Below are positions 1-64,000 of a DNA stretch of 64,000 bases, one piece after another (positions within the stretch are counted from its first letter, which is position 1; every line of letters starts with the position of its first letter). Source of the DNA: Ulvibacterium sp. Lineage in GTDB: Bacteria > Bacteroidota > Bacteroidia > Flavobacteriales > Flavobacteriaceae. A program made the translations under genes and the position numbers. The notes under the pieces are model-generated. The model saw only the letters and a list, made by a program, of their open reading frames with translations, searched no databases and was not told where the DNA came from. The DNA lies in assembly GCF_028285715.1 (NCBI RefSeq), contig NZ_JANQOO010000003.1:1-64000 (forward strand), written 5' to 3'.

Positions 1-1929
1 GGTACCCCTGCCAATTCCCTTTTCGAGGACGTAGGGCTTGATGTTGACGTGACCGCATTGTCCGGTGATGGCAGTATCACTTCACCGAATAGCACCATAA
101 CGCTAACAGGCACACCGGCGAACTCCTTGTTGGAGAATGTAGGACTTGATGTGGACGTGACCGCGTTATCCGGTGACGGCAGTATCACTTCCCCAAATAG
201 CACCATAACATTAACGGGAACACCTGCCAACTCCTTGTTGGAGAATGTAGGATTGGATGTGGACGTGACGGCACTGACGGGCGACGGATCTATCACTTCC
301 CCTAACGGAACGGTTACCTTGGGCGGTACGCCGGCCAATTCATTGTTGGAGAACGTTACCTTGGACGTGAACGAATCCGCCTTGACCGATGGTAGCATCA
401 CCTCTCCGAACAGCACGATAACCCTTACCGGTACCCCTGCGAATTCCCTCTTTGAGGATGTAGGATTGGACGTTGACGTGACCGCATTGTCCGGTGACGG
501 CAGTATCACTTCACCGAATAGCACCATAACACTAACAGGCACTCCGGCGAACTCCTTATTGGAAGATGTAGGCCTCGATGTAGATGTGACCGCATTATCG
601 GGAGATGGTAGTATTACCTCGCCCAACGGTACGGTGACCTTGGGCGGTACTCCGGCCAACTCATTGTTGGAGGATGTCACCCTTGATGTGGACGTCAGCG
701 CATTGTCCGGTGACGGCAGTATCACATCCCCAAATAGCACCATAACGCTAACAGGCACCCCGGCAAACTCCTTGTTGGAGAATGTAGGACTTGATGTGGA
801 CGTTACGGCACTGACGGGCGACGGATCGATTACCTCACCTAACGGTACGGTGACCTTGGGCGGTACTCCGGCCAACTCATTGTTGGAGAACGTTACCTTG
901 GACGTAAACGAATCCGCCTTGGCCGATGGCAGTGTGACCTCCCCGAACAGCACCATAACCCTTACGGGTACCCCTGCCAATTCCCTCTTCGAGGACGTAG
1001 GACTTGACGTTGATGTGACCGCACTTACAGGAGATGGGTCGATAACTTCCCCAAATAGCACCATAACATTAACAGGCACCCCGGCGAACTCCTTGTTGGA
1101 GAACGTAGGCCTCGATGTGGACGTGACGGCACTGACGGGCGACGGATCTATCACTTCCCCTAACGGTACGGTGACCTTGGGCGGTACGCCGGCCAACTCA
1201 TTGTTGGAGGATGTCACCCTTGATGTGGACGAATCCGCCTTGGCCGATGGTAGCGTCACCTCCCCGAACAGCACGATAACCCTTACCGGTACCCCTGCCA
1301 ATTCCCTCTTCGAGGACGTAGGACTTGACGTTGATGTGACCGCATTATCGGGAGACGGTAGTATTACTTCCCCAAACGGTACCATTACCCTAACTGGTAC
1401 TCCTGCAAACTCATTATTGGAAAATGTTGGTCTTCAGGTAAATATTTCATCCGATACTGATAACGATTTGGGAATAGGTACGGACAATGGTCTATTTATA
1501 AATGAAACAGATGACCAAGTTGCTTCCGAGGTTGACTCGGACACCCCGGTCGATGTTGATGGAGATGGAAATACGGAGACGACAGTTGAGGATGTTATCC
1601 AAGATATAGCTCCGATCACATCAAAGGCTGCACGTATATTCTATCCACCGTCTATTGCAATAGATGCATCAGCTTTAGCCAACAACGTCACTATTAATCT
1701 GTATGATGAATATATAAATCAATTTGGAACACCAACCATGGCGAGTGCAGGAGCCCCGGCAGCCGTACCGACCTATGCAAATACGGAACTGTATTATTAT
1801 GTGACCTATGCCGATCCGGCCGTTCTAAATATAGATAGTATTAGCGCCACTGGAGTAATGCAATATGATGTAGTAGGAACGCCACCGGATTATAATAGTC
1901 TTATAAATGTGGTCTTCGTAGTTCGATAA
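1..1929 (+). CDS. Repeat-rich surface/secreted protein, 5'-truncated by the window edge
   Basis: The reading frame is open from base 1, so the true start lies outside the window; the internal GTG at 49 is not a real start. The visible part is 13 complete units of 35-36 residues, each containing GSITSPN and GTPANSLLE-type motifs, followed by a unique C-terminal part of about 160 residues (from base 1444) with an acidic stretch (DVDGDGNTE) and a hydrophobic beta-rich end containing ELYYYVTYAD. No T9SS C-terminal sorting domain is visible at the end. The gene stops 22 bp before the next one, which carries a type B sorting domain and is followed by a PorP/SprF gene, so a cell-surface or adhesin role is inferred from context. 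The signal peptide, if any, is out of view. The exact function is unknown. Confidence 0.85.
   Translation, partial: GTPANSLFEDVGLDVDVTALSGDGSITSPNSTITLTGTPANSLLENVGLDVDVTALSGDGSITSPNSTITLTGTPANSLLENVGLDVDVTALTGDGSITSPNGTVTLGGTPANSLLENVTLDVNESALTDGSITSPNSTITLTGTPANSLFEDVGLDVDVTALSGDGSITSPNSTITLTGTPANSLLEDVGLDVDVTALSGDGSITSPNGTVTLGGTPANSLLEDVTLDVDVSALSGDGSITSPNSTITLTGTPANSLLENVGLDVDVTALTGDGSITSPNGTVTLGGTPANSLLENVTLDVNESALADGSVTSPNSTITLTGTPANSLFEDVGLDVDVTALTGDGSITSPNSTITLTGTPANSLLENVGLDVDVTALTGDGSITSPNGTVTLGGTPANSLLEDVTLDVDESALADGSVTSPNSTITLTGTPANSLFEDVGLDVDVTALSGDGSITSPNGTITLTGTPANSLLENVGLQVNISSDTDNDLGIGTDNGLFINETDDQVASEVDSDTPVDVDGDGNTETTVEDVIQDIAPITSKAARIFYPPSIAIDASALANNVTINLYDEYINQFGTPTMASAGAPAAVPTYANTELYYYVTYADPAVLNIDSISATGVMQYDVVGTPPDYNSLINVVFVVR
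49..1443 (+). repeat. Coding tandem repeat: 13 units of 105/108 bp in a higher-order A-B-C pattern
   Basis: The 13 units fall into three classes. A has STITLTG and VGLDVD; B has GTVTLGG and VTLDV; C is one residue shorter (35), begins ESAL or follows DVN/DVD, and carries SLFEDVG. The order is A A B C A B A B C A B C A', which suggests duplication of an ABC block of 107 residues (321 bp). Copies differ at many synonymous positions (for example cataacgctaac versus cataacattaac), while the protein is nearly constant. A further partial unit covers bases 1-48. Confidence 0.9.
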
Positions 1930-1951
1930 ACCAAAAACTGCATTAATCGAT

Positions 1952-3961
1952 TTGATACGCCCCTGCACATACAAGATTATTTTCCTCGGTATGATTTTTA
2001 CCCTATTGGGAATGGGTGTATCCCATGCGCAGTTTTTGTTGCAAGCACCCAATAGTACCGATGAAAGTAACTATAGATGGTATGAGGCATCGGACACCAG
2101 TACGGTTCTAGGAACTGATTTCTTTTATGAAACTTCAACACCTGGGGTCTATTTTGCAACTTATGACGGTACGCTTTGTGGTTCCAATGCTACAGGGTAT
2201 TTTATTCTAACGGATTGTACGGCACCAGATAATCAAGTTACGCTGGATATTTCCGCTAACGTAAGCGGTAGTGCAACGGTAAGTTGGTCGCCGGCCGTAT
2301 CCGGAGATCCCTTGATGCCGGTAGTCACCGCTACCACTTCGGTGACTCGTTATACAGCAACACTGAACAAGGCGGGCAACTCCATTGCTTTACCCAATTT
2401 TACAGTAGTTTGCTTGCAACAGGCAGCTACTTTGGTAGATGATTTGGTTACTACCAATGAGGATGAATCTGTCATCGTGGATATCTATGCCAATGATTCC
2501 GATTTACCAACAGCGGGAAATTTGACTACCACAAATCCCGCGAATGGTACGGTGAATATTGATACAAATGGGACACCAAATGATCCAACGGATGATATTC
2601 TAACCTACATACCGGATCCAGATTACAATGGACCGGATTCTTTTGATTACACCGTTTGCAACACAACTGGAGATTGCAGTACAGCCACGGTAACTGTTGA
2701 TGTATTGCCCATTTTGGACGTTTTTGATGACTCCATTGCAACTACGGAGGACACTGCCATAGATATTGATATCCTGGCCAATGATAATGATTTGCCAACA
2801 ATAGGAACCTTGACCCTTACAAATCCCACGGATGGGATTGCGACCATTAATGATAATGCTACACCCAACAATCCTTCCGATGACAACGTTAGCTATATAC
2901 CAAATGCTGGTTTTATAGGAACGGACACGTTTACGTATACCCTTTGCGATAATTCTGGCAATTGCGATACCGCCACCATTACTGTGGTAGTCAATCCTAT
3001 GGGAGTTGATTTGGATAGTGATGACGATGGGATAGTAGATAGTTTTGAGGATTTGAATCTCGATGCGGATAACGACCCGTCCACGGACCCCACAGATTCG
3101 GACGGCGACGGATTCCCGGATTATCTGGATATCGATAGTGATAATGACGGTATTCCGGATAATGTAGAGGCACAAACAACTTCTGGCTATATTCCACCAA
3201 GTGGTACGGATACCAATGATAATGGGCTAGACGACGCATATGAAAGTGGTTCCCTAGGAATATTTCCAGTTGATACGGACGGAGACCTTCTTCCAGATTA
3301 CCTAGACGAGGATAGTGATGATGATAATGTGCCGGATAATATAGAGGGACATGATTACAATCAAGATGGAGTGCCAGATGTAACATTAATTGGTTCAGAT
3401 AAGGACGACGATGGCCTGGACGATGGCTATGAAGGTACTACTGCCATTGATTTGGACGTGAACGACGAAATTGATGATCCTTACAACGATTTACCGAATA
3501 CCGACGGCGATGATGAACCCGATTATAGGGATACGGATGACGACGGAGATGCTTTACGAACTGTAGAGGAGGATATGAACGGAGACGGCAACTATGCCAA
3601 TGATGATTCTGATGGTGATGGTACCCCAGATTATCTTGAACCTAACCGTGAGGATGATGAAGTGGAGGTGTTTAATGTAGTTACCCCTAACGGAGATGGC
3701 GTACACGATGTTCTTCAAATTAGTGGCTTGGAGAATTTCCCCAACAACACGATTAGAATCTATAACCGATGGGGAGTACAGGTCTATTCCACAAATAGCT
3801 ACAATACCCAAGGAAATGTTTTTGACGGTACGTCACAAGGGAGGGTCACCGTTGATGTAGACAATAAATTACCTGTAGGAACGTATTTCTATATACTGGA
3901 CTATGAGGATGATAACGGAAACCAGCAATCGCTTTCGGGCTATATATACATAAATAGATAA
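1952..3961 (+). CDS. Multidomain secreted protein with type B T9SS C-terminal domain
   Basis: About 669 residues. A hydrophobic signal segment ending near SHAQ is followed by a poorly characterised N-terminal region, then two cadherin-like/tandem-95 type repeats (about residues 163-350, each starting with a TxEDxxxxIDI motif and containing YxPxxxFxGxDxFxYT). Next is a long thrombospondin type 3-like Ca2+-binding region (about 350-568, many DSDxDGxPD motifs). The final 100 residues (VVTPNGDGVHDVL, IYNRWG, GTYFYIL) match the gliding-motility-associated C-terminal domain that targets proteins to the T9SS. The start is uncertain: TTG at 1952 gives a basic n-region to the signal peptide, while ATG at 1991 leaves a short signal with no positive charge. 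It lies 22 bp after the repeat protein and 2 bp before the PorP/SprF gene, so one operon is likely. Confidence 0.88.
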   Translation: MIRPCTYKIIFLGMIFTLLGMGVSHAQFLLQAPNSTDESNYRWYEASDTSTVLGTDFFYETSTPGVYFATYDGTLCGSNATGYFILTDCTAPDNQVTLDISANVSGSATVSWSPAVSGDPLMPVVTATTSVTRYTATLNKAGNSIALPNFTVVCLQQAATLVDDLVTTNEDESVIVDIYANDSDLPTAGNLTTTNPANGTVNIDTNGTPNDPTDDILTYIPDPDYNGPDSFDYTVCNTTGDCSTATVTVDVLPILDVFDDSIATTEDTAIDIDILANDNDLPTIGTLTLTNPTDGIATINDNATPNNPSDDNVSYIPNAGFIGTDTFTYTLCDNSGNCDTATITVVVNPMGVDLDSDDDGIVDSFEDLNLDADNDPSTDPTDSDGDGFPDYLDIDSDNDGIPDNVEAQTTSGYIPPSGTDTNDNGLDDAYESGSLGIFPVDTDGDLLPDYLDEDSDDDNVPDNIEGHDYNQDGVPDVTLIGSDKDDDGLDDGYEGTTAIDLDVNDEIDDPYNDLPNTDGDDEPDYRDTDDDGDALRTVEEDMNGDGNYANDDSDGDGTPDYLEPNREDDEVEVFNVVTPNGDGVHDVLQISGLENFPNNTIRIYNRWGVQVYSTNSYNTQGNVFDGTSQGRVTVDVDNKLPVGTYFYILDYEDDNGNQQSLSGYIYINR

Positions 3962-3963
3962 AG

Positions 3964-4917
3964 ATGCTAAAATTCGCCCAACATACAATTTCGATCAGAT
4001 GGATAGTTTTTCCTATGCTCATTTTGGTTTTGTTGATCGCGAATTCGATGTATTCACAGCAAGATGCCCAATATACCCAATATATGTATAACACGGTGAG
4101 CGTAAATCCCGGGTATGCAGGATCAAGGGGGCATATTAGTGTTGCGGCGCTACACCGGTCACAATGGGTTGGCTTGGATGGTGCTCCCAAGACCCAAACC
4201 TTCAACATTCACTCTCCTATTGGATATCGGGGGGTTGGAATGGGACTTTCCATAGTCAACGATCAAATAGGCCCCACTTCGGAGACAAACTTTGACGTAG
4301 ACTTTTCGTATACCATTTATACATCCGTTGAAGGCAGGTTAAGCTTTGGACTAAAAGCCGGTGCCAATCTTTTGGACGTTCGTTTTTCCGAACTCAATCA
4401 ATTTGCTCCAGATCAGACTTTACAACAAAATATAGATAATCGGCTTAGCCCGAATATCGGAGCTGGGGTCTATTATCATACCAATAGATTTTATGCAGGA
4501 TTGTCCGTTCCCAGATTTTTGGAAACCTCCCATTTTGATGAGTCCTCCCTTTCAACAGCTAAGGAACAGATGAACTTCTATTTTATAACGGGCTATGTAT
4601 GGGATGTAAACCCATTTTTAAAGTTTAAGCCAGCATTACTGACCAAAGTGACCCAGGGGGCACCACTGCAAGTTGATATCTCCGCCAACTTCATGATGAG
4701 CGAAAAGTTTATTCTTGGAGGTGCATATCGATGGGATGCGGCCTTTAGTGGAATGGCGGGATTTCAAATATCCAATAAATTTCTTATAGGCATCGCCTAT
4801 GACAAGGAGACCACGGAATTGGGTAGCGCAAGGTTCAATGATGGCTCGTTTGAGGTAATACTTCGATACGATTTTATAACTACCAAAGGCAACTTAAAAT
4901 CGCCAAGGTTCTTCTAA
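3964..4917 (+). CDS. PorP/SprF family type IX secretion membrane protein
   Basis: A 317-residue outer-membrane beta-barrel. The N-terminal signal segment is followed by DAQYTQYMYNT and VNPGYAGSRG, the hallmark start of the PorP/SprF family. Known members work with T9SS substrates carrying type B C-terminal domains, and are usually encoded next to them, as here. The ATG lies 2 bp after the stop codon of the sorting-domain protein, which implies translational coupling. It probably helps to export or anchor that specific neighbour; the pairing is inferred from adjacency. Confidence 0.93.
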   Translation: MLKFAQHTISIRWIVFPMLILVLLIANSMYSQQDAQYTQYMYNTVSVNPGYAGSRGHISVAALHRSQWVGLDGAPKTQTFNIHSPIGYRGVGMGLSIVNDQIGPTSETNFDVDFSYTIYTSVEGRLSFGLKAGANLLDVRFSELNQFAPDQTLQQNIDNRLSPNIGAGVYYHTNRFYAGLSVPRFLETSHFDESSLSTAKEQMNFYFITGYVWDVNPFLKFKPALLTKVTQGAPLQVDISANFMMSEKFILGGAYRWDAAFSGMAGFQISNKFLIGIAYDKETTELGSARFNDGSFEVILRYDFITTKGNLKSPRFF

Positions 4918-5012
4918 AGAAGAAGCCAATTCATATTAATTCAAATTCTTTCATCAATATTTTTTATAAGCGCCTTGACCCTAAAGTTGGCCAAAGGTCT
5001 TATTTTTACGAT

Positions 5013-5540
5013 ATGAAGGAAGAAGAGGTTATCTTAGTGAACGATCAAGATGAGCAGATAGGGACCATGCCTAAGATGGAAGCTCATGAAAAGGCCAAAC
5101 TTCATAGGGCCTTTTCTATTTTCATTATGAATGACGACGGCGAGACCATGCTTCAACAACGTGCTGCCAATAAATATCATTCACCTTTATTGTGGACCAA
5201 TACGTGTTGTAGCCACCAGCGCGTAGGTGAAACCAATACTCAAGCCGGAAAGCGTAGATTATTTGAAGAAATGGGCTTTGAAACGGAGTTGAAGGAACTT
5301 TTTTCATTCAAGTACAAGGCACCATTTGACAATGGTCTTACAGAGCATGAATTGGATCATGTAATGATGGGCAATTACAATGATGTTCCAATTATCAACA
5401 CGGAGGAAGTAGCGGATTGGAAATGGATGAAACCGGAATTGATCAAAAGGGATATCATGAATAACCCTCATCGTTATACGGTTTGGTTCAAGATTATTTT
5501 CGAGAGGTTTTATGAATATATCATCCGTGAAGATTCATAG
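5013..5540 (+). CDS. idi: Isopentenyl-diphosphate delta-isomerase, type I
   Basis: Interconverts isopentenyl and dimethylallyl diphosphate in the cytoplasm for isoprenoid synthesis. It is 175 residues, the usual length for the type I NUDIX-fold enzyme. The active-site cysteine is in TNTCCSHQR (C65/C66), the NUDIX helix contains RRLFEEMGF (81-89), and the acidic metal/catalytic site is at EHELDHV (111-117). A TATTTTTA box at 5001-5008 lies directly before the ATG, so the leader is very short. The next gene begins 2 bp after the stop, forming a compact run of metabolic genes. Confidence 0.95.
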   Translation: MKEEEVILVNDQDEQIGTMPKMEAHEKAKLHRAFSIFIMNDDGETMLQQRAANKYHSPLLWTNTCCSHQRVGETNTQAGKRRLFEEMGFETELKELFSFKYKAPFDNGLTEHELDHVMMGNYNDVPIINTEEVADWKWMKPELIKRDIMNNPHRYTVWFKIIFERFYEYIIREDS

Positions 5541-5542
5541 AA

Positions 5543-5950
5543 ATGGAGGTTAAAGTCAGTAGAAGGGCTCATTTTAATGCAGCGCACAGATTATTTCGCC
5601 AAGATTGGACAGAACAAAAGAACGATACGGTATTCGGAAAATGCAACAATCCGGAGTACCATGGGCATAACTATGAATTAATAGTGAGTGTTACCGGAGA
5701 AATAGATAAGGAAACGGGTTTCGTGATGGATATGAAGGTCTTAAAAGAGCTGATACGGGAAAAAGTGGAAAACGCCCTTGATCATAAAAACCTGAATACC
5801 CAGGTCCCCGAATTTAAGCATCTAAACCCAACTGCAGAGAACATCGCCGTGGTTATTTGGAATAGACTTAGGCCTCATATTGATCATAACAAAAGACTGG
5901 AGATTGTCTTGTATGAGACTCCTCGCAATTTTGTAACCTATTCCGGTTGA
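5543..5950 (+). CDS. 6-pyruvoyl-tetrahydropterin synthase / 6-carboxytetrahydropterin synthase family
   Basis: A 135-residue enzyme of the PTPS/QueD family, acting on dihydroneopterin triphosphate. The zinc ligands are seen as AAHRL (H15) and HGHNY (H40, H42). The catalytic cysteine is in FGKCNN (C34), and the late acidic/basic residues are in YETPRN. Family members make 6-carboxytetrahydropterin for queuosine (QueD) or tetrahydropterins. No queC or queE is in the window, so the branch cannot be decided here. The gene is packed between idi and the peroxiredoxin. Confidence 0.9.
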   Translation: MEVKVSRRAHFNAAHRLFRQDWTEQKNDTVFGKCNNPEYHGHNYELIVSVTGEIDKETGFVMDMKVLKELIREKVENALDHKNLNTQVPEFKHLNPTAENIAVVIWNRLRPHIDHNKRLEIVLYETPRNFVTYSG

Positions 5951-5952
5951 TT

Positions 5953-6414
5953 ATGGGATTAAAAGTTGGAGACACCGTTCCGGACTTTTCACTGCCGGAC
6001 CAAGAGGGAAAGACCTTCCATGTTAAGGATGTCTTAGGAAAGAAGACATTGGTCATTTATTTTTATCCTAAGGATAATACCCCCGGATGTATCGCAGAAG
6101 CTTGTTCTTTTAGAGACAGTTATGAACAGTTTGCCCAATTGGGGGCGGAGGTTATTGGAATAAGCTCGGACTCCGAAAAAATGCACCGTAAATTTGCATC
6201 AAAATATCGATTGCCATTTGTGCTATTGGCGGATACCCAAAAAAAGGTAAAACGACTTTTTAAGGTAGAAGACAATTTTTTTGGTATGCTCCCGGGAAGG
6301 GAAACCTATGTAGTGAACAAAGAAGGAAAAATTATCCTGGTTTTTAATAGTGTCAATGCATCAAGACATATGCAAAAGGCCTTAAAAGCCCTAAAAGCGG
6401 AAAGTAACGAATGA
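5953..6414 (+). CDS. Thioredoxin-dependent peroxiredoxin, BCP/PrxQ type
   Basis: Reduces peroxides using a thiol donor. From the ATG at 5953 it is 153 residues with a thioredoxin fold and the motif TPGCIAEACSFRD. C46 is the peroxidatic cysteine and C51 the resolving cysteine of the atypical 2-Cys PrxQ group. The in-frame TTG at 5947 overlaps the upstream stop codon and is less likely as the start. The stop overlaps the next gene's start (ATGA), so translation is coupled with the isomerase. Confidence 0.93.
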   Translation: MGLKVGDTVPDFSLPDQEGKTFHVKDVLGKKTLVIYFYPKDNTPGCIAEACSFRDSYEQFAQLGAEVIGISSDSEKMHRKFASKYRLPFVLLADTQKKVKRLFKVEDNFFGMLPGRETYVVNKEGKIILVFNSVNASRHMQKALKALKAESNE

Positions 6415-7379
6415 AATTCTATCCCTTAAAATTTGAGCCCATATTAAAGGAGAGGCTTTGGGGCGGTACCCGATTGAAAAAGGTATTGGAAAAATCCATA
6501 CCAAATGATATTACTGGTGAAAGCTGGGAGCTATCCGGGGTTTCCGGTGATGTTTCGAAAGTTGCCCAAGGCAAATTGGCGGGTATCTCCCTACAGCAAT
6601 TAATGGACAAACACCCTGTGGAATTACTTGGAGAAAGTGTTTTCGAGCGTTTTGGAAAGGAGTTTCCCATTCTTATAAAGTTTATTGATGCCCAACAAGA
6701 CCTTTCAATACAATTGCATCCCAATGATGACTTGGCGAAAAAACGCCATAACTCCTTTGGAAAGACCGAAATGTGGTATGTTATGGATGCAGAAAAGGAT
6801 GCCAGCCTTATTGTGGGGTTCAATCGAAATGTTACCAAGGAAGAATACATGGGTAGCCTTGAAAACAATACACTTTTGGAGTTGTTGAATTATGAAAAGG
6901 TTTCAGAGGGAGATACTTTTTTTATCAATACCGGAAAGATTCATGCTATCGGTGCAGGGGTATTGTTGGCGGAAATACAACAGACTTCGGATATTACCTA
7001 TCGTGTATTCGATTTTAATCGGAAGGACAAAAACGGAAATCTACGGGAGCTACATACAGATTTGGCCTTGGATGCCATAGATTATGAAAAAAGGGACGAT
7101 TTTAAAGTGGTTTACCCAACGGCGAAGGATACGATAAACCCTATGGTGGATTGTCCTTATTTTAAGACCAATTTTATCAACCTTTCCAAGAATATGGAGG
7201 AGGATTTATCCTTAAGGGATTCCTTTACCATCTACATGTGCGTGGATGGCTCGGTAGATATTGAGAACGAATTTGGTTCTACTTTGGTTAAAAAAGGAGA
7301 GACGGTCTTGATTGCGGCCAACTCTAATTTCGTTTCCCTAAGAACAAATGGCGTAAAACTTTTAGAGGTGACGATTTGA
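6411..7379 (+). CDS. manA: Class I mannose-6-phosphate isomerase
   Basis: Interconverts mannose-6-phosphate and fructose-6-phosphate. It is 322 residues, the short cupin-type form found in Bacteroidota and Firmicutes. Zinc-binding motifs are visible: QLHPND (H103), GKTEMWYV (E120), and a C-terminal cupin part with TGKIHAIGAG and EIQQTSDITYR. It starts within the stop codon of the peroxiredoxin gene. Conserved length and motifs make the family call strong; the substrate assignment is inferred. Confidence 0.92.
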   Translation: MKFYPLKFEPILKERLWGGTRLKKVLEKSIPNDITGESWELSGVSGDVSKVAQGKLAGISLQQLMDKHPVELLGESVFERFGKEFPILIKFIDAQQDLSIQLHPNDDLAKKRHNSFGKTEMWYVMDAEKDASLIVGFNRNVTKEEYMGSLENNTLLELLNYEKVSEGDTFFINTGKIHAIGAGVLLAEIQQTSDITYRVFDFNRKDKNGNLRELHTDLALDAIDYEKRDDFKVVYPTAKDTINPMVDCPYFKTNFINLSKNMEEDLSLRDSFTIYMCVDGSVDIENEFGSTLVKKGETVLIAANSNFVSLRTNGVKLLEVTI

Positions 7380-7419
7380 CCAAATTCAAAAACCTTATTT
7401 TAGCAAAAAAGAATCTGAA

Positions 7420-7692
7420 ATGGCAAGTATACGAGACTTAAAAAAGAACATCAACGATGTGTTGGGAGACATTATAGATGCAGTTTATATCGTTGAGGCC
7501 ACAAACGGCAACAAAGTATCAAAAGAGGGTGAGAAGATTATTGATGATGCTATAGTGACTTTTGATGATTTGATCTCCAAGGTAAATCAGAAGAAAGTGG
7601 AAAACAGGAAGGCCCATCTTAAAAAGGTCCGGGATGATTTGGAGAAAAAGGCCACTGCCCTAGTAAAAAAGGTTAATGCTCTTGGGGAATAG
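7420..7692 (+). CDS. Small conserved-type basic coiled-coil protein, unknown function
   Basis: 90 residues, highly charged, predicted almost entirely helical (LKKNINDVLGDII, KAHLKKVRDDLEKKATALVKK). No signal peptide, cysteine or catalytic motif is visible. It lies 40 bp after the isomerase on the same strand, with an A/T-rich TATTTTA box near 7396 that could be its own promoter. I do not recognise a characterised family. Confidence 0.75.
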   Translation: MASIRDLKKNINDVLGDIIDAVYIVEATNGNKVSKEGEKIIDDAIVTFDDLISKVNQKKVENRKAHLKKVRDDLEKKATALVKKVNALGE

Positions 7693-7700
7693 ATAAGTTG

Positions 7701-8411
7701 TCATTCCGTCTTTTTCAAATTGTCCAGATAATCCCTTAAGGCAATGCCATACTTGGCATTGGCCACCTCCGCAGCCAAAGAGCTGTAAATGGAATCCAAA
7801 TACTTAATATTGGCATCTGCCACTTCGGTAAGTGCAATATACGGGGCGATATGTGAATCTTTATTGTTCAACGCAAAATTGAGTGCAAAGGCATAACCTC
7901 TTTGTATGTTTTTATCGCTTAATCTTTGAACGGAATCCATTTGCAGTGAATCCAAAGGGTTTTCGGTGTTGGCAGCCAACTGCATAAATTCAAGATTTTT
8001 TGAATTAAAACGCGACATTACTTTACGGTATTCCTCTAATTTTTTTTGGGTCTCGGAACCTTCAACCTTGGCGTTAATGTCAAAAGTGTTCCATGAAGTG
8101 GTGATGCTGATTTGGCCGGGTTCCCCAAAAAAAGTAATTCGGTCGTTAATGTCGTTGTTATCTTTTTTGTTCAAGTATAGATAGAAAATTTCTGGACTTT
8201 CGATGTTGGTCTTAAAACTAAAGTTTCCATCACCGTCCACCACAAGGGAATCGATGGTCACCAATGTTGAATCCGGAATATGCTGCAAGAATAACGTTCC
8301 TTTTTTTAAGCCTTTTACATTTCCTGTGACGACCATGGTATTTTCATTACCATCATCTCCGCAAGAAACCAATAGCAGAAATGTTGAAATAAAAAGTAAT
8401 AAGTTTTTCAT
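7701..8411 (-). CDS. DUF4369 domain lipoprotein
   Basis: 236 residues with a lipoprotein signal (lipobox LLVSC, C17), so it is probably anchored to a periplasmic-facing membrane surface. Residues about 25-130 (VTGNVKGLKKGTLFLQ, IDSLVVDGDGNFSF) match DUF4369, the domain often placed before a thioredoxin/TlpA domain in Bacteroidota. Here no CxxC thioredoxin domain follows; the rest is a helical tail. The role is therefore unknown. The stop lies 8 bp from the convergent small helical gene. Confidence 0.85.
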   Translation of the reverse strand: MKNLLLFISTFLLLVSCGDDGNENTMVVTGNVKGLKKGTLFLQHIPDSTLVTIDSLVVDGDGNFSFKTNIESPEIFYLYLNKKDNNDINDRITFFGEPGQISITTSWNTFDINAKVEGSETQKKLEEYRKVMSRFNSKNLEFMQLAANTENPLDSLQMDSVQRLSDKNIQRGYAFALNFALNNKDSHIAPYIALTEVADANIKYLDSIYSSLAAEVANAKYGIALRDYLDNLKKTE

Positions 8412-8455
8412 ATCTGTTTTTTAACGGGGCAAATATCACTAAACTTTATTGAATT

Positions 8456-9718
8456 TTAAACCGCAGCGGCAATTTCCATAAGAAGCCCACAAATATAGGC
8501 TCCGGCAGTACCCACCACGTAACCCAATACGGCCAAAAGAATACCGACCGAGGTCAATGAAGGATGGAATTCGGCTGCGACAACGGGAGCCGATGCGGCT
8601 CCCCCAACATTGGCCTGGCTCCCAACCGCCAGAAAGAAATAAGGCGCTTTAATCAGTTTCGCCACTAGTATCAATAGTCCCGCGTGAATGGATATCCAAA
8701 TGAGTCCGACTGCTATCAAACCGGGATTTTCCAAAAATCGGCTTAAATCCATTTTCATTCCTATGGTAGCGACCAAAATATAAATAAACATGCCTCCAAC
8801 CTTACTCGCTCCGGCACCTTCAAAGTTTTTTGCCTTGGTGAAGGACAACCCGATTCCTACCATGGTCGAAAAAACGACCATCCACAGGAATTTGGACCCT
8901 AAAGAAGAAAGGGCCTTTTCCTTATTTCGGATAACTTCAAAATTATTCTCTAAAAACTCGGCAAAATGATGTCCAAGGAAGTGTGCTAAACTTACTGCGG
9001 TGAAGGCCAAGCATAACATAATGATATAGTCATATAGCGAAGTAATCCGGGTAATTTTTTCCGTATGGGCCGATACTTTTGCCTTTAGTGTTTCAATCGA
9101 AGAGTTGTCCGCTTTGAGCCATTTGTCTATGCGGTCGGATTTGCCAATCCCCAAAAGAATAATGGCCATCCAAATATTGGCCACAACAATATCTATCAGA
9201 ACCATGTCCCCGAATTTCTTTGGATTGTACTGGAATACCTCTAACATGGCCGCTTGGTTGGCGCCCCCTCCGATCCAACTTCCGGCAATGGTGGTCAGTC
9301 CTCTCCATACGGCATCAAAATCGTTGCCACCTACCGTGTCCGGAGAAAATACGGATACGATGAGGATAGCGATAGGACCTCCAATGATAATACCTATGGT
9401 CCCTGTAAGGAACATAATCAGGGCCTTAGATCCTAGATTCAATATAGCCTTTAAATCGATACTAAGGGTCATAAGCACCAAGGCGGCCGGTAATAGATAG
9501 CGGCTGGCGATGTAATACAGATTGGAACTTTCCTCCGAAATAATTCCCAAACTGGTTAAAACCGCCGGTAGCATGTAACACATCAGCAAGGTGGGAATCA
9601 CTGTGTAGAACTTTTTCCAAAAGCCTTTTTTTAGGGAAGAGGTATAAAAGACAAAGCCCAAACATAGGCATAACAGTCCAAACGTAACGGTATCTTCGGT
9701 CAAGGGTAGTTGGTTCAT
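8456..9718 (-). CDS. DUF819 family multi-pass membrane protein
   Basis: 420 residues from the ATG at 9718 (MNQLPLTEDTV). An upstream in-frame extension to 9817 exists but adds a non-typical N-terminus. There are many hydrophobic segments and a glycine-rich conserved region GSWIGGGANQAAM near the middle, with VGSQANVGGAASAPVVAAEFHP near the C-terminus, both typical of DUF819. This family resembles Na+/substrate symporters of the gluconate/GltS kind; the substrate is unknown. It is transcribed on its own. Confidence 0.9.
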   Translation of the reverse strand: MNQLPLTEDTVTFGLLCLCLGFVFYTSSLKKGFWKKFYTVIPTLLMCYMLPAVLTSLGIISEESSNLYYIASRYLLPAALVLMTLSIDLKAILNLGSKALIMFLTGTIGIIIGGPIAILIVSVFSPDTVGGNDFDAVWRGLTTIAGSWIGGGANQAAMLEVFQYNPKKFGDMVLIDIVVANIWMAIILLGIGKSDRIDKWLKADNSSIETLKAKVSAHTEKITRITSLYDYIIMLCLAFTAVSLAHFLGHHFAEFLENNFEVIRNKEKALSSLGSKFLWMVVFSTMVGIGLSFTKAKNFEGAGASKVGGMFIYILVATIGMKMDLSRFLENPGLIAVGLIWISIHAGLLILVAKLIKAPYFFLAVGSQANVGGAASAPVVAAEFHPSLTSVGILLAVLGYVVGTAGAYICGLLMEIAAAV

Positions 9719-9862
9719 TTTAGGACCTTTTAGGACAACATGGCCAAATATAATTAAATCAAGTTCAAATACAAGAACATAGCCAGGTTGAGGTGCCATA
9801 GGTTTAAATTTCCTCAACGATGTTTTAAGGAACGGCCATTGACCTATGTTTCTTCATCTTCG

Positions 9863-12061
9863 TTAGATGTTGAGCCAATAGGTAAATTTTAAATTTATAG
9901 ACCGAAACCTAGGTGAGAATCGGTCTACAAAATAATTGTCGTTGTAAACCAGGAATAGATCTGATAGGGGAGCAAACCGCCATTGTAATCTTGAGTTGAT
10001 ACCCAGATTATCCCTTTGGTTGCTATATTGGAATATGGTAGACCAGAAAATGGACTTGTTGAAGGTAACGTTGACTGTAGGGCTCACCAACCATAAATCC
10101 GCACTTGGAAAGGGATTGGGAAGGGTTATTTTATCATAGTTAATATTTAAGCCCAATCGTACCTTGGGTTGTAATCGTAGAGTAGCTTCACCTTCAATCG
10201 AAAAACGGTCCCCATTAAAAAAACGGCCTATGGCGGCCTCTCCTTCAAATGCGAGCACATTGGCTTGGTTAGACTCATATCCTAAAAAGACCGAGTTAAA
10301 ATGATACCCCTGATTTTCCGGAAGCGGAATGCCACCTTCGGTACCCGTAGGGTCAAAACTATTCGCTAAAAAGATAAATTGGTTGGAAAATCCTATACCA
10401 AACTCCGAGAAGTTCCGGGTTTCAAAATTCCAGCTTGCCTGTAGTTCATGATCAGTTTTCATATAATCCAATCCAGGCCTCCAAGTAACGATTGGAAAAA
10501 ACTCTATGGAATGATTGTTTATTGGGCCTTTTTTTGGCCAAAATACTTTTTCAAGGGAAGTGGCCCACTTTATAATGTCCTTCCTGGGCACAAAACCCAA
10601 ATCCGACTCAAAATCCTCATCAATAAAGACGAAATCGGTAAAAACGTTGAAATATCTGGAATTTCGGCTTAAAAAAACACCCACGGAATAGTTGTCCTCG
10701 TCGTCCCCTGGTTGAAAGGATTTATGTGCATAGAATTTTCCGACCCAGGTATTGTCCTCTGAGGCTAAATTGTAGTCAATGCCCAAAACCCTGTTGTACT
10801 CCTCTTCCGGGGCAACAAAATCATAATCCTTGAATGTTTGCCTATTTATGAAGAACAATCCAAAATTGGAGCGGGCAAATACTTTTTTTTGCAAGGCGAT
10901 CATCATGTTATTGTTCGAGGCAATCTCGGTATCCAAATTTTCATCCGTTTGGATATTTAAGACGCCCAATCGCCAATCCTCGTTCAATTTTCCACTTAAC
11001 CTTACACCACCAATTATCCTGTTTTGCACGGAATTTCCGGAACTATCGGTAGCTATACCTATTCTACGGGAAAAGAAAGGATTGGCATCCCTACTCCCCC
11101 CAAAACTTCCAAAAAGGTCGTTGTTATCTACAAAAAACTGTCTTCGCTCCGGTAATGAGATTTCAAAACGCGTAAGATTGGTAAAGATATCATCCACCTC
11201 TACATTGGAAAAGTCGGGATTCAAGGTAAGGTCTAGATTTAAACCATTACCTATGGCCACCTTGGCATCCCCTCCAACTTTTAGGTTGGTCTCCGTGATA
11301 TCCAAATCATAGTCTTTGTCCGCAATGGCATTAATATATGGGATAATGGCCAACGGCGTACGGGATTTGCCCAAAGGTTTTTCAAAAATCATATCGCCCA
11401 TGAAGGCGAGATTAAAGATCAATTGATTTTGGGGAATTGGATACCATACACTGGTCTCATTCTTCTGCATATCGAAGCGATAACTTTGAAAACGCCATTT
11501 GGCAATCCCCTCGGGAAATTTAAAGGAGGTCAGTGGAATGGCCATCTCGGCGGTATAGTAGCCATCGTATTGCTTCGCTTCTCCCTTCCATTTCACATCC
11601 CAGGAAGTGGTAAAACCACTAGTGCCCTGTCCTCCATTGGAAATTAAGGCTTCCCGCCTTACCCCATAGGGGTTCATACCAAAAAGGAATGCATTGGTGC
11701 CATCGTTGAAGGTGTCGAAAAGCAGGCTGATGTTATCGTTGCCTCCCGCCCTATAATCACGTTCCAAAGAAGGAATAACATAGTTGTTGCCTGGAGTGTT
11801 TACCCTAATTCCCACATAAAGCGTGGTGGCACTGTAAATCATTTTTATGTCCGTTTGGTACTCGGCAAGAATGGAATCCGAAGGGAAATACTGTTGAAAA
11901 TCATTGGCGCTTTCCGCCAGTTTCCAGGCTTCCTCATCGAGAACCCCATCGATTTTGAACGCGGTATCGACGTATTTTACAACGAAAGACTTTTTTTCGC
12001 TTTGTCCGAAAAGAGACGATAAACACAGAAAAAGAACAAGGGCAAGAACTGGTCTTGGCAT
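9863..12061 (-). CDS. CBM9-like / DUF5916 outer-membrane protein
   Basis: 732 residues. After a signal peptide ending at LFGQS, residues about 25-230 form a carbohydrate-binding family 9-like domain (KIDGVLDEEAWKLAE, TDIKMIYSATTLYVGIR, YTAEMAIPLTSFKF). The rest is a DUF5916 beta-barrel-type region with alternating aromatic residues, ending in LKFTYWLNI, typical of an outer-membrane strand. The function is not established; many Bacteroidota carry it. A TAAATTTG box on the minus strand (12084-12091) lies 22 bp before the start. Confidence 0.88.
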   Translation of the reverse strand: MPRPVLALVLFLCLSSLFGQSEKKSFVVKYVDTAFKIDGVLDEEAWKLAESANDFQQYFPSDSILAEYQTDIKMIYSATTLYVGIRVNTPGNNYVIPSLERDYRAGGNDNISLLFDTFNDGTNAFLFGMNPYGVRREALISNGGQGTSGFTTSWDVKWKGEAKQYDGYYTAEMAIPLTSFKFPEGIAKWRFQSYRFDMQKNETSVWYPIPQNQLIFNLAFMGDMIFEKPLGKSRTPLAIIPYINAIADKDYDLDITETNLKVGGDAKVAIGNGLNLDLTLNPDFSNVEVDDIFTNLTRFEISLPERRQFFVDNNDLFGSFGGSRDANPFFSRRIGIATDSSGNSVQNRIIGGVRLSGKLNEDWRLGVLNIQTDENLDTEIASNNNMMIALQKKVFARSNFGLFFINRQTFKDYDFVAPEEEYNRVLGIDYNLASEDNTWVGKFYAHKSFQPGDDEDNYSVGVFLSRNSRYFNVFTDFVFIDEDFESDLGFVPRKDIIKWATSLEKVFWPKKGPINNHSIEFFPIVTWRPGLDYMKTDHELQASWNFETRNFSEFGIGFSNQFIFLANSFDPTGTEGGIPLPENQGYHFNSVFLGYESNQANVLAFEGEAAIGRFFNGDRFSIEGEATLRLQPKVRLGLNINYDKITLPNPFPSADLWLVSPTVNVTFNKSIFWSTIFQYSNQRDNLGINSRLQWRFAPLSDLFLVYNDNYFVDRFSPRFRSINLKFTYWLNI

Positions 12062-12083
12062 TGGTAGTGGATTAGTCGGACAC

Positions 12084-12091
12084 CAAATTTA
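12084..12091 (-). promoter_or_regulatory. Putative -7 box (TAAATTTG) for the DUF5916 gene
   Basis: It fits the Bacteroidota -7 consensus TAnnTTTG and lies 22 bp upstream of the ATG. No clear -33 TTTG was assigned, so confidence is moderate. The rest of 12092-12320 is A/T-rich and shows nothing else that I can support. Confidence 0.5.
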
Positions 12092-12320
12092 AACGTTTAT
12101 TACGTTAAAAAAATGCCAAACTTTTTAGGCTACTTACTTTCTTAAGCGGTTTTTTGGCCATGCTTCGATTCTTGATAAAACACATTAAGTTGGCTATTCT
12201 ATTTCCCTCGAATCAAGTTTTTTAGCTTTTCAAATACCTTACAAAAGTTTGTACTATATGTTGCGGTAAGATGCCATTTTCCGCTTGCCTCCTTTTTATA
12301 AGAATACTATTTTTTTATTA

Positions 12321-14588
12321 TTAGGGATTAGAGTTCCGATTCTTGAATCTTTTGGTTTTCTTCTTTTTTGGGTTTTTGAACAAACGTTTAAAAAATCCAT
12401 CACGCTTTACGGGTTGGCAATCCAGTTTTTGGACGACTGTCTCGTCAGGCTTTTCAAATTTGGCATTGGTAATGGCGTTGAAAGAAGTATCTTGGTTCAA
12501 TTTCTGAAACCAAAGAGCAAAAATGGGAAGGGCTGCGTTGGCTCCCTGACCAAGAGTAGTACTTTTAAAGCCGATTTCATGGTTGTCCAGACCAACCCAC
12601 GTAACATGTACTAATTTTGGCGTTAACGCCACAAACCAAGCATCCTTATTGTTTTGTGTAGTCCCGGTCTTACCGGCCAAATGGTTTTTCAACGTATAGG
12701 TGGATCGTATGCGGGATGCCGTTCCTTTATCCACTGTAGATTTCATCATTTGGAGCATAATTTGTCGATTTTCTTCTGAAAAAGCCTGTTTTTTGGCAAT
12801 TTTTGGTTCAAAAACCGTCAAAATGGAATCCTTTTGGTCGGTAATGGTTTGTATGAGATAAGGCTTTACAGGTCTACCGTCGTTTACATAGCTAGCATAC
12901 GCCCCAGCCAGTTGATCAAGCCGTATTTCTCCTGTTCCCAATGCCAGGGAAGGCTTGTCGGGCAGTTTTGCCGTTATGCCCATCATCTTGGCCTGCTCAA
13001 TGGTCTCAAGAATCCCCGTCTTCTCCAATATTTTTACGGCCACGGTATTGACTGAGTTGCTCAAAGCCTCTTCCATAGAGTAGTTAAGGTATGTCTCGTC
13101 CTTTTTACCGGAATTGCTCGGGGACCATCCTTCAAGATTTTTGTACGCCACTTCCTGTGCCGAAAAATAAGTGCAAGGGGCAATACCATTCTCCAGGGCG
13201 GCCGTATATAGAATAGGTTTAAAGGTAGAACCAACCTGTCGCTTACTTTGGGAAATATGGTCGTACTTAAAATATTTATAATTTATTCCTCCAATCCACG
13301 TTTTTACCGCTCCGTTCCCTGCATCAATCGTCAAGGACCCTGTGTTTAAAAACTTCATGTAGTGGGAAATACTATCCAAAACACTTGCCTCTATCATTTT
13401 TTTACCATCCCAGTCGGCCAGTTCCATTTTTCTTTTCTGGCGCAGGGAGTCCATAATTTCATTTTCCCCCCATCCGGAAGCCTTTAGTTTTTGATAAGTT
13501 TGTGTTTTGCGGACCAACTTCTCTATTAGCTTTTTATCCTGGATCCATGGGGCTTTGGAACCATAACTTTTTTCAAATTTCCGTTGTAATGATTTTACAT
13601 GCTTCGACATAGTTTCCTCGGCCAACATCTGCATTGTATAATCCAAGGTGGTATAAATTTTAAGGCCGGATGTATAGATATTGTAGTCATTTCCTTTTTC
13701 CTTTTCGGCCGTGTTCCATTTTTGCAGTTGTTTACGTACTTCCTCTCTAAAATAGGGTGCTAGGCCCTGATTATGATCAAACTCCCTATAATCTAACTTC
13801 AAAGGAATTTTTGCAATACTGTCCCTTTCTTCTTCTGTTAGAAAACCATTACGGGTCATGGATTTCAAGACCAGATTTCGGCGGTTAAAACCTTTTTTAG
13901 GAAATATTCTGGGATTATAGCCATAGGTAGCCTTAAGCATTCCCACAAGGGTAGCGGCTTCCTCTATTTTTAAGTGTATGGCCCGTTTGTTAAAGAATTT
14001 CAGCGAGGCACTTTCAATGCCAAAAGTGTTATCTCCGAAAGAAACCGTATTCAAATAATGGGTAAGAATTTCCTGTTTGGAATATATATCCTCCAAGCGG
14101 GAAGCAATGATCATTTCTTTGATTTTGTGTATAATGATATAAACGGGTTTACGCCTTTTTCTCGGAAAGAGGTTTTTGGCCAATTGCTGGGTCAAGGTGC
14201 TTCCACCTCCCGAGGATTGATCCTGCATTAGAACTGTCTTGAAGGCCACCCGGAACAAACTGGGATAATCGATTCCCGAATGGCTGAAAAACCTTTCATC
14301 CTCTATGGCAATTAAGGCATCCAAGAGATGCCGGGGAAAGCTTTCGTAGGGAATAGGTTGTCTATCGTACAGATAGTATTTGCCAATCAGTACACTGTCC
14401 GCCGTATATACCTCTGAAGCCTTTTGGTATTGTAAATGGGATAGCTGTTTATTTGAGGGCAATCTGCCCCAAGCCCCAAAATAAATGCTGAGGACAAAAA
14501 CTATTAGGGCTACGGTCAAGGAACAAATCGCTATAAGCCCATATCTTAGATAAGGCGATTTGATTCTTTTAAACAACAATAGAACCAA
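12321..14588 (-). CDS. Bifunctional penicillin-binding protein 1A-like (GT51 + transpeptidase)
   Basis: Polymerises and cross-links peptidoglycan in the periplasm. It is 755 residues with one N-terminal membrane helix (about 17-38). The GT51 domain shows AIEDERFFSHSGID (E96) and GGGSTLTQQLAKN (127-139). The transpeptidase motifs are all present: GSTFK (S454), SVN (512-514) and AGKTGT (K640). The start is unusual: between the upstream in-frame stop (14604-14606) and the membrane helix there is no ATG, only TTG codons, the first at 14588. The C-terminal tail is short and lysine-rich. Confidence 0.95.
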   Translation of the reverse strand: MVLLLFKRIKSPYLRYGLIAICSLTVALIVFVLSIYFGAWGRLPSNKQLSHLQYQKASEVYTADSVLIGKYYLYDRQPIPYESFPRHLLDALIAIEDERFFSHSGIDYPSLFRVAFKTVLMQDQSSGGGSTLTQQLAKNLFPRKRRKPVYIIIHKIKEMIIASRLEDIYSKQEILTHYLNTVSFGDNTFGIESASLKFFNKRAIHLKIEEAATLVGMLKATYGYNPRIFPKKGFNRRNLVLKSMTRNGFLTEEERDSIAKIPLKLDYREFDHNQGLAPYFREEVRKQLQKWNTAEKEKGNDYNIYTSGLKIYTTLDYTMQMLAEETMSKHVKSLQRKFEKSYGSKAPWIQDKKLIEKLVRKTQTYQKLKASGWGENEIMDSLRQKRKMELADWDGKKMIEASVLDSISHYMKFLNTGSLTIDAGNGAVKTWIGGINYKYFKYDHISQSKRQVGSTFKPILYTAALENGIAPCTYFSAQEVAYKNLEGWSPSNSGKKDETYLNYSMEEALSNSVNTVAVKILEKTGILETIEQAKMMGITAKLPDKPSLALGTGEIRLDQLAGAYASYVNDGRPVKPYLIQTITDQKDSILTVFEPKIAKKQAFSEENRQIMLQMMKSTVDKGTASRIRSTYTLKNHLAGKTGTTQNNKDAWFVALTPKLVHVTWVGLDNHEIGFKSTTLGQGANAALPIFALWFQKLNQDTSFNAITNAKFEKPDETVVQKLDCQPVKRDGFFKRLFKNPKKKKTKRFKNRNSNP

Positions 14589-14683
14589 TTTTGTATTGCA
14601 ATATCAAATTAAAAAAAGGAAACGGCCTAGTTTTTAACAATACCTTACAACGGTTTCTCTATTTTTGGTGCAAAGTAGAATGT

Positions 14684-15454
14684 ATGAAAAGGCTTGTTCT
14701 GTTTTTTCTTTTAACCGTACAATTTTCGTTCGCAGGAATGCCATTTTGGTCCAAGACCGGGCACAGGGTCATTGGAGAAGTAGCTCAACAACATCTAAAC
14801 AGGAAGGCCAAAAAGACCATTGCCCGATTGTTAAACGGCCAAAGTTTGGCGGCTGTGTCCAACTTTGCGGATGAAATTAAGGCAGACACCAACTTCAGAA
14901 AGTTCAATGCTTGGCACTACGTGAATTATCCGCGGGACAAAATGTACTCCGATGTGGAACCAAGTCCTTATAGCAATGTTATCATAGGTATTGAAAAATG
15001 CAAACAGGTTATCAAGAACAAAAACAGTTCGATAACGGATAAGGCTTTTTATCTAAAGATGTTGATTCACCTTGTGGGTGATCTTCATCAGCCTATGCAC
15101 GTAGGTCGTCTAGAGGACAGGGGCGGAAATGACATTCAGGTACAATGGTTTAATAGGAACAGTAACTTACACAAGGTCTGGGATACCAATATGATAGAGG
15201 ATTATGGAATGAGCTACACGGAACTGGCGGCCTCCTTACCCAAATTGAATAAAAAGCAACAAAAATCGATTCAGGCCGGGGATATTTATAAGTGGGTAGA
15301 GGAATCCCAAGATCTGGCGAACGAACTTTATAAATCCGTGGAGGTAGGGGAGAAGTTATACTATCGTTACGGATATAAGTGGTGGCCTACCGTGGAACGG
15401 CAATTACAGAAAGGAGGGTTGCGATTGGCCAAAATATTGAATGACCTGTTTTAG
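14684..15454 (+). CDS. S1/P1 family nuclease, secreted
   Basis: 256 residues from the ATG at 14684, which begins a clear signal peptide (MKRLVLFFLLTVQFSFAG); the frame is open further upstream but without signal character. The mature protein has the family's tri-zinc ligands: an early Trp and His (FWSKTGHRVIGE), AWHYVNYP, HLVGDLHQPMHVG and RGGNDI. Family members cut single-stranded nucleic acids or remove 3'-phosphates, so nutrient scavenging outside the cytoplasm is likely. It is divergent to the PBP gene with a gap of about 95 bp. Confidence 0.93.
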   Translation: MKRLVLFFLLTVQFSFAGMPFWSKTGHRVIGEVAQQHLNRKAKKTIARLLNGQSLAAVSNFADEIKADTNFRKFNAWHYVNYPRDKMYSDVEPSPYSNVIIGIEKCKQVIKNKNSSITDKAFYLKMLIHLVGDLHQPMHVGRLEDRGGNDIQVQWFNRNSNLHKVWDTNMIEDYGMSYTELAASLPKLNKKQQKSIQAGDIYKWVEESQDLANELYKSVEVGEKLYYRYGYKWWPTVERQLQKGGLRLAKILNDLF

Positions 15455-15491
15455 ATGAATTGGGATCTATTTCCCGAGAGTTTTGAGATAT

Positions 15492-15779
15492 TTAGCGCTT
15501 TGAGATCTTGTTCCCCGAAATAGGTCTTTGTCTGGATGATTTGAACCTTGATACATTTTCTGACCTTAGTCTAAAGTGCTTGGTCTTTCTACCCTGTACC
15601 CTTTTACGCCACATCTTGAAACTACTTGCTTTCATTTCCCTACGCATGAGGTCTATGACTTCTTGTTCCGATATCCCAAATTGAATCCGTATGGCTTCAA
15701 ATGGTGTGCGGTCTTCCCATGCCATTTCTATGATTCTATCCAATTCTGGTTTTGAAAACACTTTTTTCGTCCTATTCAC
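15492..15779 (-). CDS. DUF2805 / TIGR03643 family small protein
   Basis: 95 residues, strongly basic. Residues 8-75 (PELDRIIEMAWEDRTPFEAI, FGISEQEVIDLMRREMK, FKMWRKRVQGRKTKH) match the TIGR03643 family, which has a helix-turn-helix-like start and an unknown function. The C-terminal 20 residues are Ser/Arg/Lys-rich. It is convergent with the nuclease gene. Confidence 0.88.
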   Translation of the reverse strand: MNRTKKVFSKPELDRIIEMAWEDRTPFEAIRIQFGISEQEVIDLMRREMKASSFKMWRKRVQGRKTKHFRLRSENVSRFKSSRQRPISGNKISKR

Positions 15780-15961
15780 AAAGTTAAAGTTAGGGAACTA
15801 GGGTAAATTTTGGGAACAGTTGGACCAAAAAAATCGGGGATTGGTCGATTTGATATACCCTGGCACAAGATTTGGAGTTATTGTATCTGAAGTTAAGTGC
15901 GAGGAGATTGGCTAAATAACCCGAAAGTCAAAGGCAGTGCTTAGTTTTATAAAAGGGTCCT

Positions 15962-15992
15962 AAAAAATCGGTTTGGAGAAGACCGATTTTTT
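15962..15992 (-). terminator. Hairpin terminator after alkB
   Basis: AAAAAATCGGT (15962-15972), a 9-nt loop, ACCGATTTTTT (15982-15992). On the minus strand it follows the alkB stop directly; the A/T flanks would let it work in both directions. The remaining gap 15780-15961 shows no gene that I can support. Confidence 0.8.
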
Positions 15993-16590
15993 ATTTTATG
16001 ACCCTAAAGGTTAGGTTAATTCGCTCTCCAATGGGTCTTGCCGTCTTTGGAATTTGATGTAGCCAATGACCTTGTGTCTCACCGCCCATGATCAGTAAAC
16101 TGCCGTGTTCCAGAAGTATTTTTTGTTTAAGGGTCTTATCCTTTTTATGTTTTAGGTGAAAAAAACGTTCTTGACCTAAGGTCAGGGAGGCTATTACTGG
16201 GTTGGTTCCTAATTCTTTCTCATCATCCGCATGCCAACCATTACTGTCCTTTCCATCCCTGTAAAGATTTAAAAGGCAAGTAGTAAACGTTACCTTTGCT
16301 TGGAGTTCAACTTTTTGCTTTATGTCCAGCATTTCGTTGCTAAAGGGTAAGGGTTTCATCGTGATGTTGGAATAGGAATAGGTTTTGTCATTGGTCCCAT
16401 AAAGGGAAGTTAATCGAGGTTGGAGATATTCCTTTCCAAAAACTCTAATGGTATCCTGTTGCCAAGGCACTGTTCTTTTCAGAAGTTCAAAATAGATGTC
16501 GGCCTCATTTTTGCTCAGAAAGCACGGATAATAAACAATTTCACTATCCGGCAAGTCAAGTATAACTTCTTCCTGAAAAAAGGACGCCAT
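15991..16590 (-). CDS. alkB: AlkB-like alpha-ketoglutarate/Fe(II) dioxygenase
   Basis: 199 residues. Removes alkyl groups from nucleic-acid bases by oxidative demethylation. Iron-binding HxD is in NGWHADDE, the second His is within GSLLIMGGETQGHWLHQIP, and the 2-oxoglutarate-binding arginines are in RPIGERINLTFRV at the C-terminus. The PRLTSLYG segment is typical of the ALKBH2/3-like subgroup. Its ATG overlaps the stop of the AraC regulator by one base, so the two are translated together. Confidence 0.93.
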   Translation of the reverse strand: MASFFQEEVILDLPDSEIVYYPCFLSKNEADIYFELLKRTVPWQQDTIRVFGKEYLQPRLTSLYGTNDKTYSYSNITMKPLPFSNEMLDIKQKVELQAKVTFTTCLLNLYRDGKDSNGWHADDEKELGTNPVIASLTLGQERFFHLKHKKDKTLKQKILLEHGSLLIMGGETQGHWLHQIPKTARPIGERINLTFRVIK

Positions 16591-17474
16591 TAGTTCAAGA
16601 TTTTTTTCAGCTGATTTCTATATTCAGAAGGATTTTGTCCAGTAAAAGCCTTGAATTGTTTATTAAAATGTGAAAAATTGTTGAATCCGCTCTCAAAACA
16701 TACATCCGTAATGCTCATCGGTTTTTCCGCCAAAAGCTTTGAAGCATGTACCAATCTGTATTCGTTAACGAACTGAACGAAGGTTTTGTTGGTAATTTTT
16801 TTAAAGTATCTGCAGAAGGAGGGCACCGTCATACTTACCAGATCTGCCATATCATCCAACGAAATTTCTTCCTTAAAATTGGCCTTTACATGGTTAAAGA
16901 CCTTGTTGATGCGATCATTGTCCTTTACCTCGGTCTTCATTGAAAAGCCTTCGGCATTTAAAACCTTAAAGTCTTGGGAAATAGCAAGTTCGTTCAGGAT
17001 ATTCAAAATGGAAAGCAACCTTTGAAAATCACCTTGATACTCCAAGATTTCCATTTTTTCTCCGATTTTTCTTTTGGTCTTTCCCGAAAAAGCGATGCCT
17101 CCCTGAGCAATTTCAAAGAGACTTTGAATTTTTTTCATTTCCGGTATATTGAAAAAGTCGTTTCCTAAAAAATCGGCTTTCATCTGTATTACGGTCTCGC
17201 TTTCATTTCCGGTCAATGCGTTGGTAAATCCACAATGAGGCAAATTACTTCCTATAAGTATAAGGTCCCCATTACCGTAATAGGATACATGGCTACCTAT
17301 CTGTCGTTTTCCAGAGCCGCCATTCACGTAGACGAGTTCGATTTCCGGATGGTAATGCCAGGAATTGTTTTTATTGTTCTTTTGCGAATCGAATTTTTGA
17401 TACGTGAAAGAGTGCCCAAAGTTGGGTTCTATAGCTTCAAAAGCAGGTCTTAGGGATGTCATTTCGTTCTTCAT
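16590..17474 (-). CDS. AraC family transcriptional regulator with cupin sensor domain
   Basis: 294 residues from the ATG at 17474; the frame is open to 17540 but the extra residues look non-coding. The N-terminal cupin (WHYHPEIELVYV, GDLILIGSNLPH) would bind a small ligand. The C-terminal pair of helix-turn-helix motifs (LDDMADLVSMTVPSFCRYFKK and SITDVCFESGFNNFSHFNKQFK) binds DNA. It is the first gene of a two-gene unit with alkB. A possible -7 box TAATTTTG lies at 17517-17524 on the minus strand. The ligand is unknown. Confidence 0.92.
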   Translation of the reverse strand: MKNEMTSLRPAFEAIEPNFGHSFTYQKFDSQKNNKNNSWHYHPEIELVYVNGGSGKRQIGSHVSYYGNGDLILIGSNLPHCGFTNALTGNESETVIQMKADFLGNDFFNIPEMKKIQSLFEIAQGGIAFSGKTKRKIGEKMEILEYQGDFQRLLSILNILNELAISQDFKVLNAEGFSMKTEVKDNDRINKVFNHVKANFKEEISLDDMADLVSMTVPSFCRYFKKITNKTFVQFVNEYRLVHASKLLAEKPMSITDVCFESGFNNFSHFNKQFKAFTGQNPSEYRNQLKKILN

Positions 17475-17516
17475 AACAAAACTAAAATTACGTCGGGTCT
17501 TATGAAGAAGACTATG

Positions 17517-17524
17517 CAAAATTA
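17517..17524 (-). promoter_or_regulatory. Putative -7 box (TAATTTTG) for araC-alkB
   Basis: The consensus TAnnTTTG on the minus strand, 42 bp before the ATG. The dyad at 17561-17580 lies about 37 bp further upstream, where an activator or autoregulator could bind. Confidence 0.5.
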
Positions 17525-17560
17525 CCCAAAATATATGCAATATTACCTGTTAACAATTTT

Positions 17561-17580
17561 TTAACCTATTCACAGGTTAA
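17561..17580. promoter_or_regulatory. Perfect inverted repeat, candidate operator
   Basis: TTAACCT (17561-17567), 6-nt spacer ATTCAC, AGGTTAA (17574-17580). A partly related ACCTGTTAAC sits just upstream (about 17545). It lies between the divergent AraC and secreted-protein genes. It is A/T-poor enough in its arms to be more than chance A/T symmetry, but there is no U-run, so it is not a terminator. AraC binding is inferred only from position. Confidence 0.5.
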
Positions 17581-17632
17581 AATAGCATAGAAATAAGAAA
17601 ATCGAGCGGTAGTATAGGCAGAGATACGGCGG

Positions 17633-17640
17633 TAAGTTTG
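17633..17640 (+). promoter_or_regulatory. Putative -7 box (TAAGTTTG) for the secreted protein gene
   Basis: Matches TAnnTTTG and would give a leader of about 30 nt before the ATG at 17678. Confidence 0.55.
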
Positions 17641-17677
17641 CCCTGTAAATTATTTAGTAACCCTAAAACAAAATGTT

Positions 17678-18262
17678 ATGAAGACGATTCTAAAATTTAC
17701 AACAATTATTGCCCTATTGCTAGTAGCAACTACAGCTGTGGCAAAAGAACCGAAACTTAGAGTTATCAACAAGGCGAATGACAAAGCCCTTGTTTTTGAA
17801 TGGGACACCCAGGAAGAGGACACCTATATTAAGATTGTCGATGCCGACGGTAACGTTATCTATTCCGAGGATATTTTGGATACCAAGGTGTATACCAAGA
17901 AATTCGATTTAAAAAACTTGGAGGAAGGGGATTACCTATTGGAAGCTGAAAATGCCTTGAAAAAAATCACTTATACCATAAATGTCAATGACAAGGTTGG
18001 TGTCGCAAAAAGAAAGGAAAAGGTTAAACCTGTGTTCAGAAAAGTAGATGATATGGTTTACTTGAACCTTTTGAACTTAGAAGGCAAAAAAGTCGAAATT
18101 AAGGTGGTGGACAGTGATAACCGAATGGTTTTTAAGGAAACCCTTGATAATGACACACTTGTTGAAAAAGCGTTTAACTTCAAAAATGCCTATTCCGGTA
18201 ATTATACCGTAATCGTAAGGGATAACAGTTCGGTTCATTATGAAGACATTGTTGTTAACTAA
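17678..18262 (+). CDS. Small secreted beta-rich protein, DUF3244-like
   Basis: 194 residues with a signal peptide ending near TTAVAKE. The mature part contains two similar halves: an EWDTQEEDTYIKIVDADGNVIYSE segment and a later LEGKKVEIKVVDSDNRMVFKE segment, each followed by a GxY(L/T) strand. This is the pattern of two small Ig-like/DUF3244 or T9SS-tail-like beta-sandwiches. There are no cysteines or catalytic motifs. Function unknown; the gene is alone between a promoter box and a strong terminator. Confidence 0.8.
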   Translation: MKTILKFTTIIALLLVATTAVAKEPKLRVINKANDKALVFEWDTQEEDTYIKIVDADGNVIYSEDILDTKVYTKKFDLKNLEEGDYLLEAENALKKITYTINVNDKVGVAKRKEKVKPVFRKVDDMVYLNLLNLEGKKVEIKVVDSDNRMVFKETLDNDTLVEKAFNFKNAYSGNYTVIVRDNSSVHYEDIVVN

Positions 18263-18288
18263 ATTAGTTTAAGTTGAGTTGATTTTTT

Positions 18289-18318
18289 GGCCCTGAAGGT
18301 TCTCGATCCTTCGGGGCC
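18289..18318. terminator. Strong bidirectional terminator
   Basis: GGCCCTGAAGG (18289-18299), 8-nt loop, CCTTCGGGGCC (18308-18318); 11 pairs with one G-T. T-runs on both sides serve the plus-strand secreted protein and the convergent minus-strand DoxX-like gene. Confidence 0.9.
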
Positions 18319-18325
18319 TTTTCAT

Positions 18326-18691
18326 TTAAAAGGGTAAGTAGAGGTAAGCCCAATACATTAACGCAAACTGCAAGGGAATTCGCCAAATCAACATCCACTG
18401 GGGAAGGCCCATGGAAGCCTTTTTGTTAAATAGCATATGAAAATGTACCGGCAAAAAAAATGTGAGCATTCCTATAATACCGTAAATGGCCAAATCTTTA
18501 GTTTCGGTAAAACATAATGCAATCCCCAGAATAATCTCCGCCAATCCGCTCAGCGTAACCAGAATTTTATGACCGGGCAGATAAGCGGGCAAAATTTGCC
18601 GATACATTTTGGGCTTTATGAAATGCATTAGGCCAGCCACCACATAAACAGTGGCCATAAGGTAAAGATGCCAAGGATAGGATGCCCCCAC
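18326..18691 (-). CDS. DoxX-like small membrane protein
   Basis: 121 residues with four hydrophobic helices (VYVVAGLMHFIKP, ILVTLSGLAEIILGIALCF, YGIIGMLTFFLPVHF, LQFALMYWAYLYL). AGLMHFIKP and LSGLAEIILGI are typical of DoxX/DUF4870-like membrane proteins. It starts with GTG at 18691, overlapping the MOSC stop by one base (TAGTG), so it is co-translated with that gene. Function unknown. Confidence 0.82.
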   Translation of the reverse strand: MGASYPWHLYLMATVYVVAGLMHFIKPKMYRQILPAYLPGHKILVTLSGLAEIILGIALCFTETKDLAIYGIIGMLTFFLPVHFHMLFNKKASMGLPQWMLIWRIPLQFALMYWAYLYLPF

Positions 18692-19323
18692 TACAAGTAT
18701 TTTTTTAGCCGTTCCCTTTTACGTTCAGGCAAGGCGGTATTTGCTATTGCCAGTTGTAAAATATCGGGATCTTTCTTTCGCTCAAAAAGAAAGTTAAAAA
18801 ATTGTTTAACAGTAAGAGGATTTTCAGAAGTTCGTTCCAATTGCAATATGTCACCAGTCTTTACTTGTCCTTCCTCCAAAATCCGTACATACATACCAGA
18901 AAAACCATGGTCTATAAACTGCCGCAATATGTCCTGATTACCGAAACGGACTCCTAATTTATAACAAGGTTCCCGAGGTTGCGAGACTTGTACCAAGGCC
19001 GTACCTACCTGAAAGATGTCACCGATACGGATTTGAGTCTCATCCAGCCCTGCTACGGTAAGATTTTCTCCAAACATTCCCCAATCCCATGTCAAGTCCG
19101 GATATAGTTCTTTCCAATAGGGATATTGATCTTTGGAAAAGAGATAGCATGCCTTATGAACACCACCATGTACCTTGCGATTTGAAATCGTATCCTTGGC
19201 AACAGATTCCTTTTCCAAGAGCAAAGGTTCGGAGACCGGATATTTGTAAATGCCTGTTTGTTCCTTTTTGTCGTTCCAAATAATGGTAGTTGGCCGGCCG
19301 ATATTGGTAGAAGTAATATGCAT
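18691..19323 (-). CDS. MOSC domain protein (YiiM-like)
   Basis: 210 residues. The MOSC domain occupies about 35-165 with KVHGGVHKACYLFS, WGMFGENLTV, IRIGDIFQVG and the conserved cysteine in PREPCYKLG; it ends in a C-terminal helical YiiM-type extension. MOSC proteins handle molybdenum-cofactor sulfur or reduce N-hydroxylated compounds (YiiM/YcbX). The substrate is not predictable here. Coupled to the DoxX-like gene. Confidence 0.92.
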   Translation of the reverse strand: MHITSTNIGRPTTIIWNDKKEQTGIYKYPVSEPLLLEKESVAKDTISNRKVHGGVHKACYLFSKDQYPYWKELYPDLTWDWGMFGENLTVAGLDETQIRIGDIFQVGTALVQVSQPREPCYKLGVRFGNQDILRQFIDHGFSGMYVRILEEGQVKTGDILQLERTSENPLTVKQFFNFLFERKKDPDILQLAIANTALPERKRERLKKYL

Positions 19324-19336
19324 TCCCTAAAAGTAA

Positions 19337-19364
19337 AAAACCATCGCGGTTCTGCGATGGTTTT
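19337..19364 (-). terminator. Terminator after the DUF6249 gene
   Basis: AAAACCATCGC (19337-19347), 6-nt loop, GCGATGGTTTT (19354-19364). It separates the DUF6249 stop (19393) from the MOSC start (19323). Confidence 0.88.
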
Positions 19365-19392
19365 GGTCACGTTTTAACAAAATAGAGATTTC

Positions 19393-19746
19393 CTAATCCT
19401 CTTTATCCATTTTCTTGGTTAAGAAGAAGCCTACTAAGAGCCCAGTACCTGCCATAAGGAAGATACATCCTGGCATGGCAATCTCCCAGTCCACATTAAG
19501 ATTGGTGGCCAAAATGCCACCGATTACAATCCCGGCTCCAATACCCATAAGTAAAAGGGCAATGTTTAAAATGAGTATTTTCCAGACCGCTGATGGCCTT
19601 TCCCTTTTTCCCTTTACAAAGATGCTGGCATCCGCCCCTTTTTCAATGAGGGCTAGGCGTTCCTTGTTACGGGTGGAATAATGAAGGTAGGTGATCGCGA
19701 AAACCACCAAAAAAAAACTAACGGGTATTAAAATTGCTGCTGCCAT
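19393..19746 (-). CDS. DUF6249 small membrane protein
   Basis: 117 residues from the ATG at 19746. The in-frame start at 19812 would lie inside the -10 element of the proposed promoter, so it is rejected. One N-terminal helix (about 2-20), a cytoplasmic basic stretch (RNKERLALIEKGADASIF), then two further helices. This arrangement matches DUF6249 proteins, often found beside ECF sigma genes in Flavobacteriaceae. It diverges from the sigma gene and shares the same promoter motif, so it is a likely member of that regulon. Molecular role unknown. Confidence 0.85.
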   Translation of the reverse strand: MAAAILIPVSFFLVVFAITYLHYSTRNKERLALIEKGADASIFVKGKRERPSAVWKILILNIALLLMGIGAGIVIGGILATNLNVDWEIAMPGCIFLMAGTGLLVGFFLTKKMDKED

Positions 19747-19808
19747 TTGATTTGTTTTTAGTTTACCCGATGTCGGGTAGTTCGATTCATAAATTAAACT
19801 TGTTTGTC

Positions 19809-19842
19809 CCATAGGACGGTCACAACTTTTTTAAGGTTACAC
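19809..19842 (-). promoter_or_regulatory. ECF-type promoter, GTGTAACC-N17-GTCCTATGG, for the DUF6249 gene
   Basis: Read on the minus strand: GTGTAACC (19842-19835), a 17-nt spacer, GTCCTATGG (19817-19809). It is identical in both boxes and in spacing to the promoter facing the sigma gene, and the AAC and GTC cores suit an ECF -35/-10 pair. The leader to the ATG at 19746 would be about 55 nt. Confidence 0.75.
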
Positions 19843-19866
19843 AAAAAGTAATTTTTTTTCAGAAAA

Positions 19867-19900
19867 GTGTAACCTCCTTTGTAATTTCAATGTCCTATGG
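19867..19900 (+). promoter_or_regulatory. ECF-type promoter, GTGTAACC-N17-GTCCTATGG, for the sigma gene
   Basis: GTGTAACC (19867-19874), 17-nt spacer, GTCCTATGG (19892-19900). The predicted transcription start falls at or next to the ATG (19907), so the mRNA would be leaderless or nearly so. The same motif on the other side points to autoregulation by the encoded sigma factor. Confidence 0.78.
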
Positions 19901-19906
19901 AATGTA

Positions 19907-20470
19907 ATGAGCCTTCAACAAGACCAACATTATATTGATCAAGTTATCAAAGGGGATATCAATGCCTTTTCGGTTTTGGTAGACCGATATAAACATATGG
20001 TCTATACTTTGGCTGTTCGTATGGTTAGGAACAATGAGGAAGCCGAAGAAGTAGCTCAGGACACCTTCTTGAAAGTTTATAAGGCATTACCAAGTTTCAA
20101 GGGTGATTCAAAGTTTTCCACCTGGGTCTATAAAATAGCCTATAACCGTAGTCTGGACTATGTAAAAAAATTAAGCAGAATGCCTGAAACGACATTAATC
20201 GAGGAATATGGGGAACACAATAGGACAAATCTTAAAACAGTCCTGGACCAATTTGAAATTGATACAAGGAAAGAAACCATTAAAAGCGCGATGCAGGAAC
20301 TACCGGCCGACTATGCTACAATACTTACCTTGCATTATTTTGAAGAGCTTTCCTTAAAGGAAATTTCCAAAGTAATGGATGCAAGTCCGGACACCTTGAA
20401 GGTAAAGTTATTTAGGGCCCGTAAACGGTTGGGAGGAATTCTAAAAGATAGATTACAAGAAAAAATTTAA
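19907..20470 (+). CDS. ECF RNA polymerase sigma factor
   Basis: 187 residues. Region 2 (DINAFSVLVDRYKHMVYTLA, EEAEEVAQDTFLKVY, FSTWVYKIAYNRSLDYVKK) melts the -10 element; region 4 (LPADYATILTLHYFEELSLKEI, SPDTLKVKLFRARKRL) binds the -35. No region 3 is present, as expected for ECF factors. It is followed 7 bp later by a small membrane protein that may be its anti-sigma factor. Twin promoter motifs suggest autoregulation. Confidence 0.95.
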   Translation: MSLQQDQHYIDQVIKGDINAFSVLVDRYKHMVYTLAVRMVRNNEEAEEVAQDTFLKVYKALPSFKGDSKFSTWVYKIAYNRSLDYVKKLSRMPETTLIEEYGEHNRTNLKTVLDQFEIDTRKETIKSAMQELPADYATILTLHYFEELSLKEISKVMDASPDTLKVKLFRARKRLGGILKDRLQEKI

Positions 20471-20477
20471 AGGAACC

Positions 20478-20897
20478 ATGGAAAAGGACGAAAATAAAGA
20501 ACTGGACGCTTTTTATAAAAAGATAATTCAGGAATCCGGATTGGAGGAACCTTCTGCTAATTTTACGGCTTCCGTAATCTCCAAGATTCAACAAGAAAAC
20601 CAAAGGGCGGAAATATTTTCATATCGTCCTTTAATTCCGCGCTACGTATGGTGGGTTTCTACTGTTTTATTAAGCGTTTTCTTTGGCTTTGTCTTTCTAA
20701 AACCCGAAAATTCGGAATTTACGATCCTGCCGGCATGGAACTTGGATTTTTTCAAAATGGATGCCTTTGTTGCTGCATTGAACAGTTTTCAGCTTCCGGA
20801 TGCATTGGTCTATGGATTCTTAAGCTTGGCTATTTTTATTTCTTTCCAGGCCTACTTACTAAAAACACATTGGAATAAACAATTTATCGTGGAATGA
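20478..20897 (+). CDS. Small two-helix membrane protein, probable anti-sigma factor
   Basis: 139 residues. The first about 55 residues are a soluble, charged N-terminus (DAFYKKIIQESGLEEPSANFTASVISKIQ), followed by two membrane helices (about 58-75 and 112-130). Lying 7 bp after the ECF sigma gene, with a cytoplasmic helical N-terminus and membrane anchor, it fits an anti-sigma role. No zinc-binding HxxxCxxC motif is present, so the assignment rests on context. Confidence 0.7.
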   Translation: MEKDENKELDAFYKKIIQESGLEEPSANFTASVISKIQQENQRAEIFSYRPLIPRYVWWVSTVLLSVFFGFVFLKPENSEFTILPAWNLDFFKMDAFVAALNSFQLPDALVYGFLSLAIFISFQAYLLKTHWNKQFIVE

Positions 20898-20953
20898 TTT
20901 CTCCAATACTTCTTCAGCGATGCTCTGGAACTGATTTCCTTGAAAACTCGGTA

Positions 20954-22141
20954 TCACTGCACAGAAAACTGGAATGAGGTTTCCGAAGTATACTTTTCCC
21001 CAGGATTTAGGACCACGGAAGGGAAGTCCGGTTTGTTGGGAGAATCCGGATAGTGTTGTGTTTCCAGGCAAAAACCACTCCTTTGTCCATAAAAACCACC
21101 TCCTTTTTTAGGCAATGTACCTTCCAAGAAATTACCGGTGTAAAATTGAACTCCCGGTTCCGTTGAAAAGACTTCCATAACACGTCCACTTTCAGGATGA
21201 TAGACCCTTGCTATTGAACGTAAACCGGTATCCTGCCCGTTCAATACCCAGCAATGATCATAACCTATACCTATTTTCAATTGCTCGTGGTCCTTTTCAA
21301 TGTCCGCACCAATGGTCTTGGGTGTGGTAAAATCGAATGGCGTGCCTTTCACTGATGCCAATTCCCCCAAAGGAATCAATTCTTCATCTACAGGAAGGTA
21401 ATGATCGGCATTGAGCATCATTTCATGGTCTAATATGGTCTCTGAAAAATTCCCGGAAAGGTTAAAATAGGAATGCTGGGTTAGGTTTACTATGGTGGTC
21501 TTATCGGTAGTTGCCTCATAGAGCACCCGTAAGGTATTATCATTGGTTAGGATATAGGTGACCAATACATCAAGGTTTCCCGGATAACCCTCCTCCATAT
21601 CCTTACTGATATATGCAAGCTTTAGCGCCACAAAATCCTGGTCCTTTTCCTGTGATGCTTTCCAAATCACCTTGTCGAACCCTTTTTCCCCACCATGTAG
21701 ATGGTTCTCCCCATTATTTTTGGCCAAGGAATACTCTATGTCGTTTAGGGTAAACTTGGCCTCCGCGATTCGATTTCCATATCGACCTACAAGAGCCCCG
21801 AAAAATGGGTTCTTTTCCAAATAAAGGTCCAGTGAATCATAGCCCAAAACAATATTCTCCAAATTTCCCTTCTTATTCGGAACTTTTAAGGAGGTGATGA
21901 TACCTCCGTAGGTAATGATGTCCACAGTTACCCCATTGCCATTCTTTAGCGTATAAAGATCAACGCTTTCGCCTTCCGGTGTGGTTCCATATTCACTTTT
22001 TTCTATGTTTGGTGCATCTTTCAAATCTTTGGAAATTTCTTCTTTGGATTGCTCTTTCTTCTTTTCCGTTTTGCAGTCGAAATTTAAAAGGGCCAAGCCC
22101 AATACTAAAAAATAACAAAGGTATTTATTACAGGAAAACAT
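20954..22141 (-). CDS. Lipoprotein aldose 1-epimerase (galactose mutarotase)
   Basis: 395 residues with a lipoprotein-like signal (LLNFDCKTE), an about 40-residue charged linker, then the mutarotase domain. Motifs: VGRYGNRIA, NHLHGGEKGFDKVIW (catalytic His), LTQHSYFNLSG (catalytic His/Tyr), IGYDHCWVL, and VQFYTGNFL. Interconverts alpha and beta hexose anomers. The lipidated, extracytoplasmic form suggests that it acts on sugars during uptake. No sugar operon surrounds it. Confidence 0.92.
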   Translation of the reverse strand: MFSCNKYLCYFLVLGLALLNFDCKTEKKKEQSKEEISKDLKDAPNIEKSEYGTTPEGESVDLYTLKNGNGVTVDIITYGGIITSLKVPNKKGNLENIVLGYDSLDLYLEKNPFFGALVGRYGNRIAEAKFTLNDIEYSLAKNNGENHLHGGEKGFDKVIWKASQEKDQDFVALKLAYISKDMEEGYPGNLDVLVTYILTNDNTLRVLYEATTDKTTIVNLTQHSYFNLSGNFSETILDHEMMLNADHYLPVDEELIPLGELASVKGTPFDFTTPKTIGADIEKDHEQLKIGIGYDHCWVLNGQDTGLRSIARVYHPESGRVMEVFSTEPGVQFYTGNFLEGTLPKKGGGFYGQRSGFCLETQHYPDSPNKPDFPSVVLNPGEKYTSETSFQFSVQ

Positions 22142-22205
22142 CGATAATTGGATTAGCAGGTTGAATATAATTAAAGGAAAGATAGCGTTTATTGGTCAAT
22201 AAAAA

Positions 22206-22241
22206 ACCGCCCAGTTTCAAAAATCGAGAAAGCAGGGCGGT
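22206..22241 (-). terminator. Terminator after htpG
   Basis: ACCGCCC (22206-22212) and GGGCGGT (22235-22241) with a 22-nt loop; on the minus strand a T-run follows. It lies between the htpG stop (22277) and the mutarotase start. Confidence 0.65.
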
Positions 22242-22276
22242 CTGTGCCACTTCTAATAATCCATTGTTGACAAGGC

Positions 22277-24163
22277 TTACTTCACCATTTCATAGCTACG
22301 CTTAATAAAATTGGTCAATTCCTCACCTTTAAGCAACCCTTTTGAAAGTCTGGCCAAATCAATGGATTGATTGATCAGACGCTCCCTTTTCTTAGCTGTT
22401 TTGGTGTTTAGGATTTCACCTACGAGTTCGTGATTGGTGTTTACGATAAGGTTGTACATTTCCGGCATATTGCCCATACCGAACATACCACCGCCACCGG
22501 TCTGCTGCATTTCCTTCATTCTTCTCATAAACTCGGGCTCTGTAATGATAAAAGGTGATGCATCGCTGTCCATGGCCTCAAGTTGAACCGTATACTTTTT
22601 ATCCTCTAGGACCTCTTCTAAATTTGTCTTTAGTTTTTCCTTTTCCTCATCGGATAATTTGGAAATTTGCGTATCCTCCTTTTTAATAAGATTGTCCAGA
22701 TGATCGGCATCTACACGGGCAAAGGAAAGTTTTTCTTTGGAAGTTTCCAGTTTCTGCATAAGGTGGGAAATGATTGGAGAATCCAATAACAATACTTCGT
22801 AACCTTTTGCTTTGGCTGCTTCAATATAGCTATGTTGTTCCTCTAGATTCGATGCATAAAGCAGTATCAATTTTTCATCCTTGTCCGTCTGGTTGGCCTT
22901 TACTTTTTCCTGAAGTTCCTCAAAGGTGTAATAGTTATTGTCCACGGTAGGATAAAGTGCAAACTTCTCCGCTTTTTCAAAGAATTTGTCTTCGGAAAGC
23001 ATGCCGTATTCTATTACGATTTTAATATCGTTCCATTTCTTTTCAAATTCCTCTCGGTCATTTTTGAAGAGTGAATTCAGTTTATCGGCCACTTTTCGGG
23101 TTATATAGGAGGATATTTTCTTTACGGCCCCATCTGCCTGCAGGTATGAGCGTGAAACGTTCAGGGGAATGTCCGGAGAGTCTATAACACCTCTAAGCAT
23201 GGTGAGGAATTCCGGAACGATACCCTCTACATTGTCCGTAACGAATACTTGATTTTGATAGAGCTGTATACGGTCCTTTTGAATATTAAGGTCGTTTGTC
23301 AACTTTGGGAAATACAATATTCCGGTAAGATTAAAAGGATAATCAACGTTTAGGTGAATATGGAATAGAGGTTCCTCGAATTGCATGGGATACAACTCCC
23401 TATAAAAATCCTTATAATCCTTATCCTCTAAGTCAGTAGGTTGTTTGGTCCAAGCGGGATTAGGGTTGTTTACAATGTTATCTACCTCTTCGGTAGGGGC
23501 GGGATCTTCTTCTTTGGCATCTTCCGGTTTTGGCAAGGTTTCCGTTCGAGTACCGAACTTTATAGGTATAGGCATAAACTTATTGTACTTACGTAACAGC
23601 TCGCTTATCCTATTGTCTTCAAGAAACTCAGTGGAATCCTCAGCAATATGAAGAATTATTTCGGTACCTCTTGCTTCTCTTTTTCCTTTCTTCAAGTTAA
23701 ATTCCGGGGAGCCATCACAAGTCCAATGTACCGCGGATTCGTCCTTGTAGCTTTTGGTAATGATTTCCACTTTATCGGCTACCATGAAAGAGGAATAGAA
23801 TCCTAGTCCAAAATGACCAATAATACCGGCGTCTTTTTCGGCGTCCTTGTATTTGCCCAGGAACTCCTCCGCTCCCGAAAAGGCAACTTCGTTAATATAT
23901 TTTTTGACCTCTTCCTCGGTCATACCAATACCCTGATCAGTGATGTGGATTTTTTTTCCTTTCTTGTCTACCCTTAACTCAATAATAGGGTTTCCGTATT
24001 CCACTTTGGCTTCTCCAATAGCGGTTAAATGCTTAAGCTTTAATGTCGCATCAGTTGCATTGGATATAAGCTCCCTAAGAAATATCTCGTGATCGCTGTA
24101 TAAAAACTTTTTTATGAGTGGAAAAATGTTTTCTACCGAAACATTGATCTTACCTGTTGCCAT
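22277..24163 (-). CDS. htpG: Molecular chaperone HtpG (Hsp90)
   Basis: 628 residues, the normal bacterial Hsp90 length. The N-terminal ATPase shows FLRELISNATDA, TDQGIGMT and GHFGLGFYSSFMV (Bergerat fold motifs). The middle domain has PLNVSRSYLQ, and the C-terminal dimer domain is about 500-628. A Met/Gly-rich stretch (QQTGGGGMFGMGNMPEM, about 552-568) is an insertion typical of Bacteroidota HtpG. Cytoplasmic protein-folding chaperone. Its own promoter lies in 24164-24320. Confidence 0.97.
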   Translation of the reverse strand: MATGKINVSVENIFPLIKKFLYSDHEIFLRELISNATDATLKLKHLTAIGEAKVEYGNPIIELRVDKKGKKIHITDQGIGMTEEEVKKYINEVAFSGAEEFLGKYKDAEKDAGIIGHFGLGFYSSFMVADKVEIITKSYKDESAVHWTCDGSPEFNLKKGKREARGTEIILHIAEDSTEFLEDNRISELLRKYNKFMPIPIKFGTRTETLPKPEDAKEEDPAPTEEVDNIVNNPNPAWTKQPTDLEDKDYKDFYRELYPMQFEEPLFHIHLNVDYPFNLTGILYFPKLTNDLNIQKDRIQLYQNQVFVTDNVEGIVPEFLTMLRGVIDSPDIPLNVSRSYLQADGAVKKISSYITRKVADKLNSLFKNDREEFEKKWNDIKIVIEYGMLSEDKFFEKAEKFALYPTVDNNYYTFEELQEKVKANQTDKDEKLILLYASNLEEQHSYIEAAKAKGYEVLLLDSPIISHLMQKLETSKEKLSFARVDADHLDNLIKKEDTQISKLSDEEKEKLKTNLEEVLEDKKYTVQLEAMDSDASPFIITEPEFMRRMKEMQQTGGGGMFGMGNMPEMYNLIVNTNHELVGEILNTKTAKKRERLINQSIDLARLSKGLLKGEELTNFIKRSYEMVK

Positions 24164-24320
24164 TATTGTCTATTTTTTTCAGTTAATGCTTATCGGATGA
24201 CCAAAAAAAGTACCATACTGCAAAGGAGTGACAAACTGACATATTGCGGGCTACGAGATTTTAACACAAACTTTAACATCTATTTTGTTTAATTTATTTT
24301 ATAAATAATTAAACGTTTTT

Positions 24321-24328
24321 TATCTTTG
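24321..24328 (+). promoter_or_regulatory. -7 box TATCTTTG for the candidate small RNA
   Basis: A perfect TAnnTTTG match 80-110 bp upstream of an intrinsic terminator with no gene between. The predicted transcription start is about 24334. The flank 24164-24320 is A/T-rich and also holds the divergent htpG promoter. Confidence 0.6.
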
Positions 24329-24331
24329 TTT

Positions 24332-24441
24332 GTGATTAGGAAGAAAAATTGCTATGAAGATTTTAATTCTATAATCACGTTTGATTATTTATTGGTTAGG
24401 TTGTTTGAAAACGTGCGCTCTTTTGAGGGCACGTTTTTTTT
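24332..24441 (+). ncRNA. Candidate small RNA or transcription attenuator upstream of the TetR gene
   Basis: An about 108-nt interval from a -7 box to an intrinsic terminator, with no protein gene. A 5' stem is possible between GTGATTA (24332-24338) and TAATCAC (24372-24378). A second hairpin at the 3' end is followed by eight T. The size and layout are compatible with a 6S-like RNA of flavobacteria, but I cannot confirm any family. If readthrough occurs it would act as a leader/attenuator for TetR-UbiB. A possible TACCTTTA box at 24494 could be a separate promoter for the TetR gene. Confidence 0.45.
24411..24441 (+). terminator. Intrinsic terminator of the candidate small RNA
   Basis: ACGTGCGCTC (24411-24420), TTTT loop, GAGGGCACGT (24425-24434), with one G-G mismatch, then a run of T. 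No plus-strand gene precedes it in 24164-24410. Confidence 0.85.
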
Positions 24442-24519
24442 CCAGGAAGAGATTTCGTATTCCCTTAACACAAATTCAAATCCTGTAGCAGTACCTTTAG
24501 ACAACATAAAAACAAAGCG

Positions 24520-25179
24520 ATGGCAACGAAGACAAAAACCAAAGAAACATCGAAAGACGAAATTATAGCCATGTATATGGACTATGTGCTGGAACATGAA
24601 TCCGTTCCCAAATCCATTTATAAATTCTGCAAGACCAATGGTATCGCGGAAATGGAGTTCTACAAGCATTTTGGTTCCCTAGAGGGATTGCAAAAGGTTA
24701 TCTGGGAACAGTTCTATGTAAAAACCGAGAACCTAATTCAAGAAAACAAGGAATACGGGCAATTTTCCAATAGGGAAAAAATGCTCACTTTTTTCTACTC
24801 CTTTTTTGAATTACTTACCCTAAATAGGAGTTATATCCTTTTTTGCCTGAAGCAGGATGGGAGTCCGTTAAAAAAATTGGAACAGTTAAAGGGCCTTAGG
24901 AAGCATATCAAGGAATTTGCTAGGGACCTCATTGAGGACGGCAACTCCGAAAAGTCACTAAAATTAACAAAACATAATCCCCAACTTTTTTCCGAGGGTG
25001 CCTGGCTGCAATTCCTTTTTGTTCTGAGGTTTTGGATGAATGACGATTCCGCAGGTTTTGAGAAGACCGATTTGGCAATTGAAAAATCCATCAATACCAT
25101 TTTTGATGTATTCGACAATACGCCTTTGGAGAATATAGTTGACTTTGGGAAATTCCTTTACAAAGAAACCTTTGCATAA
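24520..25179 (+). CDS. TetR/AcrR family regulator
   Basis: 219 residues. After a lysine/threonine-rich N-terminus, residues about 13-65 form the TetR helix-turn-helix (IIAMYMDYVLEHE, SIYKFCKTNGIAEMEFYKHFGSLEGLQKVI). The helical rest is a ligand/dimer domain. It lies 27 bp before the UbiB-like kinase gene and likely forms an operon with it. The ligand is unknown. Confidence 0.88.
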   Translation: MATKTKTKETSKDEIIAMYMDYVLEHESVPKSIYKFCKTNGIAEMEFYKHFGSLEGLQKVIWEQFYVKTENLIQENKEYGQFSNREKMLTFFYSFFELLTLNRSYILFCLKQDGSPLKKLEQLKGLRKHIKEFARDLIEDGNSEKSLKLTKHNPQLFSEGAWLQFLFVLRFWMNDDSAGFEKTDLAIEKSINTIFDVFDNTPLENIVDFGKFLYKETFA

Positions 25180-25206
25180 CACATCTAAAAAACAAGTACG
25201 TTACTT

Positions 25207-26517
25207 TTGAAGACACTGGATAAAATACCCACGGGAAAAATAGAGCGGGCGAGCAAACTGGTAAAGACCGGTGTAAAAATAGGGGGCAACTATGTAAAAT
25301 ACTATGGAAAAAAACTAGTGAACCCAGAACTTTCCAAGGATTCGCTAAACGAGGATAATGCAGAGGATATCTACGACGGGCTAAAGAGCCTAAAAGGAAG
25401 CGCACTTAAAGTGGCCCAGATGTTGAGCATGGAAAAGAACTTACTCCCAAGGGCATACGTAGAAAAATTCTCGCTTTCACAATTCTCGGTACCCCCACTT
25501 TCAGCTCCATTGGTCCGCAAGACCTTTAAAAAATATCTGAACAAATATCCTGAAGAGATTTTTGACAGTTTCGAAAGGGATTCGATCAATGCGGCGAGCA
25601 TAGGGCAGGTACATAAAGCGACCAAGGATGGTAAGGAATTGGCAGTTAAGATACAATACCCAGGTGTTGCCGAAAGTATAAGCAGTGATTTGGCTTTGGT
25701 AAAACCAATTGCCATCAGAATGTTTAACCTTCAAGGAAAAGATTCGGACAAATACTTTAAAGAAGTTGAGCATAAATTAATTGAGGAAACCAATTATATT
25801 CTTGAAATACGACAAAGCAAGGAAATTACCGAAGCTTGTAAAGTAATTCCCAATTTGGAATTTCCGCGTTATTATGAATACTTGTCCAGTGAACGTATCA
25901 TCACTATGGATTGGATGCATGGAAAACATCTCAGTGAGTTTTCCAAGTCGGGATTTTCTGAAGAACTTGGGAACAAATTGGGGCAAACCTTATGGGATTT
26001 TTATATGTTCCAAATTCATGGGCTGCGAAAGGTACATGCAGATCCCCATCCCGGTAACTTTTTGGTCAGCTCCGAAGAAACATTGATTGCCATAGATTTT
26101 GGCTGTATAAAGGAGGTTCCCGATGAATTTTACACGCCTTATTTTGAATTGGCCAAAAAGGAAAACATTGAGAATGATACCATTTTTATGGAAAAATTGT
26201 ACGAGCTCGAAATTTTGACCCACACCGATTCACCACAAGAGCTTCAATTTTTCAAGGCTCTTTTTAAAGAAATGTTGACACTTTTTACTTCTCCATTTAA
26301 TGGGGAACACTTCAATTTTGGGGCGGATGATTTTTGGGTCAGGATTGCCGATTTAAGTGAGCGCTACGCTAAGGATGGCCAAATACGGAAAATGAACGGT
26401 AATCGGGGATCAAAACACTTTTTATATATGAACCGTACTTTTTTTGGCCTTTACAATCTGCTACACGACCTTAAGGCCACTGTTGCGGTAAACCGTTTTA
26501 AGAAGTATCTGCCTTAA
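25207..26517 (+). CDS. ABC1/UbiB family atypical kinase
   Basis: 436 residues. Shows the family's signature segments: GSALKVAQMLSM (the KxGQ-like motif, here KVAQ), NAASIGQVHKA (the A-rich nucleotide loop), LAVKIQYPG (lysine), EETNYILE, VHADPHPGNFLV and IAIDFGCIKEV (the catalytic D and metal DFG-like site). UbiB-type proteins support isoprenoid quinone biosynthesis or lipid handling at the membrane. It starts with TTG at 25207; no ATG fits. Co-transcribed with the TetR gene. Confidence 0.92.
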   Translation: MKTLDKIPTGKIERASKLVKTGVKIGGNYVKYYGKKLVNPELSKDSLNEDNAEDIYDGLKSLKGSALKVAQMLSMEKNLLPRAYVEKFSLSQFSVPPLSAPLVRKTFKKYLNKYPEEIFDSFERDSINAASIGQVHKATKDGKELAVKIQYPGVAESISSDLALVKPIAIRMFNLQGKDSDKYFKEVEHKLIEETNYILEIRQSKEITEACKVIPNLEFPRYYEYLSSERIITMDWMHGKHLSEFSKSGFSEELGNKLGQTLWDFYMFQIHGLRKVHADPHPGNFLVSSEETLIAIDFGCIKEVPDEFYTPYFELAKKENIENDTIFMEKLYELEILTHTDSPQELQFFKALFKEMLTLFTSPFNGEHFNFGADDFWVRIADLSERYAKDGQIRKMNGNRGSKHFLYMNRTFFGLYNLLHDLKATVAVNRFKKYLP

Positions 26518-26646
26518 AGCATCCCTACAACGACCCTTCATCCTACATTTTTGGTTATATTGGGTCCTTTATTCTTCCCCTTTTTGCTTTTCTAGAATTA
26601 AAAAGTAGGGTATGGTCAATTTATAAAATCAGAAAACGAAGTCTTT

Positions 26647-27654
26647 ATGTATAATTCGAAAATAATAGGCTTGGGGTATTTTGTCCCGGATAATGTGGTG
26701 ACTAATGGCGATCTGTCCAAAGTTATGGACACCAATGACGAATGGATTCAGGAGCGCACGGGAATTAAGGAACGAAGACATGTAATAAAAGGAGAGGACA
26801 CTACCACAACAATGGGGGTAAAAGCTGCCAAAGTAGCCATTGAACGTGCTGGAATCGATAAAGATGATATTGATTTTATCATATTCGCAACCTTAAGTCC
26901 GGATTATTATTTTCCAGGTCCAGGGGTTTTGGTACAACGGGATCTGGGCATAAAAACTGTAGGGGCCCTGGACGTACGTAATCAATGCTCCGGTTTCGTA
27001 TATGCCATATCGGTAGCGGATCAATATATAAAAAGCGGTATGTACAAAAATGTTTTGGTCATAGGTTCCGAAGTACATTCCACGGGTTTGGATATGACCA
27101 CACGGGGTAGGGGGGTTTCCGTTATTTTTGGTGATGGGGCCGGTGCAGCGGTTCTGGGCAGGGAAGAGGATACCTCCAAGGGAATTCTTTCCACCCATCT
27201 CCACGCTGAAGGTCAGCATGCCGAAGAGTTATCGCTGATTGCTCCTGGAATGGGAAAAAGATGGATTACGGATATCATTAACGAAGATGACCCAGAAGAT
27301 GTTTCGTACTACCCCCATATGAACGGGCAATTTGTTTTTAAAAATGCCGTAGTCCGTTTTAGTGAGGTTATCAAGGAAGGTCTTGAAGTGAATAACCTAA
27401 GGCCCGGCGATATCGATATGTTGATTCCACATCAGGCCAATTTAAGGATTTCTCAATTTGTCCAGAAAAGTTTCAGATTACGGGATGACCAAGTATTTAA
27501 TAATATTATGAGCTACGGGAACACCACGGCGGCTTCCATACCCATAGCCCTTACCGAGGCATGGGAACAAGGTAAGATCAAGGAAGGTAATCTGGTGGTC
27601 CTAGCGGCTTTTGGAAGCGGATTTTCTTGGGGTAGTGCAATACTGAGATGGTGA
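26647..27654 (+). CDS. fabH: 3-oxoacyl-ACP synthase III (FabH family)
   Basis: 335 residues. Catalyses the first condensation of fatty-acid synthesis. The Cys-His-Asn triad is in place: RNQCSGF (C114), PHQANLR (H262) and YGNTTAASIP (N292). GDGAGAAVL lies at 162-170. Bacteroidota often have several FabH paralogues, so a specialised branched-chain or secondary role cannot be excluded. It is followed 4 bp later by a flavin-oxidase-like gene. Confidence 0.94.
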   Translation: MYNSKIIGLGYFVPDNVVTNGDLSKVMDTNDEWIQERTGIKERRHVIKGEDTTTTMGVKAAKVAIERAGIDKDDIDFIIFATLSPDYYFPGPGVLVQRDLGIKTVGALDVRNQCSGFVYAISVADQYIKSGMYKNVLVIGSEVHSTGLDMTTRGRGVSVIFGDGAGAAVLGREEDTSKGILSTHLHAEGQHAEELSLIAPGMGKRWITDIINEDDPEDVSYYPHMNGQFVFKNAVVRFSEVIKEGLEVNNLRPGDIDMLIPHQANLRISQFVQKSFRLRDDQVFNNIMSYGNTTAASIPIALTEAWEQGKIKEGNLVVLAAFGSGFSWGSAILRW

Positions 27655-27658
27655 AAGT

Positions 27659-28213
27659 ATGGGAAAGCGAATGTCAAGACTAACCCCAAGATTGATTGAC
27701 TTCATTAGGAAACAACACCTGTTTTTTGTCGCTACCGCCATGAAGGATGGGCATATAAACCTCTCCCCAAAGGGTCTGGATTCCTTGAAGGTGATTAATG
27801 AAAATAGAGTGCTTTGGTTGAATCTTACTGGCAGTGGAAATGAAACTGCCACGCATCTCATGCATAATGAACGAATGACCCTGATGTTTTGTGCTTTTGA
27901 AGGACCACCGATGATTCTTCGGCTATACGGATCTGCTAGGGCCTGCCATCCACATGATAGCTTGTGGGAGGAAAGCATTGATTTTTTCCCGAACAAGGCT
28001 GGAGCAAGACAATTGATCGACCTGCACATTGAGCTTGTCCAAATCTCCTGCGGCTTCGGGGTTCCTTTAATGGATTATAGACAACAACGCCAAGAATTGG
28101 TAGAGTGGGCTGAGAGCCAGGGAGAGGAAGGATTAAGAAAATATAGGGAAAGGAAAAATACGACTAGTTTGGATGGCCACACTACCGATATTTCGAATAC
28201 AACAAAACCCTGA
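27659..28213 (+). CDS. Pyridoxamine 5'-phosphate oxidase family protein
   Basis: 184 residues, FMN-binding split-barrel fold: FFVATAMKDGHINLSPKG, LWLNLTGSGNETATHL and MTLMFCAFEGPPMILRLYG. Start at 27659 or the second Met at 27671. Likely a flavin oxidoreductase of unknown substrate rather than PdxH itself. The stop codon TGA (28211-28213) lies inside the stem of the downstream terminator. Confidence 0.88.
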   Translation: MGKRMSRLTPRLIDFIRKQHLFFVATAMKDGHINLSPKGLDSLKVINENRVLWLNLTGSGNETATHLMHNERMTLMFCAFEGPPMILRLYGSARACHPHDSLWEESIDFFPNKAGARQLIDLHIELVQISCGFGVPLMDYRQQRQELVEWAESQGEEGLRKYRERKNTTSLDGHTTDISNTTKP

Positions 28214-28230
28214 CAATGAAGTCAGGGTTT
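28205..28230. terminator. Terminator overlapping the PNPOx stop codon
   Basis: AAACCCTGAC (28205-28214), AATGAA, GTCAGGGTTT (28221-28230), a perfect 10-bp stem. It serves the plus-strand gene and the convergent receptor gene. It is nearly identical to the hairpin at 30996-31021. Confidence 0.9.
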
Positions 28231-28300
28231 CTTCTATTGATGTACCAGTATCAGAGTTTAACCAACCAATCCCTCTAACACCGATGCTATCAATATCTCT

Positions 28301-30751
28301 TTACAATATTCCCCCGCTACCCTGTTTGGTATTACTATCCCTTCTTTTGCGTTGTGCGGCCCTGTTCTTACCGCTTCCGAACATATAGGAAAGTCCTGCA
28401 TAAACCGTCTGACTTTCCCAATTAAATTGCCCATTTTGTACAAAGGGCCTGTCCCCGTCAAAAGCAAAACGCATTGTATTGAACACATCATTAAAGTTGA
28501 GGCTAAAAGTACCCTTGCCTTGGGCAAAGCTGTACCGTGCGCCGGTATTCACAAAATATAAGGGCTTTACCAAAAATTGAATGGTCTGGTTCTCTCCCCT
28601 ATAAAAACCGAATAATTGTAGGGTAAGTTTTTTACCAACCTTAAAGCTATTGTTCATACGAAAATTCCATGCTGTGTTCTCCACTTCCACCCTTTCCACG
28701 ACAATATCGTCCTCTGTGGCTGTAGCGTTATCCGCAAGAAGGCTTTCCGTTATTCCGCGCTGCGTCTGTGAGAATAGGTCAAAACTTCCGTTGATGCTCC
28801 ACCATTTGGTGGGTTTGTAATTACTGGATATTTCTACCCCGTAAGCGGAGGTATTGTCAAAATTATCAAAGGTCAGTATCAATTTGTTGAGATCCAATCG
28901 ATCTACATACACGGCCCTGTTGATTTCATCGGCAATGGCCCTATAAAATACTCCGGCCGTAATACTTCCCTTTTCCATTCTTCGTGTGTAATTCGCTTCC
29001 ATAGAATTTGTAAACTGGGGGACCAAGCTCGGGTTGCCGAAAGAAGATATCAGAGGTGTTGCCCATTCTCGTATAGGATTCACCTGTTGCAATCCCGGCC
29101 GATCTACACGCCTACTAAAACTTAGTTGAAACTGGTTTTTTTCCGTTGGGGTATAGGTTAAAAAGCCCGAGGGATAGATTTGTGTATAATTATCTGTAAA
29201 GGCCCGTATTCTATTGGTATCGGCCTTAACTTCCACATCTTCTACACGTACCCCTATTTGGTAGGACCACCTTTTATGGTTCCTTCCAAAGGTGGCATAG
29301 GCGGAGTATATGTCCATTCCATAAACAAAATCCGTTTCCGGAGTGGGTATAAGATTGCCGGCGGAGTTGAAGGACAGACCGGTAGAGGTGTAGTCTACAT
29401 TGGTCTCAAAAAGGCGCGTTTCCAGCCCTACTTCCAATTTGGATATGGAATCCACCGGGTTAACATAATCCAAATTGGCAATAGTCTGCGTACGTTTGGT
29501 ATCCACAAAATCCATATAATCAGGAAAAACGGTAGTTCCCGTGGATCTAAAGTTGGCATCCTCGTCATTTTTAAACCGGTTGTAATCAACTTCCAGTTCT
29601 ATGTTGTGTCCTTGTTTTTTAAATTCCATTTTGTAATCAAAATTGTACTGCTCACTAGAATTTTCTTGGACATTGTCAAAGAATTGGGTCGTGTTTCTGC
29701 TCAACTCATCATAGTAAATGACATCCGTAACGCCCCTAAATTTTCCGTCGTATAGATTTTGATTGGTAAAAAAGGAAAGGGTATTCTTATCATTCAAATA
29801 AAAATCGACACCAAGTTTGTAGAGATGCGATTTGTTGTTATCGAAAAAATTGAATATCTGTTCGGAATTTTCCTCATCCCGAAAAATAAAACCATCATTT
29901 ACATATTTGCCGATGTTGTTGCCGTAATTACCGTACAGGTTAAATTTTCCATTCCTGTAATTCAAATCTAGGGAACTATTGAATTTTGCTTCAATACCCA
30001 CGGTAAGCCCCGTATTTAGTGTACCATTGAAACCGATATTTGCATTTTTGTGCAATATAATGTTGATGATACCACTCATACCCTCAGGGTTATATTTGGC
30101 CGAAGGATTTGTAATGAGTTCTATGGATTTTATTGAAGTGGATGGAATTTGCCGTAATAACTGCGCGACCGGCACATTGGACAATTTGCCATCTACCATT
30201 ACCCGTACATTGGAATTTCCTCGCAAGGTAAGCTCCCCAGTCTGTTGATCCACATTTACTGAAGGGATGTTGCTCATTATGTCTGAGGCAGTTGGTCCCA
30301 TAGTCGTAAGGTCTTTGCCTATGTTGATTACCTTACGATCTATTTTCTGCTCAATTGTAGTGCGTTCGCCTACCACCTCTACATTGGAAAGTTCTTCCGC
30401 TTCCTCTTCCAATGTAATTACGCCTAAATTTAACTTTCTCTCCCTTTTGGAAATCGTAATCTGTTGGGAATATGTTTTATATCCAATGAACTGTACCTCA
30501 AATATTAGGTCACCTTCTGGAAGGTCCTTTACTTCAAAAGTACCATCCTCTTTTGTAATTCCTCCAGTTTTGTCGTTAGACCCATCCTGTGTTTTGATAA
30601 CAATTGCAGCGTAGGCGATAGGTTGTTGTAAGAGCTTGTCTATAACTTTTCCGGTTACGCTGCCAATTCTTAAATCGGATTTGGATGGCGGGGTATTGGC
30701 AAATAAGGCAATACAGGGAAATATTGCCAAAAGCAGCAATACTTTTTTCAT
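28301..30751 (-). CDS. TonB-dependent-type outer-membrane receptor with carboxypeptidase-like N-domain
   Basis: 816 residues. Signal peptide (LLAIFPCIALFA), then a carboxypeptidase-D regulatory-like beta-sandwich (about 31-115, GKVIDKLLQQPIAYAAIVI, GGITKEDGTFEVKDLPEG), a plug-like region (PSVNVDQQTGELTLRGNSNVRVMVDG, NPSAKYNPEGMSGIINI), and a long outer-membrane beta-barrel of the OMP_b-brl_3 type. No partner SusD gene is adjacent, so this is not a classical polysaccharide locus. The imported substrate is unknown. Confidence 0.93.
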   Translation of the reverse strand: MKKVLLLLAIFPCIALFANTPPSKSDLRIGSVTGKVIDKLLQQPIAYAAIVIKTQDGSNDKTGGITKEDGTFEVKDLPEGDLIFEVQFIGYKTYSQQITISKRERKLNLGVITLEEEAEELSNVEVVGERTTIEQKIDRKVINIGKDLTTMGPTASDIMSNIPSVNVDQQTGELTLRGNSNVRVMVDGKLSNVPVAQLLRQIPSTSIKSIELITNPSAKYNPEGMSGIINIILHKNANIGFNGTLNTGLTVGIEAKFNSSLDLNYRNGKFNLYGNYGNNIGKYVNDGFIFRDEENSEQIFNFFDNNKSHLYKLGVDFYLNDKNTLSFFTNQNLYDGKFRGVTDVIYYDELSRNTTQFFDNVQENSSEQYNFDYKMEFKKQGHNIELEVDYNRFKNDEDANFRSTGTTVFPDYMDFVDTKRTQTIANLDYVNPVDSISKLEVGLETRLFETNVDYTSTGLSFNSAGNLIPTPETDFVYGMDIYSAYATFGRNHKRWSYQIGVRVEDVEVKADTNRIRAFTDNYTQIYPSGFLTYTPTEKNQFQLSFSRRVDRPGLQQVNPIREWATPLISSFGNPSLVPQFTNSMEANYTRRMEKGSITAGVFYRAIADEINRAVYVDRLDLNKLILTFDNFDNTSAYGVEISSNYKPTKWWSINGSFDLFSQTQRGITESLLADNATATEDDIVVERVEVENTAWNFRMNNSFKVGKKLTLQLFGFYRGENQTIQFLVKPLYFVNTGARYSFAQGKGTFSLNFNDVFNTMRFAFDGDRPFVQNGQFNWESQTVYAGLSYMFGSGKNRAAQRKRRDSNTKQGSGGIL

Positions 30752-30938
30752 GATGGTTCGTTTTTTTTGATTTTTCCACCTTTCGGCGGATAGATGATTG
30801 ATGTTACCTAAGTGGACGACAGAAACCAGGTTATGTTACCCAATACAATCTCTTTAACATTTCGTTAACTTTTTTGAAAGGAATGGTTTCTAATTTTTAG
30901 TTGCTGTATTTTGCTCCTATACAGTAGGTTGAAACCAT

Positions 30939-30946
30939 TATCTTTG
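30939..30946 (+). promoter_or_regulatory. -7 box TATCTTTG in the gap between receptor and CoA-binding genes
   Basis: A perfect TAnnTTTG match followed about 50 nt later by the terminator 30996-31021. This defines an independent very short transcription unit of about 70 nt, or a promoter whose transcript stops early. A 30-codon frame starts at ATG 30953 (beginning MGKGKNNFVEVKKH) and runs through the hairpin to 31045; I do not consider it a supported gene. Confidence 0.5.
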
Positions 30947-30995
30947 TTCCACATGGGAAAAGGAAAAAACAATTTTGTCGAAGTTAAAAAACACA

Positions 30996-31021
30996 AAACC
31001 CTGACGTTTCCGTCAGGGTTT
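30996..31021. terminator. Intrinsic terminator, near-copy of the one at 28205-28230
   Basis: AAACCCTGACG (30996-31006), TTTC, CGTCAGGGTTT (31011-31021), an 11-bp perfect stem. The gap 30752-31173 (about 420 bp) holds this hairpin, the -7 box and no supported protein gene. Confidence 0.88.
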
Positions 31022-31173
31022 CTGTCATTGATTCAGCCATACTAAACACTAACCATTAACTATAAACATATAGCCTCATCAATGACCAAATTCGTGTTTG
31101 AACATCTTCATTAGACGATTTTTTCCATGAAAAGTAACAGATTGTATATATTTTAACATCCCAGTATGAACCT

Positions 31174-31533
31174 ATGAAAAATACACTTGTTTTCGGAGCT
31201 TCGTTAAAACCTAGCCGTTACAGCAATCTAGCTATAAATAGACTTATCGAAAACGATATAGTAACTCAAGCATTTGGAAGAGAACCTGGGGAAATTTCTG
31301 GCGTACAAGTTAAGACCAAATTAACCGATTTTCAAAATATTCACACCATAACTTTGTATATAGGGGCAAGCCGTCAGCCTGAGTATTACGGGGAAATTCT
31401 GAAATTGGCACCTAAAAGGGTAATCTTCAATCCCGGCACGGAGAACCCAGAATTTTATAAGCTACTTAGGGACAATGGCATAGAGGTAGAGGTGGCCTGT
31501 ACCTTGGTTTTATTGGCTACCGGACAATATTAA
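31174..31533 (+). CDS. CoA-binding domain protein (YccU-like)
   Basis: 119 residues with a Rossmann-like CoA-binding fold: TLVFGASLKPSRYSNLA at the N-terminus, ITLYIGASRQPEYYGEI in the middle, RVIFNPGTENPEF and GIEVEVACTLVLL at the end. YccU-type proteins bind CoA, but their role is unknown. It is convergent with the symporter gene. Confidence 0.9.
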   Translation: MKNTLVFGASLKPSRYSNLAINRLIENDIVTQAFGREPGEISGVQVKTKLTDFQNIHTITLYIGASRQPEYYGEILKLAPKRVIFNPGTENPEFYKLLRDNGIEVEVACTLVLLATGQY

Positions 31534-31634
31534 AAATCCACCTGGTTTTTCACACGAATTTTCGGACTTAACTTTAACATCCTATAATGAAGGTTTCATC
31601 GGATTTTTTTGCTGTTTGTCGGCAAAAACATATT

Positions 31635-33098
31635 TTATGCTTTCTTGTCCCGTAAAAACCAGAGCCCAATAAAAGTTAAAATACCATTGATTGGTAATAA
31701 TTCGTAGCCTACTTGGTAACCTCCTAAACTCTCCGCAGGTATTTTTCCAAAAACATAAATCAGCCCAACAGAAATAAGCGCAACGATCCAAACATAATTG
31801 TCCTTTACTTTGTGTTTCGTGAAAATCCCGAAGGTGAACATTCCCAGAAGGGGTCCATAGGTGTAAGTGGCCACGGTAAGAAGACCGTCAATCACATTCC
31901 TGTCCAGGATATGCTTAAAAATGATTACCACCACCACTAGCAGTACACTCATACCGATATGGGTGCGTTTTCGAATTTTTTTGCATTCCTCTTCCGGTTT
32001 TTTTTCAATACCGAGGAAATCCACACAAAAAGATGTCGTTAAGGAGGTCAACGCACTGTCCGCACTACTGTAGGCCGCTGCAATAAGACCAAGCATAAAA
32101 GTAATTGCTACGATCATGCCCAAATCACTGTTCAACGCAATTTCAGGAAAAAGAAGATCGGATTTTGGGTCGCCATCCATTAATGGGGTAGCAATATCAA
32201 ATCTATCCGCATAAATAAACAACAAGGCTCCAAGCAGTAAAAAAGCAAAATTTACGACAATAAGCACCAAGCTAAAGGATACCATATTTTTTTGTGCATC
32301 CTTCAGCGATTTACAGGTTAGATTCTTTTGCATCATGTCTTGATCCAACCCGGTCATGCAAATTGTAATGAACATACCACCCAAGAAGGATTTCACAAAA
32401 TGCGTTTTGCCAAAAAAATCATCCGTGAACAGTACTTTATTGTATTCCTTTAGTTCCTCAGAGGCCAAAAACTCGGCAAAGCCCCAATCCAATTTTTGAT
32501 TGATAAAATAAATGGAAAATCCCACGGAAAGTAGCATAAAAAGGGTCTGCAGCGTATCTGTCCAAACAATGGTCTTTATACCCCCTTTAAAGGTATATAT
32601 CCAAATAAGTAAAATGGAGAGAACTACTGTTAGTTCAAAAGGTACATTCCATGCATCAAAAACAAATTGCTGCAACACAATGGCGACTAGGAACAAACGG
32701 AAGGAAGCTCCCAAAACCCTGGACACGAAGAAGGAGATAGCCCCTACCTTATAACTGGTCATTCCCAAACGTTGTTTTAGATACTCATAGATGGAGGTGA
32801 CATTAAGTCTGTAGTAAATGGGCATTAGAATATAGGCAATGACAAAATAGCCGGCCAGGTATCCAAAGACCACCTGCATGTAGCTGAATTGGGATTCCTC
32901 CACCCATCCGGGAACGGAAATAAAAGTAACCCCGGACAATGAGGCACCAATCATTCCAAAGGCCACCAAATACCACGGCGATTGCTTCCCTGCCTTGAAA
33001 AAATCCTCGTTGGAGTCATTCTTGCCCGTAAAATAGGAAATCAACAATAGCAATAGGAAATAGGCCCCTATCAGAAGCAGAATATGGGTAGCGGTCAT
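31635..33098 (-). CDS. Sodium:solute symporter (SSS / SLC5 family)
   Basis: 487 residues, about 13 hydrophobic segments. Typical SSS features: the N-terminal [25 protein letters not shown], the Na+-site helix [26 protein letters not shown] and the later [17 protein letters not shown]. It imports a small solute with Na+. The substrate (sugar, amino acid or other) cannot be told. Confidence 0.93.
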
Positions 33099-33252
33099 TG
33101 AAATAATTTCTGGGCAAAGTACAAAAAGTTAATGAGCTACAATACACCGCATAGGAGTTGCGGATAATACCCTGGAACAAGTGTAACAATTTAGAGGTAC
33201 GGTAGTCTTTTTTATAATCCATTCCAACAACCTTATTAACTGCATGCCGGCC

Positions 33253-35250
33253 ATGAAAAGAATTAAAGACCTTAGATGTATCACTTTTTGTTGTTCCCTT
33301 GCTTTCATGTTAACCTTGATTTCCTGTAAGGGCGTTGAGGATACTATGCCGATAGTTATGGATAACCCTATCGCCTTTGGCTTTCCTATGGACGAGATTG
33401 TTCTTGATGGCGATCTGGGGGATTGGTCAGAGGATATGATTCGATATCCGATAAAAAATGTTGGCATGGGTGATTTGCCGACAGGAAAAGAGGATTTTAG
33501 TAGCAATTTCCGAATAGGATATAATGTTGTGCAAAATGCAATTTATATTGGGATGGAAGTGGTGGATCAGTCCATTTTTATAAACTCCGATGGAAATTCC
33601 TATTGGGATGCCCAAGATGGGTTAGAGTTATATTTGGATCTTGAGCATCTAAAGACAGGATCTCCGATTACCCAATATGCTGCCTATGGTGAAGACCGTC
33701 TTGTTTTTGGCGATAAGACCAGTTGGGAAAATGTCCGGATGAAAAAAAAGATGACCAATGAGGGAATGACCGTTGAATGGCGTATTGATCTGGATCAAAG
33801 GATTGTCATGGGAAGTTCCATAGGATTGGATTTAGGAATTATAGACCGGGACAAGGACGAAACATTTTCTTGGATTTCTTGGGGTAAAGGAACCCAAAAG
33901 CTTACGAACCCGGAACGTTGCGGCACTATTTTGTTTGTAGATTCCGGAACCCTATTGGGAACAATTGAAGGAAAGGTGGGGAAATCCAATCTCCCATCGG
34001 AATCGCAGATACCAATAAGCCTAAGAATAAGTAAAACGGACAACCCTAGAATATGGGTACAAACAATGGCCGATTCCCTAGGAAACTATATGGCGCAATT
34101 GCCATTGGGACAATACACCGTTGATATTCCTTCAAAGTTGGTAGCTGGCGACGAGGATTTTTATAGAATTGCCAATGTAAAACCTATGAGCTTTTCGGTA
34201 AAAAAAGGAATTTCGAACACACCCCCAAAACTGGAGCCGCAATTGGCAATCAAACCGGATTTGATTCCTAAAAGAGGAATATTACATGATTTTAGCGAGG
34301 AACGTAGAAATCAAGTCGATGAGTTTGTAAGGGCCTATCAAAAGTTTTATAATATTCCTGGGGTGTCCCTGGCCCTGATAAAGGATGGAAAGATGGTTTA
34401 CCATAAGACTTATGGGGTCAAAAATACGAAGACCGGGGAGCCGGTCGATGAAAAAACCCTGTTCGAGGCCGCCTCAATTACCAAACCGGTCTTTGCATTT
34501 GTAGTGTTAAGATTAGCGGATAAAGGCATTATAGATTTGGATAGGCCATTGTATAAGTACTATCCTTTTGAGGCACTTGAAGAAAAATTTCCAGAATACA
34601 AAAAAATGACGGCCCGGCATGTTCTGATACACAAAAGTGGATTACCCAATTGGGGGGTTCGACTTGAAAATGTTCCTGGTGAAAGATATGGATATTCCGG
34701 AGAAGGTTTTGAGTATTTGAAGAGGGTGGTAGTCCAAATCACTGGAAAACCTATTGAACAACTTTTGGATGAGGAATTAATAAATCCCTTTGGGTTATAC
34801 CATATGGAGTTCAGCGATAGCGAAGAACTTCGCAAAGTGGTTTCCTCGGGCCATCAAGGCAATCAACCCACAAATTGGGAAATTCCCAAGGAAGCAGGTA
34901 TGGCCTTTAGCATGCATACGGAAGCCAAGGCGTTTTCAGACTATGCGCTCACATTATTGGAACAAAAAGGACTTAAACCGGAAACTTATAAAGAGTTTAT
35001 GACCATCCATACAGAGTCGACCAAGGAATATTGGAACGATCCGGAGAAGCGTGAAGGCGCAGGACTAGGTATCTTCATTAGAGAATCGGATTACGGGGAT
35101 ATCTTTAATCATGGAGGAAATAACGGTGATTTTAAATGCCTATTCGAAGTATATCAAGATTTACGGATGGGCTATGTCTGTTTTACAAATTCCGAAACCG
35201 GAAGCTCCCTTACGCAAGATTTGTGGCGTTTTTTTGTTGAAGGCAAATAG
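33253..35250 (+). CDS. Lipoprotein with CBM9-like N-domain fused to a serine beta-lactamase-like hydrolase
   Basis: 665 residues from the ATG at 33253 (or 668 from 33244). A lipobox LISCKG is followed by a CBM9-like sandwich (FPMDEIVLDGDLGDWSEDMI, IYIGMEVVDQSIF, AQDGLELYLDLE). The C-terminal half is a class C-type serine hydrolase: catalytic SxxK in EAASITKP, a tyrosine motif in YGYSGEGF, and HGGNNG replacing KTG. Probably a peptidase or esterase acting outside the cytoplasm; substrate unknown. The fusion of a sugar-binding-like domain to this hydrolase is noteworthy. Confidence 0.85.
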   Translation: MKRIKDLRCITFCCSLAFMLTLISCKGVEDTMPIVMDNPIAFGFPMDEIVLDGDLGDWSEDMIRYPIKNVGMGDLPTGKEDFSSNFRIGYNVVQNAIYIGMEVVDQSIFINSDGNSYWDAQDGLELYLDLEHLKTGSPITQYAAYGEDRLVFGDKTSWENVRMKKKMTNEGMTVEWRIDLDQRIVMGSSIGLDLGIIDRDKDETFSWISWGKGTQKLTNPERCGTILFVDSGTLLGTIEGKVGKSNLPSESQIPISLRISKTDNPRIWVQTMADSLGNYMAQLPLGQYTVDIPSKLVAGDEDFYRIANVKPMSFSVKKGISNTPPKLEPQLAIKPDLIPKRGILHDFSEERRNQVDEFVRAYQKFYNIPGVSLALIKDGKMVYHKTYGVKNTKTGEPVDEKTLFEAASITKPVFAFVVLRLADKGIIDLDRPLYKYYPFEALEEKFPEYKKMTARHVLIHKSGLPNWGVRLENVPGERYGYSGEGFEYLKRVVVQITGKPIEQLLDEELINPFGLYHMEFSDSEELRKVVSSGHQGNQPTNWEIPKEAGMAFSMHTEAKAFSDYALTLLEQKGLKPETYKEFMTIHTESTKEYWNDPEKREGAGLGIFIRESDYGDIFNHGGNNGDFKCLFEVYQDLRMGYVCFTNSETGSSLTQDLWRFFVEGK

Positions 35251-35344
35251 TGCGAATATGTTTTGTATTGCCTTTGGGGTCTAGTTCCAAAAAATACCTG
35301 ATAAAATACCATAATGTTGTAATTTTACCCCGAAAACCAACAGG

Positions 35345-35965
35345 ATGGAATTCTCTTCAAAACTTTTGGAAAACGCAGTGTATGAAATGTCGCAATTGCC
35401 GGGCATTGGCAAACGTACGGCTTTGCGATTGGTGCTACATTTGCTAAAGCGGCCCGCTGAACAGACCGTAAACCTTTCGCAAGCCCTGCTTAACCTCAAG
35501 GATTCGATCAAGTTTTGTAAAAGCTGTCATAATATTTCCGACACGGACATATGCGAAATCTGTGCCAACCCCAAAAGGGACAAAACCGTGGTCTGCGTCG
35601 TTGAGGATGTCCGTGATGTTATGGCCATAGAGAATACGGGGCAATACAAGGGCCTCTATCATGTTTTGGGGGGTAAAATATCTCCTATGGAGGGAATAGG
35701 GCCACAAGACCTGAATATACATTCTTTGGTAGGCAAGGCAAAACGGGGGGAGATTAAGGAACTTATTTTTGCCTTAAGTTCCACTATGGAAGGTGATACT
35801 ACAAATTTTTACATCTACAAGCAATTGGAAGGTTTGGAGATAGCCACTTCTACGATTGCTAGGGGAATTGCCGTTGGGGACGAATTGGAGTATGCCGATG
35901 AGGTCACTTTGGGTCGCAGTATTTTAAACCGGATTCCATTTGAGGGTTCCTTAAAAGCAAATTGA
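35345..35965 (+). CDS. recR: Recombination mediator RecR
   Basis: 206 residues, the usual length. Helix-hairpin-helix ([20 protein letters not shown]), four-cysteine zinc finger ([15 protein letters not shown]) and Toprim domain ([23 protein letters not shown]). Works with RecO/RecF in single-strand gap repair. Preceded by a TAATTTTA-like box at about 35320. Confidence 0.97.
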
Positions 35966-36015
35966 TTCTTCTTTAGGATTATGCATTAAGCTTAATGATT
36001 GGACTTTTTTTTTGA

Positions 36016-36023
36016 TATTTTTG
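36016..36023 (+). promoter_or_regulatory. -7 box TATTTTTG for the E2 gene
   Basis: Matches TAnnTTTG, 37 bp before the ATG at 36061, giving a leader of about 30 nt. Confidence 0.55.
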
Positions 36024-36060
36024 CAAAGCAATAGTTGAAATAAGTAGATAGAATAATAAT

Positions 36061-37434
36061 ATGTCAAAGTTCGAGCTAAAATTACCTAGAATGGGAGAGA
36101 GCGTTGCCGAGGCCACCCTGACTACTTGGTTAAAAGAAGTCGGGGATTCCATAGAAATGGACGAGCCGGTTTTTGAAATAGCTACGGACAAAGTGGATTC
36201 CGAGGTGCCAAGTGAGGTAGAGGGCGTGCTACTGGAAAAACTATTCACAATTGACGATGTTATAAAAGTAGGGGAAACCGTTGCCATAATAGAAATGAAC
36301 GGTGAAGTATCTACTTCAATTGCAAAAGTAGGTGAATCGGAAAATGTAAAGATAAAATCAGAAGAAGCCAAGATAGAAGTTCCGGTAGAAGCTGTTGCCA
36401 TGGCCGAAGATATGGTATCCATTGCTCGTGAAACTACGGATGTGACCGTTAGGGATTACAGTGCGTCAGAACGTTTTTATTCTCCATTGGTCAGAAATAT
36501 TGCCAAAGAAGAGGACGTTTCCATGGAAGAACTGGACGCAATCCAAGGTACGGGAAAAGAAGGAAGGGTTACCAAAAATGATATGCTGGCCTATCTTGAA
36601 AACAGAAAATCAGGAAAGCAAGAAGACGTTCAAACCATTGAACCCGAACCACTGCCGGCACCTGTACGTAAACCTATGGCAGTGCCTGTTGGGAAGCATG
36701 AAGGATCCACAATTCAGTCTAACGGCATGGATGAGGTCATTGAAATGTCTCGAATGGGAAAATTGATCGCCAAGCATATGGTAGAGAGTGTTTCTACGGC
36801 AGCACACGTTCAAAGTTTCATAGAAGTAGACGTAACCAACATTGTTAATTGGCGCAATAAAGTAAAGGATACTTTTGAAAGGGCAGAAGGTGAAAAATTG
36901 ACCTTTACCCCGATTTTTATGGAAGCTGTGGCCAAGGCCTTAAAAAAATACCCATTGATGAATATCTCCGTGGACGGAGAAAGAATCATCAAGAAAAAAA
37001 ATATCAATATCGGTATGGCTGCGGCCCTACCAGATGGTAATCTTATCGTCCCTGTAATAAAAAATGCGGACCGGTTGAATTTGGTGGGTATGGCCAAGGT
37101 GGTCAATGACTTGGCCCATAGAGCACGTACCAACGCATTGAAACCGGATGAAATCCAGGATGGGACCTACACGGTTACCAATGTGGGTACTTTTGGAAGT
37201 GTTTTTGGCACACCCATAATCAACCAACCCCAAGTAGGAATCTTAGCCCTAGGGGCCATCAGAAAGGTCCCGGCCGTAATCGAAACCAAGGAGGGCGACT
37301 TTATAGGAATACGCAACAAGATGTATCTGTCGCATAGTTATGATCACAGAGTGGTAAACGGAGCTTTGGGCAGTATGTTCGCAAAGGCTGTGGCCGATTA
37401 TTTGGAAAATTGGGACGTAACCAGGGAATTATAG
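36061..37434 (+). CDS. Dihydrolipoamide acyltransferase (E2) of a 2-oxo acid dehydrogenase complex
   Basis: 457 residues. Lipoyl domain (1-80, EIATDKVDSEVP with the lipoyl K44), a linker, a peripheral-subunit-binding domain (about 140-175, SPLVRNIAKEEDVSMEEL), a variable linker, and the catalytic acyltransferase (about 225-457) ending with YDHRVVNGALG (H429). The usual HxxxD is HxxxN here. Asparagine at that position is, as I recall, also found in Azotobacter E2p, so activity is plausible. It transfers acyl groups to CoA; pyruvate or branched-chain specificity is undetermined. Confidence 0.93.
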   Translation: MSKFELKLPRMGESVAEATLTTWLKEVGDSIEMDEPVFEIATDKVDSEVPSEVEGVLLEKLFTIDDVIKVGETVAIIEMNGEVSTSIAKVGESENVKIKSEEAKIEVPVEAVAMAEDMVSIARETTDVTVRDYSASERFYSPLVRNIAKEEDVSMEELDAIQGTGKEGRVTKNDMLAYLENRKSGKQEDVQTIEPEPLPAPVRKPMAVPVGKHEGSTIQSNGMDEVIEMSRMGKLIAKHMVESVSTAAHVQSFIEVDVTNIVNWRNKVKDTFERAEGEKLTFTPIFMEAVAKALKKYPLMNISVDGERIIKKKNINIGMAAALPDGNLIVPVIKNADRLNLVGMAKVVNDLAHRARTNALKPDEIQDGTYTVTNVGTFGSVFGTPIINQPQVGILALGAIRKVPAVIETKEGDFIGIRNKMYLSHSYDHRVVNGALGSMFAKAVADYLENWDVTREL

Positions 37435-37502
37435 TTCCATTATTTAAATCATTCCTATTACCCATAACCCACTTTTTGATTCCATTTTTTCTTGGTTACC
37501 CT

Positions 37503-37510
37503 TATCTTTG
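37503..37510 (+). promoter_or_regulatory. -7 box TATCTTTG for the barrel gene
   Basis: Perfect consensus, 33 bp before the ATG at 37543; TTTG at 37475-37478 could be a loosely spaced -33 element. Confidence 0.55.
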
Positions 37511-37542
37511 ACGCTTTGCCAAACACCAAAGACCTTTTTTGA

Positions 37543-38802
37543 ATGAAGTATTGCCTCCATAGGTATTGGAGATTTCTTTATTTTACCCTGCTAACCTTTC
37601 TTTTGGTCCAAACCGGCTTTTCACAGGAAGAACCCAAGGAAAAGGGCCGTATAACGCTCTTTATCGAATGTAGATGCGAACGAAGCTTTATTCGACAAGA
37701 AATCAATTTTGTAGATCATGTTCGAGACCAAGGCCTGGCCAATGTAAACCTTTTTATTTATGATATTGCCAATGGAAGTGGAGGGCGGACCTATAAACTG
37801 GAATTTGAAGGAGTTGGGGAATATGAAGGCACCCTGGTAAAACGCTCCTATGATACCAATGTGAACATGACCGCAGATGAGGTACGTAATGGGCTGGTTA
37901 CCACCATAAAATCAGGTCTTCTTCCTTATCTTATTCAGTCTGATTTAGCTGATAAGATAGATTATAAAATCAACTCGGAAGGTTTGTCGCAAAGACAGGA
38001 TATCGATTTTGAAGATCCATGGAACAATTGGATTTTTGAGGTGTATGGCGAAGCCGATCTGGATCGGGAAACCAGTAGGAGGGAGTTTGAATATGAAGTT
38101 GGTTTCGAAAGCGATCACGTTACGGAAAATTGGCGGATAAGGACGGACCTGCAATTGAATCAGGCAAATGCCGAGTTTGAACGTGATGATGAGACCTTTA
38201 CCAGTGAGCGATTACGCTACTCCGCGGATGGTAGTATTGTAAGAAGCCTATCCGATCATTGGTCCGCCGGTATCTTTGGAGGCGCAAGGCATGATACCTT
38301 TACCAATCTGGATTTCAGATATTACTTTACCCCGGCCATTGAGTACAACATTTTTCCATATCGTGAAGTACTGCGCAGGGAAATTGTATTCGCCTATAAA
38401 ATCGGGTACTTTCATAACGATTATATAGAACCGACCATTTTTATGAAGACCCAAGAGGGAATTTTTAACCATTCCCTGGATGTTCAGGTGCGTTATCGGC
38501 AACCTTGGGGCAACATCTATTCCCGTTTAAGGGGCTCCACCTTCCTGGATGATTTTGAAAGAAACAGGATACAACTTTTCGGTAGGTTTTCCATAAGGGT
38601 TTTTAAAGGTTTGGCCATAAGCTTTTCTGGGGATTTTGAGATTATCCGAGATCAGATCAACCTACCCGCAGGGGACGCCTCTATAGAGGACGTACTGTTG
38701 CAGCAAAGACAAATTGCCACCGATTTTGAATTAGGGTTCGGATTTGGTCTAAGCTATACCTTTGGCTCGGCCTTCAATAACATTATCAATACTAGATTGT
38801 AG
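37543..38802 (+). CDS. Predicted outer-membrane beta-barrel protein, unknown function
   Basis: 419 residues. Signal peptide (YFTLLTFLLVQTGFSQ) followed by an N-terminal domain containing a CRCERSFI cysteine pair, then repeated amphipathic strands with aromatic ends (WRIRTDLQLNQANAEF, IVFAYKIGYF, DVQVRYRQPWGNIYSRLRG, FGLSYTFGS). The pattern is that of an outer-membrane barrel, perhaps DUF481-like. Family not firmly identified. Confidence 0.78.
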   Translation: MKYCLHRYWRFLYFTLLTFLLVQTGFSQEEPKEKGRITLFIECRCERSFIRQEINFVDHVRDQGLANVNLFIYDIANGSGGRTYKLEFEGVGEYEGTLVKRSYDTNVNMTADEVRNGLVTTIKSGLLPYLIQSDLADKIDYKINSEGLSQRQDIDFEDPWNNWIFEVYGEADLDRETSRREFEYEVGFESDHVTENWRIRTDLQLNQANAEFERDDETFTSERLRYSADGSIVRSLSDHWSAGIFGGARHDTFTNLDFRYYFTPAIEYNIFPYREVLRREIVFAYKIGYFHNDYIEPTIFMKTQEGIFNHSLDVQVRYRQPWGNIYSRLRGSTFLDDFERNRIQLFGRFSIRVFKGLAISFSGDFEIIRDQINLPAGDASIEDVLLQQRQIATDFELGFGFGLSYTFGSAFNNIINTRL

Positions 38803-38846
38803 TTTTCATTGCGTATCCCTTATCTTTATGAAGATAATCGACCCAA

Positions 38847-39632
38847 GTGAGACGCTTTTTACTATTGCCCCTTATTGTACTAATTTCTTGTGGACCGGAA
38901 AAGTCCGATCAAGATGTATCCGCCTATCAGAAAATGGAATTTCAGCATGAATCGGGCAAGCTTCCCTACCGCATTCTGCTTCCGGAAAATTATGATGCAG
39001 AAAAAGCATACCCCTTAGTATTGGTATTGCATGGGGCAGGGGAAAGGGGAGATGATAATGAGGCTCAATTGAGCTATGGGGCAGACCTATTTCTCCAAGA
39101 GGATATTAGAGAGGAATATCCGGCCATAGTTGTTTTTCCCCAGTGTCCGGAAGAAGGATACTGGGCCAATGTAAAAAAGGAACAGTTTCTTCTGTTCTTC
39201 ACCTTTACCTTTTATCCGGATGGTGAACCTACCCCGGCCATGAAAATCCTTCAGGGATTAATTGATGACCTTACCGAGAACTATAATATCGATTCCAGAC
39301 GAATGTATCTAGGCGGACTTTCCATGGGCGGCATGGGGACTTTGGAGCTTGTGCGAAGGAGTCCTGGGACTTTTGCCGCGGCCTTTGCTATTTGTGGCGG
39401 CGCCCATCCCGATACGGCACCTCAGTTGATCGGCAACCCTTGGTGGTTGTTTCATGGGGATTCGGATATGGTAGTGGACTATGAACATTCCCAAAAGATG
39501 GCGGCCGCCCTAAAAAAAGCGGGAGGGAAGGTGAAATTCACTACTTATGAGGATGTAAACCATAACAGTTGGGAAAATGCTTTTGCGGAGCCCGAACTTG
39601 TACCATGGCTGTTTTCGCATTCCCTGGAATAA
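38847..39632 (+). CDS. Lipoprotein alpha/beta hydrolase (esterase-like)
   Basis: 261 residues. Starts with GTG at 38847, since the nearby ATG at 38829 is out of frame; a TATCTTTA box lies at 38821-38828. Lipobox LISCGP. The catalytic triad is visible: GLSMGGMG (Ser), HGDSDMVVDY (Asp) and DVNHNSWE (His). VLHGAGERGDD is the oxyanion region. It resembles PHB-depolymerase/feruloyl-esterase-like and prolyl oligopeptidase-like lipoproteins; the substrate is unknown. Confidence 0.88.
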   Translation: MRRFLLLPLIVLISCGPEKSDQDVSAYQKMEFQHESGKLPYRILLPENYDAEKAYPLVLVLHGAGERGDDNEAQLSYGADLFLQEDIREEYPAIVVFPQCPEEGYWANVKKEQFLLFFTFTFYPDGEPTPAMKILQGLIDDLTENYNIDSRRMYLGGLSMGGMGTLELVRRSPGTFAAAFAICGGAHPDTAPQLIGNPWWLFHGDSDMVVDYEHSQKMAAALKKAGGKVKFTTYEDVNHNSWENAFAEPELVPWLFSHSLE

Positions 39633-39669
39633 ATTTGTGGTAATCCGTCTTCAGGGGAAAATCTATGGC

Positions 39670-39677
39670 TATCTTTG
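39670..39677 (+). promoter_or_regulatory. -7 box TATCTTTG abutting the exonuclease start
   Basis: Only 6 nt separate the box from the ATG at 39684, so the transcript is predicted to begin at or next to the start codon (leaderless). Confidence 0.6.
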
Positions 39678-39683
39678 CCGCAT

Positions 39684-40460
39684 ATGGAATTAAAACTCAC
39701 AAGACCCATTTGCTTTTTTGACTTGGAGACCACAGGTACCAACGTGGCCAAGGATAGGATAGTGGAAATCTCCATTCTCAAAATACATCCCAATGGAAAT
39801 AAGGAAAGTAAGACCTGGTTGGTAAATCCTGAAATGAAGATTCCCGAGGAGGTAATTGCCGTCCATGGTATTTCAAATGAAAAGGTAGCCGATGAGCCTA
39901 CGTTCAAGGAACTCTCCAAGGAAGTTTATAGCATGATCAAGGACAGTGATTTGGGGGGATTCAATTCCAATCGTTTTGATATTCCCTTGTTGGCGGAGGA
40001 GATGCTTCGGGCAGATGTGGATTTTGATATGAAAAATATGGTTTCGGTAGACGTACAGACCATTTTCCACAAAATGGAAAAACGTACTTTGGCAGCTGCC
40101 TACAAGTTTTATTGCGGCAAGGAATTGACAGACGCCCACAGTGCCAAAGCGGATACCCAAGCTACTTATGAGGTACTGCTTTCGCAATTGCAGCGTTATC
40201 CGGAATTGGAAAACAATGTAAAGAAATTGGCAGAGTTCTCTACGCACAAAAAAATGGTAGACTTTGCAGGATTCATTGCTTTGGATGACAGCGGAGAGGA
40301 GATTTTTTCCTTTGGAAAACACAAAGGTAAGAAGGTTTTGGAGGTCCTAGAACAGGAACCGGGCTATTTTGGATGGATTCAAAATGCTGATTTTCCGCTA
40401 TACACAAAAAAAGTACTGACCCGAATACGACTTAAAAGTCTTAATAGCAAGCTGGGGTAA
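39684..40460 (+). CDS. DEDDh 3'-5' exonuclease (DNA polymerase III epsilon-like)
   Basis: 258 residues from the ATG at 39684; the upstream TTG at 39675 lies inside the promoter box. Exonuclease motifs: ICFFDLETTGT (D, E), LGGFNSNRFDIPLL (D) and DAHSAKADTQAT (H, D). A C-terminal segment (FSFGKHKGKKVLEVLEQEPGYFGWI) is the small DUF3820-like module seen with such exonucleases. Probably acts in DNA repair or proofreading. Confidence 0.92.
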   Translation: MELKLTRPICFFDLETTGTNVAKDRIVEISILKIHPNGNKESKTWLVNPEMKIPEEVIAVHGISNEKVADEPTFKELSKEVYSMIKDSDLGGFNSNRFDIPLLAEEMLRADVDFDMKNMVSVDVQTIFHKMEKRTLAAAYKFYCGKELTDAHSAKADTQATYEVLLSQLQRYPELENNVKKLAEFSTHKKMVDFAGFIALDDSGEEIFSFGKHKGKKVLEVLEQEPGYFGWIQNADFPLYTKKVLTRIRLKSLNSKLG

Positions 40461-40502
40461 AAAGCGTTAATCCCAAGATATACCATTACCAAATTCCAGT
40501 TC

Positions 40503-41114
40503 ATGAAAATCATCTGCATAGGTCGCAATTATACCGAACATATCAAGGAATTGGCCAATGAGAAACCTACTTCTCCGGTCATATTTATTAAACCGGATTC
40601 GGCTATACTGCCCCGGGAACAGGATTTTTATATTCCCGAATTTTCCAATGATGTGCATTATGAGGTTGAAGTATTGGTAAAGATTAAAAAAGTTGGAAAG
40701 CATATTCATGAAAAATTCGCTCATACCTATTATGATGAGATAGGTTTGGGTATTGATTTCACGGCCAGGGATTTACAAACCCAATTAAAGGAAAAAGGGC
40801 TGCCTTGGGAAAAAGCCAAGGGTTTTGACGGGGCCGCAGTAATTGGCGAGTGGTTGCCCAGGACCAAATTCAAAAATTTGCAGGAACTGAACTTTTCGCT
40901 CATTAAGAACGGGGAAGAAGTACAAAAAGGAAACACGGCCTTGATGCTTTGGAAGATTGACGAACTCATTTCCTATGTTTCCCAATTTTTTATGTTGAAA
41001 AAAGGGGATGTTATTTTTACCGGTACTCCGGCCGGTGTTGGAAGAATTCAGGCAAATGACTATCTTTCGGGAGTATTGGAGGGGCAGGAACTATTTTCCG
41101 TAAAAATTAAATAA
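40503..41114 (+). CDS. Fumarylacetoacetate hydrolase family protein
   Basis: 203 residues. FAH fold with the metal-site acids: VHYEVEVLVKI, DEIGLGIDFTARD, KGFDGAAVIGEW and FTGTPAGVGRI. Members hydrolyse C-C bonds of acylpyruvates or decarboxylate oxaloacetate. The ATG at 41114 of the next gene overlaps its stop by one base, so it is coupled to the Hpt gene. Confidence 0.93.
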   Translation: MKIICIGRNYTEHIKELANEKPTSPVIFIKPDSAILPREQDFYIPEFSNDVHYEVEVLVKIKKVGKHIHEKFAHTYYDEIGLGIDFTARDLQTQLKEKGLPWEKAKGFDGAAVIGEWLPRTKFKNLQELNFSLIKNGEEVQKGNTALMLWKIDELISYVSQFFMLKKGDVIFTGTPAGVGRIQANDYLSGVLEGQELFSVKIK

Positions 41115-41452
41115 TGATTTATAATTTAGATAAAATCAACGAAATGGCCGAGGGTGATGAGGATTTCATCAATTCAGTTATTTCAGTATTTTTGGATGAA
41201 GTGCCCCAAGACTTGGAAGCCTTACAAACCGCCTTGGCGCAGGGGAATTACAATGACGTTTATAAATTGGCCCATAAGATAAAACCCAATGTAGACCTTT
41301 TGGGCATGGAACAGACAAGGGCCGCTGCCTTGGAAATAGAGACTTTGGGAAAAAAGGAGGCCAACATGGCGGAAATTGAACGAATCTTTCCTTCCCTCAA
41401 AAAGGACATCGATCAGGTAGTCTCCGAGCTTAAAAAAGACTTCGGGCTATAA
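41114..41452 (+). CDS. Hpt domain phosphotransfer protein
   Basis: 112 residues, all helical. The phosphorylatable histidine is in [15 protein letters not shown] (H54), matching the Hpt consensus. It would relay phosphate between a hybrid sensor kinase and a response regulator; no kinase is in the window. The stop overlaps the next gene's ATG by one base. Confidence 0.93.
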
Positions 41453-42699
41453 TGTTAGCCGAAATAATTACCATTGGCGATGAGATTCTCATTGGCCAAA
41501 TAGTGGATACCAATTCGGCTTTTATCGCCAAAGAGCTGAACCGGATTGGAGTCTCCGTTTTCCAGATAACTTCGGTTCAGGATGATAACGACCATATTCA
41601 AAAGGCATTGGCGGAGGCCAAGGAAAGAGCAAACGTGGTTATCATCACGGGTGGATTAGGTCCGACCAAGGATGATGTCACTAAGAATGCATTTTGCGAG
41701 TTTTTTCAGGATACCTTGGTAGAGGACGCCAAGGTTTTGGCTTATATAGAACATTTATTCGCCAAATATATTTCCACGCCCATTTCGGATATCAATAGAC
41801 AGCAGGCTTGGGTACCTTCCAAAGCCATTATATTGCACAATGCCCATGGAACGGCACCGGGTATGTGGATGCATTCCGATGGAGTGTCCTTCTTTTCCCT
41901 TCCGGGGGTTCCGTTTGAAATGAAGTATTTGATGACAAACGAAGTAATCCCTAAAATTGTGGAAAAGTATAAACGTCCCTATATTATCCATAAAACTTTG
42001 GTCACCTACGGTCTGGGCGAAAGTGCAATTGCCGATAGATTGGAATCTTGGGAAGATAACCTTCCACATTTTATTAAATTGGCCTATTTACCCAATTTGG
42101 GAAAAGTTCGATTGCGACTAACGGCCAAAGGCACGGATGAGAAAGTTTTGGTGGATGCCATGGATGAGGCGTCGCAAAAATTATTTCCCTTAATTGGGGA
42201 CATTCTATATGGCACCGAAGATGAGGAGACCTTGGAGGAGGTGGTTGCAAAATTATTGACCCAAAAAAATAGGACCTTGGCCACGGCGGAAAGTTTTACT
42301 GGGGGAAAAATCGCCCAACAATTGACCAGTATACCTGGGGCATCGGCTTATTTTAGGGGAAGTGTGGTAAGCTATGCCACGGAAACCAAAATCGATTTAC
42401 TAAAGGTACCCCAAGCTATTCTCCAGGAACACTCGGTTGTAAGTGCGCAGGTTGCGGAAATCATGGCCAAAAACGTAAAACACTTACTTAAGACCCATTT
42501 CGCCATTGCTACCACTGGAAATGCCGGCCCCACAAAGGGTGATTCAGATGCGGAAATTGGAACCGTATACATCGCCATTGCGACTCCGGAGCGCGTTTTT
42601 GCAGAAAAATTCAACATGGGAAACCACAGGGAACGCATCGTCCAAAAGTCTGTCCATAAGGCACTTGAATTACTTCAGAAAGAAATTTTAAAAATCTAA
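41452..42699 (+). CDS. cinA: CinA family nicotinamide-nucleotide amidohydrolase
   Basis: 415 residues, full length. N-terminal MoaB/MogA-like domain ([44 protein letters not shown]) and C-terminal amidohydrolase domain ([36 protein letters not shown]). Recycles NMN to nicotinate mononucleotide. Coupled to the Hpt gene. Confidence 0.95.
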
Positions 42700-42730
42700 A
42701 CTAATTTTTGCCTGTACCGCAAAAAAGATA

Positions 42731-42738
42731 TAAATTTG
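42731..42738 (+). promoter_or_regulatory. -7 box TAAATTTG for the ribosomal protein genes
   Basis: Consensus match 28 bp before the rpmB ATG; it also overlaps the end of the cinA trailer. Confidence 0.6.
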
Positions 42739-42766
42739 CACCCTGTTTAAAGAAAAATCCAGCGCA

Positions 42767-43003
42767 ATGTCAAAAGTTTGTGAAATTACGGGTAAGAGGG
42801 CAATGTTCGGAAACAACGTTTCGTTTTCCATCAATAAAACGAAAAGAAGGTTTAACGTAAACCTTTCCAAAAAGCGTTTCTATATTCCTGAGGAAGATCG
42901 TTGGGTTACATTAAAGGTTTCGGCCAAAGCATTGAAAACCATCAATAAAAAAGGGATTTCCGCTGTTTTGAAGGAAGCTAGGGCACAAGGATTTATAAAA
43001 TAA
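42767..43003 (+). CDS. rpmB: 50S ribosomal protein L28
   Basis: 78 residues, N-terminal [22 protein letters not shown]-type start typical of L28 and a basic C-terminus. First gene of a conserved Bacteroidota cluster with rpmG, DUF4295 and ftsY. Overlapping or close spacing (4 bp to rpmG). Confidence 0.96.
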
Positions 43004-43007
43004 TACA

Positions 43008-43190
43008 ATGGCAAAGAAGGGAAATAGGGTACAGGTTATCTTAGAGTGTACAGAGCATAAGAATTCGGGCGTTCCCGGTACCTCTAGGTACATTACCACA
43101 AAGAACAAGAAGAACACTCCGGAGCGCATAGAAATTAAGAAATACAATCCAATTCTTCGAAAAGTAACGGTTCATAAAGAAATTAAGTAG
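43008..43190 (+). CDS. rpmG: 50S ribosomal protein L33
   Basis: 60 residues: [45 protein letters not shown]. Lacks the CxxC pairs of the zinc form, so it is the zinc-free type. Follows rpmB by 4 bp. Confidence 0.96.
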
Positions 43191-43225
43191 TTTTCCATTT
43201 GGGAAAATAGATAATAGTACAAGTC

Positions 43226-43378
43226 ATGGCAAAGAAAACGGTAGCAACTTTACAATCCACTTCAAAAAGATTGACCAAGGCAATAAAAATGGTAAAATCG
43301 CCTAAAACGGGGGCCTATACTTTTGTAGAATCCGTAATGCCACCGGAGTTGGTGAATGAATGGATTGCCAAGAAATAA
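43226..43378 (+). CDS. DUF4295 small protein
   Basis: 50 residues, very basic: MAKKTVATLQSTSKR, LTKAIKMVKSPKTGAYTF, PPELVNEWIAKK. This family is found right after rpmG in Bacteroidota; the role is unknown but ribosome association is likely. It starts 35 bp after rpmG and is followed by a terminator. Confidence 0.93.
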   Translation: MAKKTVATLQSTSKRLTKAIKMVKSPKTGAYTFVESVMPPELVNEWIAKK

Positions 43379-43399
43379 GAAAAATCATATATAGGTTAG

Positions 43400-43431
43400 A
43401 AAAGCCGTCCTCCAAATAGGGGACGGCTTTT
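43400..43431 (+). terminator. Terminator after rpmB-rpmG-DUF4295
   Basis: AAAAGCCGTCC (43400-43410), 10-nt loop, GGACGGCTTTT (43421-43431) plus further T. It separates the ribosomal operon from ftsY; the rest of the gap to 43635 shows only the ftsY promoter. Confidence 0.9.
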
Positions 43432-43581
43432 TTTATGAACCACAGTTATGTTTCAGCATATGGGATTTGGTACAAACCTAGCGTAACTCACGATTGTTAC
43501 AAGGCTTAATCGACCTGGGCTTTTCAATATCAGCACCTACCTATTGGCGTAATTTTCCCGTCATGTACAGGGGACTTTCCC

Positions 43582-43613
43582 TTGGGTTTACGCCATTTAC
43601 TTTCATATCTTTG
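43582..43613 (+). promoter_or_regulatory. Promoter of ftsY: TTGG-N20-TATCTTTG
   Basis: A -33-like TTGG (43582-43585) and -7 box TATCTTTG (43606-43613) with a 20-bp spacer, 22 bp before the ATG. The best two-element housekeeping promoter in the window. Confidence 0.7.
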
Positions 43614-43635
43614 AAAAAAGCATTCTTTAAGACGT

Positions 43636-44592
43636 ATGAGCTTATTCAAAAACATATTTTCCGCAAAGAAAAAGGAATCTTTGGACAAGGGCCTGGAAAA
43701 GACCAAGACCAATTTTTTCTCCAAATTGAGCAAGGCAGTGGCCGGTAAATCCAGGGTAGATGATGATGTATTGGATAATCTGGAAGAGGTTTTGGTGACA
43801 TCCGATGTTGGTGTGGACACTACCTTAAAAGTCATTGAGCGTATCGAAGCCAGGGTAGCCAGGGACAAATATATGGGGACTGATGAGTTGAACACTATTC
43901 TAAGGGAGGAAATTGCCGGTCTGCTATCCGAAACCCATACCGGGGAAGAAGCAGAATACCATATCCCCGTGGATAAAAAACCTTTTGTTATCATGGTAGT
44001 AGGCGTCAATGGTGTCGGGAAGACAACGACCATAGGAAAATTGGCTCATCAATTCAAAGAACAAGGGCTCAAGGTGGTGTTGGGCGCTGCTGATACCTTT
44101 CGTGCCGCGGCCATAGATCAATTGCAAGTCTGGGCGGATCGAGTGGATGTGCCCATAATAAAGCAAAAGATGGGCAGCGATCCGGCTTCTGTCGCTTTTG
44201 ACACGCTGAGTTCGGCGGTTTCCCAAGGTGCCGATGTTGTAATTATCGATACGGCGGGTCGCCTGCACAACAAGGTGAATTTGATGAACGAACTGACCAA
44301 AGTAAAAAAGGTGATGCAAAAAGTAGTCGATGATACCCCACATGAGGTTCTATTGGTGCTGGATGGCTCTACAGGGCAAAACGCCTTTGAACAGGCCAAA
44401 CAGTTTACCAAGGCTACGGAAGTAACCGCATTGGCGGTCACCAAATTGGACGGAACTGCAAAGGGTGGGGTGGTCATAGGCATTTCGGACCAGTTTCAGA
44501 TTCCCGTTAAATATATCGGGGTCGGTGAAGGTATGGAGGATCTTCAGGTTTTCAATAAATATGAATTTGTGGACTCCTTTTTTAAGGTTTAA
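43636..44592 (+). CDS. ftsY: Signal recognition particle receptor FtsY
   Basis: 318 residues. N domain (1-105) and SRP-type GTPase G domain: GVNGVGKTTT (123-132), DTFRAAAIDQL, IDTAGR, LDGTAKGG and the end GVGEGMEDLQVF. Targets ribosome-nascent chain complexes to the membrane. No long acidic A domain, as is usual in Bacteroidota. Confidence 0.97.
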   Translation: MSLFKNIFSAKKKESLDKGLEKTKTNFFSKLSKAVAGKSRVDDDVLDNLEEVLVTSDVGVDTTLKVIERIEARVARDKYMGTDELNTILREEIAGLLSETHTGEEAEYHIPVDKKPFVIMVVGVNGVGKTTTIGKLAHQFKEQGLKVVLGAADTFRAAAIDQLQVWADRVDVPIIKQKMGSDPASVAFDTLSSAVSQGADVVIIDTAGRLHNKVNLMNELTKVKKVMQKVVDDTPHEVLLVLDGSTGQNAFEQAKQFTKATEVTALAVTKLDGTAKGGVVIGISDQFQIPVKYIGVGEGMEDLQVFNKYEFVDSFFKV

Positions 44593-44725
44593 GAAAGGGA
44601 TAAATGTTGCGCCGTGGTGCTTTTAGGTGGGGCAATGGATGCTTAAAAGACCAATTATAGAACAACGGGATAATTTTCAACGGGAATGGGTATAAAAAGG
44701 TTTTGGGTAAAACGGAAAAGGCCAT

Positions 44726-45469
44726 ATGTATAAGGCCTATATTCTGGACATATCAAAAAAGCTTTGGGCCGCCGTCACGGATCTGATTCCAATAATTGTA
44801 GTTGTTGTTTTTTTTCAAACCGCAGTTATTCAACAGCCATTCCCGGAGATTGGCGAGGTGATAATAGGCATTTTGTTCGTCATAGTGGGCCTAATGCTTT
44901 TTATCGAGGGGCTGGAAATTGGATTATTTCCCATAGGGGAGGCCATGGCCTATGCGCTGGCAAAGAAAGGAAGTCTTTTTTGGTTGTTGATTTTTTCCTT
45001 TGCCTTGGGTTTTTCAACTACTATTGCTGAACCGGCGTTGATAGCCGTTGCCAAAGAGGCCTCGGAGATATCATCCGGTGCTGGCTTGATCAAGAATGAT
45101 CAAAGCACAATGAATATCTATGCCTTTGGTCTACGCCTGGCAGTGGCTTTTTCCGTAGGCCTGGCCATTGTTATTGGTGTATTGCGTATCCTTAAGGGTT
45201 GGCCGCTATATTATCTGATTATAGGTGGATATGTATTGGTAATGTTGATGACTATTATCGCCCCTTCGGAAATCATAGGTTTGGCCTATGATGCCGGCGG
45301 GGTTACGACCTCCACCATTACAGTACCACTGGTAACGGCTCTTGGTGTTGGTTTGGCCACCGTAATTAAGGGTAGGAGCCCACTTTTGGATGGTTTTGGC
45401 CTTATTGCCTTCGCATCACTTTTGCCTATGGTCTTTGTTATGGCATACGGATTATTTTGGTTTAGTTAA
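44726..45469 (+). CDS. DUF1538 membrane protein, subunit 1
   Basis: 247 residues, about six to seven hydrophobic segments. Conserved segments: IIVVVVFFQTAVIQQPFP (near 25), GLMLFIEGLEIGLFPIGE, LGFSTTIAEPALIAVA and YDAGGVTTSTITVPLVTALG, then a DGFGLIAFASLLP end. The same segments recur in the next gene, so the two probably form one membrane complex. DUF1538 proteins often neighbour PII-like proteins; a transport function is inferred, the substrate is unknown. It is separated from ftsY by 133 bp. Confidence 0.88.
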   Translation: MYKAYILDISKKLWAAVTDLIPIIVVVVFFQTAVIQQPFPEIGEVIIGILFVIVGLMLFIEGLEIGLFPIGEAMAYALAKKGSLFWLLIFSFALGFSTTIAEPALIAVAKEASEISSGAGLIKNDQSTMNIYAFGLRLAVAFSVGLAIVIGVLRILKGWPLYYLIIGGYVLVMLMTIIAPSEIIGLAYDAGGVTTSTITVPLVTALGVGLATVIKGRSPLLDGFGLIAFASLLPMVFVMAYGLFWFS

Positions 45470-45473
45470 ATAC

Positions 45474-46268
45474 ATGCCCATGTTCGACTTTGTTGTGGAT
45501 TTTGTATGGATTTTAATATACACCATTAGGGATGTAATGCCCATTCTCCTATTGATCGTTTTCTTTCAATTGGTGGTACTAAAACAACCGATTCCCCATT
45601 TAAAGAAGGTTATCCTGGGAGGAATATATGTGGTGATCGGACTAGCCTTGTTCCTTATGGGGCTGGAAAAGGCACTTTTTCCTCTTGGAAAGATTATGGC
45701 CACACAATTGTCCGATCCCGCTTTTATAGCAGCGGGTGGAAATGCGTTGACGGATTGGAGATCGTATTACTGGATTTATATTTTTGCTGCTTTGATTGGA
45801 TTTTCTACTACCATTGCGGAACCGTCCCTTATCGCCGTTGCCATTAAGGCCGGCGAAGTTTCCGCAGGGACCATTAGCCCGTGGGGGTTAAGGATTACCG
45901 TGGCCTTGGGTGTGGCCTTCGCCTTGGCCTTGGGAACGTTTCGTATAGTGACCGGAACACCATTGTTCGTATATATTATGGCAGGGTATATGGTGGTAAT
46001 TGTACAGACTATCTTTGCACCAAAACGACTCATTGCGATAGCCTACGACTCCGGAGGGGTTACCACCTCCACCGTTACTGTTCCCCTAGTAGCAGCCCTT
46101 GGGCTTGGGTTGTCTAGCGCCGTGCCGGGCAGGAATCCCGCTGTGGACGGATTTGGCCTCATCGCCTTTGCCAGCTTGTTCCCGATCATCACCGTATTGG
46201 GCTACGCACAGGTTATGAGCTTAAAAAACAGAATATTAAAAATTAAAATGGAGAAAGATGCAGTTTAA
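45474..46268 (+). CDS. DUF1538 membrane protein, subunit 2
   Basis: 264 residues from the ATG at 45474, 4 bp after subunit 1. Paralogue of subunit 1: FFQLVVLKQPIPH, GLALFLMGLEKALFPLGK, IGFSTTIAEPSLIAVAIKAGE, YDSGGVTTSTVTVPLVAALG, DGFGLIAFASLFP. It carries an extra loop (SDPAFIAAGGNALTDWRSYY). The frame runs past the PII-like ATG (46258), overlapping it by 11 bases. Confidence 0.88.
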   Translation: MPMFDFVVDFVWILIYTIRDVMPILLLIVFFQLVVLKQPIPHLKKVILGGIYVVIGLALFLMGLEKALFPLGKIMATQLSDPAFIAAGGNALTDWRSYYWIYIFAALIGFSTTIAEPSLIAVAIKAGEVSAGTISPWGLRITVALGVAFALALGTFRIVTGTPLFVYIMAGYMVVIVQTIFAPKRLIAIAYDSGGVTTSTVTVPLVAALGLGLSSAVPGRNPAVDGFGLIAFASLFPIITVLGYAQVMSLKNRILKIKMEKDAV

Positions 46269-46605
46269 ATTGATTATGGCATTTGTTAAACCCAATATCT
46301 GTGATGATGTTGTGGATGCCATGAAGGAGGCAGGAGCCACGGGAGCTACTATTATCCCCGCTAGGGGTACCGGAATTCACGAAGCGAAATCCTTTTTTGG
46401 ACTAAGTATCGAAGACAAGACGGATATCATTGTGTTTTTGGTAGAGGAACACGTGGTGGAAAATCTTTTAAAGGTTATCCAAGAGGCCGGTAGATTTGAT
46501 AAGCCAGGAACTGGAATTGCCTTTGTCTTGCCAATAGAGCACATTGCCGGTTTGGAAAGTCAAATGAAGAAGTTTAAGGACCAGGCCAGAGACAAGTATT
46601 TTTAG
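46258..46605 (+). CDS. Divergent PII-like signalling protein
   Basis: 115 residues with the ferredoxin-like PII fold: FKLIMAFVKPNICDDVVDAMKEAGATGATII at the start, LVEEHVVENLLKVIQEAGRF in the middle. The T-loop is short (RGTGIHEAKSFFGLSIEDKTD) and lacks the uridylylated tyrosine of canonical PII, and the GKxGDGKIFV nucleotide loop is replaced by DKPGTGIAFVL. It is thus not GlnB/GlnK. Overlap with the DUF1538 gene suggests that it binds and regulates that membrane pair. Confidence 0.85.
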   Translation: MQFKLIMAFVKPNICDDVVDAMKEAGATGATIIPARGTGIHEAKSFFGLSIEDKTDIIVFLVEEHVVENLLKVIQEAGRFDKPGTGIAFVLPIEHIAGLESQMKKFKDQARDKYF

Positions 46606-46655
46606 TACATTCCGTAATTTAGGGAAACACAGATTAAGCATTAATAAGAGCAAAC

Positions 46656-47057
46656 ATGGATACAAAAAGAGGATTTCAGGCGGCAAAGGACGTTATGACC
46701 AAACGCGTAGTTTTAGTGGATGGGATGGCCACGGCTAAGGAAGCCGTGGAGTTGATGCGGAAAGAAGGGGTGGAGGCCTTGATCGTTAAGAAACGACATC
46801 CGCAGGATGCCTACGGAATTGTACTGATACACGATTTGATCAAGGGGGTTATTATTCCGGACAAGACTTCCGAAGAGGTAAATGTGTTTGAAATTATGAC
46901 CAAACCGGTCATAAGTGTTCCCGCTGACATGGAGGTACGCTACGTGGCCAGTCTATTGATGAAAGTGGGATTCCGAATGGCTCCCGTAGAGGAAAATGGG
47001 GAATATATAGGCATGGTCTCCATTTCAGACCTCATCTTGGACAATTTACTTTTCTAG
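46656..47057 (+). CDS. CBS-pair protein
   Basis: 133 residues consisting of two CBS motifs (about 10-67, DVMTKRVVLVDGMATAKEAVELM, and 73-131, EIMTKPVISVPADMEVRYVASLLM). CBS pairs bind adenine nucleotides. It lies 50 bp after the PII-like gene on the same strand and likely completes the same operon as an energy or nucleotide sensor. Confidence 0.9.
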   Translation: MDTKRGFQAAKDVMTKRVVLVDGMATAKEAVELMRKEGVEALIVKKRHPQDAYGIVLIHDLIKGVIIPDKTSEEVNVFEIMTKPVISVPADMEVRYVASLLMKVGFRMAPVEENGEYIGMVSISDLILDNLLF

Positions 47058-47086
47058 GAGGACTAGATTGAAAAACTATACTTATA

Positions 47087-47151
47087 CCCAATACCCTATA
47101 AGGGTGATTTATAGGCACAACGCTATAAGCGGCTCATAAGTTTATATTGGG
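47087..47151 (+). other. Intergenic element with nested palindromes
   Basis: CCCAAT (47087-47092) pairs with ATTGGG (47146-47151). Inside are two perfect palindromes sharing a CTATAAG core: ACCCTATAAGGGT (47093-47105) and CGCTATAAGCG (47121-47131). It could fold into a three-way junction RNA, or be protein-binding sites; no U-run follows. It lies between the CBS and methyltransferase genes. Confidence 0.4.
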
Positions 47152-47240
47152 CAATAAAACGTCCTTTTTACTATCTATGTTGGCAAATTTCAATAGGTAA
47201 AACCGTAACTCACACTCCAAAACCGTAAAAACAAAAAGTC

Positions 47241-47969
47241 ATGGCGGAAGAATATGATCAAATTACGGCATTTCATTATGCGGCTTTTCGACCACTGTTG
47301 CATTTGCCGATTTTAAAGGCATGTTTGAATGAGGGCAAGGAGTATTCCTTGGGGTTGGATGTGGGTTGCGGAACAGGGCAATCTTCCATTGCATTGACCA
47401 ATTTTTGTAAAAAAGTCCACGGAATCGAACCTGGAAAGGAGATGTTGGAAAAATCAATAGCACATCCCAAGATAGCATATAGTCACTACGACGGCCAAAA
47501 TTTCGACTTTCCGGATAACTTCTTTGATATCACTACTTTTGCCGGTTCCCTATATTATGGAAAATCACAGCATTTGTTGAACGAAGTTGTACGAATAGGT
47601 AAGAATGCTTCCTTGGTAATTATCTATGATTTTGAATTGTCATTGGATTCCTTACATGTGAAACTAAATTTGGAACCTTTGGTTGTACAGGGATCTGATT
47701 ATGATCACCTCGTAAACTTCGACGGATTGAATAAAAAGCATATAAATGTAGAAAAGGAAGTGCAGGGAAAGGTGTCAATGGAAATAGCGATATCTGATAT
47801 CTCACACCTATTGCTTTCATATAAAGACAATTACAATCGGCTACTTCAATCTTTAGGGGAGAATGATCTTTACGAGACCGTTTCACAAAAACTTCGTTCT
47901 ATACTGAAGTCAGAAAGTACATTTATAGACGCAAAGACGTATGCAACTATGTATCGAGTTACAAAGTAA
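47241..47969 (+). CDS. Class I SAM-dependent methyltransferase
   Basis: 242 residues. SAM motif I LGLDVGCGTGQSSIAL (about 36-51), HGIEPGKEMLEKS, and the later DFPDNFFDITTFAGSLYYG. Acceptor substrate unknown. It stands alone: 183 bp after the CBS gene and 242 bp before the next, the latter gap holding no supported feature. Confidence 0.88.
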   Translation: MAEEYDQITAFHYAAFRPLLHLPILKACLNEGKEYSLGLDVGCGTGQSSIALTNFCKKVHGIEPGKEMLEKSIAHPKIAYSHYDGQNFDFPDNFFDITTFAGSLYYGKSQHLLNEVVRIGKNASLVIIYDFELSLDSLHVKLNLEPLVVQGSDYDHLVNFDGLNKKHINVEKEVQGKVSMEIAISDISHLLLSYKDNYNRLLQSLGENDLYETVSQKLRSILKSESTFIDAKTYATMYRVTK

Positions 47970-48211
47970 TACCCTCAAATGTTTAGTTTGAAATAGAAAT
48001 AGGGCACTGCCACCGGCACCACAAAGAGGATACATACTTCATTGTTCTGCACTTGAGCAGTCTAAGGCCCTTACGTAAAGAATTGAAAAAAGTATCGGAA
48101 AAACTCTAAAAGGAAAAGGTTTATATGATAAGTAAATTAGTAAAATATGATTTATTACGGATTTTAACGCAACGATTTATACGGTTTTTCAACTAATGAA
48201 AAACGATTGAT

Positions 48212-48649
48212 ATGGAAAACAGCCCCAACTTCAAGATTGCTTTGTTCTTATTAATTACGCTAACAAGTTTTTGTACGGCATGCAATGACGGATGTAACGA
48301 TTGTCTTGATTTGACTTCCAAGAATATCCTTCTGGTAAACGCCTCCGGAACAAATCTCTTGTTTGGTGATGACGCTATCTATAATCCTGAGAATGTTTCA
48401 ATAAGAAACGGTAATGAAGAATTATCACCGGTTTTAATCGATGAAGGCACGGGCACATTACAGTTTTTTTTGGCAGAAGATGTTATGGAATACCAAGTGG
48501 TTTTATCGGAGAGTGAGATAGAAACCTTAAGTTTTGAATTGGCTGAACGGAATAGTGAACGATGTTGTGGTACGCAGACCTTCACCACCGGTACTCGTCT
48601 CAATGGCAATGAAATTGAAAATACGGATATTATTACCATAATCAAGTAG
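48212..48649 (+). CDS. Putative small lipoprotein, unknown function
   Basis: 145 residues with a signal segment and lipobox-like SFCTACNDGCNDC. The mature part is beta-rich with a further cysteine pair ERCCGT. I recognise no family. The gap 48650-48861 shows nothing more. Confidence 0.7.
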   Translation: MENSPNFKIALFLLITLTSFCTACNDGCNDCLDLTSKNILLVNASGTNLLFGDDAIYNPENVSIRNGNEELSPVLIDEGTGTLQFFLAEDVMEYQVVLSESEIETLSFELAERNSERCCGTQTFTTGTRLNGNEIENTDIITIIK

Positions 48650-48861
48650 TCCATCGTTTTGGTAATACCCATTAAACCTGGGTGCCTCGGATATAGGTGA
48701 AAGTGATGCAAGGGTATTATTGCTATCTTGTGACAAAGTTCATTTTGTTTGGACCTCGGGGGCCTTGCCATCTTGATGTAGTGATTAATTAAGTGGCTTT
48801 TCTTTGATGCCTTTCTGTAATCCTTGATAATAGATGACCTGCGCCAACAAAAATCAATGCT

Positions 48862-50760
48862 ATGGAAAAAATGAGGTATTACACATTTCTGCACATTTCG
48901 GTATCCCTGTTTTTGTTAGGGATATTGTTGGCCTGTCAATTGGAAAATGAGGAACTTCCACCTCCAAATATCCTATGGATTACCTCCGAGGATAATTCTA
49001 AGCATTATCTTAAGCTTTTCGATGAAAATGGGGTTTCCACTCCTAATATTGAATCATTGGCCGAGGAGGGTCTTGTTTTTACAAGGGCATTTTCCAATGC
49101 CCCGGTATGTAGTGTGGCAAGATCTACTTTGATTTCTGGATGTTATGCCCCCAGGATCGGAACACAGTTCCATAGAAAATATATCCCGGTGCCCATGCCG
49201 GATTCGCTACATATGTTTCCTTGGTATTTGCGGGAGGCAGGTTATTTTGCAAGCAACAATCAAAAAAAGGATTACAATATCATCGAGGGTGAAGGAGTAT
49301 GGGACGAATCCTCTGGAGAGGCCACTTGGCAGAATAGGGAAGGGGACCAACCCTTTTTTCACGTATTTAATATTGGTATTTCCCATGAATCCGGTTTACA
49401 TTTTTCATCCCAAGAAATGGATTCCATTGTAACCAAGACGAGCGAAAATTCATTTGAAATTCAACCCAACCATCCACAGACCCGAACCTTTGCCTATACG
49501 AATGCCTATTATCGGGATAAAGTGCGCGCTATGGACAACAAGGTGGGCGAAGTATTGGACGAACTGAGGAAGGATGGGTTAATGGACAACACTTTCATCT
49601 TTTATTTTGGAGATCATGGTGGGGTTTTACCGGGCAGTAAGGGCTATTTATATGAAACCGGCTTACATGTACCACTGGTTGTCCATATTCCCAAAAAATA
49701 CAGACACCTGGTAAATATGCCAATGAAAACTACGATTCAGGATTTTGTCAGCTTTGTGGATTTTGGTCCCACGGTATTAAATCTAGCCGGAATTCCCACT
49801 CCCGGGAATATGGATGGAAAGCCATTTTTGGGTCCAAAGATTACTAAGAACGATAGAAACATGCGGAACGTGACCTTTAGCTATGCCGATCGTTTTGACG
49901 AAAAATACGATATGGTCCGGGCGGTCCGAAAAGGAAAGTTCAAGTACATCCGAAGTTATACGCCCTTTAACCCGGATGGATTGGTAAACAACTATCGTTA
50001 TAAACAATTGGCCTATCAGGAATGGCGGGCCATGTATGCCGTAGGTGAGCTTAACAAAATGCAATCCGCCTTTTTTGAACCACGGCAACCTGAATTGTTA
50101 TTTGATGTGGAAGCCGATCCTTTTGAGACGGTCAACCTAGCAAACCAAAAAGGTTACGAGGATGTGCAAGATGATATGCGGCAAACATTGGACGCTTGGG
50201 TAAAGGGAATGCCGGATTTATCCTTTTTTCCTGAGCACCACTTGATTGAAGATGCTTTTACCGACCCAGTGATTTTTGGAAAAGAAGAACAGCAAAGGAT
50301 TGAACGTTATATGGCCATTACAGATCTTTCTCTTTCGCCTTTTGTGGAAGTAAAAGACCAACTGATAGCGGGTCTTCAATCAGCGGATCCATGGGAAAGG
50401 TATTGGACTATTATCGTATCTAGTAGTTTTCGGGAAAAAGCAAAGTTATTGGCAAGTCAAATCGGTAAATTGGCGCAAAGCGATCCAGAATTGATCAACA
50501 GGGTGCGGGCAGCGGAATTTCTGGGAATTGTCCGGGCATCCAGTCCTGTGGAAATAATGACAAAGGCACTTTACGAAAGTGAAAAACCCAGCGAAGCACT
50601 ACTTATATTAAATTCCATCGTTCTGATGCAATCTTCAAATGCGGCCTATACATTTAATTTGGATCCGGATAAAATAGCTATGGTGGTAGTAAAGGATAGC
50701 CAAGTGAAAAGGCGTTTGGATTATTTGGTCCCACAGGGACGCCACGACGTGCCTAAGTGA
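48862..50760 (+). CDS. Lipoprotein sulfatase with atypical CSVAR active site
   Basis: 632 residues, lipobox LLACQ (C25). Sulfatase fold: PPPNILWITSEDNS (metal ligands D44, N45), SNAPVCSVARSTLISG (C83 would become formylglycine), later FYFGDHGGVLPGSKG and GDH-type metal site. The usual C-x-P-S-R is C-S-V-A-R here. The C-terminal about 130 residues look like HEAT-type helices (SADPWERYWTII). Removes sulfate from algal or host glycans outside the cell. No maturation enzyme is encoded in this window. Confidence 0.88.
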   Translation: MEKMRYYTFLHISVSLFLLGILLACQLENEELPPPNILWITSEDNSKHYLKLFDENGVSTPNIESLAEEGLVFTRAFSNAPVCSVARSTLISGCYAPRIGTQFHRKYIPVPMPDSLHMFPWYLREAGYFASNNQKKDYNIIEGEGVWDESSGEATWQNREGDQPFFHVFNIGISHESGLHFSSQEMDSIVTKTSENSFEIQPNHPQTRTFAYTNAYYRDKVRAMDNKVGEVLDELRKDGLMDNTFIFYFGDHGGVLPGSKGYLYETGLHVPLVVHIPKKYRHLVNMPMKTTIQDFVSFVDFGPTVLNLAGIPTPGNMDGKPFLGPKITKNDRNMRNVTFSYADRFDEKYDMVRAVRKGKFKYIRSYTPFNPDGLVNNYRYKQLAYQEWRAMYAVGELNKMQSAFFEPRQPELLFDVEADPFETVNLANQKGYEDVQDDMRQTLDAWVKGMPDLSFFPEHHLIEDAFTDPVIFGKEEQQRIERYMAITDLSLSPFVEVKDQLIAGLQSADPWERYWTIIVSSSFREKAKLLASQIGKLAQSDPELINRVRAAEFLGIVRASSPVEIMTKALYESEKPSEALLILNSIVLMQSSNAAYTFNLDPDKIAMVVVKDSQVKRRLDYLVPQGRHDVPK

Positions 50761-50782
50761 GAAAATGGATATGAGGAAGGCA

Positions 50783-51220
50783 CTAATCCGTATAGTTATG
50801 ATTAGTGGTCAAATGGGATAATAGTTGCCAGTCATTACTATCTTTTTTGTAGATTCTTGTGTACTGGATCCAAAACGGATTCTTGTTTTTTCTAGTTACG
50901 GTAGTTTTCCCCTTTATTATGGCTATACCATTGCCCAAGGTCACGTTTTGGGAGTTGACCACCCTGGAAATATAAGTTCCCTCCTCTGAGGCCTTTTTTA
51001 CATCGTTTAACCATTGCTCTTTATTCTGGGCATCTCCAGAGCCGTGGGTGAAAACAAAATTCTTGGCATAGGCCTTTTCCAGAAAGTCAATGTCCCCATT
51101 GGCCACCGCATTTTCAATGGCAACTTCAAAAGCCATTATTTCTTTTTCCCCTTTGGAAACCATAGGTTGGGCATGGCTCAGAAAAGGAAGGACCAGAAAA
51201 AGGGTAAGAAAAATCCTCAT
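50783..51220 (-). CDS. NTF2-like (DUF4440/SnoaL-type) secreted protein
   Basis: 145 residues with a signal peptide (LTLFLVLPFLSHAQ). The NTF2-like fold is seen in EVAIENAVANGDIDFLEKAYAKNFVFTHGSG and the WLNDVKKASEEGTYISRVV segment. Function unknown. The stretch 51221-51486 contains only the rimO promoter. Confidence 0.85.
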   Translation of the reverse strand: MRIFLTLFLVLPFLSHAQPMVSKGEKEIMAFEVAIENAVANGDIDFLEKAYAKNFVFTHGSGDAQNKEQWLNDVKKASEEGTYISRVVNSQNVTLGNGIAIIKGKTTVTRKNKNPFWIQYTRIYKKDSNDWQLLSHLTTNHNYTD

Positions 51221-51449
51221 GGCTTTAAAAGTAGCAATTATTCACGCAGAATATACAGACTAATCTGTTAATTGATGGTAGTATTATTTAATTTCTATCG
51301 ATATCGTATAACAAAAGTGCCCTACTGTCCCTAACACTTTAGAGTTTTCCGGGTAAAAATAGGTAGCCCACAAGAGATTTGCAGGTTAGGTACGGACAAA
51401 TTAAAATGAAGAAATCATTCCAAAACAGATTTGTTCCATGGCCTTGTTG

Positions 51450-51457
51450 TATTTTTG
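51450..51457 (+). promoter_or_regulatory. -7 box TATTTTTG for rimO
   Basis: Consensus match 29 bp before the ATG at 51487, with TTTG at 51430-51433 upstream (16-bp spacing). Confidence 0.55.
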
Positions 51458-51486
51458 CACCTGCCCGGAAGTAGGGGGCACTAATT

Positions 51487-52788
51487 ATGCGTACAAAATC
51501 CATTAAGAAGAACAAAATCAATGTGGTTACTCTGGGTTGTAGCAAAAATGTCTATGATTCAGAAGTCCTCATGGGGCAATTACGGGCCAACGACAAGGAA
51601 GTGGTTCACGAAGAGGAAGGTAACGTAGTGGTCATCAATACCTGTGGATTTATCGCCAACGCCAAGGAAGAAAGTGTAAATACCATTTTGCAGTATGTAC
51701 AGAAAAAGGAGGAAGGTGAGGTAGATAAGGTATTTGTTACCGGATGCTTGAGTGAACGATACAAACCCGATTTGCAGAAGGAAATTCAGAACGTGGACGA
51801 ATACTTTGGGACAAGTGACCTTCCCAATCTGCTGAAGGCTTTGGGCGCGGACTACAAACATGAATTGATCGGTGAACGTTTAACGACCACGCCAAAGAAT
51901 TATGCCTATCTTAAGATCGCAGAAGGTTGTGACCGACCCTGTTCATTCTGTGCCATCCCTTTGATGCGTGGAAAACACAAAAGCAAACCTATTGAAGAGT
52001 TATTGGCGGAGGCACAAAAATTGGCTGCCAAGGGGGTAAAAGAATTAATTCTCATCGCGCAGGATCTTACCTACTATGGCCTGGACCTTTACAAAAAACG
52101 CAATCTGGCCGAATTACTTCAAAGGTTGGCCCAGGTTGAGGGTATTGAGTGGATACGTTTGCATTATGCCTTTCCAACCGGCTTTCCAATGGACGTTTTG
52201 GAAGTCATGAAACGTGAACCCAAAATCTGTAAGTATATCGATATCCCATTACAACATATTTCGGACACTGTCCTAAGGAGCATGCGCAGGGGAACCACTC
52301 AGGCAAAAACTACGAGATTGCTTCAAGACTTTAGGACAGCCGTTCCGAAAATGGCAATTCGTACAACATTAATTGTTGGATATCCCGGGGAGACGGAAAG
52401 AGATTTCCAAACTTTAAAAAATTGGGTCAAGGAAATGCGGTTTGAGCGTTTGGGCTGTTTTACCTATAGTCATGAGGAGAACACCCACGCCTTTAATTTG
52501 GTCGATGATGTGCCCGAGGAAGTAAAACAACAACGCGCCAATGAAATTATGGAAATACAGTCCCAGATATCCTGGGAACTGAACCAGGAGAAAATAGGGA
52601 AGACTTTCCGGTGCATCATAGATCGAAAAGAAGGGAATTACTTTGTGGGTCGAACGGAATTTGACTCCCCTGATGTTGACAACGAGGTACTGATCGATGC
52701 TACAAGGCATTACGTAAAGATTGGCGATTTTACGGACATTGAGATAATGGATGCCGCCGATTTTGATTTGTACGGAGTGCCTGTTTAA
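51487..52788 (+). CDS. rimO: Ribosomal protein S12 methylthiotransferase
   Basis: 433 residues. Adds a methylthio group to Asp88 of S12. N-terminal UPF0004 cluster cysteines C18, C53 and C87; radical-SAM CxxxCxxC in EGCDRPCSFCAIP (C148, C152, C155); C-terminal TRAM domain (GKTFRCIIDR). It is convergent with the anti-sigma gene, the two stop codons sharing bases 52786-52787. Confidence 0.96.
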   Translation: MRTKSIKKNKINVVTLGCSKNVYDSEVLMGQLRANDKEVVHEEEGNVVVINTCGFIANAKEESVNTILQYVQKKEEGEVDKVFVTGCLSERYKPDLQKEIQNVDEYFGTSDLPNLLKALGADYKHELIGERLTTTPKNYAYLKIAEGCDRPCSFCAIPLMRGKHKSKPIEELLAEAQKLAAKGVKELILIAQDLTYYGLDLYKKRNLAELLQRLAQVEGIEWIRLHYAFPTGFPMDVLEVMKREPKICKYIDIPLQHISDTVLRSMRRGTTQAKTTRLLQDFRTAVPKMAIRTTLIVGYPGETERDFQTLKNWVKEMRFERLGCFTYSHEENTHAFNLVDDVPEEVKQQRANEIMEIQSQISWELNQEKIGKTFRCIIDRKEGNYFVGRTEFDSPDVDNEVLIDATRHYVKIGDFTDIEIMDAADFDLYGVPV

Positions 52789-53537
52789 AGCATTACGTTG
52801 GAAATGAGATTTTCTACCGTGGGGTGCTCACTACCTCCTGCCGGTTCAATGGTGATATTTAGTGATTCCGCATTGTTGATGTATTGCAAGGCCAGCAATT
52901 CTTCATTGGGAGATAGCAATCCCATGTTGATCATTTCCCCATTCACATCACTCCACATCTGGTAGGTCTGATCATCGGACAGTTCAGGTAAACCTTTTGG
53001 ATTCACCATAACCAATTTATCCTCGTGATTTACATAGGCAACGGCATGGGCATCAGGAAGCTTTGCGTTTCCCTTAAGTAAAAAAGGGATTGTATTTACA
53101 TTGTTTATGACATTGAGTTGTGTTTCGGTACTTGCAGTCTTTTCTTCCAATAGATTCAAACGCTTTTGAAGATCGGTCGTTTGGTTCTGTATGGTATCAA
53201 GATTTTTTTGGGCATCCTGCCAATTCGTGAAAAGCCAAAATGAGGTGGATAAAAAAATCAAGGCAATACTTGCGGCAGCAAATAAGGGCCAATTATTGCT
53301 TTGCTTTGTATGTTCACTTTCAACACGGGTTTTAAGTGATTCCTTTACCCTAGTGTTCGGTATAATGGCATTTTCAAAGGCCATTCGTTCAAAATCCGCC
53401 TCCAACATTTCGAATCTTGATTGCAGTTCCGCATCCTCTTGCAACGCTTTTTCAACAGCAAATTGTTCCCTAACCGTCAGCTCATGCAACAGATATTTTT
53501 CCAAAAGTCCTTCCTCAAGTATCCTTTTTCTATCCAT
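52785..53537 (-). CDS. RskA-type anti-sigma factor
   Basis: 250 residues. N-terminal sigma-binding segment (LEKYLLHELTVREQFAVEKAL), one membrane helix (about 85-105), a coiled coil, and an extracytoplasmic RskA C-terminal domain ending with LNITIEPAGGSEHPTVENLI. Its start overlaps the sigma gene by 8 bases. Inhibits the ECF factor until released by proteolysis, by analogy with SigK-RskA. Confidence 0.92.
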   Translation of the reverse strand: MDRKRILEEGLLEKYLLHELTVREQFAVEKALQEDAELQSRFEMLEADFERMAFENAIIPNTRVKESLKTRVESEHTKQSNNWPLFAAASIALIFLSTSFWLFTNWQDAQKNLDTIQNQTTDLQKRLNLLEEKTASTETQLNVINNVNTIPFLLKGNAKLPDAHAVAYVNHEDKLVMVNPKGLPELSDDQTYQMWSDVNGEMINMGLLSPNEELLALQYINNAESLNITIEPAGGSEHPTVENLISNVML

Positions 53538-54087
53538 TTGAAATCAATTCGGTTAACAGCCAAAACATCATAAGTTCGTTTCCATAGGTTTTCCTTAAAG
53601 ACTTTAAGGCTTGACTAATGTATGACTTAAACGTCCCCAAGGGCACTCCCATTACCGTATGTGCCTCCCGATGCGTATATCCCTTAAAATATATTAGGGA
53701 CAGGGCTTCTTGATGGTGGGGCTCTAGTTTTTTCAACGCACCGTTAAGTTCTGTATAATCTGGCGTAGTTTCGGTTGGGCTTGTAGTACCATATACACTT
53801 AAATCTTCGGTTTGGATGAGCAAGTCGTTTTTCCGAAGCGCGTTCAATGTGGTATTTTTAGCTATTCGGTATGCCCAGGTGTAAAACTTTCCCCTAGTTT
53901 CATCATAGCTTCCAATATTCCTCCAAATCTTAATAAAGGTTTCTTGAAGCAAATCCTCTGCCAAGGATTCATTTCGGCACATGCGCAATATCACACCGAA
54001 TAAGGCCCCGGAATACTTGTCATACAATTGATACAGTGCCTTTTGGTCTTGGTCATGAACTCTTTTAATAAGGAGGGCATCATCCAT
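53530..54087 (-). CDS. ECF sigma factor (SigK-like context)
   Basis: 185 residues from the ATG at 54087; the TTG at 54093 is two codons upstream. Region 2 (DQKALYQLYDKYSGALFGVILRM, LAEDLLQETFIKIWRNIGSYDETRGKFYTWAYRIAKN) and region 4 (LEPHHQEALSLIYFKGYTHREAHTVMGVPLGTFKSYISQAL). Co-encoded with the RskA-type factor; a TATCTTTA box at 54107-54114 (minus strand) lies 20 bp upstream. Confidence 0.95.
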   Translation of the reverse strand: MDDALLIKRVHDQDQKALYQLYDKYSGALFGVILRMCRNESLAEDLLQETFIKIWRNIGSYDETRGKFYTWAYRIAKNTTLNALRKNDLLIQTEDLSVYGTTSPTETTPDYTELNGALKKLEPHHQEALSLIYFKGYTHREAHTVMGVPLGTFKSYISQALKSLRKTYGNELMMFWLLTELISNG

Positions 54088-54106
54088 TGGCAAAAATCAG
54101 AGGTGT

Positions 54107-54114
54107 TAAAGATA
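54107..54114 (-). promoter_or_regulatory. Putative -7 box (TATCTTTA) for the sigma/RskA operon
   Basis: Seven of eight positions match TAnnTTTG; it lies between the divergent sigma and fasciclin genes. A separate dyad for the fasciclin gene is at 54159-54195. Confidence 0.45.
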
Positions 54115-54158
54115 TGATAAAAAACCAGGGTCTTCATCCAAATCGGAAAAAGGTGTGT

Positions 54159-54195
54159 AAATGATTACGAAAGCGCGCAAAAAAACGAATCATTT
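54159..54195. promoter_or_regulatory. Inverted repeat upstream of the fasciclin gene
   Basis: AAATGATT (54159-54166) and AATCATTT (54188-54195) separated by 21 nt, 21 bp before the ATG. It may hold the target promoter of the adjacent sigma factor or a repressor site; the spacing is not decisive. Confidence 0.4.
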
Positions 54196-54216
54196 AAATC
54201 TTAAAATTAAAAAATC

Positions 54217-54735
54217 ATGAAAAAAATAGCTTTTGTACTAACCACCATTTCAATCCTATTTCTTGCGACTAGGGCAACTGCCCAAAAATCCCAGGATATT
54301 GTTGACATAGCCGTTTCCGTAGACGACTTCTCAACTTTGGTCACCGCACTAAAAGCGGCTGATTTGGTAGGGGCCTTAAAGGGAGACGGCCCATTTACCG
54401 TTTTTGCCCCGGTCAATTCGGGCTTTGCCAAAATTGACTCCAATACCCTAAATACTCTATTGCAACCAGAGAACAAAGAAAAGCTTAGTGCCATACTTAC
54501 CTATCATGTGGTTTCTGGCAAATTGGCCGCCAGCGATGTGGTCGCCGCTCTGAAAGCAGGAAAGGGCAAGGTGGAACTGACCACCTTGAACGGTGCAAAA
54601 TTGACCGCAATGAACAAGGATGGAGGTATTTTTCTAAAAGATGCCAATGGTAACTATAGTAAAATTGCCAAAACCGATGTAATGGCCTCCAATGGGGTAA
54701 TTCATATCATCGAGGATGTAGTGATGCCCAAATAG
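54217..54735 (+). CDS. Secreted fasciclin (FAS1) domain protein
   Basis: 172 residues. Signal peptide ending LATRATAQ, then one FAS1 domain: DFSTLVTALKAADLVGALKG, GPFTVFAPVNSGFAKI, LTYHVVSGKL and the closing NGVIHIIEDVVMPK. FAS1 proteins mediate cell-surface adhesion. It faces an ECF sigma/RskA pair, which may control it. Confidence 0.95.
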   Translation: MKKIAFVLTTISILFLATRATAQKSQDIVDIAVSVDDFSTLVTALKAADLVGALKGDGPFTVFAPVNSGFAKIDSNTLNTLLQPENKEKLSAILTYHVVSGKLAASDVVAALKAGKGKVELTTLNGAKLTAMNKDGGIFLKDANGNYSKIAKTDVMASNGVIHIIEDVVMPK

Positions 54736-54757
54736 GGATAGTGTTTAGTTGAGTGGG

Positions 54758-54781
54758 AAGGCACCGTTTAGGCGGTGCCTT
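54758..54781 (+). terminator. Terminator after the fasciclin gene
   Basis: AAGGCACCG (54758-54766), 6-nt loop, CGGTGCCTT (54773-54781), then a run of T. Confidence 0.9.
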
Positions 54782-54920
54782 TTTTATGTCTGAACGAACA
54801 AACTTTGGGAATCGGGATTCAGCAGTGATTTCAAGGGGAAACCAAGTCAATTTTTATTATTGTGTATTTTAGGATATCTTACCATGATTTGATGCCGCTA
54901 ACTCAATAATCAAGAACATC

Positions 54921-55904
54921 ATGAAAAGACTTATCCTCCCAATAGCGTTAGTACTGGTGGCCTGTCATGAAAATCACCATTTTTCCATTGAAATTTTAGA
55001 TGATGCGGCACTGAACCTCATTGACGCAAATAGTGAAATAGAAATAATCGGTAGTGGTTTCAAATGGACAGAAGGGCCTTTATGGATCGATTCGGGGGGT
55101 TATCTATTATTTTCGGATATCCCTAACAATACGGTTTTTAAAATTGACGGGAGTGGCGATTTGACGACATATTTAAAACCTTCCGGTTATTTGGGTAAAG
55201 CTTTTGATGGAAAGGAACCCGGCTCCAATGGATTACTTTTAGATCCCAATGGGCAATTGGTTCTGATGCAGCATGGCGAACGAAGGGTGGCGCGAATGAA
55301 GGCTTCGCTAGATTCTCCCAGTCCCGATTACGAGGTTGTGGCGGACAATTATCAAGGCAAACGGTTCAATAGTCCCAACGATGGGGTTTTTGACAGCCAA
55401 GGTAATCTATACTTCACCGATCCACCGTATGGGCTACCACAACAAATGGATGACCCGAACAAAGCGCTGGATTTTCAGGGGGTATACTGTCTAAAGACAT
55501 CGGGTGAACTTATTTTGGTAGATCAATTGACCCGACCCAATGGTATTGCGTTGTCCCCGGACGAATCCAAACTCTTCGTGGCCGTTTCCGATCCGGAAAA
55601 TGCGACATGGTATCAATACGATCTAACCGCCCCGGGAATGGTAAGCAACAAAATAATTTTTTATGATACTACGCCTTTAATTGGCCAAGAGGGCCAGCAG
55701 GGATTACCGGATGGCATGAAAATGCATAGTGACGGATATCTTTTTGCAACAGGCCCGGGCGGAGTTTGGATATTTGACCTATCGGGCAAAGCCATTGCCC
55801 GAATACATACAGGTCAGGCTACGGCCAATTGCGCTTTTACAACTGATGAGAAAACACTTTTTATGGCTGCGGATGATTATATGTTAAAAGTACCCTTAAA
55901 ATAA
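54921..55904 (+). CDS. SMP-30/gluconolactonase-like lipoprotein
   Basis: 327 residues, lipobox LVACHE. Six-bladed propeller features: GFKWTEGPLWI, SDIPNNTVFKI, GSNGLLLDPNGQLVLMQHGERRV, RFNSPNDGVFDSQGNLYFTDPPYG (metal site), RPNGIALSPDESKLFVA, LPDGMKMHSDGYLFATGPGGV. Probably hydrolyses a sugar lactone extracytoplasmically. The gap to the next gene (55905-56147) shows only A/T-rich sequence. Confidence 0.93.
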   Translation: MKRLILPIALVLVACHENHHFSIEILDDAALNLIDANSEIEIIGSGFKWTEGPLWIDSGGYLLFSDIPNNTVFKIDGSGDLTTYLKPSGYLGKAFDGKEPGSNGLLLDPNGQLVLMQHGERRVARMKASLDSPSPDYEVVADNYQGKRFNSPNDGVFDSQGNLYFTDPPYGLPQQMDDPNKALDFQGVYCLKTSGELILVDQLTRPNGIALSPDESKLFVAVSDPENATWYQYDLTAPGMVSNKIIFYDTTPLIGQEGQQGLPDGMKMHSDGYLFATGPGGVWIFDLSGKAIARIHTGQATANCAFTTDEKTLFMAADDYMLKVPLK

Positions 55905-56147
55905 GTGTGGCCTGATTGTGTTGAAATCATATACTTACACATTTCCCTATTTGAACTATCAACGTTCCGCCTTTTTTCTTTGTTTTATGATCTAAAACAC
56001 AAGGCCATACCTAGGTTATGAAGAGGAATAGCTCTATCCGGACAAAATACCAAATTCGAATAAAAAACAGGTGCAATCAAGAAAAACAGGGCTAGTTGTA
56101 GGGTTTTGGATTTATAGCTACTTTTAAAGATAACAAAATCCCATACC

Positions 56148-57197
56148 ATGAAGAACAATCCAGGGCATACTCGTTCCAGGCGTAAGTTTCTAAAAAATTC
56201 CACTGCTTTGGCGACAGGAATCGTATTAAGCGATCCTTTGGTTTTTGGCGCACCTTCAATTCTATCCCTGCATAAACAAAACGACTCTAAGATAAACGGG
56301 GTGCAGATAGGATGCATCACCTACTCGTTTAGGGATATGCCGGACCAAAGTGCCGAGGCCACTTTGCAATATGTACTGGATGCCGGTCTAAATGCCATTG
56401 AATTGATGGGTGACCCTGTGGAGCATTTTGCCGGAAAGCCAAAAAATCCTTTGGATCGCAGGACTTTTTATGGTATGATGCGCAAAAGTAAAAGCGGTGA
56501 ACTTACCCAGAATCAGATCAAGGAATTTGAGGAAATGAAATCCCAATTGGAGAATTACAGAAAAGTGGTGTCCGATTGGCGCTCAACCGTAGGCATGGGC
56601 AAGTTTGAAGAGCTCAAAAAAATGTATACGGACAAGGGAGTTCATATTTATGCCTTTAAGCCAAACGCCTTCGGTGTAAAAAACACCGATGCTGAGATTG
56701 ATTATGGTCTGCGGGCCGCCAAGGTATTGGGAGCTGATCATGTAACCTTGGAGTTGCCAGGTAATGATATCCATACACGCAAATTAGGTACTATGGCCTC
56801 AAAACATGGGATGAATGTAGCGTATCACGGACATACCCAACAAACCCCGACTTTTTGGGATACAGCCTTAAAACAATCCGAACATAATATGATGAATCTG
56901 GATTTGGGCCATTACATTGCTGCCGGTTATACCGATGCCTTGGAGTTGATACAGGGCAAACATGAGCGTATAAGTAGCATGCACTTAAAGGATAGAAAAA
57001 ATCTTGAAAATGGACAGGCCAATCTGCCCTTTGGAAAAGGGGACACTCCCATTGTAGAGGTGCTACAACTTATGCGGGATAAGAAATACACTTACCCGGT
57101 TTCCATTGAATTGGAATATGAGGTGCCCCAGGATTCAAACTCCGTTAAGGAAGTGGCCAAATGTTTGGAGTATTGTAGAAAGGCTTTGGAGGGTTAG
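56148..57197 (+). CDS. Tat-exported sugar phosphate isomerase/epimerase-like TIM barrel
   Basis: 349 residues. Twin-arginine signal SRRKFLKNSTALATG near residue 10, so it is exported folded. AP endonuclease 2-like barrel: YVLDAGLNAIELMGD, GVHIYAFKPNAFG, VTLELPGND, MNVAYHGHTQQTPT, NLDLGHYIAAG, SMHLKDRKN, VSIELEYEVP. The metal-site acids and histidines are conserved. Sits after the SMP-30-like gene in what may be a sugar/lactone catabolic pair. Confidence 0.92.
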   Translation: MKNNPGHTRSRRKFLKNSTALATGIVLSDPLVFGAPSILSLHKQNDSKINGVQIGCITYSFRDMPDQSAEATLQYVLDAGLNAIELMGDPVEHFAGKPKNPLDRRTFYGMMRKSKSGELTQNQIKEFEEMKSQLENYRKVVSDWRSTVGMGKFEELKKMYTDKGVHIYAFKPNAFGVKNTDAEIDYGLRAAKVLGADHVTLELPGNDIHTRKLGTMASKHGMNVAYHGHTQQTPTFWDTALKQSEHNMMNLDLGHYIAAGYTDALELIQGKHERISSMHLKDRKNLENGQANLPFGKGDTPIVEVLQLMRDKKYTYPVSIELEYEVPQDSNSVKEVAKCLEYCRKALEG

Positions 57198-57237
57198 GAA
57201 AGGATTACTCATCAACTTTAGTTCCCTACGCAAGTTT

Positions 57238-58506
57238 TTATTCTGGATTCAGCATTTTGTTCAGTCCTTCCCTATCGAATAATATTCTGCCCACTTTAAG
57301 GTCGGACCAACCCTTCTTCAGTTTATAGGTAAACTCGGGTTTCCCCTCGATTAGTTCACAGTCTATATAATAATTGGCGACTTTTTCATTTGAAACATTT
57401 TTCAATCGTTGGATGTGAGTGGATAGTATGAAGTAAGAATTGTCATACTTGCTCAGACCATTTATGGTAGTTTTACAGATTTCGAAACCATCTTCAACGT
57501 TTGTACCGCTAAAAAGCTCATCAAAAACCGCAAAGCATTTCTCACCGTTAAGGGCATTTTCAACAATGTTTTTAAGGTTCATCACCTCGGTCATAAAATG
57601 ACTGTAACCTTTTAAAATATCATCTCTTCTATTGATCTGAATGGAGAAATGATTGCAAAAGGGGATTTCTCCGGAAGATGCCGGTATTCCTAATCCAAGA
57701 TGCCCAAAATACATACAAAGTCCAACTGCTTTGAGAAAGGTAGACTTTCCCGACATATTTGGACCATTCAAAACTATCACGTTACTGGTAGTTTCAAAGT
57801 TGTTTTTGACCGGTTCATCTATTGAGGGGTGATAAAACCTAACAAGCTTTATGCCTTTTTCGTTGATAGTTGGAAAAGTAAAATCATACTTAAGAATTCC
57901 AAGGTTTATGGAAAGAAACGCTTCAAACCTGAACAAGTCTTGCCAAAAGGTCGAAATCATTCCCTTCCCCTTGACTTTGCTAATTTTTTCGGTCAAATCA
58001 ATTACATGTTTATCTTTCAAACTATGCTCTCTTACGAGGTTTTCATACTTTTTTAGCTCGAAGTTCGAAAGAAACTGCAAAATACGCCTAATATCGGTAC
58101 GATAGCCTTCTGGAAACTGTTCTAAGTCTAACCGTATAAAATATTTTGATTCCAGGCGATGAAAAAATAATACAAGTTGATTAAGCTTACTTTTGTAGCT
58201 CGCTTTCTCCTTTTTAGAGGCGAATAACCTGTATCGAAACTTTCTTTGGGATAAGTCTTCAATTTTTGCATCGTTAAGAAAAAAATGAACTTCATTTAAG
58301 TACAGAACGGTATAGGAGTACTGCCGGAGAATTTCATGGTTGGCGGTAAATCCTCTGAGAACATTTTGGCGTTCTAAAATCTCGTAAGTAGATGCCAAAG
58401 GGGTTTCTAATATTTCAAGAATTACTTTCTTGGTGAAGGAGTTTAGCGAATAATTGAATAGGGGTAAAACTTCCTTCTCAATATTTAAGTCCTGTACATT
58501 GTTCAT
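57238..58506 (-). CDS. Short MutS-related ATPase lacking mismatch-recognition domain
   Basis: 422 residues. An all-helical core (about 1-200) resembling MutS lever domains, then the MutS ATPase: LNGPNMSGKSTF (Walker A, 248-256), YSHFMTEVMNLKNIV, CFAVFDELFSGTN (Walker B), FILSTHIQRL. There is no N-terminal domain with the F-x-E mismatch motif. Full MutS is about 850 residues, so this belongs to a short class of unknown role. The codon usage looks more A/T-rich than in neighbours. Confidence 0.85.
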   Translation of the reverse strand: MNNVQDLNIEKEVLPLFNYSLNSFTKKVILEILETPLASTYEILERQNVLRGFTANHEILRQYSYTVLYLNEVHFFLNDAKIEDLSQRKFRYRLFASKKEKASYKSKLNQLVLFFHRLESKYFIRLDLEQFPEGYRTDIRRILQFLSNFELKKYENLVREHSLKDKHVIDLTEKISKVKGKGMISTFWQDLFRFEAFLSINLGILKYDFTFPTINEKGIKLVRFYHPSIDEPVKNNFETTSNVIVLNGPNMSGKSTFLKAVGLCMYFGHLGLGIPASSGEIPFCNHFSIQINRRDDILKGYSHFMTEVMNLKNIVENALNGEKCFAVFDELFSGTNVEDGFEICKTTINGLSKYDNSYFILSTHIQRLKNVSNEKVANYYIDCELIEGKPEFTYKLKKGWSDLKVGRILFDREGLNKMLNPE

Positions 58507-58604
58507 TCTTTGATTTAAAGAAATGCCTGGTTAAGGTACAAAGAACCAATGGATATGAGTATTCAGAATATCTTATAAGCCGTTTGTTGTTAGGATGCTT
58601 GCCA

Positions 58605-61070
58605 TCACTCCAACATAAACAAGGCATTGGCCATAAAGAGTTTGCCATTTTCCCAAAAACCCCTAAAAAGAGGGTTATCCACCAGATAAACTACCTTGCC
58701 CTGTCCATGCGCTTCAACCCCAAAGACCAGGGTGCGATTCAGTTTTTTTTGGGCTTCGATACCGGCAAAACCGGCTACAGGTACCTGGGCCCCTTGCTCT
58801 AGATAAACCACGGAACCGCTGTCCAAATACTCGTAGGCATAACTTTCCTGCTTCAAGGTAAAGTAAATATCGTCATATCCGAAAGCCAGTGGATGCGTTG
58901 GATCTACCTTGGCCTTAAAAATAGCTCCCCTAATCTCCTTCCTTAACTGTTCACGTACGGTTTCCTCATACGGGAAGAGGTTTTCCATGGAATCCATTGG
59001 CGCCTCCCTTTGCTTGAGACCAAAACCATTTTCTACGGCTAAGCCTTGGATAGCCCCGCCCATTGCGATAAGTCGGCCTCCGTTGGACACCCATTTTTTA
59101 AGGCGTTGTAATTTTTTAACATCTGCGAAATCCGTATAACCGTCACCACCGGGTAGAATTAAGACATCATATCCGGACAAATCGACACTTTCCAAATAGC
59201 TCGTATCGATAATCGTTATCGGATAGCCCAATTGCCGCTCAAAGAAGTGCCATATTTCACCAAACCGCAAGGTAGAGGTAGGCTCTCCGGATAGCATTGC
59301 GACTTTTACCTTAGGGACCATACGTACATATTCCGATCCAAAATCCTTACCACTTTCAACAAAACCCGTATCTGTTGTCTCCAATGTAATATGGTGCTTA
59401 TTGGCAATTTCGGTTAAAAGGGTATTGAAGTTTGCGTTGTTGGCATTATCACCTTTGGTAATGATCAAACTTCCGCGCTCATATTTTTTGCCGTTTGTGG
59501 CAAAAGGCTTTTTTGCATAACGAACCCGAATCTTTTCCTGTAAAAGCTCGGCCAAAAAACGGGCGTCCTTCATATGCTTCCACTGGGCCACATACGCGTA
59601 GTTATCTTTCGCGACACTTTTTTCTTTTGGTGGATCCATTCTCCAAGGATTATCCGTATTGGCCTCGATCTTCGTCTCAGAGGCCAAGGCATCCAAACCA
59701 TAGGCATAAGGCAGGGACCAAGCGGTAATATCATAGGTAAGGGAATCACTTAATTTTGTGCTAGGTTCAAAAAGTACCTTTACCAAAGTGCCTTTGAGTT
59801 GGTCCGTTGAGACGACCATACTTTCTTCGGAGTTTTTGATGTTGCCCGTTTTTCCTGTCATAAATCGAAATCCTCTTGCAGTACCTCCTTTCCCGGACCC
59901 ATATTCAATTTGATGTTGATCTAATAATTGGGCGAGGGCATTCAATTTGTCCTTTTCTCCATTAAGAAGATAACTCTTGTATTTATATTTCTTGCTCTTG
60001 AAGAACTTTTTGAATTCTGTGATGAGTTTCTCCGCATTCTTTGTGGAAATTTCTACTGTGGATAATCCAGTAGTATGATGGTGTACAATCCTATCCTTGA
60101 GGGTTAAGGTATCCCCAATTTGCGTAATGATGCCTAAACCGGCCCTTCCACTACCGCCCTGCTCATAGGTCATTCCAATTGCACCATTATAGGTAGGATA
60201 CGTATCCCCATAACTGGGATAAAGCAGGTCAAAGGATTCCTTGGTAAAATAGAACCATCCTTCAGCATCGAAATATTTAGCATGATTTTTTCCAATGTCT
60301 ATCTGAAAGGACCTTTGAAAAGCGGTAATTACCTCATGATAAGGTTCCGCTGCCGGAGCAAAGTAATAGGGCTCGTCAACACCTTGTTCATGAAAATCTA
60401 CGTGTACGTGGGGAAACCATTTGTTGTATACTTTCAGGCGTTGCCGGCTTTCCATTTGTGTAAGCCAGGCCCAGTCCCTATTTAAGTCGAACATATAATG
60501 GTTGCTGCGGCCCGTCCACCATCCCTGATGGTGTTCCGTACTGTTGGGATCCACAGTATAAGGTGTATTCTTATATTGGTTGTACCAATTAACATAACGG
60601 TCACGTCCATCAGGATTTAAACAAGGATCAATAATCACCACGGTATTCTTTAGGTAATCGCTGTTTTCCTTCAAAAGTGAATGGATAGTCTTCATGGAAG
60701 CCTCTGTACCTACACTCTCGTTGCCATGGACATTGTAGCTAAGCCAAACGATAACTTTTGAAGCATTTCCCTCACCTCGCATGCTACGTAGATGCTCGGT
60801 GCGGATATTCTCTAAATTTCCCATGTTCTCCGCACTGGAAAGGTAGGCTAAAAAAAGAAGTCGCCCTTCGTTCGTTTTACCGTATTCCAAGAATTGCATT
60901 CGATCGGGTGCTTTTTCCGCCAAATACTTGTAGTAATCTACTACCTGATGGTGTCTCGTAAATTGGGTTCCCAGCGGATAGCCCAAAAATTCAGAAGGCG
61001 ATTTCAAGTCCTGCGGAACTACCGAAAAAGGCAAGATGGCAAGCAATAAGGTGAGTAAAAATTGCTTCAT
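58605..61070 (-). CDS. M14 zinc carboxypeptidase with C-terminal GATase-like domain
   Basis: 821 residues. Signal peptide (FLLTLLLAILPFSVVPQ). M14 catalytic domain: VHGNESVG (H115, E118), LNPDGRDRYV, HVDFHEQGVDEP (His about 223-227) and YEQGGSG (E303). The C-terminal part (about 620-760) has a class I glutaminase-like fold: YDVLILPGGDGYTDF, WVSNGGRLIAMGGA. It removes C-terminal residues from peptides outside the cytoplasm. The fused domain is common in this clade; its role is unknown. Confidence 0.92.
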   Translation of the reverse strand: MKQFLLTLLLAILPFSVVPQDLKSPSEFLGYPLGTQFTRHHQVVDYYKYLAEKAPDRMQFLEYGKTNEGRLLFLAYLSSAENMGNLENIRTEHLRSMRGEGNASKVIVWLSYNVHGNESVGTEASMKTIHSLLKENSDYLKNTVVIIDPCLNPDGRDRYVNWYNQYKNTPYTVDPNSTEHHQGWWTGRSNHYMFDLNRDWAWLTQMESRQRLKVYNKWFPHVHVDFHEQGVDEPYYFAPAAEPYHEVITAFQRSFQIDIGKNHAKYFDAEGWFYFTKESFDLLYPSYGDTYPTYNGAIGMTYEQGGSGRAGLGIITQIGDTLTLKDRIVHHHTTGLSTVEISTKNAEKLITEFKKFFKSKKYKYKSYLLNGEKDKLNALAQLLDQHQIEYGSGKGGTARGFRFMTGKTGNIKNSEESMVVSTDQLKGTLVKVLFEPSTKLSDSLTYDITAWSLPYAYGLDALASETKIEANTDNPWRMDPPKEKSVAKDNYAYVAQWKHMKDARFLAELLQEKIRVRYAKKPFATNGKKYERGSLIITKGDNANNANFNTLLTEIANKHHITLETTDTGFVESGKDFGSEYVRMVPKVKVAMLSGEPTSTLRFGEIWHFFERQLGYPITIIDTSYLESVDLSGYDVLILPGGDGYTDFADVKKLQRLKKWVSNGGRLIAMGGAIQGLAVENGFGLKQREAPMDSMENLFPYEETVREQLRKEIRGAIFKAKVDPTHPLAFGYDDIYFTLKQESYAYEYLDSGSVVYLEQGAQVPVAGFAGIEAQKKLNRTLVFGVEAHGQGKVVYLVDNPLFRGFWENGKLFMANALFMLE

Positions 61071-61196
61071 AAAATAAGAATTAGATTTTGAAGTGTGTCA
61101 AATCTAACGATTATTGACTAAAATCGGTACCAAAATCCATCACAGGCCTTAAATTCGGTTTAACGTATTTTTAGGAACTCCAAAAAGTGATAGTTT

Positions 61197-61204
61197 TATC
61201 TTTA
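61197..61204 (+). promoter_or_regulatory. -7 box TATCTTTA for bshC
   Basis: Seven of eight match, 20 bp before the ATG at 61225. Confidence 0.45.
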
Positions 61205-61224
61205 CGCGTATTTTGACCCAATCT

Positions 61225-62832
61225 ATGGATATTGAATGTCTTCCCTTTGATCGCACGGGATATTTTTCGGAATTGATATGTGATTATCTTAAGGAAAAAG
61301 AATCACTTCGTTCTTTTTACCATCGCTTTCCGAACTTGGAGAACTTTAGGGAACAGATACAGGAAAAGGCCAAAACATTTCCCCCGTCACATAGGGAAGT
61401 ACTTTATGAGGCACTTCAAAAACAATATGACGGGGTTGACCTTACAAAAAAAACGGAAACCCATATCCGACAACTTAAGGAGCCGATTACGTTTACCGTC
61501 GTTACCGGGCACCAACTAAACCTCTTTACCGGGCCTCTTTATTTTTTGTACAAGATTATCTCTACAATCAACCTTACCCTTGAACTTAAAGCGTCATATC
61601 CCAAATACAACTTTGTGCCCATCTATTGGATGGCGACAGAGGATCACGATTTTGAAGAAATAAATTTTTTCAATTTTAAGGGTAAAAAAATACAATGGAA
61701 CCCGGATAACCGTCCAGGAGGTGCCGTTGGGCATTTATCTACCATGGGGCTCGAGGAGGTTTACGAGGCCTTTGCGAATGAATTGGGAAATAACCATAGC
61801 GCCAGTACCTTAAAAGAACTCTTTAAAAAGGCGTATTTGGAACACAATACTCTTACCGATGCCACCAGATATTTGGCCAACGTTCTTTTTGGAGAATATG
61901 GATTGGTAATCATTGATGGGGATGATGTGGGGCTAAAAAGACAGATGGTTCCCTATGTTAAAAAAGATATTTTGGAAAAGACGGGGTTTCAAAAGGTATC
62001 TGAAACGATTTCGGGATTGGAAGCACTACCAACGAAATACGGTATTCAGGTCAATCCAAGGGAAATCAATTACTTTTATCTGACCAATGGTATTCGGGAA
62101 CGCATCATTGAAAAAGAAGGGAGATTTTATGTAAACGAAACCGAGATAGAATTTTCAAAAGAGGAACTTTTGAAAGAACTTGCAGACCATCCGGAAAGTT
62201 TTTCGCCCAACGTGATTATGCGACCGGTGTATCAAGAGGTAATTCTGCCCAATCTATGTTATATTGGAGGCGGAGGGGAATTGGCCTATTGGTTGCAGTT
62301 GCGATCCACGTTCGAGGCCATGCACGTAACTTTTCCTATGCTGACCTTGCGAAATTCTGCTTTGGTAATCAGCAAAAAGCAGTATGGAAAGCTACAACGC
62401 CTAAATACGTCAACAGCCGACCTGTTCCTGAAACAAAGCAGTTTCATCAATAAGAAGATTCGGGAAATTTCCAATATTGACATCGATTTTGCTCCCCAAA
62501 AAAAATACCTGGAGGAGCAATTCAGGGCATTGTACGATTTGGCCGAACAAACGGACAAGTCCTTTTTGGGTGCGGTAAAGGCACAGGAAGTCAAACAGAA
62601 AAAGGGGTTGGATAAATTGGAAAAGCGTCTACTAAAGGCACAAAAGCGAAAATTAGGGAATCATGTGAGCCGGATTACGAAAATCCAAAATGAACTTTTC
62701 CCTAACCAATCACTTCAGGAACGCACCTTAAATTTTTCGGAACTCTATTTGGATTTGGGCGATGATCTCATACCCCTATTGATGAAAAAACTAAAACCCC
62801 TGCATCTGGAGTTTTTGGTGTTGACCTATTGA
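61225..62832 (+). CDS. bshC: Bacillithiol biosynthesis cysteine-adding enzyme
   Basis: 535 residues from the ATG at 61225; the TTG at 61213 is less likely. Signature segments: VVTGHQLNLFTGPLYFLYKIISTI, VPIYWMATEDHDFEEINFFNF, VIMRPVYQEVILPNLCYIGGGGELAYW, and a coiled C-terminal half (QKKGLDKLEKRLLKAQKRK). Adds cysteine to glucosaminyl-malate to complete bacillithiol. The partner genes bshA/bshB are not in the window. Confidence 0.95.
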   Translation: MDIECLPFDRTGYFSELICDYLKEKESLRSFYHRFPNLENFREQIQEKAKTFPPSHREVLYEALQKQYDGVDLTKKTETHIRQLKEPITFTVVTGHQLNLFTGPLYFLYKIISTINLTLELKASYPKYNFVPIYWMATEDHDFEEINFFNFKGKKIQWNPDNRPGGAVGHLSTMGLEEVYEAFANELGNNHSASTLKELFKKAYLEHNTLTDATRYLANVLFGEYGLVIIDGDDVGLKRQMVPYVKKDILEKTGFQKVSETISGLEALPTKYGIQVNPREINYFYLTNGIRERIIEKEGRFYVNETEIEFSKEELLKELADHPESFSPNVIMRPVYQEVILPNLCYIGGGGELAYWLQLRSTFEAMHVTFPMLTLRNSALVISKKQYGKLQRLNTSTADLFLKQSSFINKKIREISNIDIDFAPQKKYLEEQFRALYDLAEQTDKSFLGAVKAQEVKQKKGLDKLEKRLLKAQKRKLGNHVSRITKIQNELFPNQSLQERTLNFSELYLDLGDDLIPLLMKKLKPLHLEFLVLTY

Positions 62833-62870
62833 TTTCACATGGTATTTTTCCGATGGGTACTTTTTTGGGT

Positions 62871-63416
62871 CTAGGGCACCAAAAATTCACTTTTCCATGA
62901 ATGGTCTATTTTGGAATACTTGATTCTCAGGTGGCCAGGCTGTTGCAGTTTCAAGTACTCTATTTTGAAAGGTTCAATTTCTACCATGCAAAAATAATTG
63001 TTATCCTCAAGGTATTCCACGGCATGTGGATCTAAAATATCACTTCCGGGCGCTTCGGAGGTGGTGTAATCTTTTCGGCCTCCGGGCTTGATCTTGTTCC
63101 AATGTTTTTCCAGGGTTTTGGGATCGGTATGAATGCCCGCCAACCCCTCGATTTTAATCTGTACCATTTTTTCGGGATGATAAAAGAGAAGGCTTACTCT
63201 ATTATTTTCCTTGATATGCATTATTTTTTTTGAACGTTGATCCGTATAGATGGAAAGGTCTAGATTATCCGATACTTTTCTGAGTACAACGGTCCGTAGT
63301 CGAGGCATGCGCTCCAGACCTACGGTAGCCATAGTACAATAACGGAAAGGATGCCCCTTTTCAGTTACCCCGTCTCTAAGCTCTTTCGACAATTCTTTCC
63401 AAATAACAGTATTCAT
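62871..63416 (-). CDS. Pyridoxamine 5'-phosphate oxidase family protein
   Basis: 181 residues from the ATG at 63416; TTG at 63422 is an alternative. FMN split barrel: HPFRYCTMATVGLERMPRLRTVVLRKV, DLSIYTDQRSKKIMHIKE, NRVSLLFYHPEKMVQIKIEG, and the C-terminal HLRIKYSKI. Likely an FMN-binding oxidoreductase; PdxH activity is possible but the C-terminus differs from PdxH. Confidence 0.87.
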   Translation of the reverse strand: MNTVIWKELSKELRDGVTEKGHPFRYCTMATVGLERMPRLRTVVLRKVSDNLDLSIYTDQRSKKIMHIKENNRVSLLFYHPEKMVQIKIEGLAGIHTDPKTLEKHWNKIKPGGRKDYTTSEAPGSDILDPHAVEYLEDNNYFCMVEIEPFKIEYLKLQQPGHLRIKYSKIDHSWKSEFLVP

Positions 63417-63563
63417 TTTCAATGCTTTATACTTAAAGGTAAAAAAAAATGAATTATTAGGTAGGGTATTTTAGAAGTAGGTTGTTCTATAATAAATTGC
63501 TATGAAATTTTACTTAGTGTCATAAATAAGTTCATGTGTTTAGGTTGGTTTTTTGATTTTGAC

Positions 63564-63592
63564 AAAAGCCTCGATGTAGGGTCGAGGCTTTT
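63564..63592. terminator. Hairpin terminator in the gap before the GH65-like gene
   Basis: AAAAGCCTCGA (63564-63574), 7-nt loop, TCGAGGCTTTT (63582-63592) with T-runs on both sides. The gap 63417-63747 (about 330 bp) holds this and the next hairpin but no supported gene. Confidence 0.8.
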
Positions 63593-63639
63593 TCTTTAAC
63601 CTGGACCTCAAAAATATGCCCCACTATATATAAATTGAG

Positions 63640-63668
63640 AACCCCGCCCGATAACTATTGGCGGGGTT
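63640..63668 (+). terminator. Second hairpin terminator
   Basis: AACCCCGCC (63640-63648), 11-nt loop, GGCGGGGTT (63660-63668), then a T-rich stretch on the plus strand. Lies 48 bp from the first hairpin. Confidence 0.75.
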
Positions 63669-63747
63669 TTATTTTTGCCTGACTGCAGACGAAATGAATG
63701 GTCAAAATGTCTCAAGTAGTGAGCGGATAGGAAAAGAGCGATACAGA

Positions 63748-64000
63748 TTAATGTTCAACAAAAAATGTCTCGTTTTTTAACCCTATCCCTTTTAGGGTAA
63801 GCGACTTCCACTCCTTGGGTAGGATGGGTTTTTTTTGCACGATACCTTCTTCCGTAATGTCCAATCCCCCAAAGCCGAAAAGGACTACCTGCAGCATCCC
63901 CCCGGCCCCGGTGGCAAAATAAGGGTTGTCACTAGTGGCCGCCTCCGCCAAGGCACCAAAGGGAGGGCGTTTGTTAGGTTCATAACTTCTACGGAACAAA
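63748..64000 (-). CDS. GH65-like glycoside hydrolase/phosphorylase, C-terminal end only
   Basis: The gene runs off the right edge; only the last about 83 residues are visible. FGALAEAATSDNPYFATGAGGMLQ and LFGFGGLDITEEGI resemble the C-terminal part of family 65 enzymes (maltose or trehalose phosphorylases and relatives). The family call is tentative because the catalytic part is missing. Confidence 0.65.
   Translation of the reverse strand, partial: LFRRSYEPNKRPPFGALAEAATSDNPYFATGAGGMLQVVLFGFGGLDITEEGIVQKKPILPKEWKSLTLKGIGLKNETFFVEH

Follow-up and report, generated by a model that had tools for sequence, protein, structure and literature searches.

Genes for DUF1538 membrane proteins cluster with a gene for a PII-like protein far beyond chance. 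The window, by which we mean the whole 64,000-nucleotide stretch of Ulvibacterium DNA analysed here, carries one such cassette: two adjacent DUF1538 genes related to umpA and umpB, followed by genes for a PII-like protein and a CBS-pair protein (Table 1). We consider it reasonably probable that the cassette specifies a UmpAB-family monovalent-cation/proton antiporter together with dedicated cytoplasmic regulators, the PII-like protein gating exchange and nucleotides providing the inputs. PII-gated transporters and antiport by UmpAB are already known; what appears to be new is the PII partner of a DUF1538 antiporter. We found no link of DUF1538 or UmpAB to PII or CBS proteins in the open-access literature, and neither PII nor P-II occurs in the accessible parts of the cable-bacteria papers that name UmpAB (PMC12093952, PMC10030654).

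The cassette and its antiporter pair

The umpA-like and umpB-like genes are separated by 4 bp, the latter overlaps the PII-like gene by 11 bp (46258-46268), and 50 bp lie between the PII-like and CBS genes. An earlier sequence-only reading had given the positions, strand and spacings of all four genes exactly to the base. For the umpB-like ORF a start at 45390 is mechanically possible; 45474 agrees with homologues. The cassette is preceded by an ftsY-like gene for an SRP54-type GTPase (43636-44592) and followed by a methyltransferase gene (47241-47969). An RNA element at the locus was rejected, as Rfam returned no match in 43000-48900, and so were sigma-70 promoters and terminators, of which 7 and 2 were found versus 5.5 and 3.5 in shuffled sequence. 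We refer to loci with the genes umpA, umpB, PII and CBS, as in the window, as class A.

Table 1. Genes of the cassette and conserved features of their products; residue counts refer to 150 class-A rows, window's locus included.
Feature	Position	Strand	Basis
umpA-like gene, DUF1538, 247 aa	44726..45469	+	PF07556 231 bits; NCBIfam UmpA 354 bits (cut-off 490)
UmpA TxAEP motif, A101-E102-P103	45026..45034	+	E102 in 150/150 rows; helix break in homologue model L157
UmpA D189 of DxGGVTT	45290..45292	+	150/150 rows
umpB-like gene, DUF1538, 264 aa	45474..46268	+	PF07556 225.6 bits; NCBIfam UmpB 308 bits (cut-off 500)
UmpB E116 of TxAEP	45819..45821	+	150/150 rows
UmpB D192 of DxGGVTT	46047..46049	+	150/150 rows
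PII-like gene, 115 aa, dedicated subfamily	46258..46605	+	P-II 50.2 bits; AlphaFold2; Foldseek
Hydrophobic T-loop of PII-like protein, K44-L49 KSFFGL	46387..46404	+	Consensus K[TS]F[FL]GL, 150 rows
Altered nucleotide (B-) loop, G84-A88 GTGIA	46507..46521	+	G86 150/150, G84 146/150, I87 139/150
CBS-pair gene, 133 aa	46656..47057	+	Two CBS stretches 70.2 bits; relative 5nmu

Both membrane proteins score above the PF07556 (DUF1538) gathering cut-off of 22.6 bits. Their genes are adjacent, they are 49% identical to each other, and both contain the motifs GFSTTIAEP and YDxGGVTTSTxTVPLV, all of which supports the proposal, made from the sequence alone, that they are two parts of one transporter. What might such a pair transport? 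UmpAB of Halomonas zhaodongensis is a DUF1538 pair shown to be a Na+(Li+,K+)/H+ antiporter, heterodimeric and dependent on pH, for whose activity in E. coli KNabc the two genes umpA and umpB suffice; it is the only assayed member of its family in the accessible parts of that report (PMC5484666). As in the window, its paired genes are adjacent, and the window's proteins match the UmpA and UmpB models over their full length. The terms PII, P-II, nitrogen regulatory and CBS do not occur in the main text of the paper (PMC5484666). The claim of an undescribed system thus fell for the transporter half, DUF1538 pairs being represented by the published antiporter UmpAB, and stood for the PII-like regulator half.

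Is the window's pair UmpAB itself? Neither protein reaches its NCBIfam equivalog cut-off, and by sequence we regard the two as relatives of UmpAB that would have its substrates, and do not file them as proven UmpAB. It is distinctly unlikely, in our estimate, that the pair handles another cation, or is no antiporter at all, while still being PII-controlled: the missed cut-offs and the single assayed family member (PMC5484666, as far as accessible) would fit such a reading, but the matches are full-length at 354 and 308 bits, and the UmpA cut-off must be very narrow, since it is reached by none of 276 Gammaproteobacteria, 90 of which carry DUF1538. In G427 (422.7 bits) and G232 (408 bits), the genomes nearest to the UmpA model in that sample, umpAB adjoins PII and CBS genes (L225, L192).

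Each half of the pair has an invariant Glu in TxAEP and an invariant Asp in DxGGVTT. In the predicted structure of a fused homologue (L157, 503 aa; pLDDT 91.7, pTM 0.90, from 72 rows), the invariant E356-P357 and D432 of the C-terminal half lie in or just before helix breaks at 354-357 and 436-442, and the N-terminal half is broken at matching places (94-97 and 176-182). Judging from this model, the Glu and Asp of each half are likely ion or proton sites. Foldseek matched the antiporter model to nothing in the PDB at E ≤0.001 (top VcINDY, E 0.024, TM 0.2), and the DUF1538 profile had no PDB hits up to E 10. The Foldseek result hints that the transporter fold may not yet have been solved, the failure of one program being no proof.

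A PII-like gene beside DUF1538 in six genome samples

Does the pairing extend beyond one genome? We searched six whole-genome sets, 1,356 genomes in all, each including a centre genome known to have the gene. DUF1538 was present in 7 of 148 Bacteroidota, 90 of 276 Gammaproteobacteria (the class of a Vibrio genome), 7 of 148 genomes from the phylum of a Desulfopila genome, 27 of 289 Alphaproteobacteria (the class of a Nisaea genome), 23 of 251 from the phylum of a Chloroflexota genome and 12 of 244 from that of a Scalindua genome. Leaving out three Alphaproteobacteria with partial or very weak matches (G795, G820, G864) and G1341 (below cut-off; no DUF1538 ORF in L269), we were left with 162 genomes that truly carry DUF1538, as a single gene or a pair. 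As fragments, the matches in G795 and G820 still score above the Pfam cut-off; a PII of the DUF1538-linked kind was absent there among the matches listed.

A PII-like gene directly adjoins DUF1538 in 158 of the 162 genomes (7, 88, 7, 24, 21 and 11 in the order of sets above), a tally made by hand at the genome level. The four exceptions (G185, G330, G153, G1043) are cut short, the contig breaking off no more than 173 nt away or within the gene itself, and no locus in the six samples holds a complete DUF1538 pair with room beside it and no PII. Counted as positive is G239, with umpA lacking PII on one contig (L152) and umpB, PII and CBS on another (L153); G625 and G584 were settled from the pieces either side of a contig break. 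DUF1538 genes standing without PII elsewhere, named by the sequence-only reading as a finding that would overturn it, did not turn up in this survey. A scan of named genomes, biased because it was ranked by similarity to the window, finds PII in 76 of 80 loci, the remaining four stopping at a contig end; species of Vibrio, Shewanella and Photobacterium are among the carriers of the full cassette. The four plasmid records inspected of seven matched, three clostridial and one from Methylocystis, also combine DUF1538 with PII, and for three of these four the PLSDB table itself lists adjacent DUF1538 and P-II genes.

Is this kind of PII ever found on its own? Across the 289 Alphaproteobacteria, with up to 16 candidates scored per genome and matches taken at E ≤1e-6, a profile of the PII subfamily reaches at least 44 bits in exactly 24 genomes, those bearing DUF1538, among the matches listed. 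The best match listed for any genome without DUF1538 is 39.2 bits, and no orphan copy of the DUF1538-linked PII appears among the listed matches of this sample. Because the profile was built from DUF1538-linked proteins, and so favours those, this exclusivity is supportive and not independent. A fifth conserved operon gene was rejected: the commonest other neighbour family occurs in 20 of 210 loci (top 14 clusters listed).

These data bear on one further reading, in which the true targets of the PII-like protein lie elsewhere in the cell and the antiporter serves to sequester it at the membrane, as a receptor. GlnK is sequestered by AmtB, and this precedent speaks for it; the lack of any other recurrent gene at the loci, among the top 14 neighbour clusters listed, and of orphan PII copies among the matches listed in the Alphaproteobacteria speaks against it, and we hold it to be very improbable.

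The arrangement of the genes varies. In class A the median gaps are -1 and 9 nt (166 loci) and, between PII and CBS, -4 nt (152 loci), with gene starts chosen mechanically for the gap and locus tables; L196 departs furthest, its umpB and PII genes being separated by a DDE transposase gene on the opposite strand. Class A' has a fused umpAB with PII and CBS (L156-L160, L187, L208), and in L130, also fused, PII and CBS come first. In class B umpAB, fused or adjacent, goes with two PII domains, which one gene or two may encode, and no CBS was seen; this class occurs in Bacteroidota (f19 and f21), Clostridia and several genomes of the Scalindua phylum. In class C a fused umpAB with a long linker is accompanied by two PII genes or by one chain of about 370-390 aa. 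Long chains hold two PII domains in L132, L133, L136 and L141 and three in L014, L125 and L126, the three-domain chains being recognised with the DUF1538-linked PII profile; Pfam P-II gives L125 and L132 19-20 bits, below its cut-off. Three domains per chain are compatible with a homotrimer, and the PII-like protein probably forms a trimer.

One genome, G991, joins the partners in a single uninterrupted ORF of 741 aa (L250), known from one draft contig of 7,241 nt. Its DUF1538 domains (70-305 and 341-568) are followed, after a linker, by a PII domain (alignment 631-704, envelope reaching 732) that is likewise recognised with the DUF1538-linked profile; Pfam finds DUF1538 only, with no P-II match up to E 1. 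The fused tail is 47% identical to the product of the next PII gene over 111 aa (pairwise E 2e-24) and 28% identical to the window's PII-like protein over 103 aa (pairwise E 1.6e-10). No further PII-DUF1538 fusion was found among L001-L226. Could the genes nevertheless be merely co-transcribed, the PII-like protein and the membrane pair never interacting physically? The operon layout, taken alone, is compatible with this, but conservation across six samples, near-exclusivity in one class and this gene fusion leave it scarcely credible.

The window clusters with five Bacteroidota (99/99) when 71 concatenated UmpA-UmpB-PII rows are placed in a midpoint-rooted tree; the rest of the enclosing set (97/89) consists of Thermodesulfobacteriota plus one unclassified proteobacterial bin. 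Among the genomes listed for the Bacteroidota sample, 14 others belong to the same family, and all of them lack DUF1538. The cassette has likely been transferred between phyla.

The PII-like and CBS proteins

The PII-like protein scores above the P-II gathering cut-off of 25 bits. Its AlphaFold2 model (pLDDT 85.2) finds GlnK and GlnB structures as best Foldseek matches (best E 5e-9, TM about 0.6-0.7), so that, on its predicted structure, it has the PII fold and belongs to the PII superfamily. Is it a GlnB or GlnK? Canonical GlnB and GlnK are marked by a T-loop tyrosine, a GDGK B-loop and an RTGE-type C-loop. The PII-like protein lacks the T-loop tyrosine and reads GTGIAF and GLESQ versus GDGKIF and RIRT in the GlnK of the same genome, with which it shares 20 of 108 aligned residues and whose separate gene lies elsewhere, adjoining an ammonium transporter gene. 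GlnB/GlnK identity was rejected on these grounds, and the description of a divergent PII-like protein with a short T-loop lacking the tyrosine region, taken over from the sequence-only reading, is borne out. The positions of the T-loop consensus are conserved in 128 (K), 139 (T), 147 (F), 104 or 43 (F or L), 149 (G) and 144 (L) of 150 rows; residues 41-50 have a low pLDDT of 58, and in the model this is a mobile loop.

What could the protein bind? The canonical nucleotide and 2-oxoglutarate residues are absent, and because the Lys and Arg of the canonical nucleotide site are lost, it may, going by its sequence, bind no nucleotide. G26, G29 and G86 are present in 150 of 150 rows, and G37 and G39 in 149. 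As a general ligand c-di-AMP was rejected, since we know of no c-di-AMP synthesis in many of the gammaproteobacterial hosts. By sequence, the match to solved SbtB has an E of about 0.5, and PstA is absent from the matches up to E 1. The PII-like protein might instead be a structural or assembly subunit that has lost ligand binding and stabilises the complex, with CBS or pH doing the sensing. The missing Lys and Arg, a presence across loci more constant than that of CBS and the one PII-DUF1538 fusion would all suit this, but the glycines of the subunit cleft and B-loop are retained in 146 or more of the 150 rows, and UmpAB is active in E. coli without PII (PMC5484666, accessible parts). We consider a structural role unlikely and favour that of a gating protein.

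CBS-pair nucleotide sensors hold the ribose with a T/S-x-x-D motif. In the window's CBS protein, which scores above the Pfam cut-off of 24 bits, the second stretch (GMVSISD) fits this motif, its Asp being present in 101 of 150 rows only; the first (GIVLIHD) is atypical, without T/S, and its Asp is present in 147. The closest solved relative is CBS-CP12 (5nmu, E 5.5e-21); the window's protein has no CP12 tail and is encoded with the antiporter. A CBS gene is present in 70 of 80 named, 79 of 97 gammaproteobacterial, 12 of 23 alphaproteobacterial and 2 of 6 Desulfopila-phylum loci. The sequence-only reading had placed a CBS gene in the same run, which is common and not universal: 18 of the 97 and 11 of the 23 loci lack it, contig ends explaining some. 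Its absence accompanies extra PII domains mostly, not only, as it is also missing from single-PII loci that have plenty of space for it (e.g. L020, L042, L050, L053, L062). Since CBS is missing from so many loci, it is an accessory, and a second, CBS-borne input cannot be essential.

A putative PII-gated antiporter

How would such a system work? UmpA and UmpB would be two homologous halves of one carrier, on whose cytoplasmic face the PII-like protein, probably as a trimer, would dock. Its short hydrophobic T-loop would insert into the carrier and thereby shut or tune exchange. Its signal would differ from canonical ATP/2-oxoglutarate and most likely be an adenine nucleotide, differently bound; the CBS pair would be a second nucleotide input, so that exchange would track the cell's energy state. 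We infer the binding of PII to the antiporter, the insertion of the T-loop, the inhibition or direction of control and the ligands. In a coevolution analysis of 150 loci (effective number 108) no clear PII-antiporter pair emerged; a weak coupling of PII F47 with CBS D12 may be clade signal.

One close parallel is SbtA-SbtB, for which we know of no CBS partner; SbtA is a bicarbonate transporter, with SbtB as its inhibitor, and differs from DUF1538. There, too, a transporter and a PII-like protein with a hydrophobic T-loop are encoded in one operon, and the SbtB T-loop runs along a hydrophobic cleft of SbtA, according to the accessible parts of that report (PMC8352866). We propose this mode because the T-loop tip of the PII-like protein is hydrophobic; by analogy, the protein most likely gates the antiporter as SbtB does SbtA, nucleotide state being read through PII, CBS or both. 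AmtB-GlnK likewise has a PII-family gene beside that of its transporter, and the fold search returns GlnK structures, but AmtB is a channel, not an antiporter, GlnK keeps the GDGK and RT residues and the T-loop tyrosine, and the window's genome has its own GlnK-Amt pair elsewhere. The best PDB match of the PII-subfamily profile, 9p1x_H (40 bits, a weak match), also has a short T-loop but keeps a GDG-type B-loop; it is recorded as a P-II family nitrogen regulatory protein and is presumably NifI-like.

E. coli has its own GlnB and GlnK, which would have been present in the UmpAB assays. Because UmpAB works there without its partners, as far as the accessible parts of the report go, PII and CBS are most likely modulators of transport and not its enablers (PMC5484666). 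A wider proposition, to which we give a little less than even credence, is that control by PII is obligatory for DUF1538 antiporters, which would form a carrier family with its own fold; a dedicated PII subfamily, with or without CBS, would be a nucleotide-reading plug tying Na+/K+-proton exchange to energy state in many bacterial phyla.

Almost every occurrence of the antiporter came with the PII partner, a recurrence suggesting that cation/proton exchange, too, is under the control of PII-type proteins. We know of no PII-gated antiporter so far. PII control has been remarked, in the part of the published source that was accessible, to appear restricted to trimeric transporters; PII control of this antiporter, if true and if UmpAB is a heterodimer, would be an exception. 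Complementation and vesicle assays are already available for a DUF1538 pair, so the idea of PII gating can be put to a direct test. In the open-access literature this antiporter has been assayed once, its PII partner going unmentioned, and roughly one in three of the Gammaproteobacteria sampled carries DUF1538. For many proteins that bear no label beyond 'P-II family nitrogen regulator', and are probably not nitrogen regulators, PII gating offers a hypothesis; if true, it would widen the reach of PII proteins beyond nutrient uptake, to the homeostasis of salt and pH.

Origin of the operon

Where did the operon of the window come from? It is absent from all 14 other same-family genomes among those listed in the Bacteroidota sample, and in our tree it clusters inside a mostly Thermodesulfobacteriota set. 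On these two grounds, cross-phylum transfer is probable. The sulfatase encoded downstream is unrelated to the DUF1538-PII-CBS operon.

Coordinates of the features discussed
Feature	Location	Position	Description
Operon	window	44726-47057 (+)	umpA-like, umpB-like, PII-like and CBS-pair genes
Sulfatase	window	48862-50760 (+)	632 aa; PF00884, SGSH_C
Fused DUF1538 homologue	L157	2953-4461	model m292ff2c75694
PII-DUF1538 fusion	L250; L283 (G991:C94)	448-2673 of L250	PII domain at C-terminus of fused DUF1538 pair

Arrangements of the PII domain in relatives

A single draft genome (G991), from the sample centred on Chloroflexota, carries a natural fusion of PII to DUF1538. At three loci with fused DUF1538 pairs (L014, L125, L126), the neighboring gene encodes three PII domains in a single chain of ~370-390 aa; comparable chains of that length lie beside fused pairs at L132, L133, L136 and L141, with two PII domains detected. 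All of these multi-PII chains are possible covalent PII trimers. In L196 a DDE transposase gene lies between umpB and the PII gene, which are ~1.4 kb apart, and the second DUF1538 copies of L140 and L155 are in pieces and look decayed, a PII-like gene still following each.

Fold and naming of the antiporter

The DUF1538 pair of L157 was predicted with confidence, and a Foldseek search of the PDB with this model returned no significant match. The pair may adopt an unsolved transporter fold. The UmpA equivalog model of NCBIfam (NF041627) has a cut-off of 490 bits, reached by none of the 276 Gammaproteobacteria, 90 of which contain DUF1538. With this cut-off, most relatives will not receive the UmpA name.
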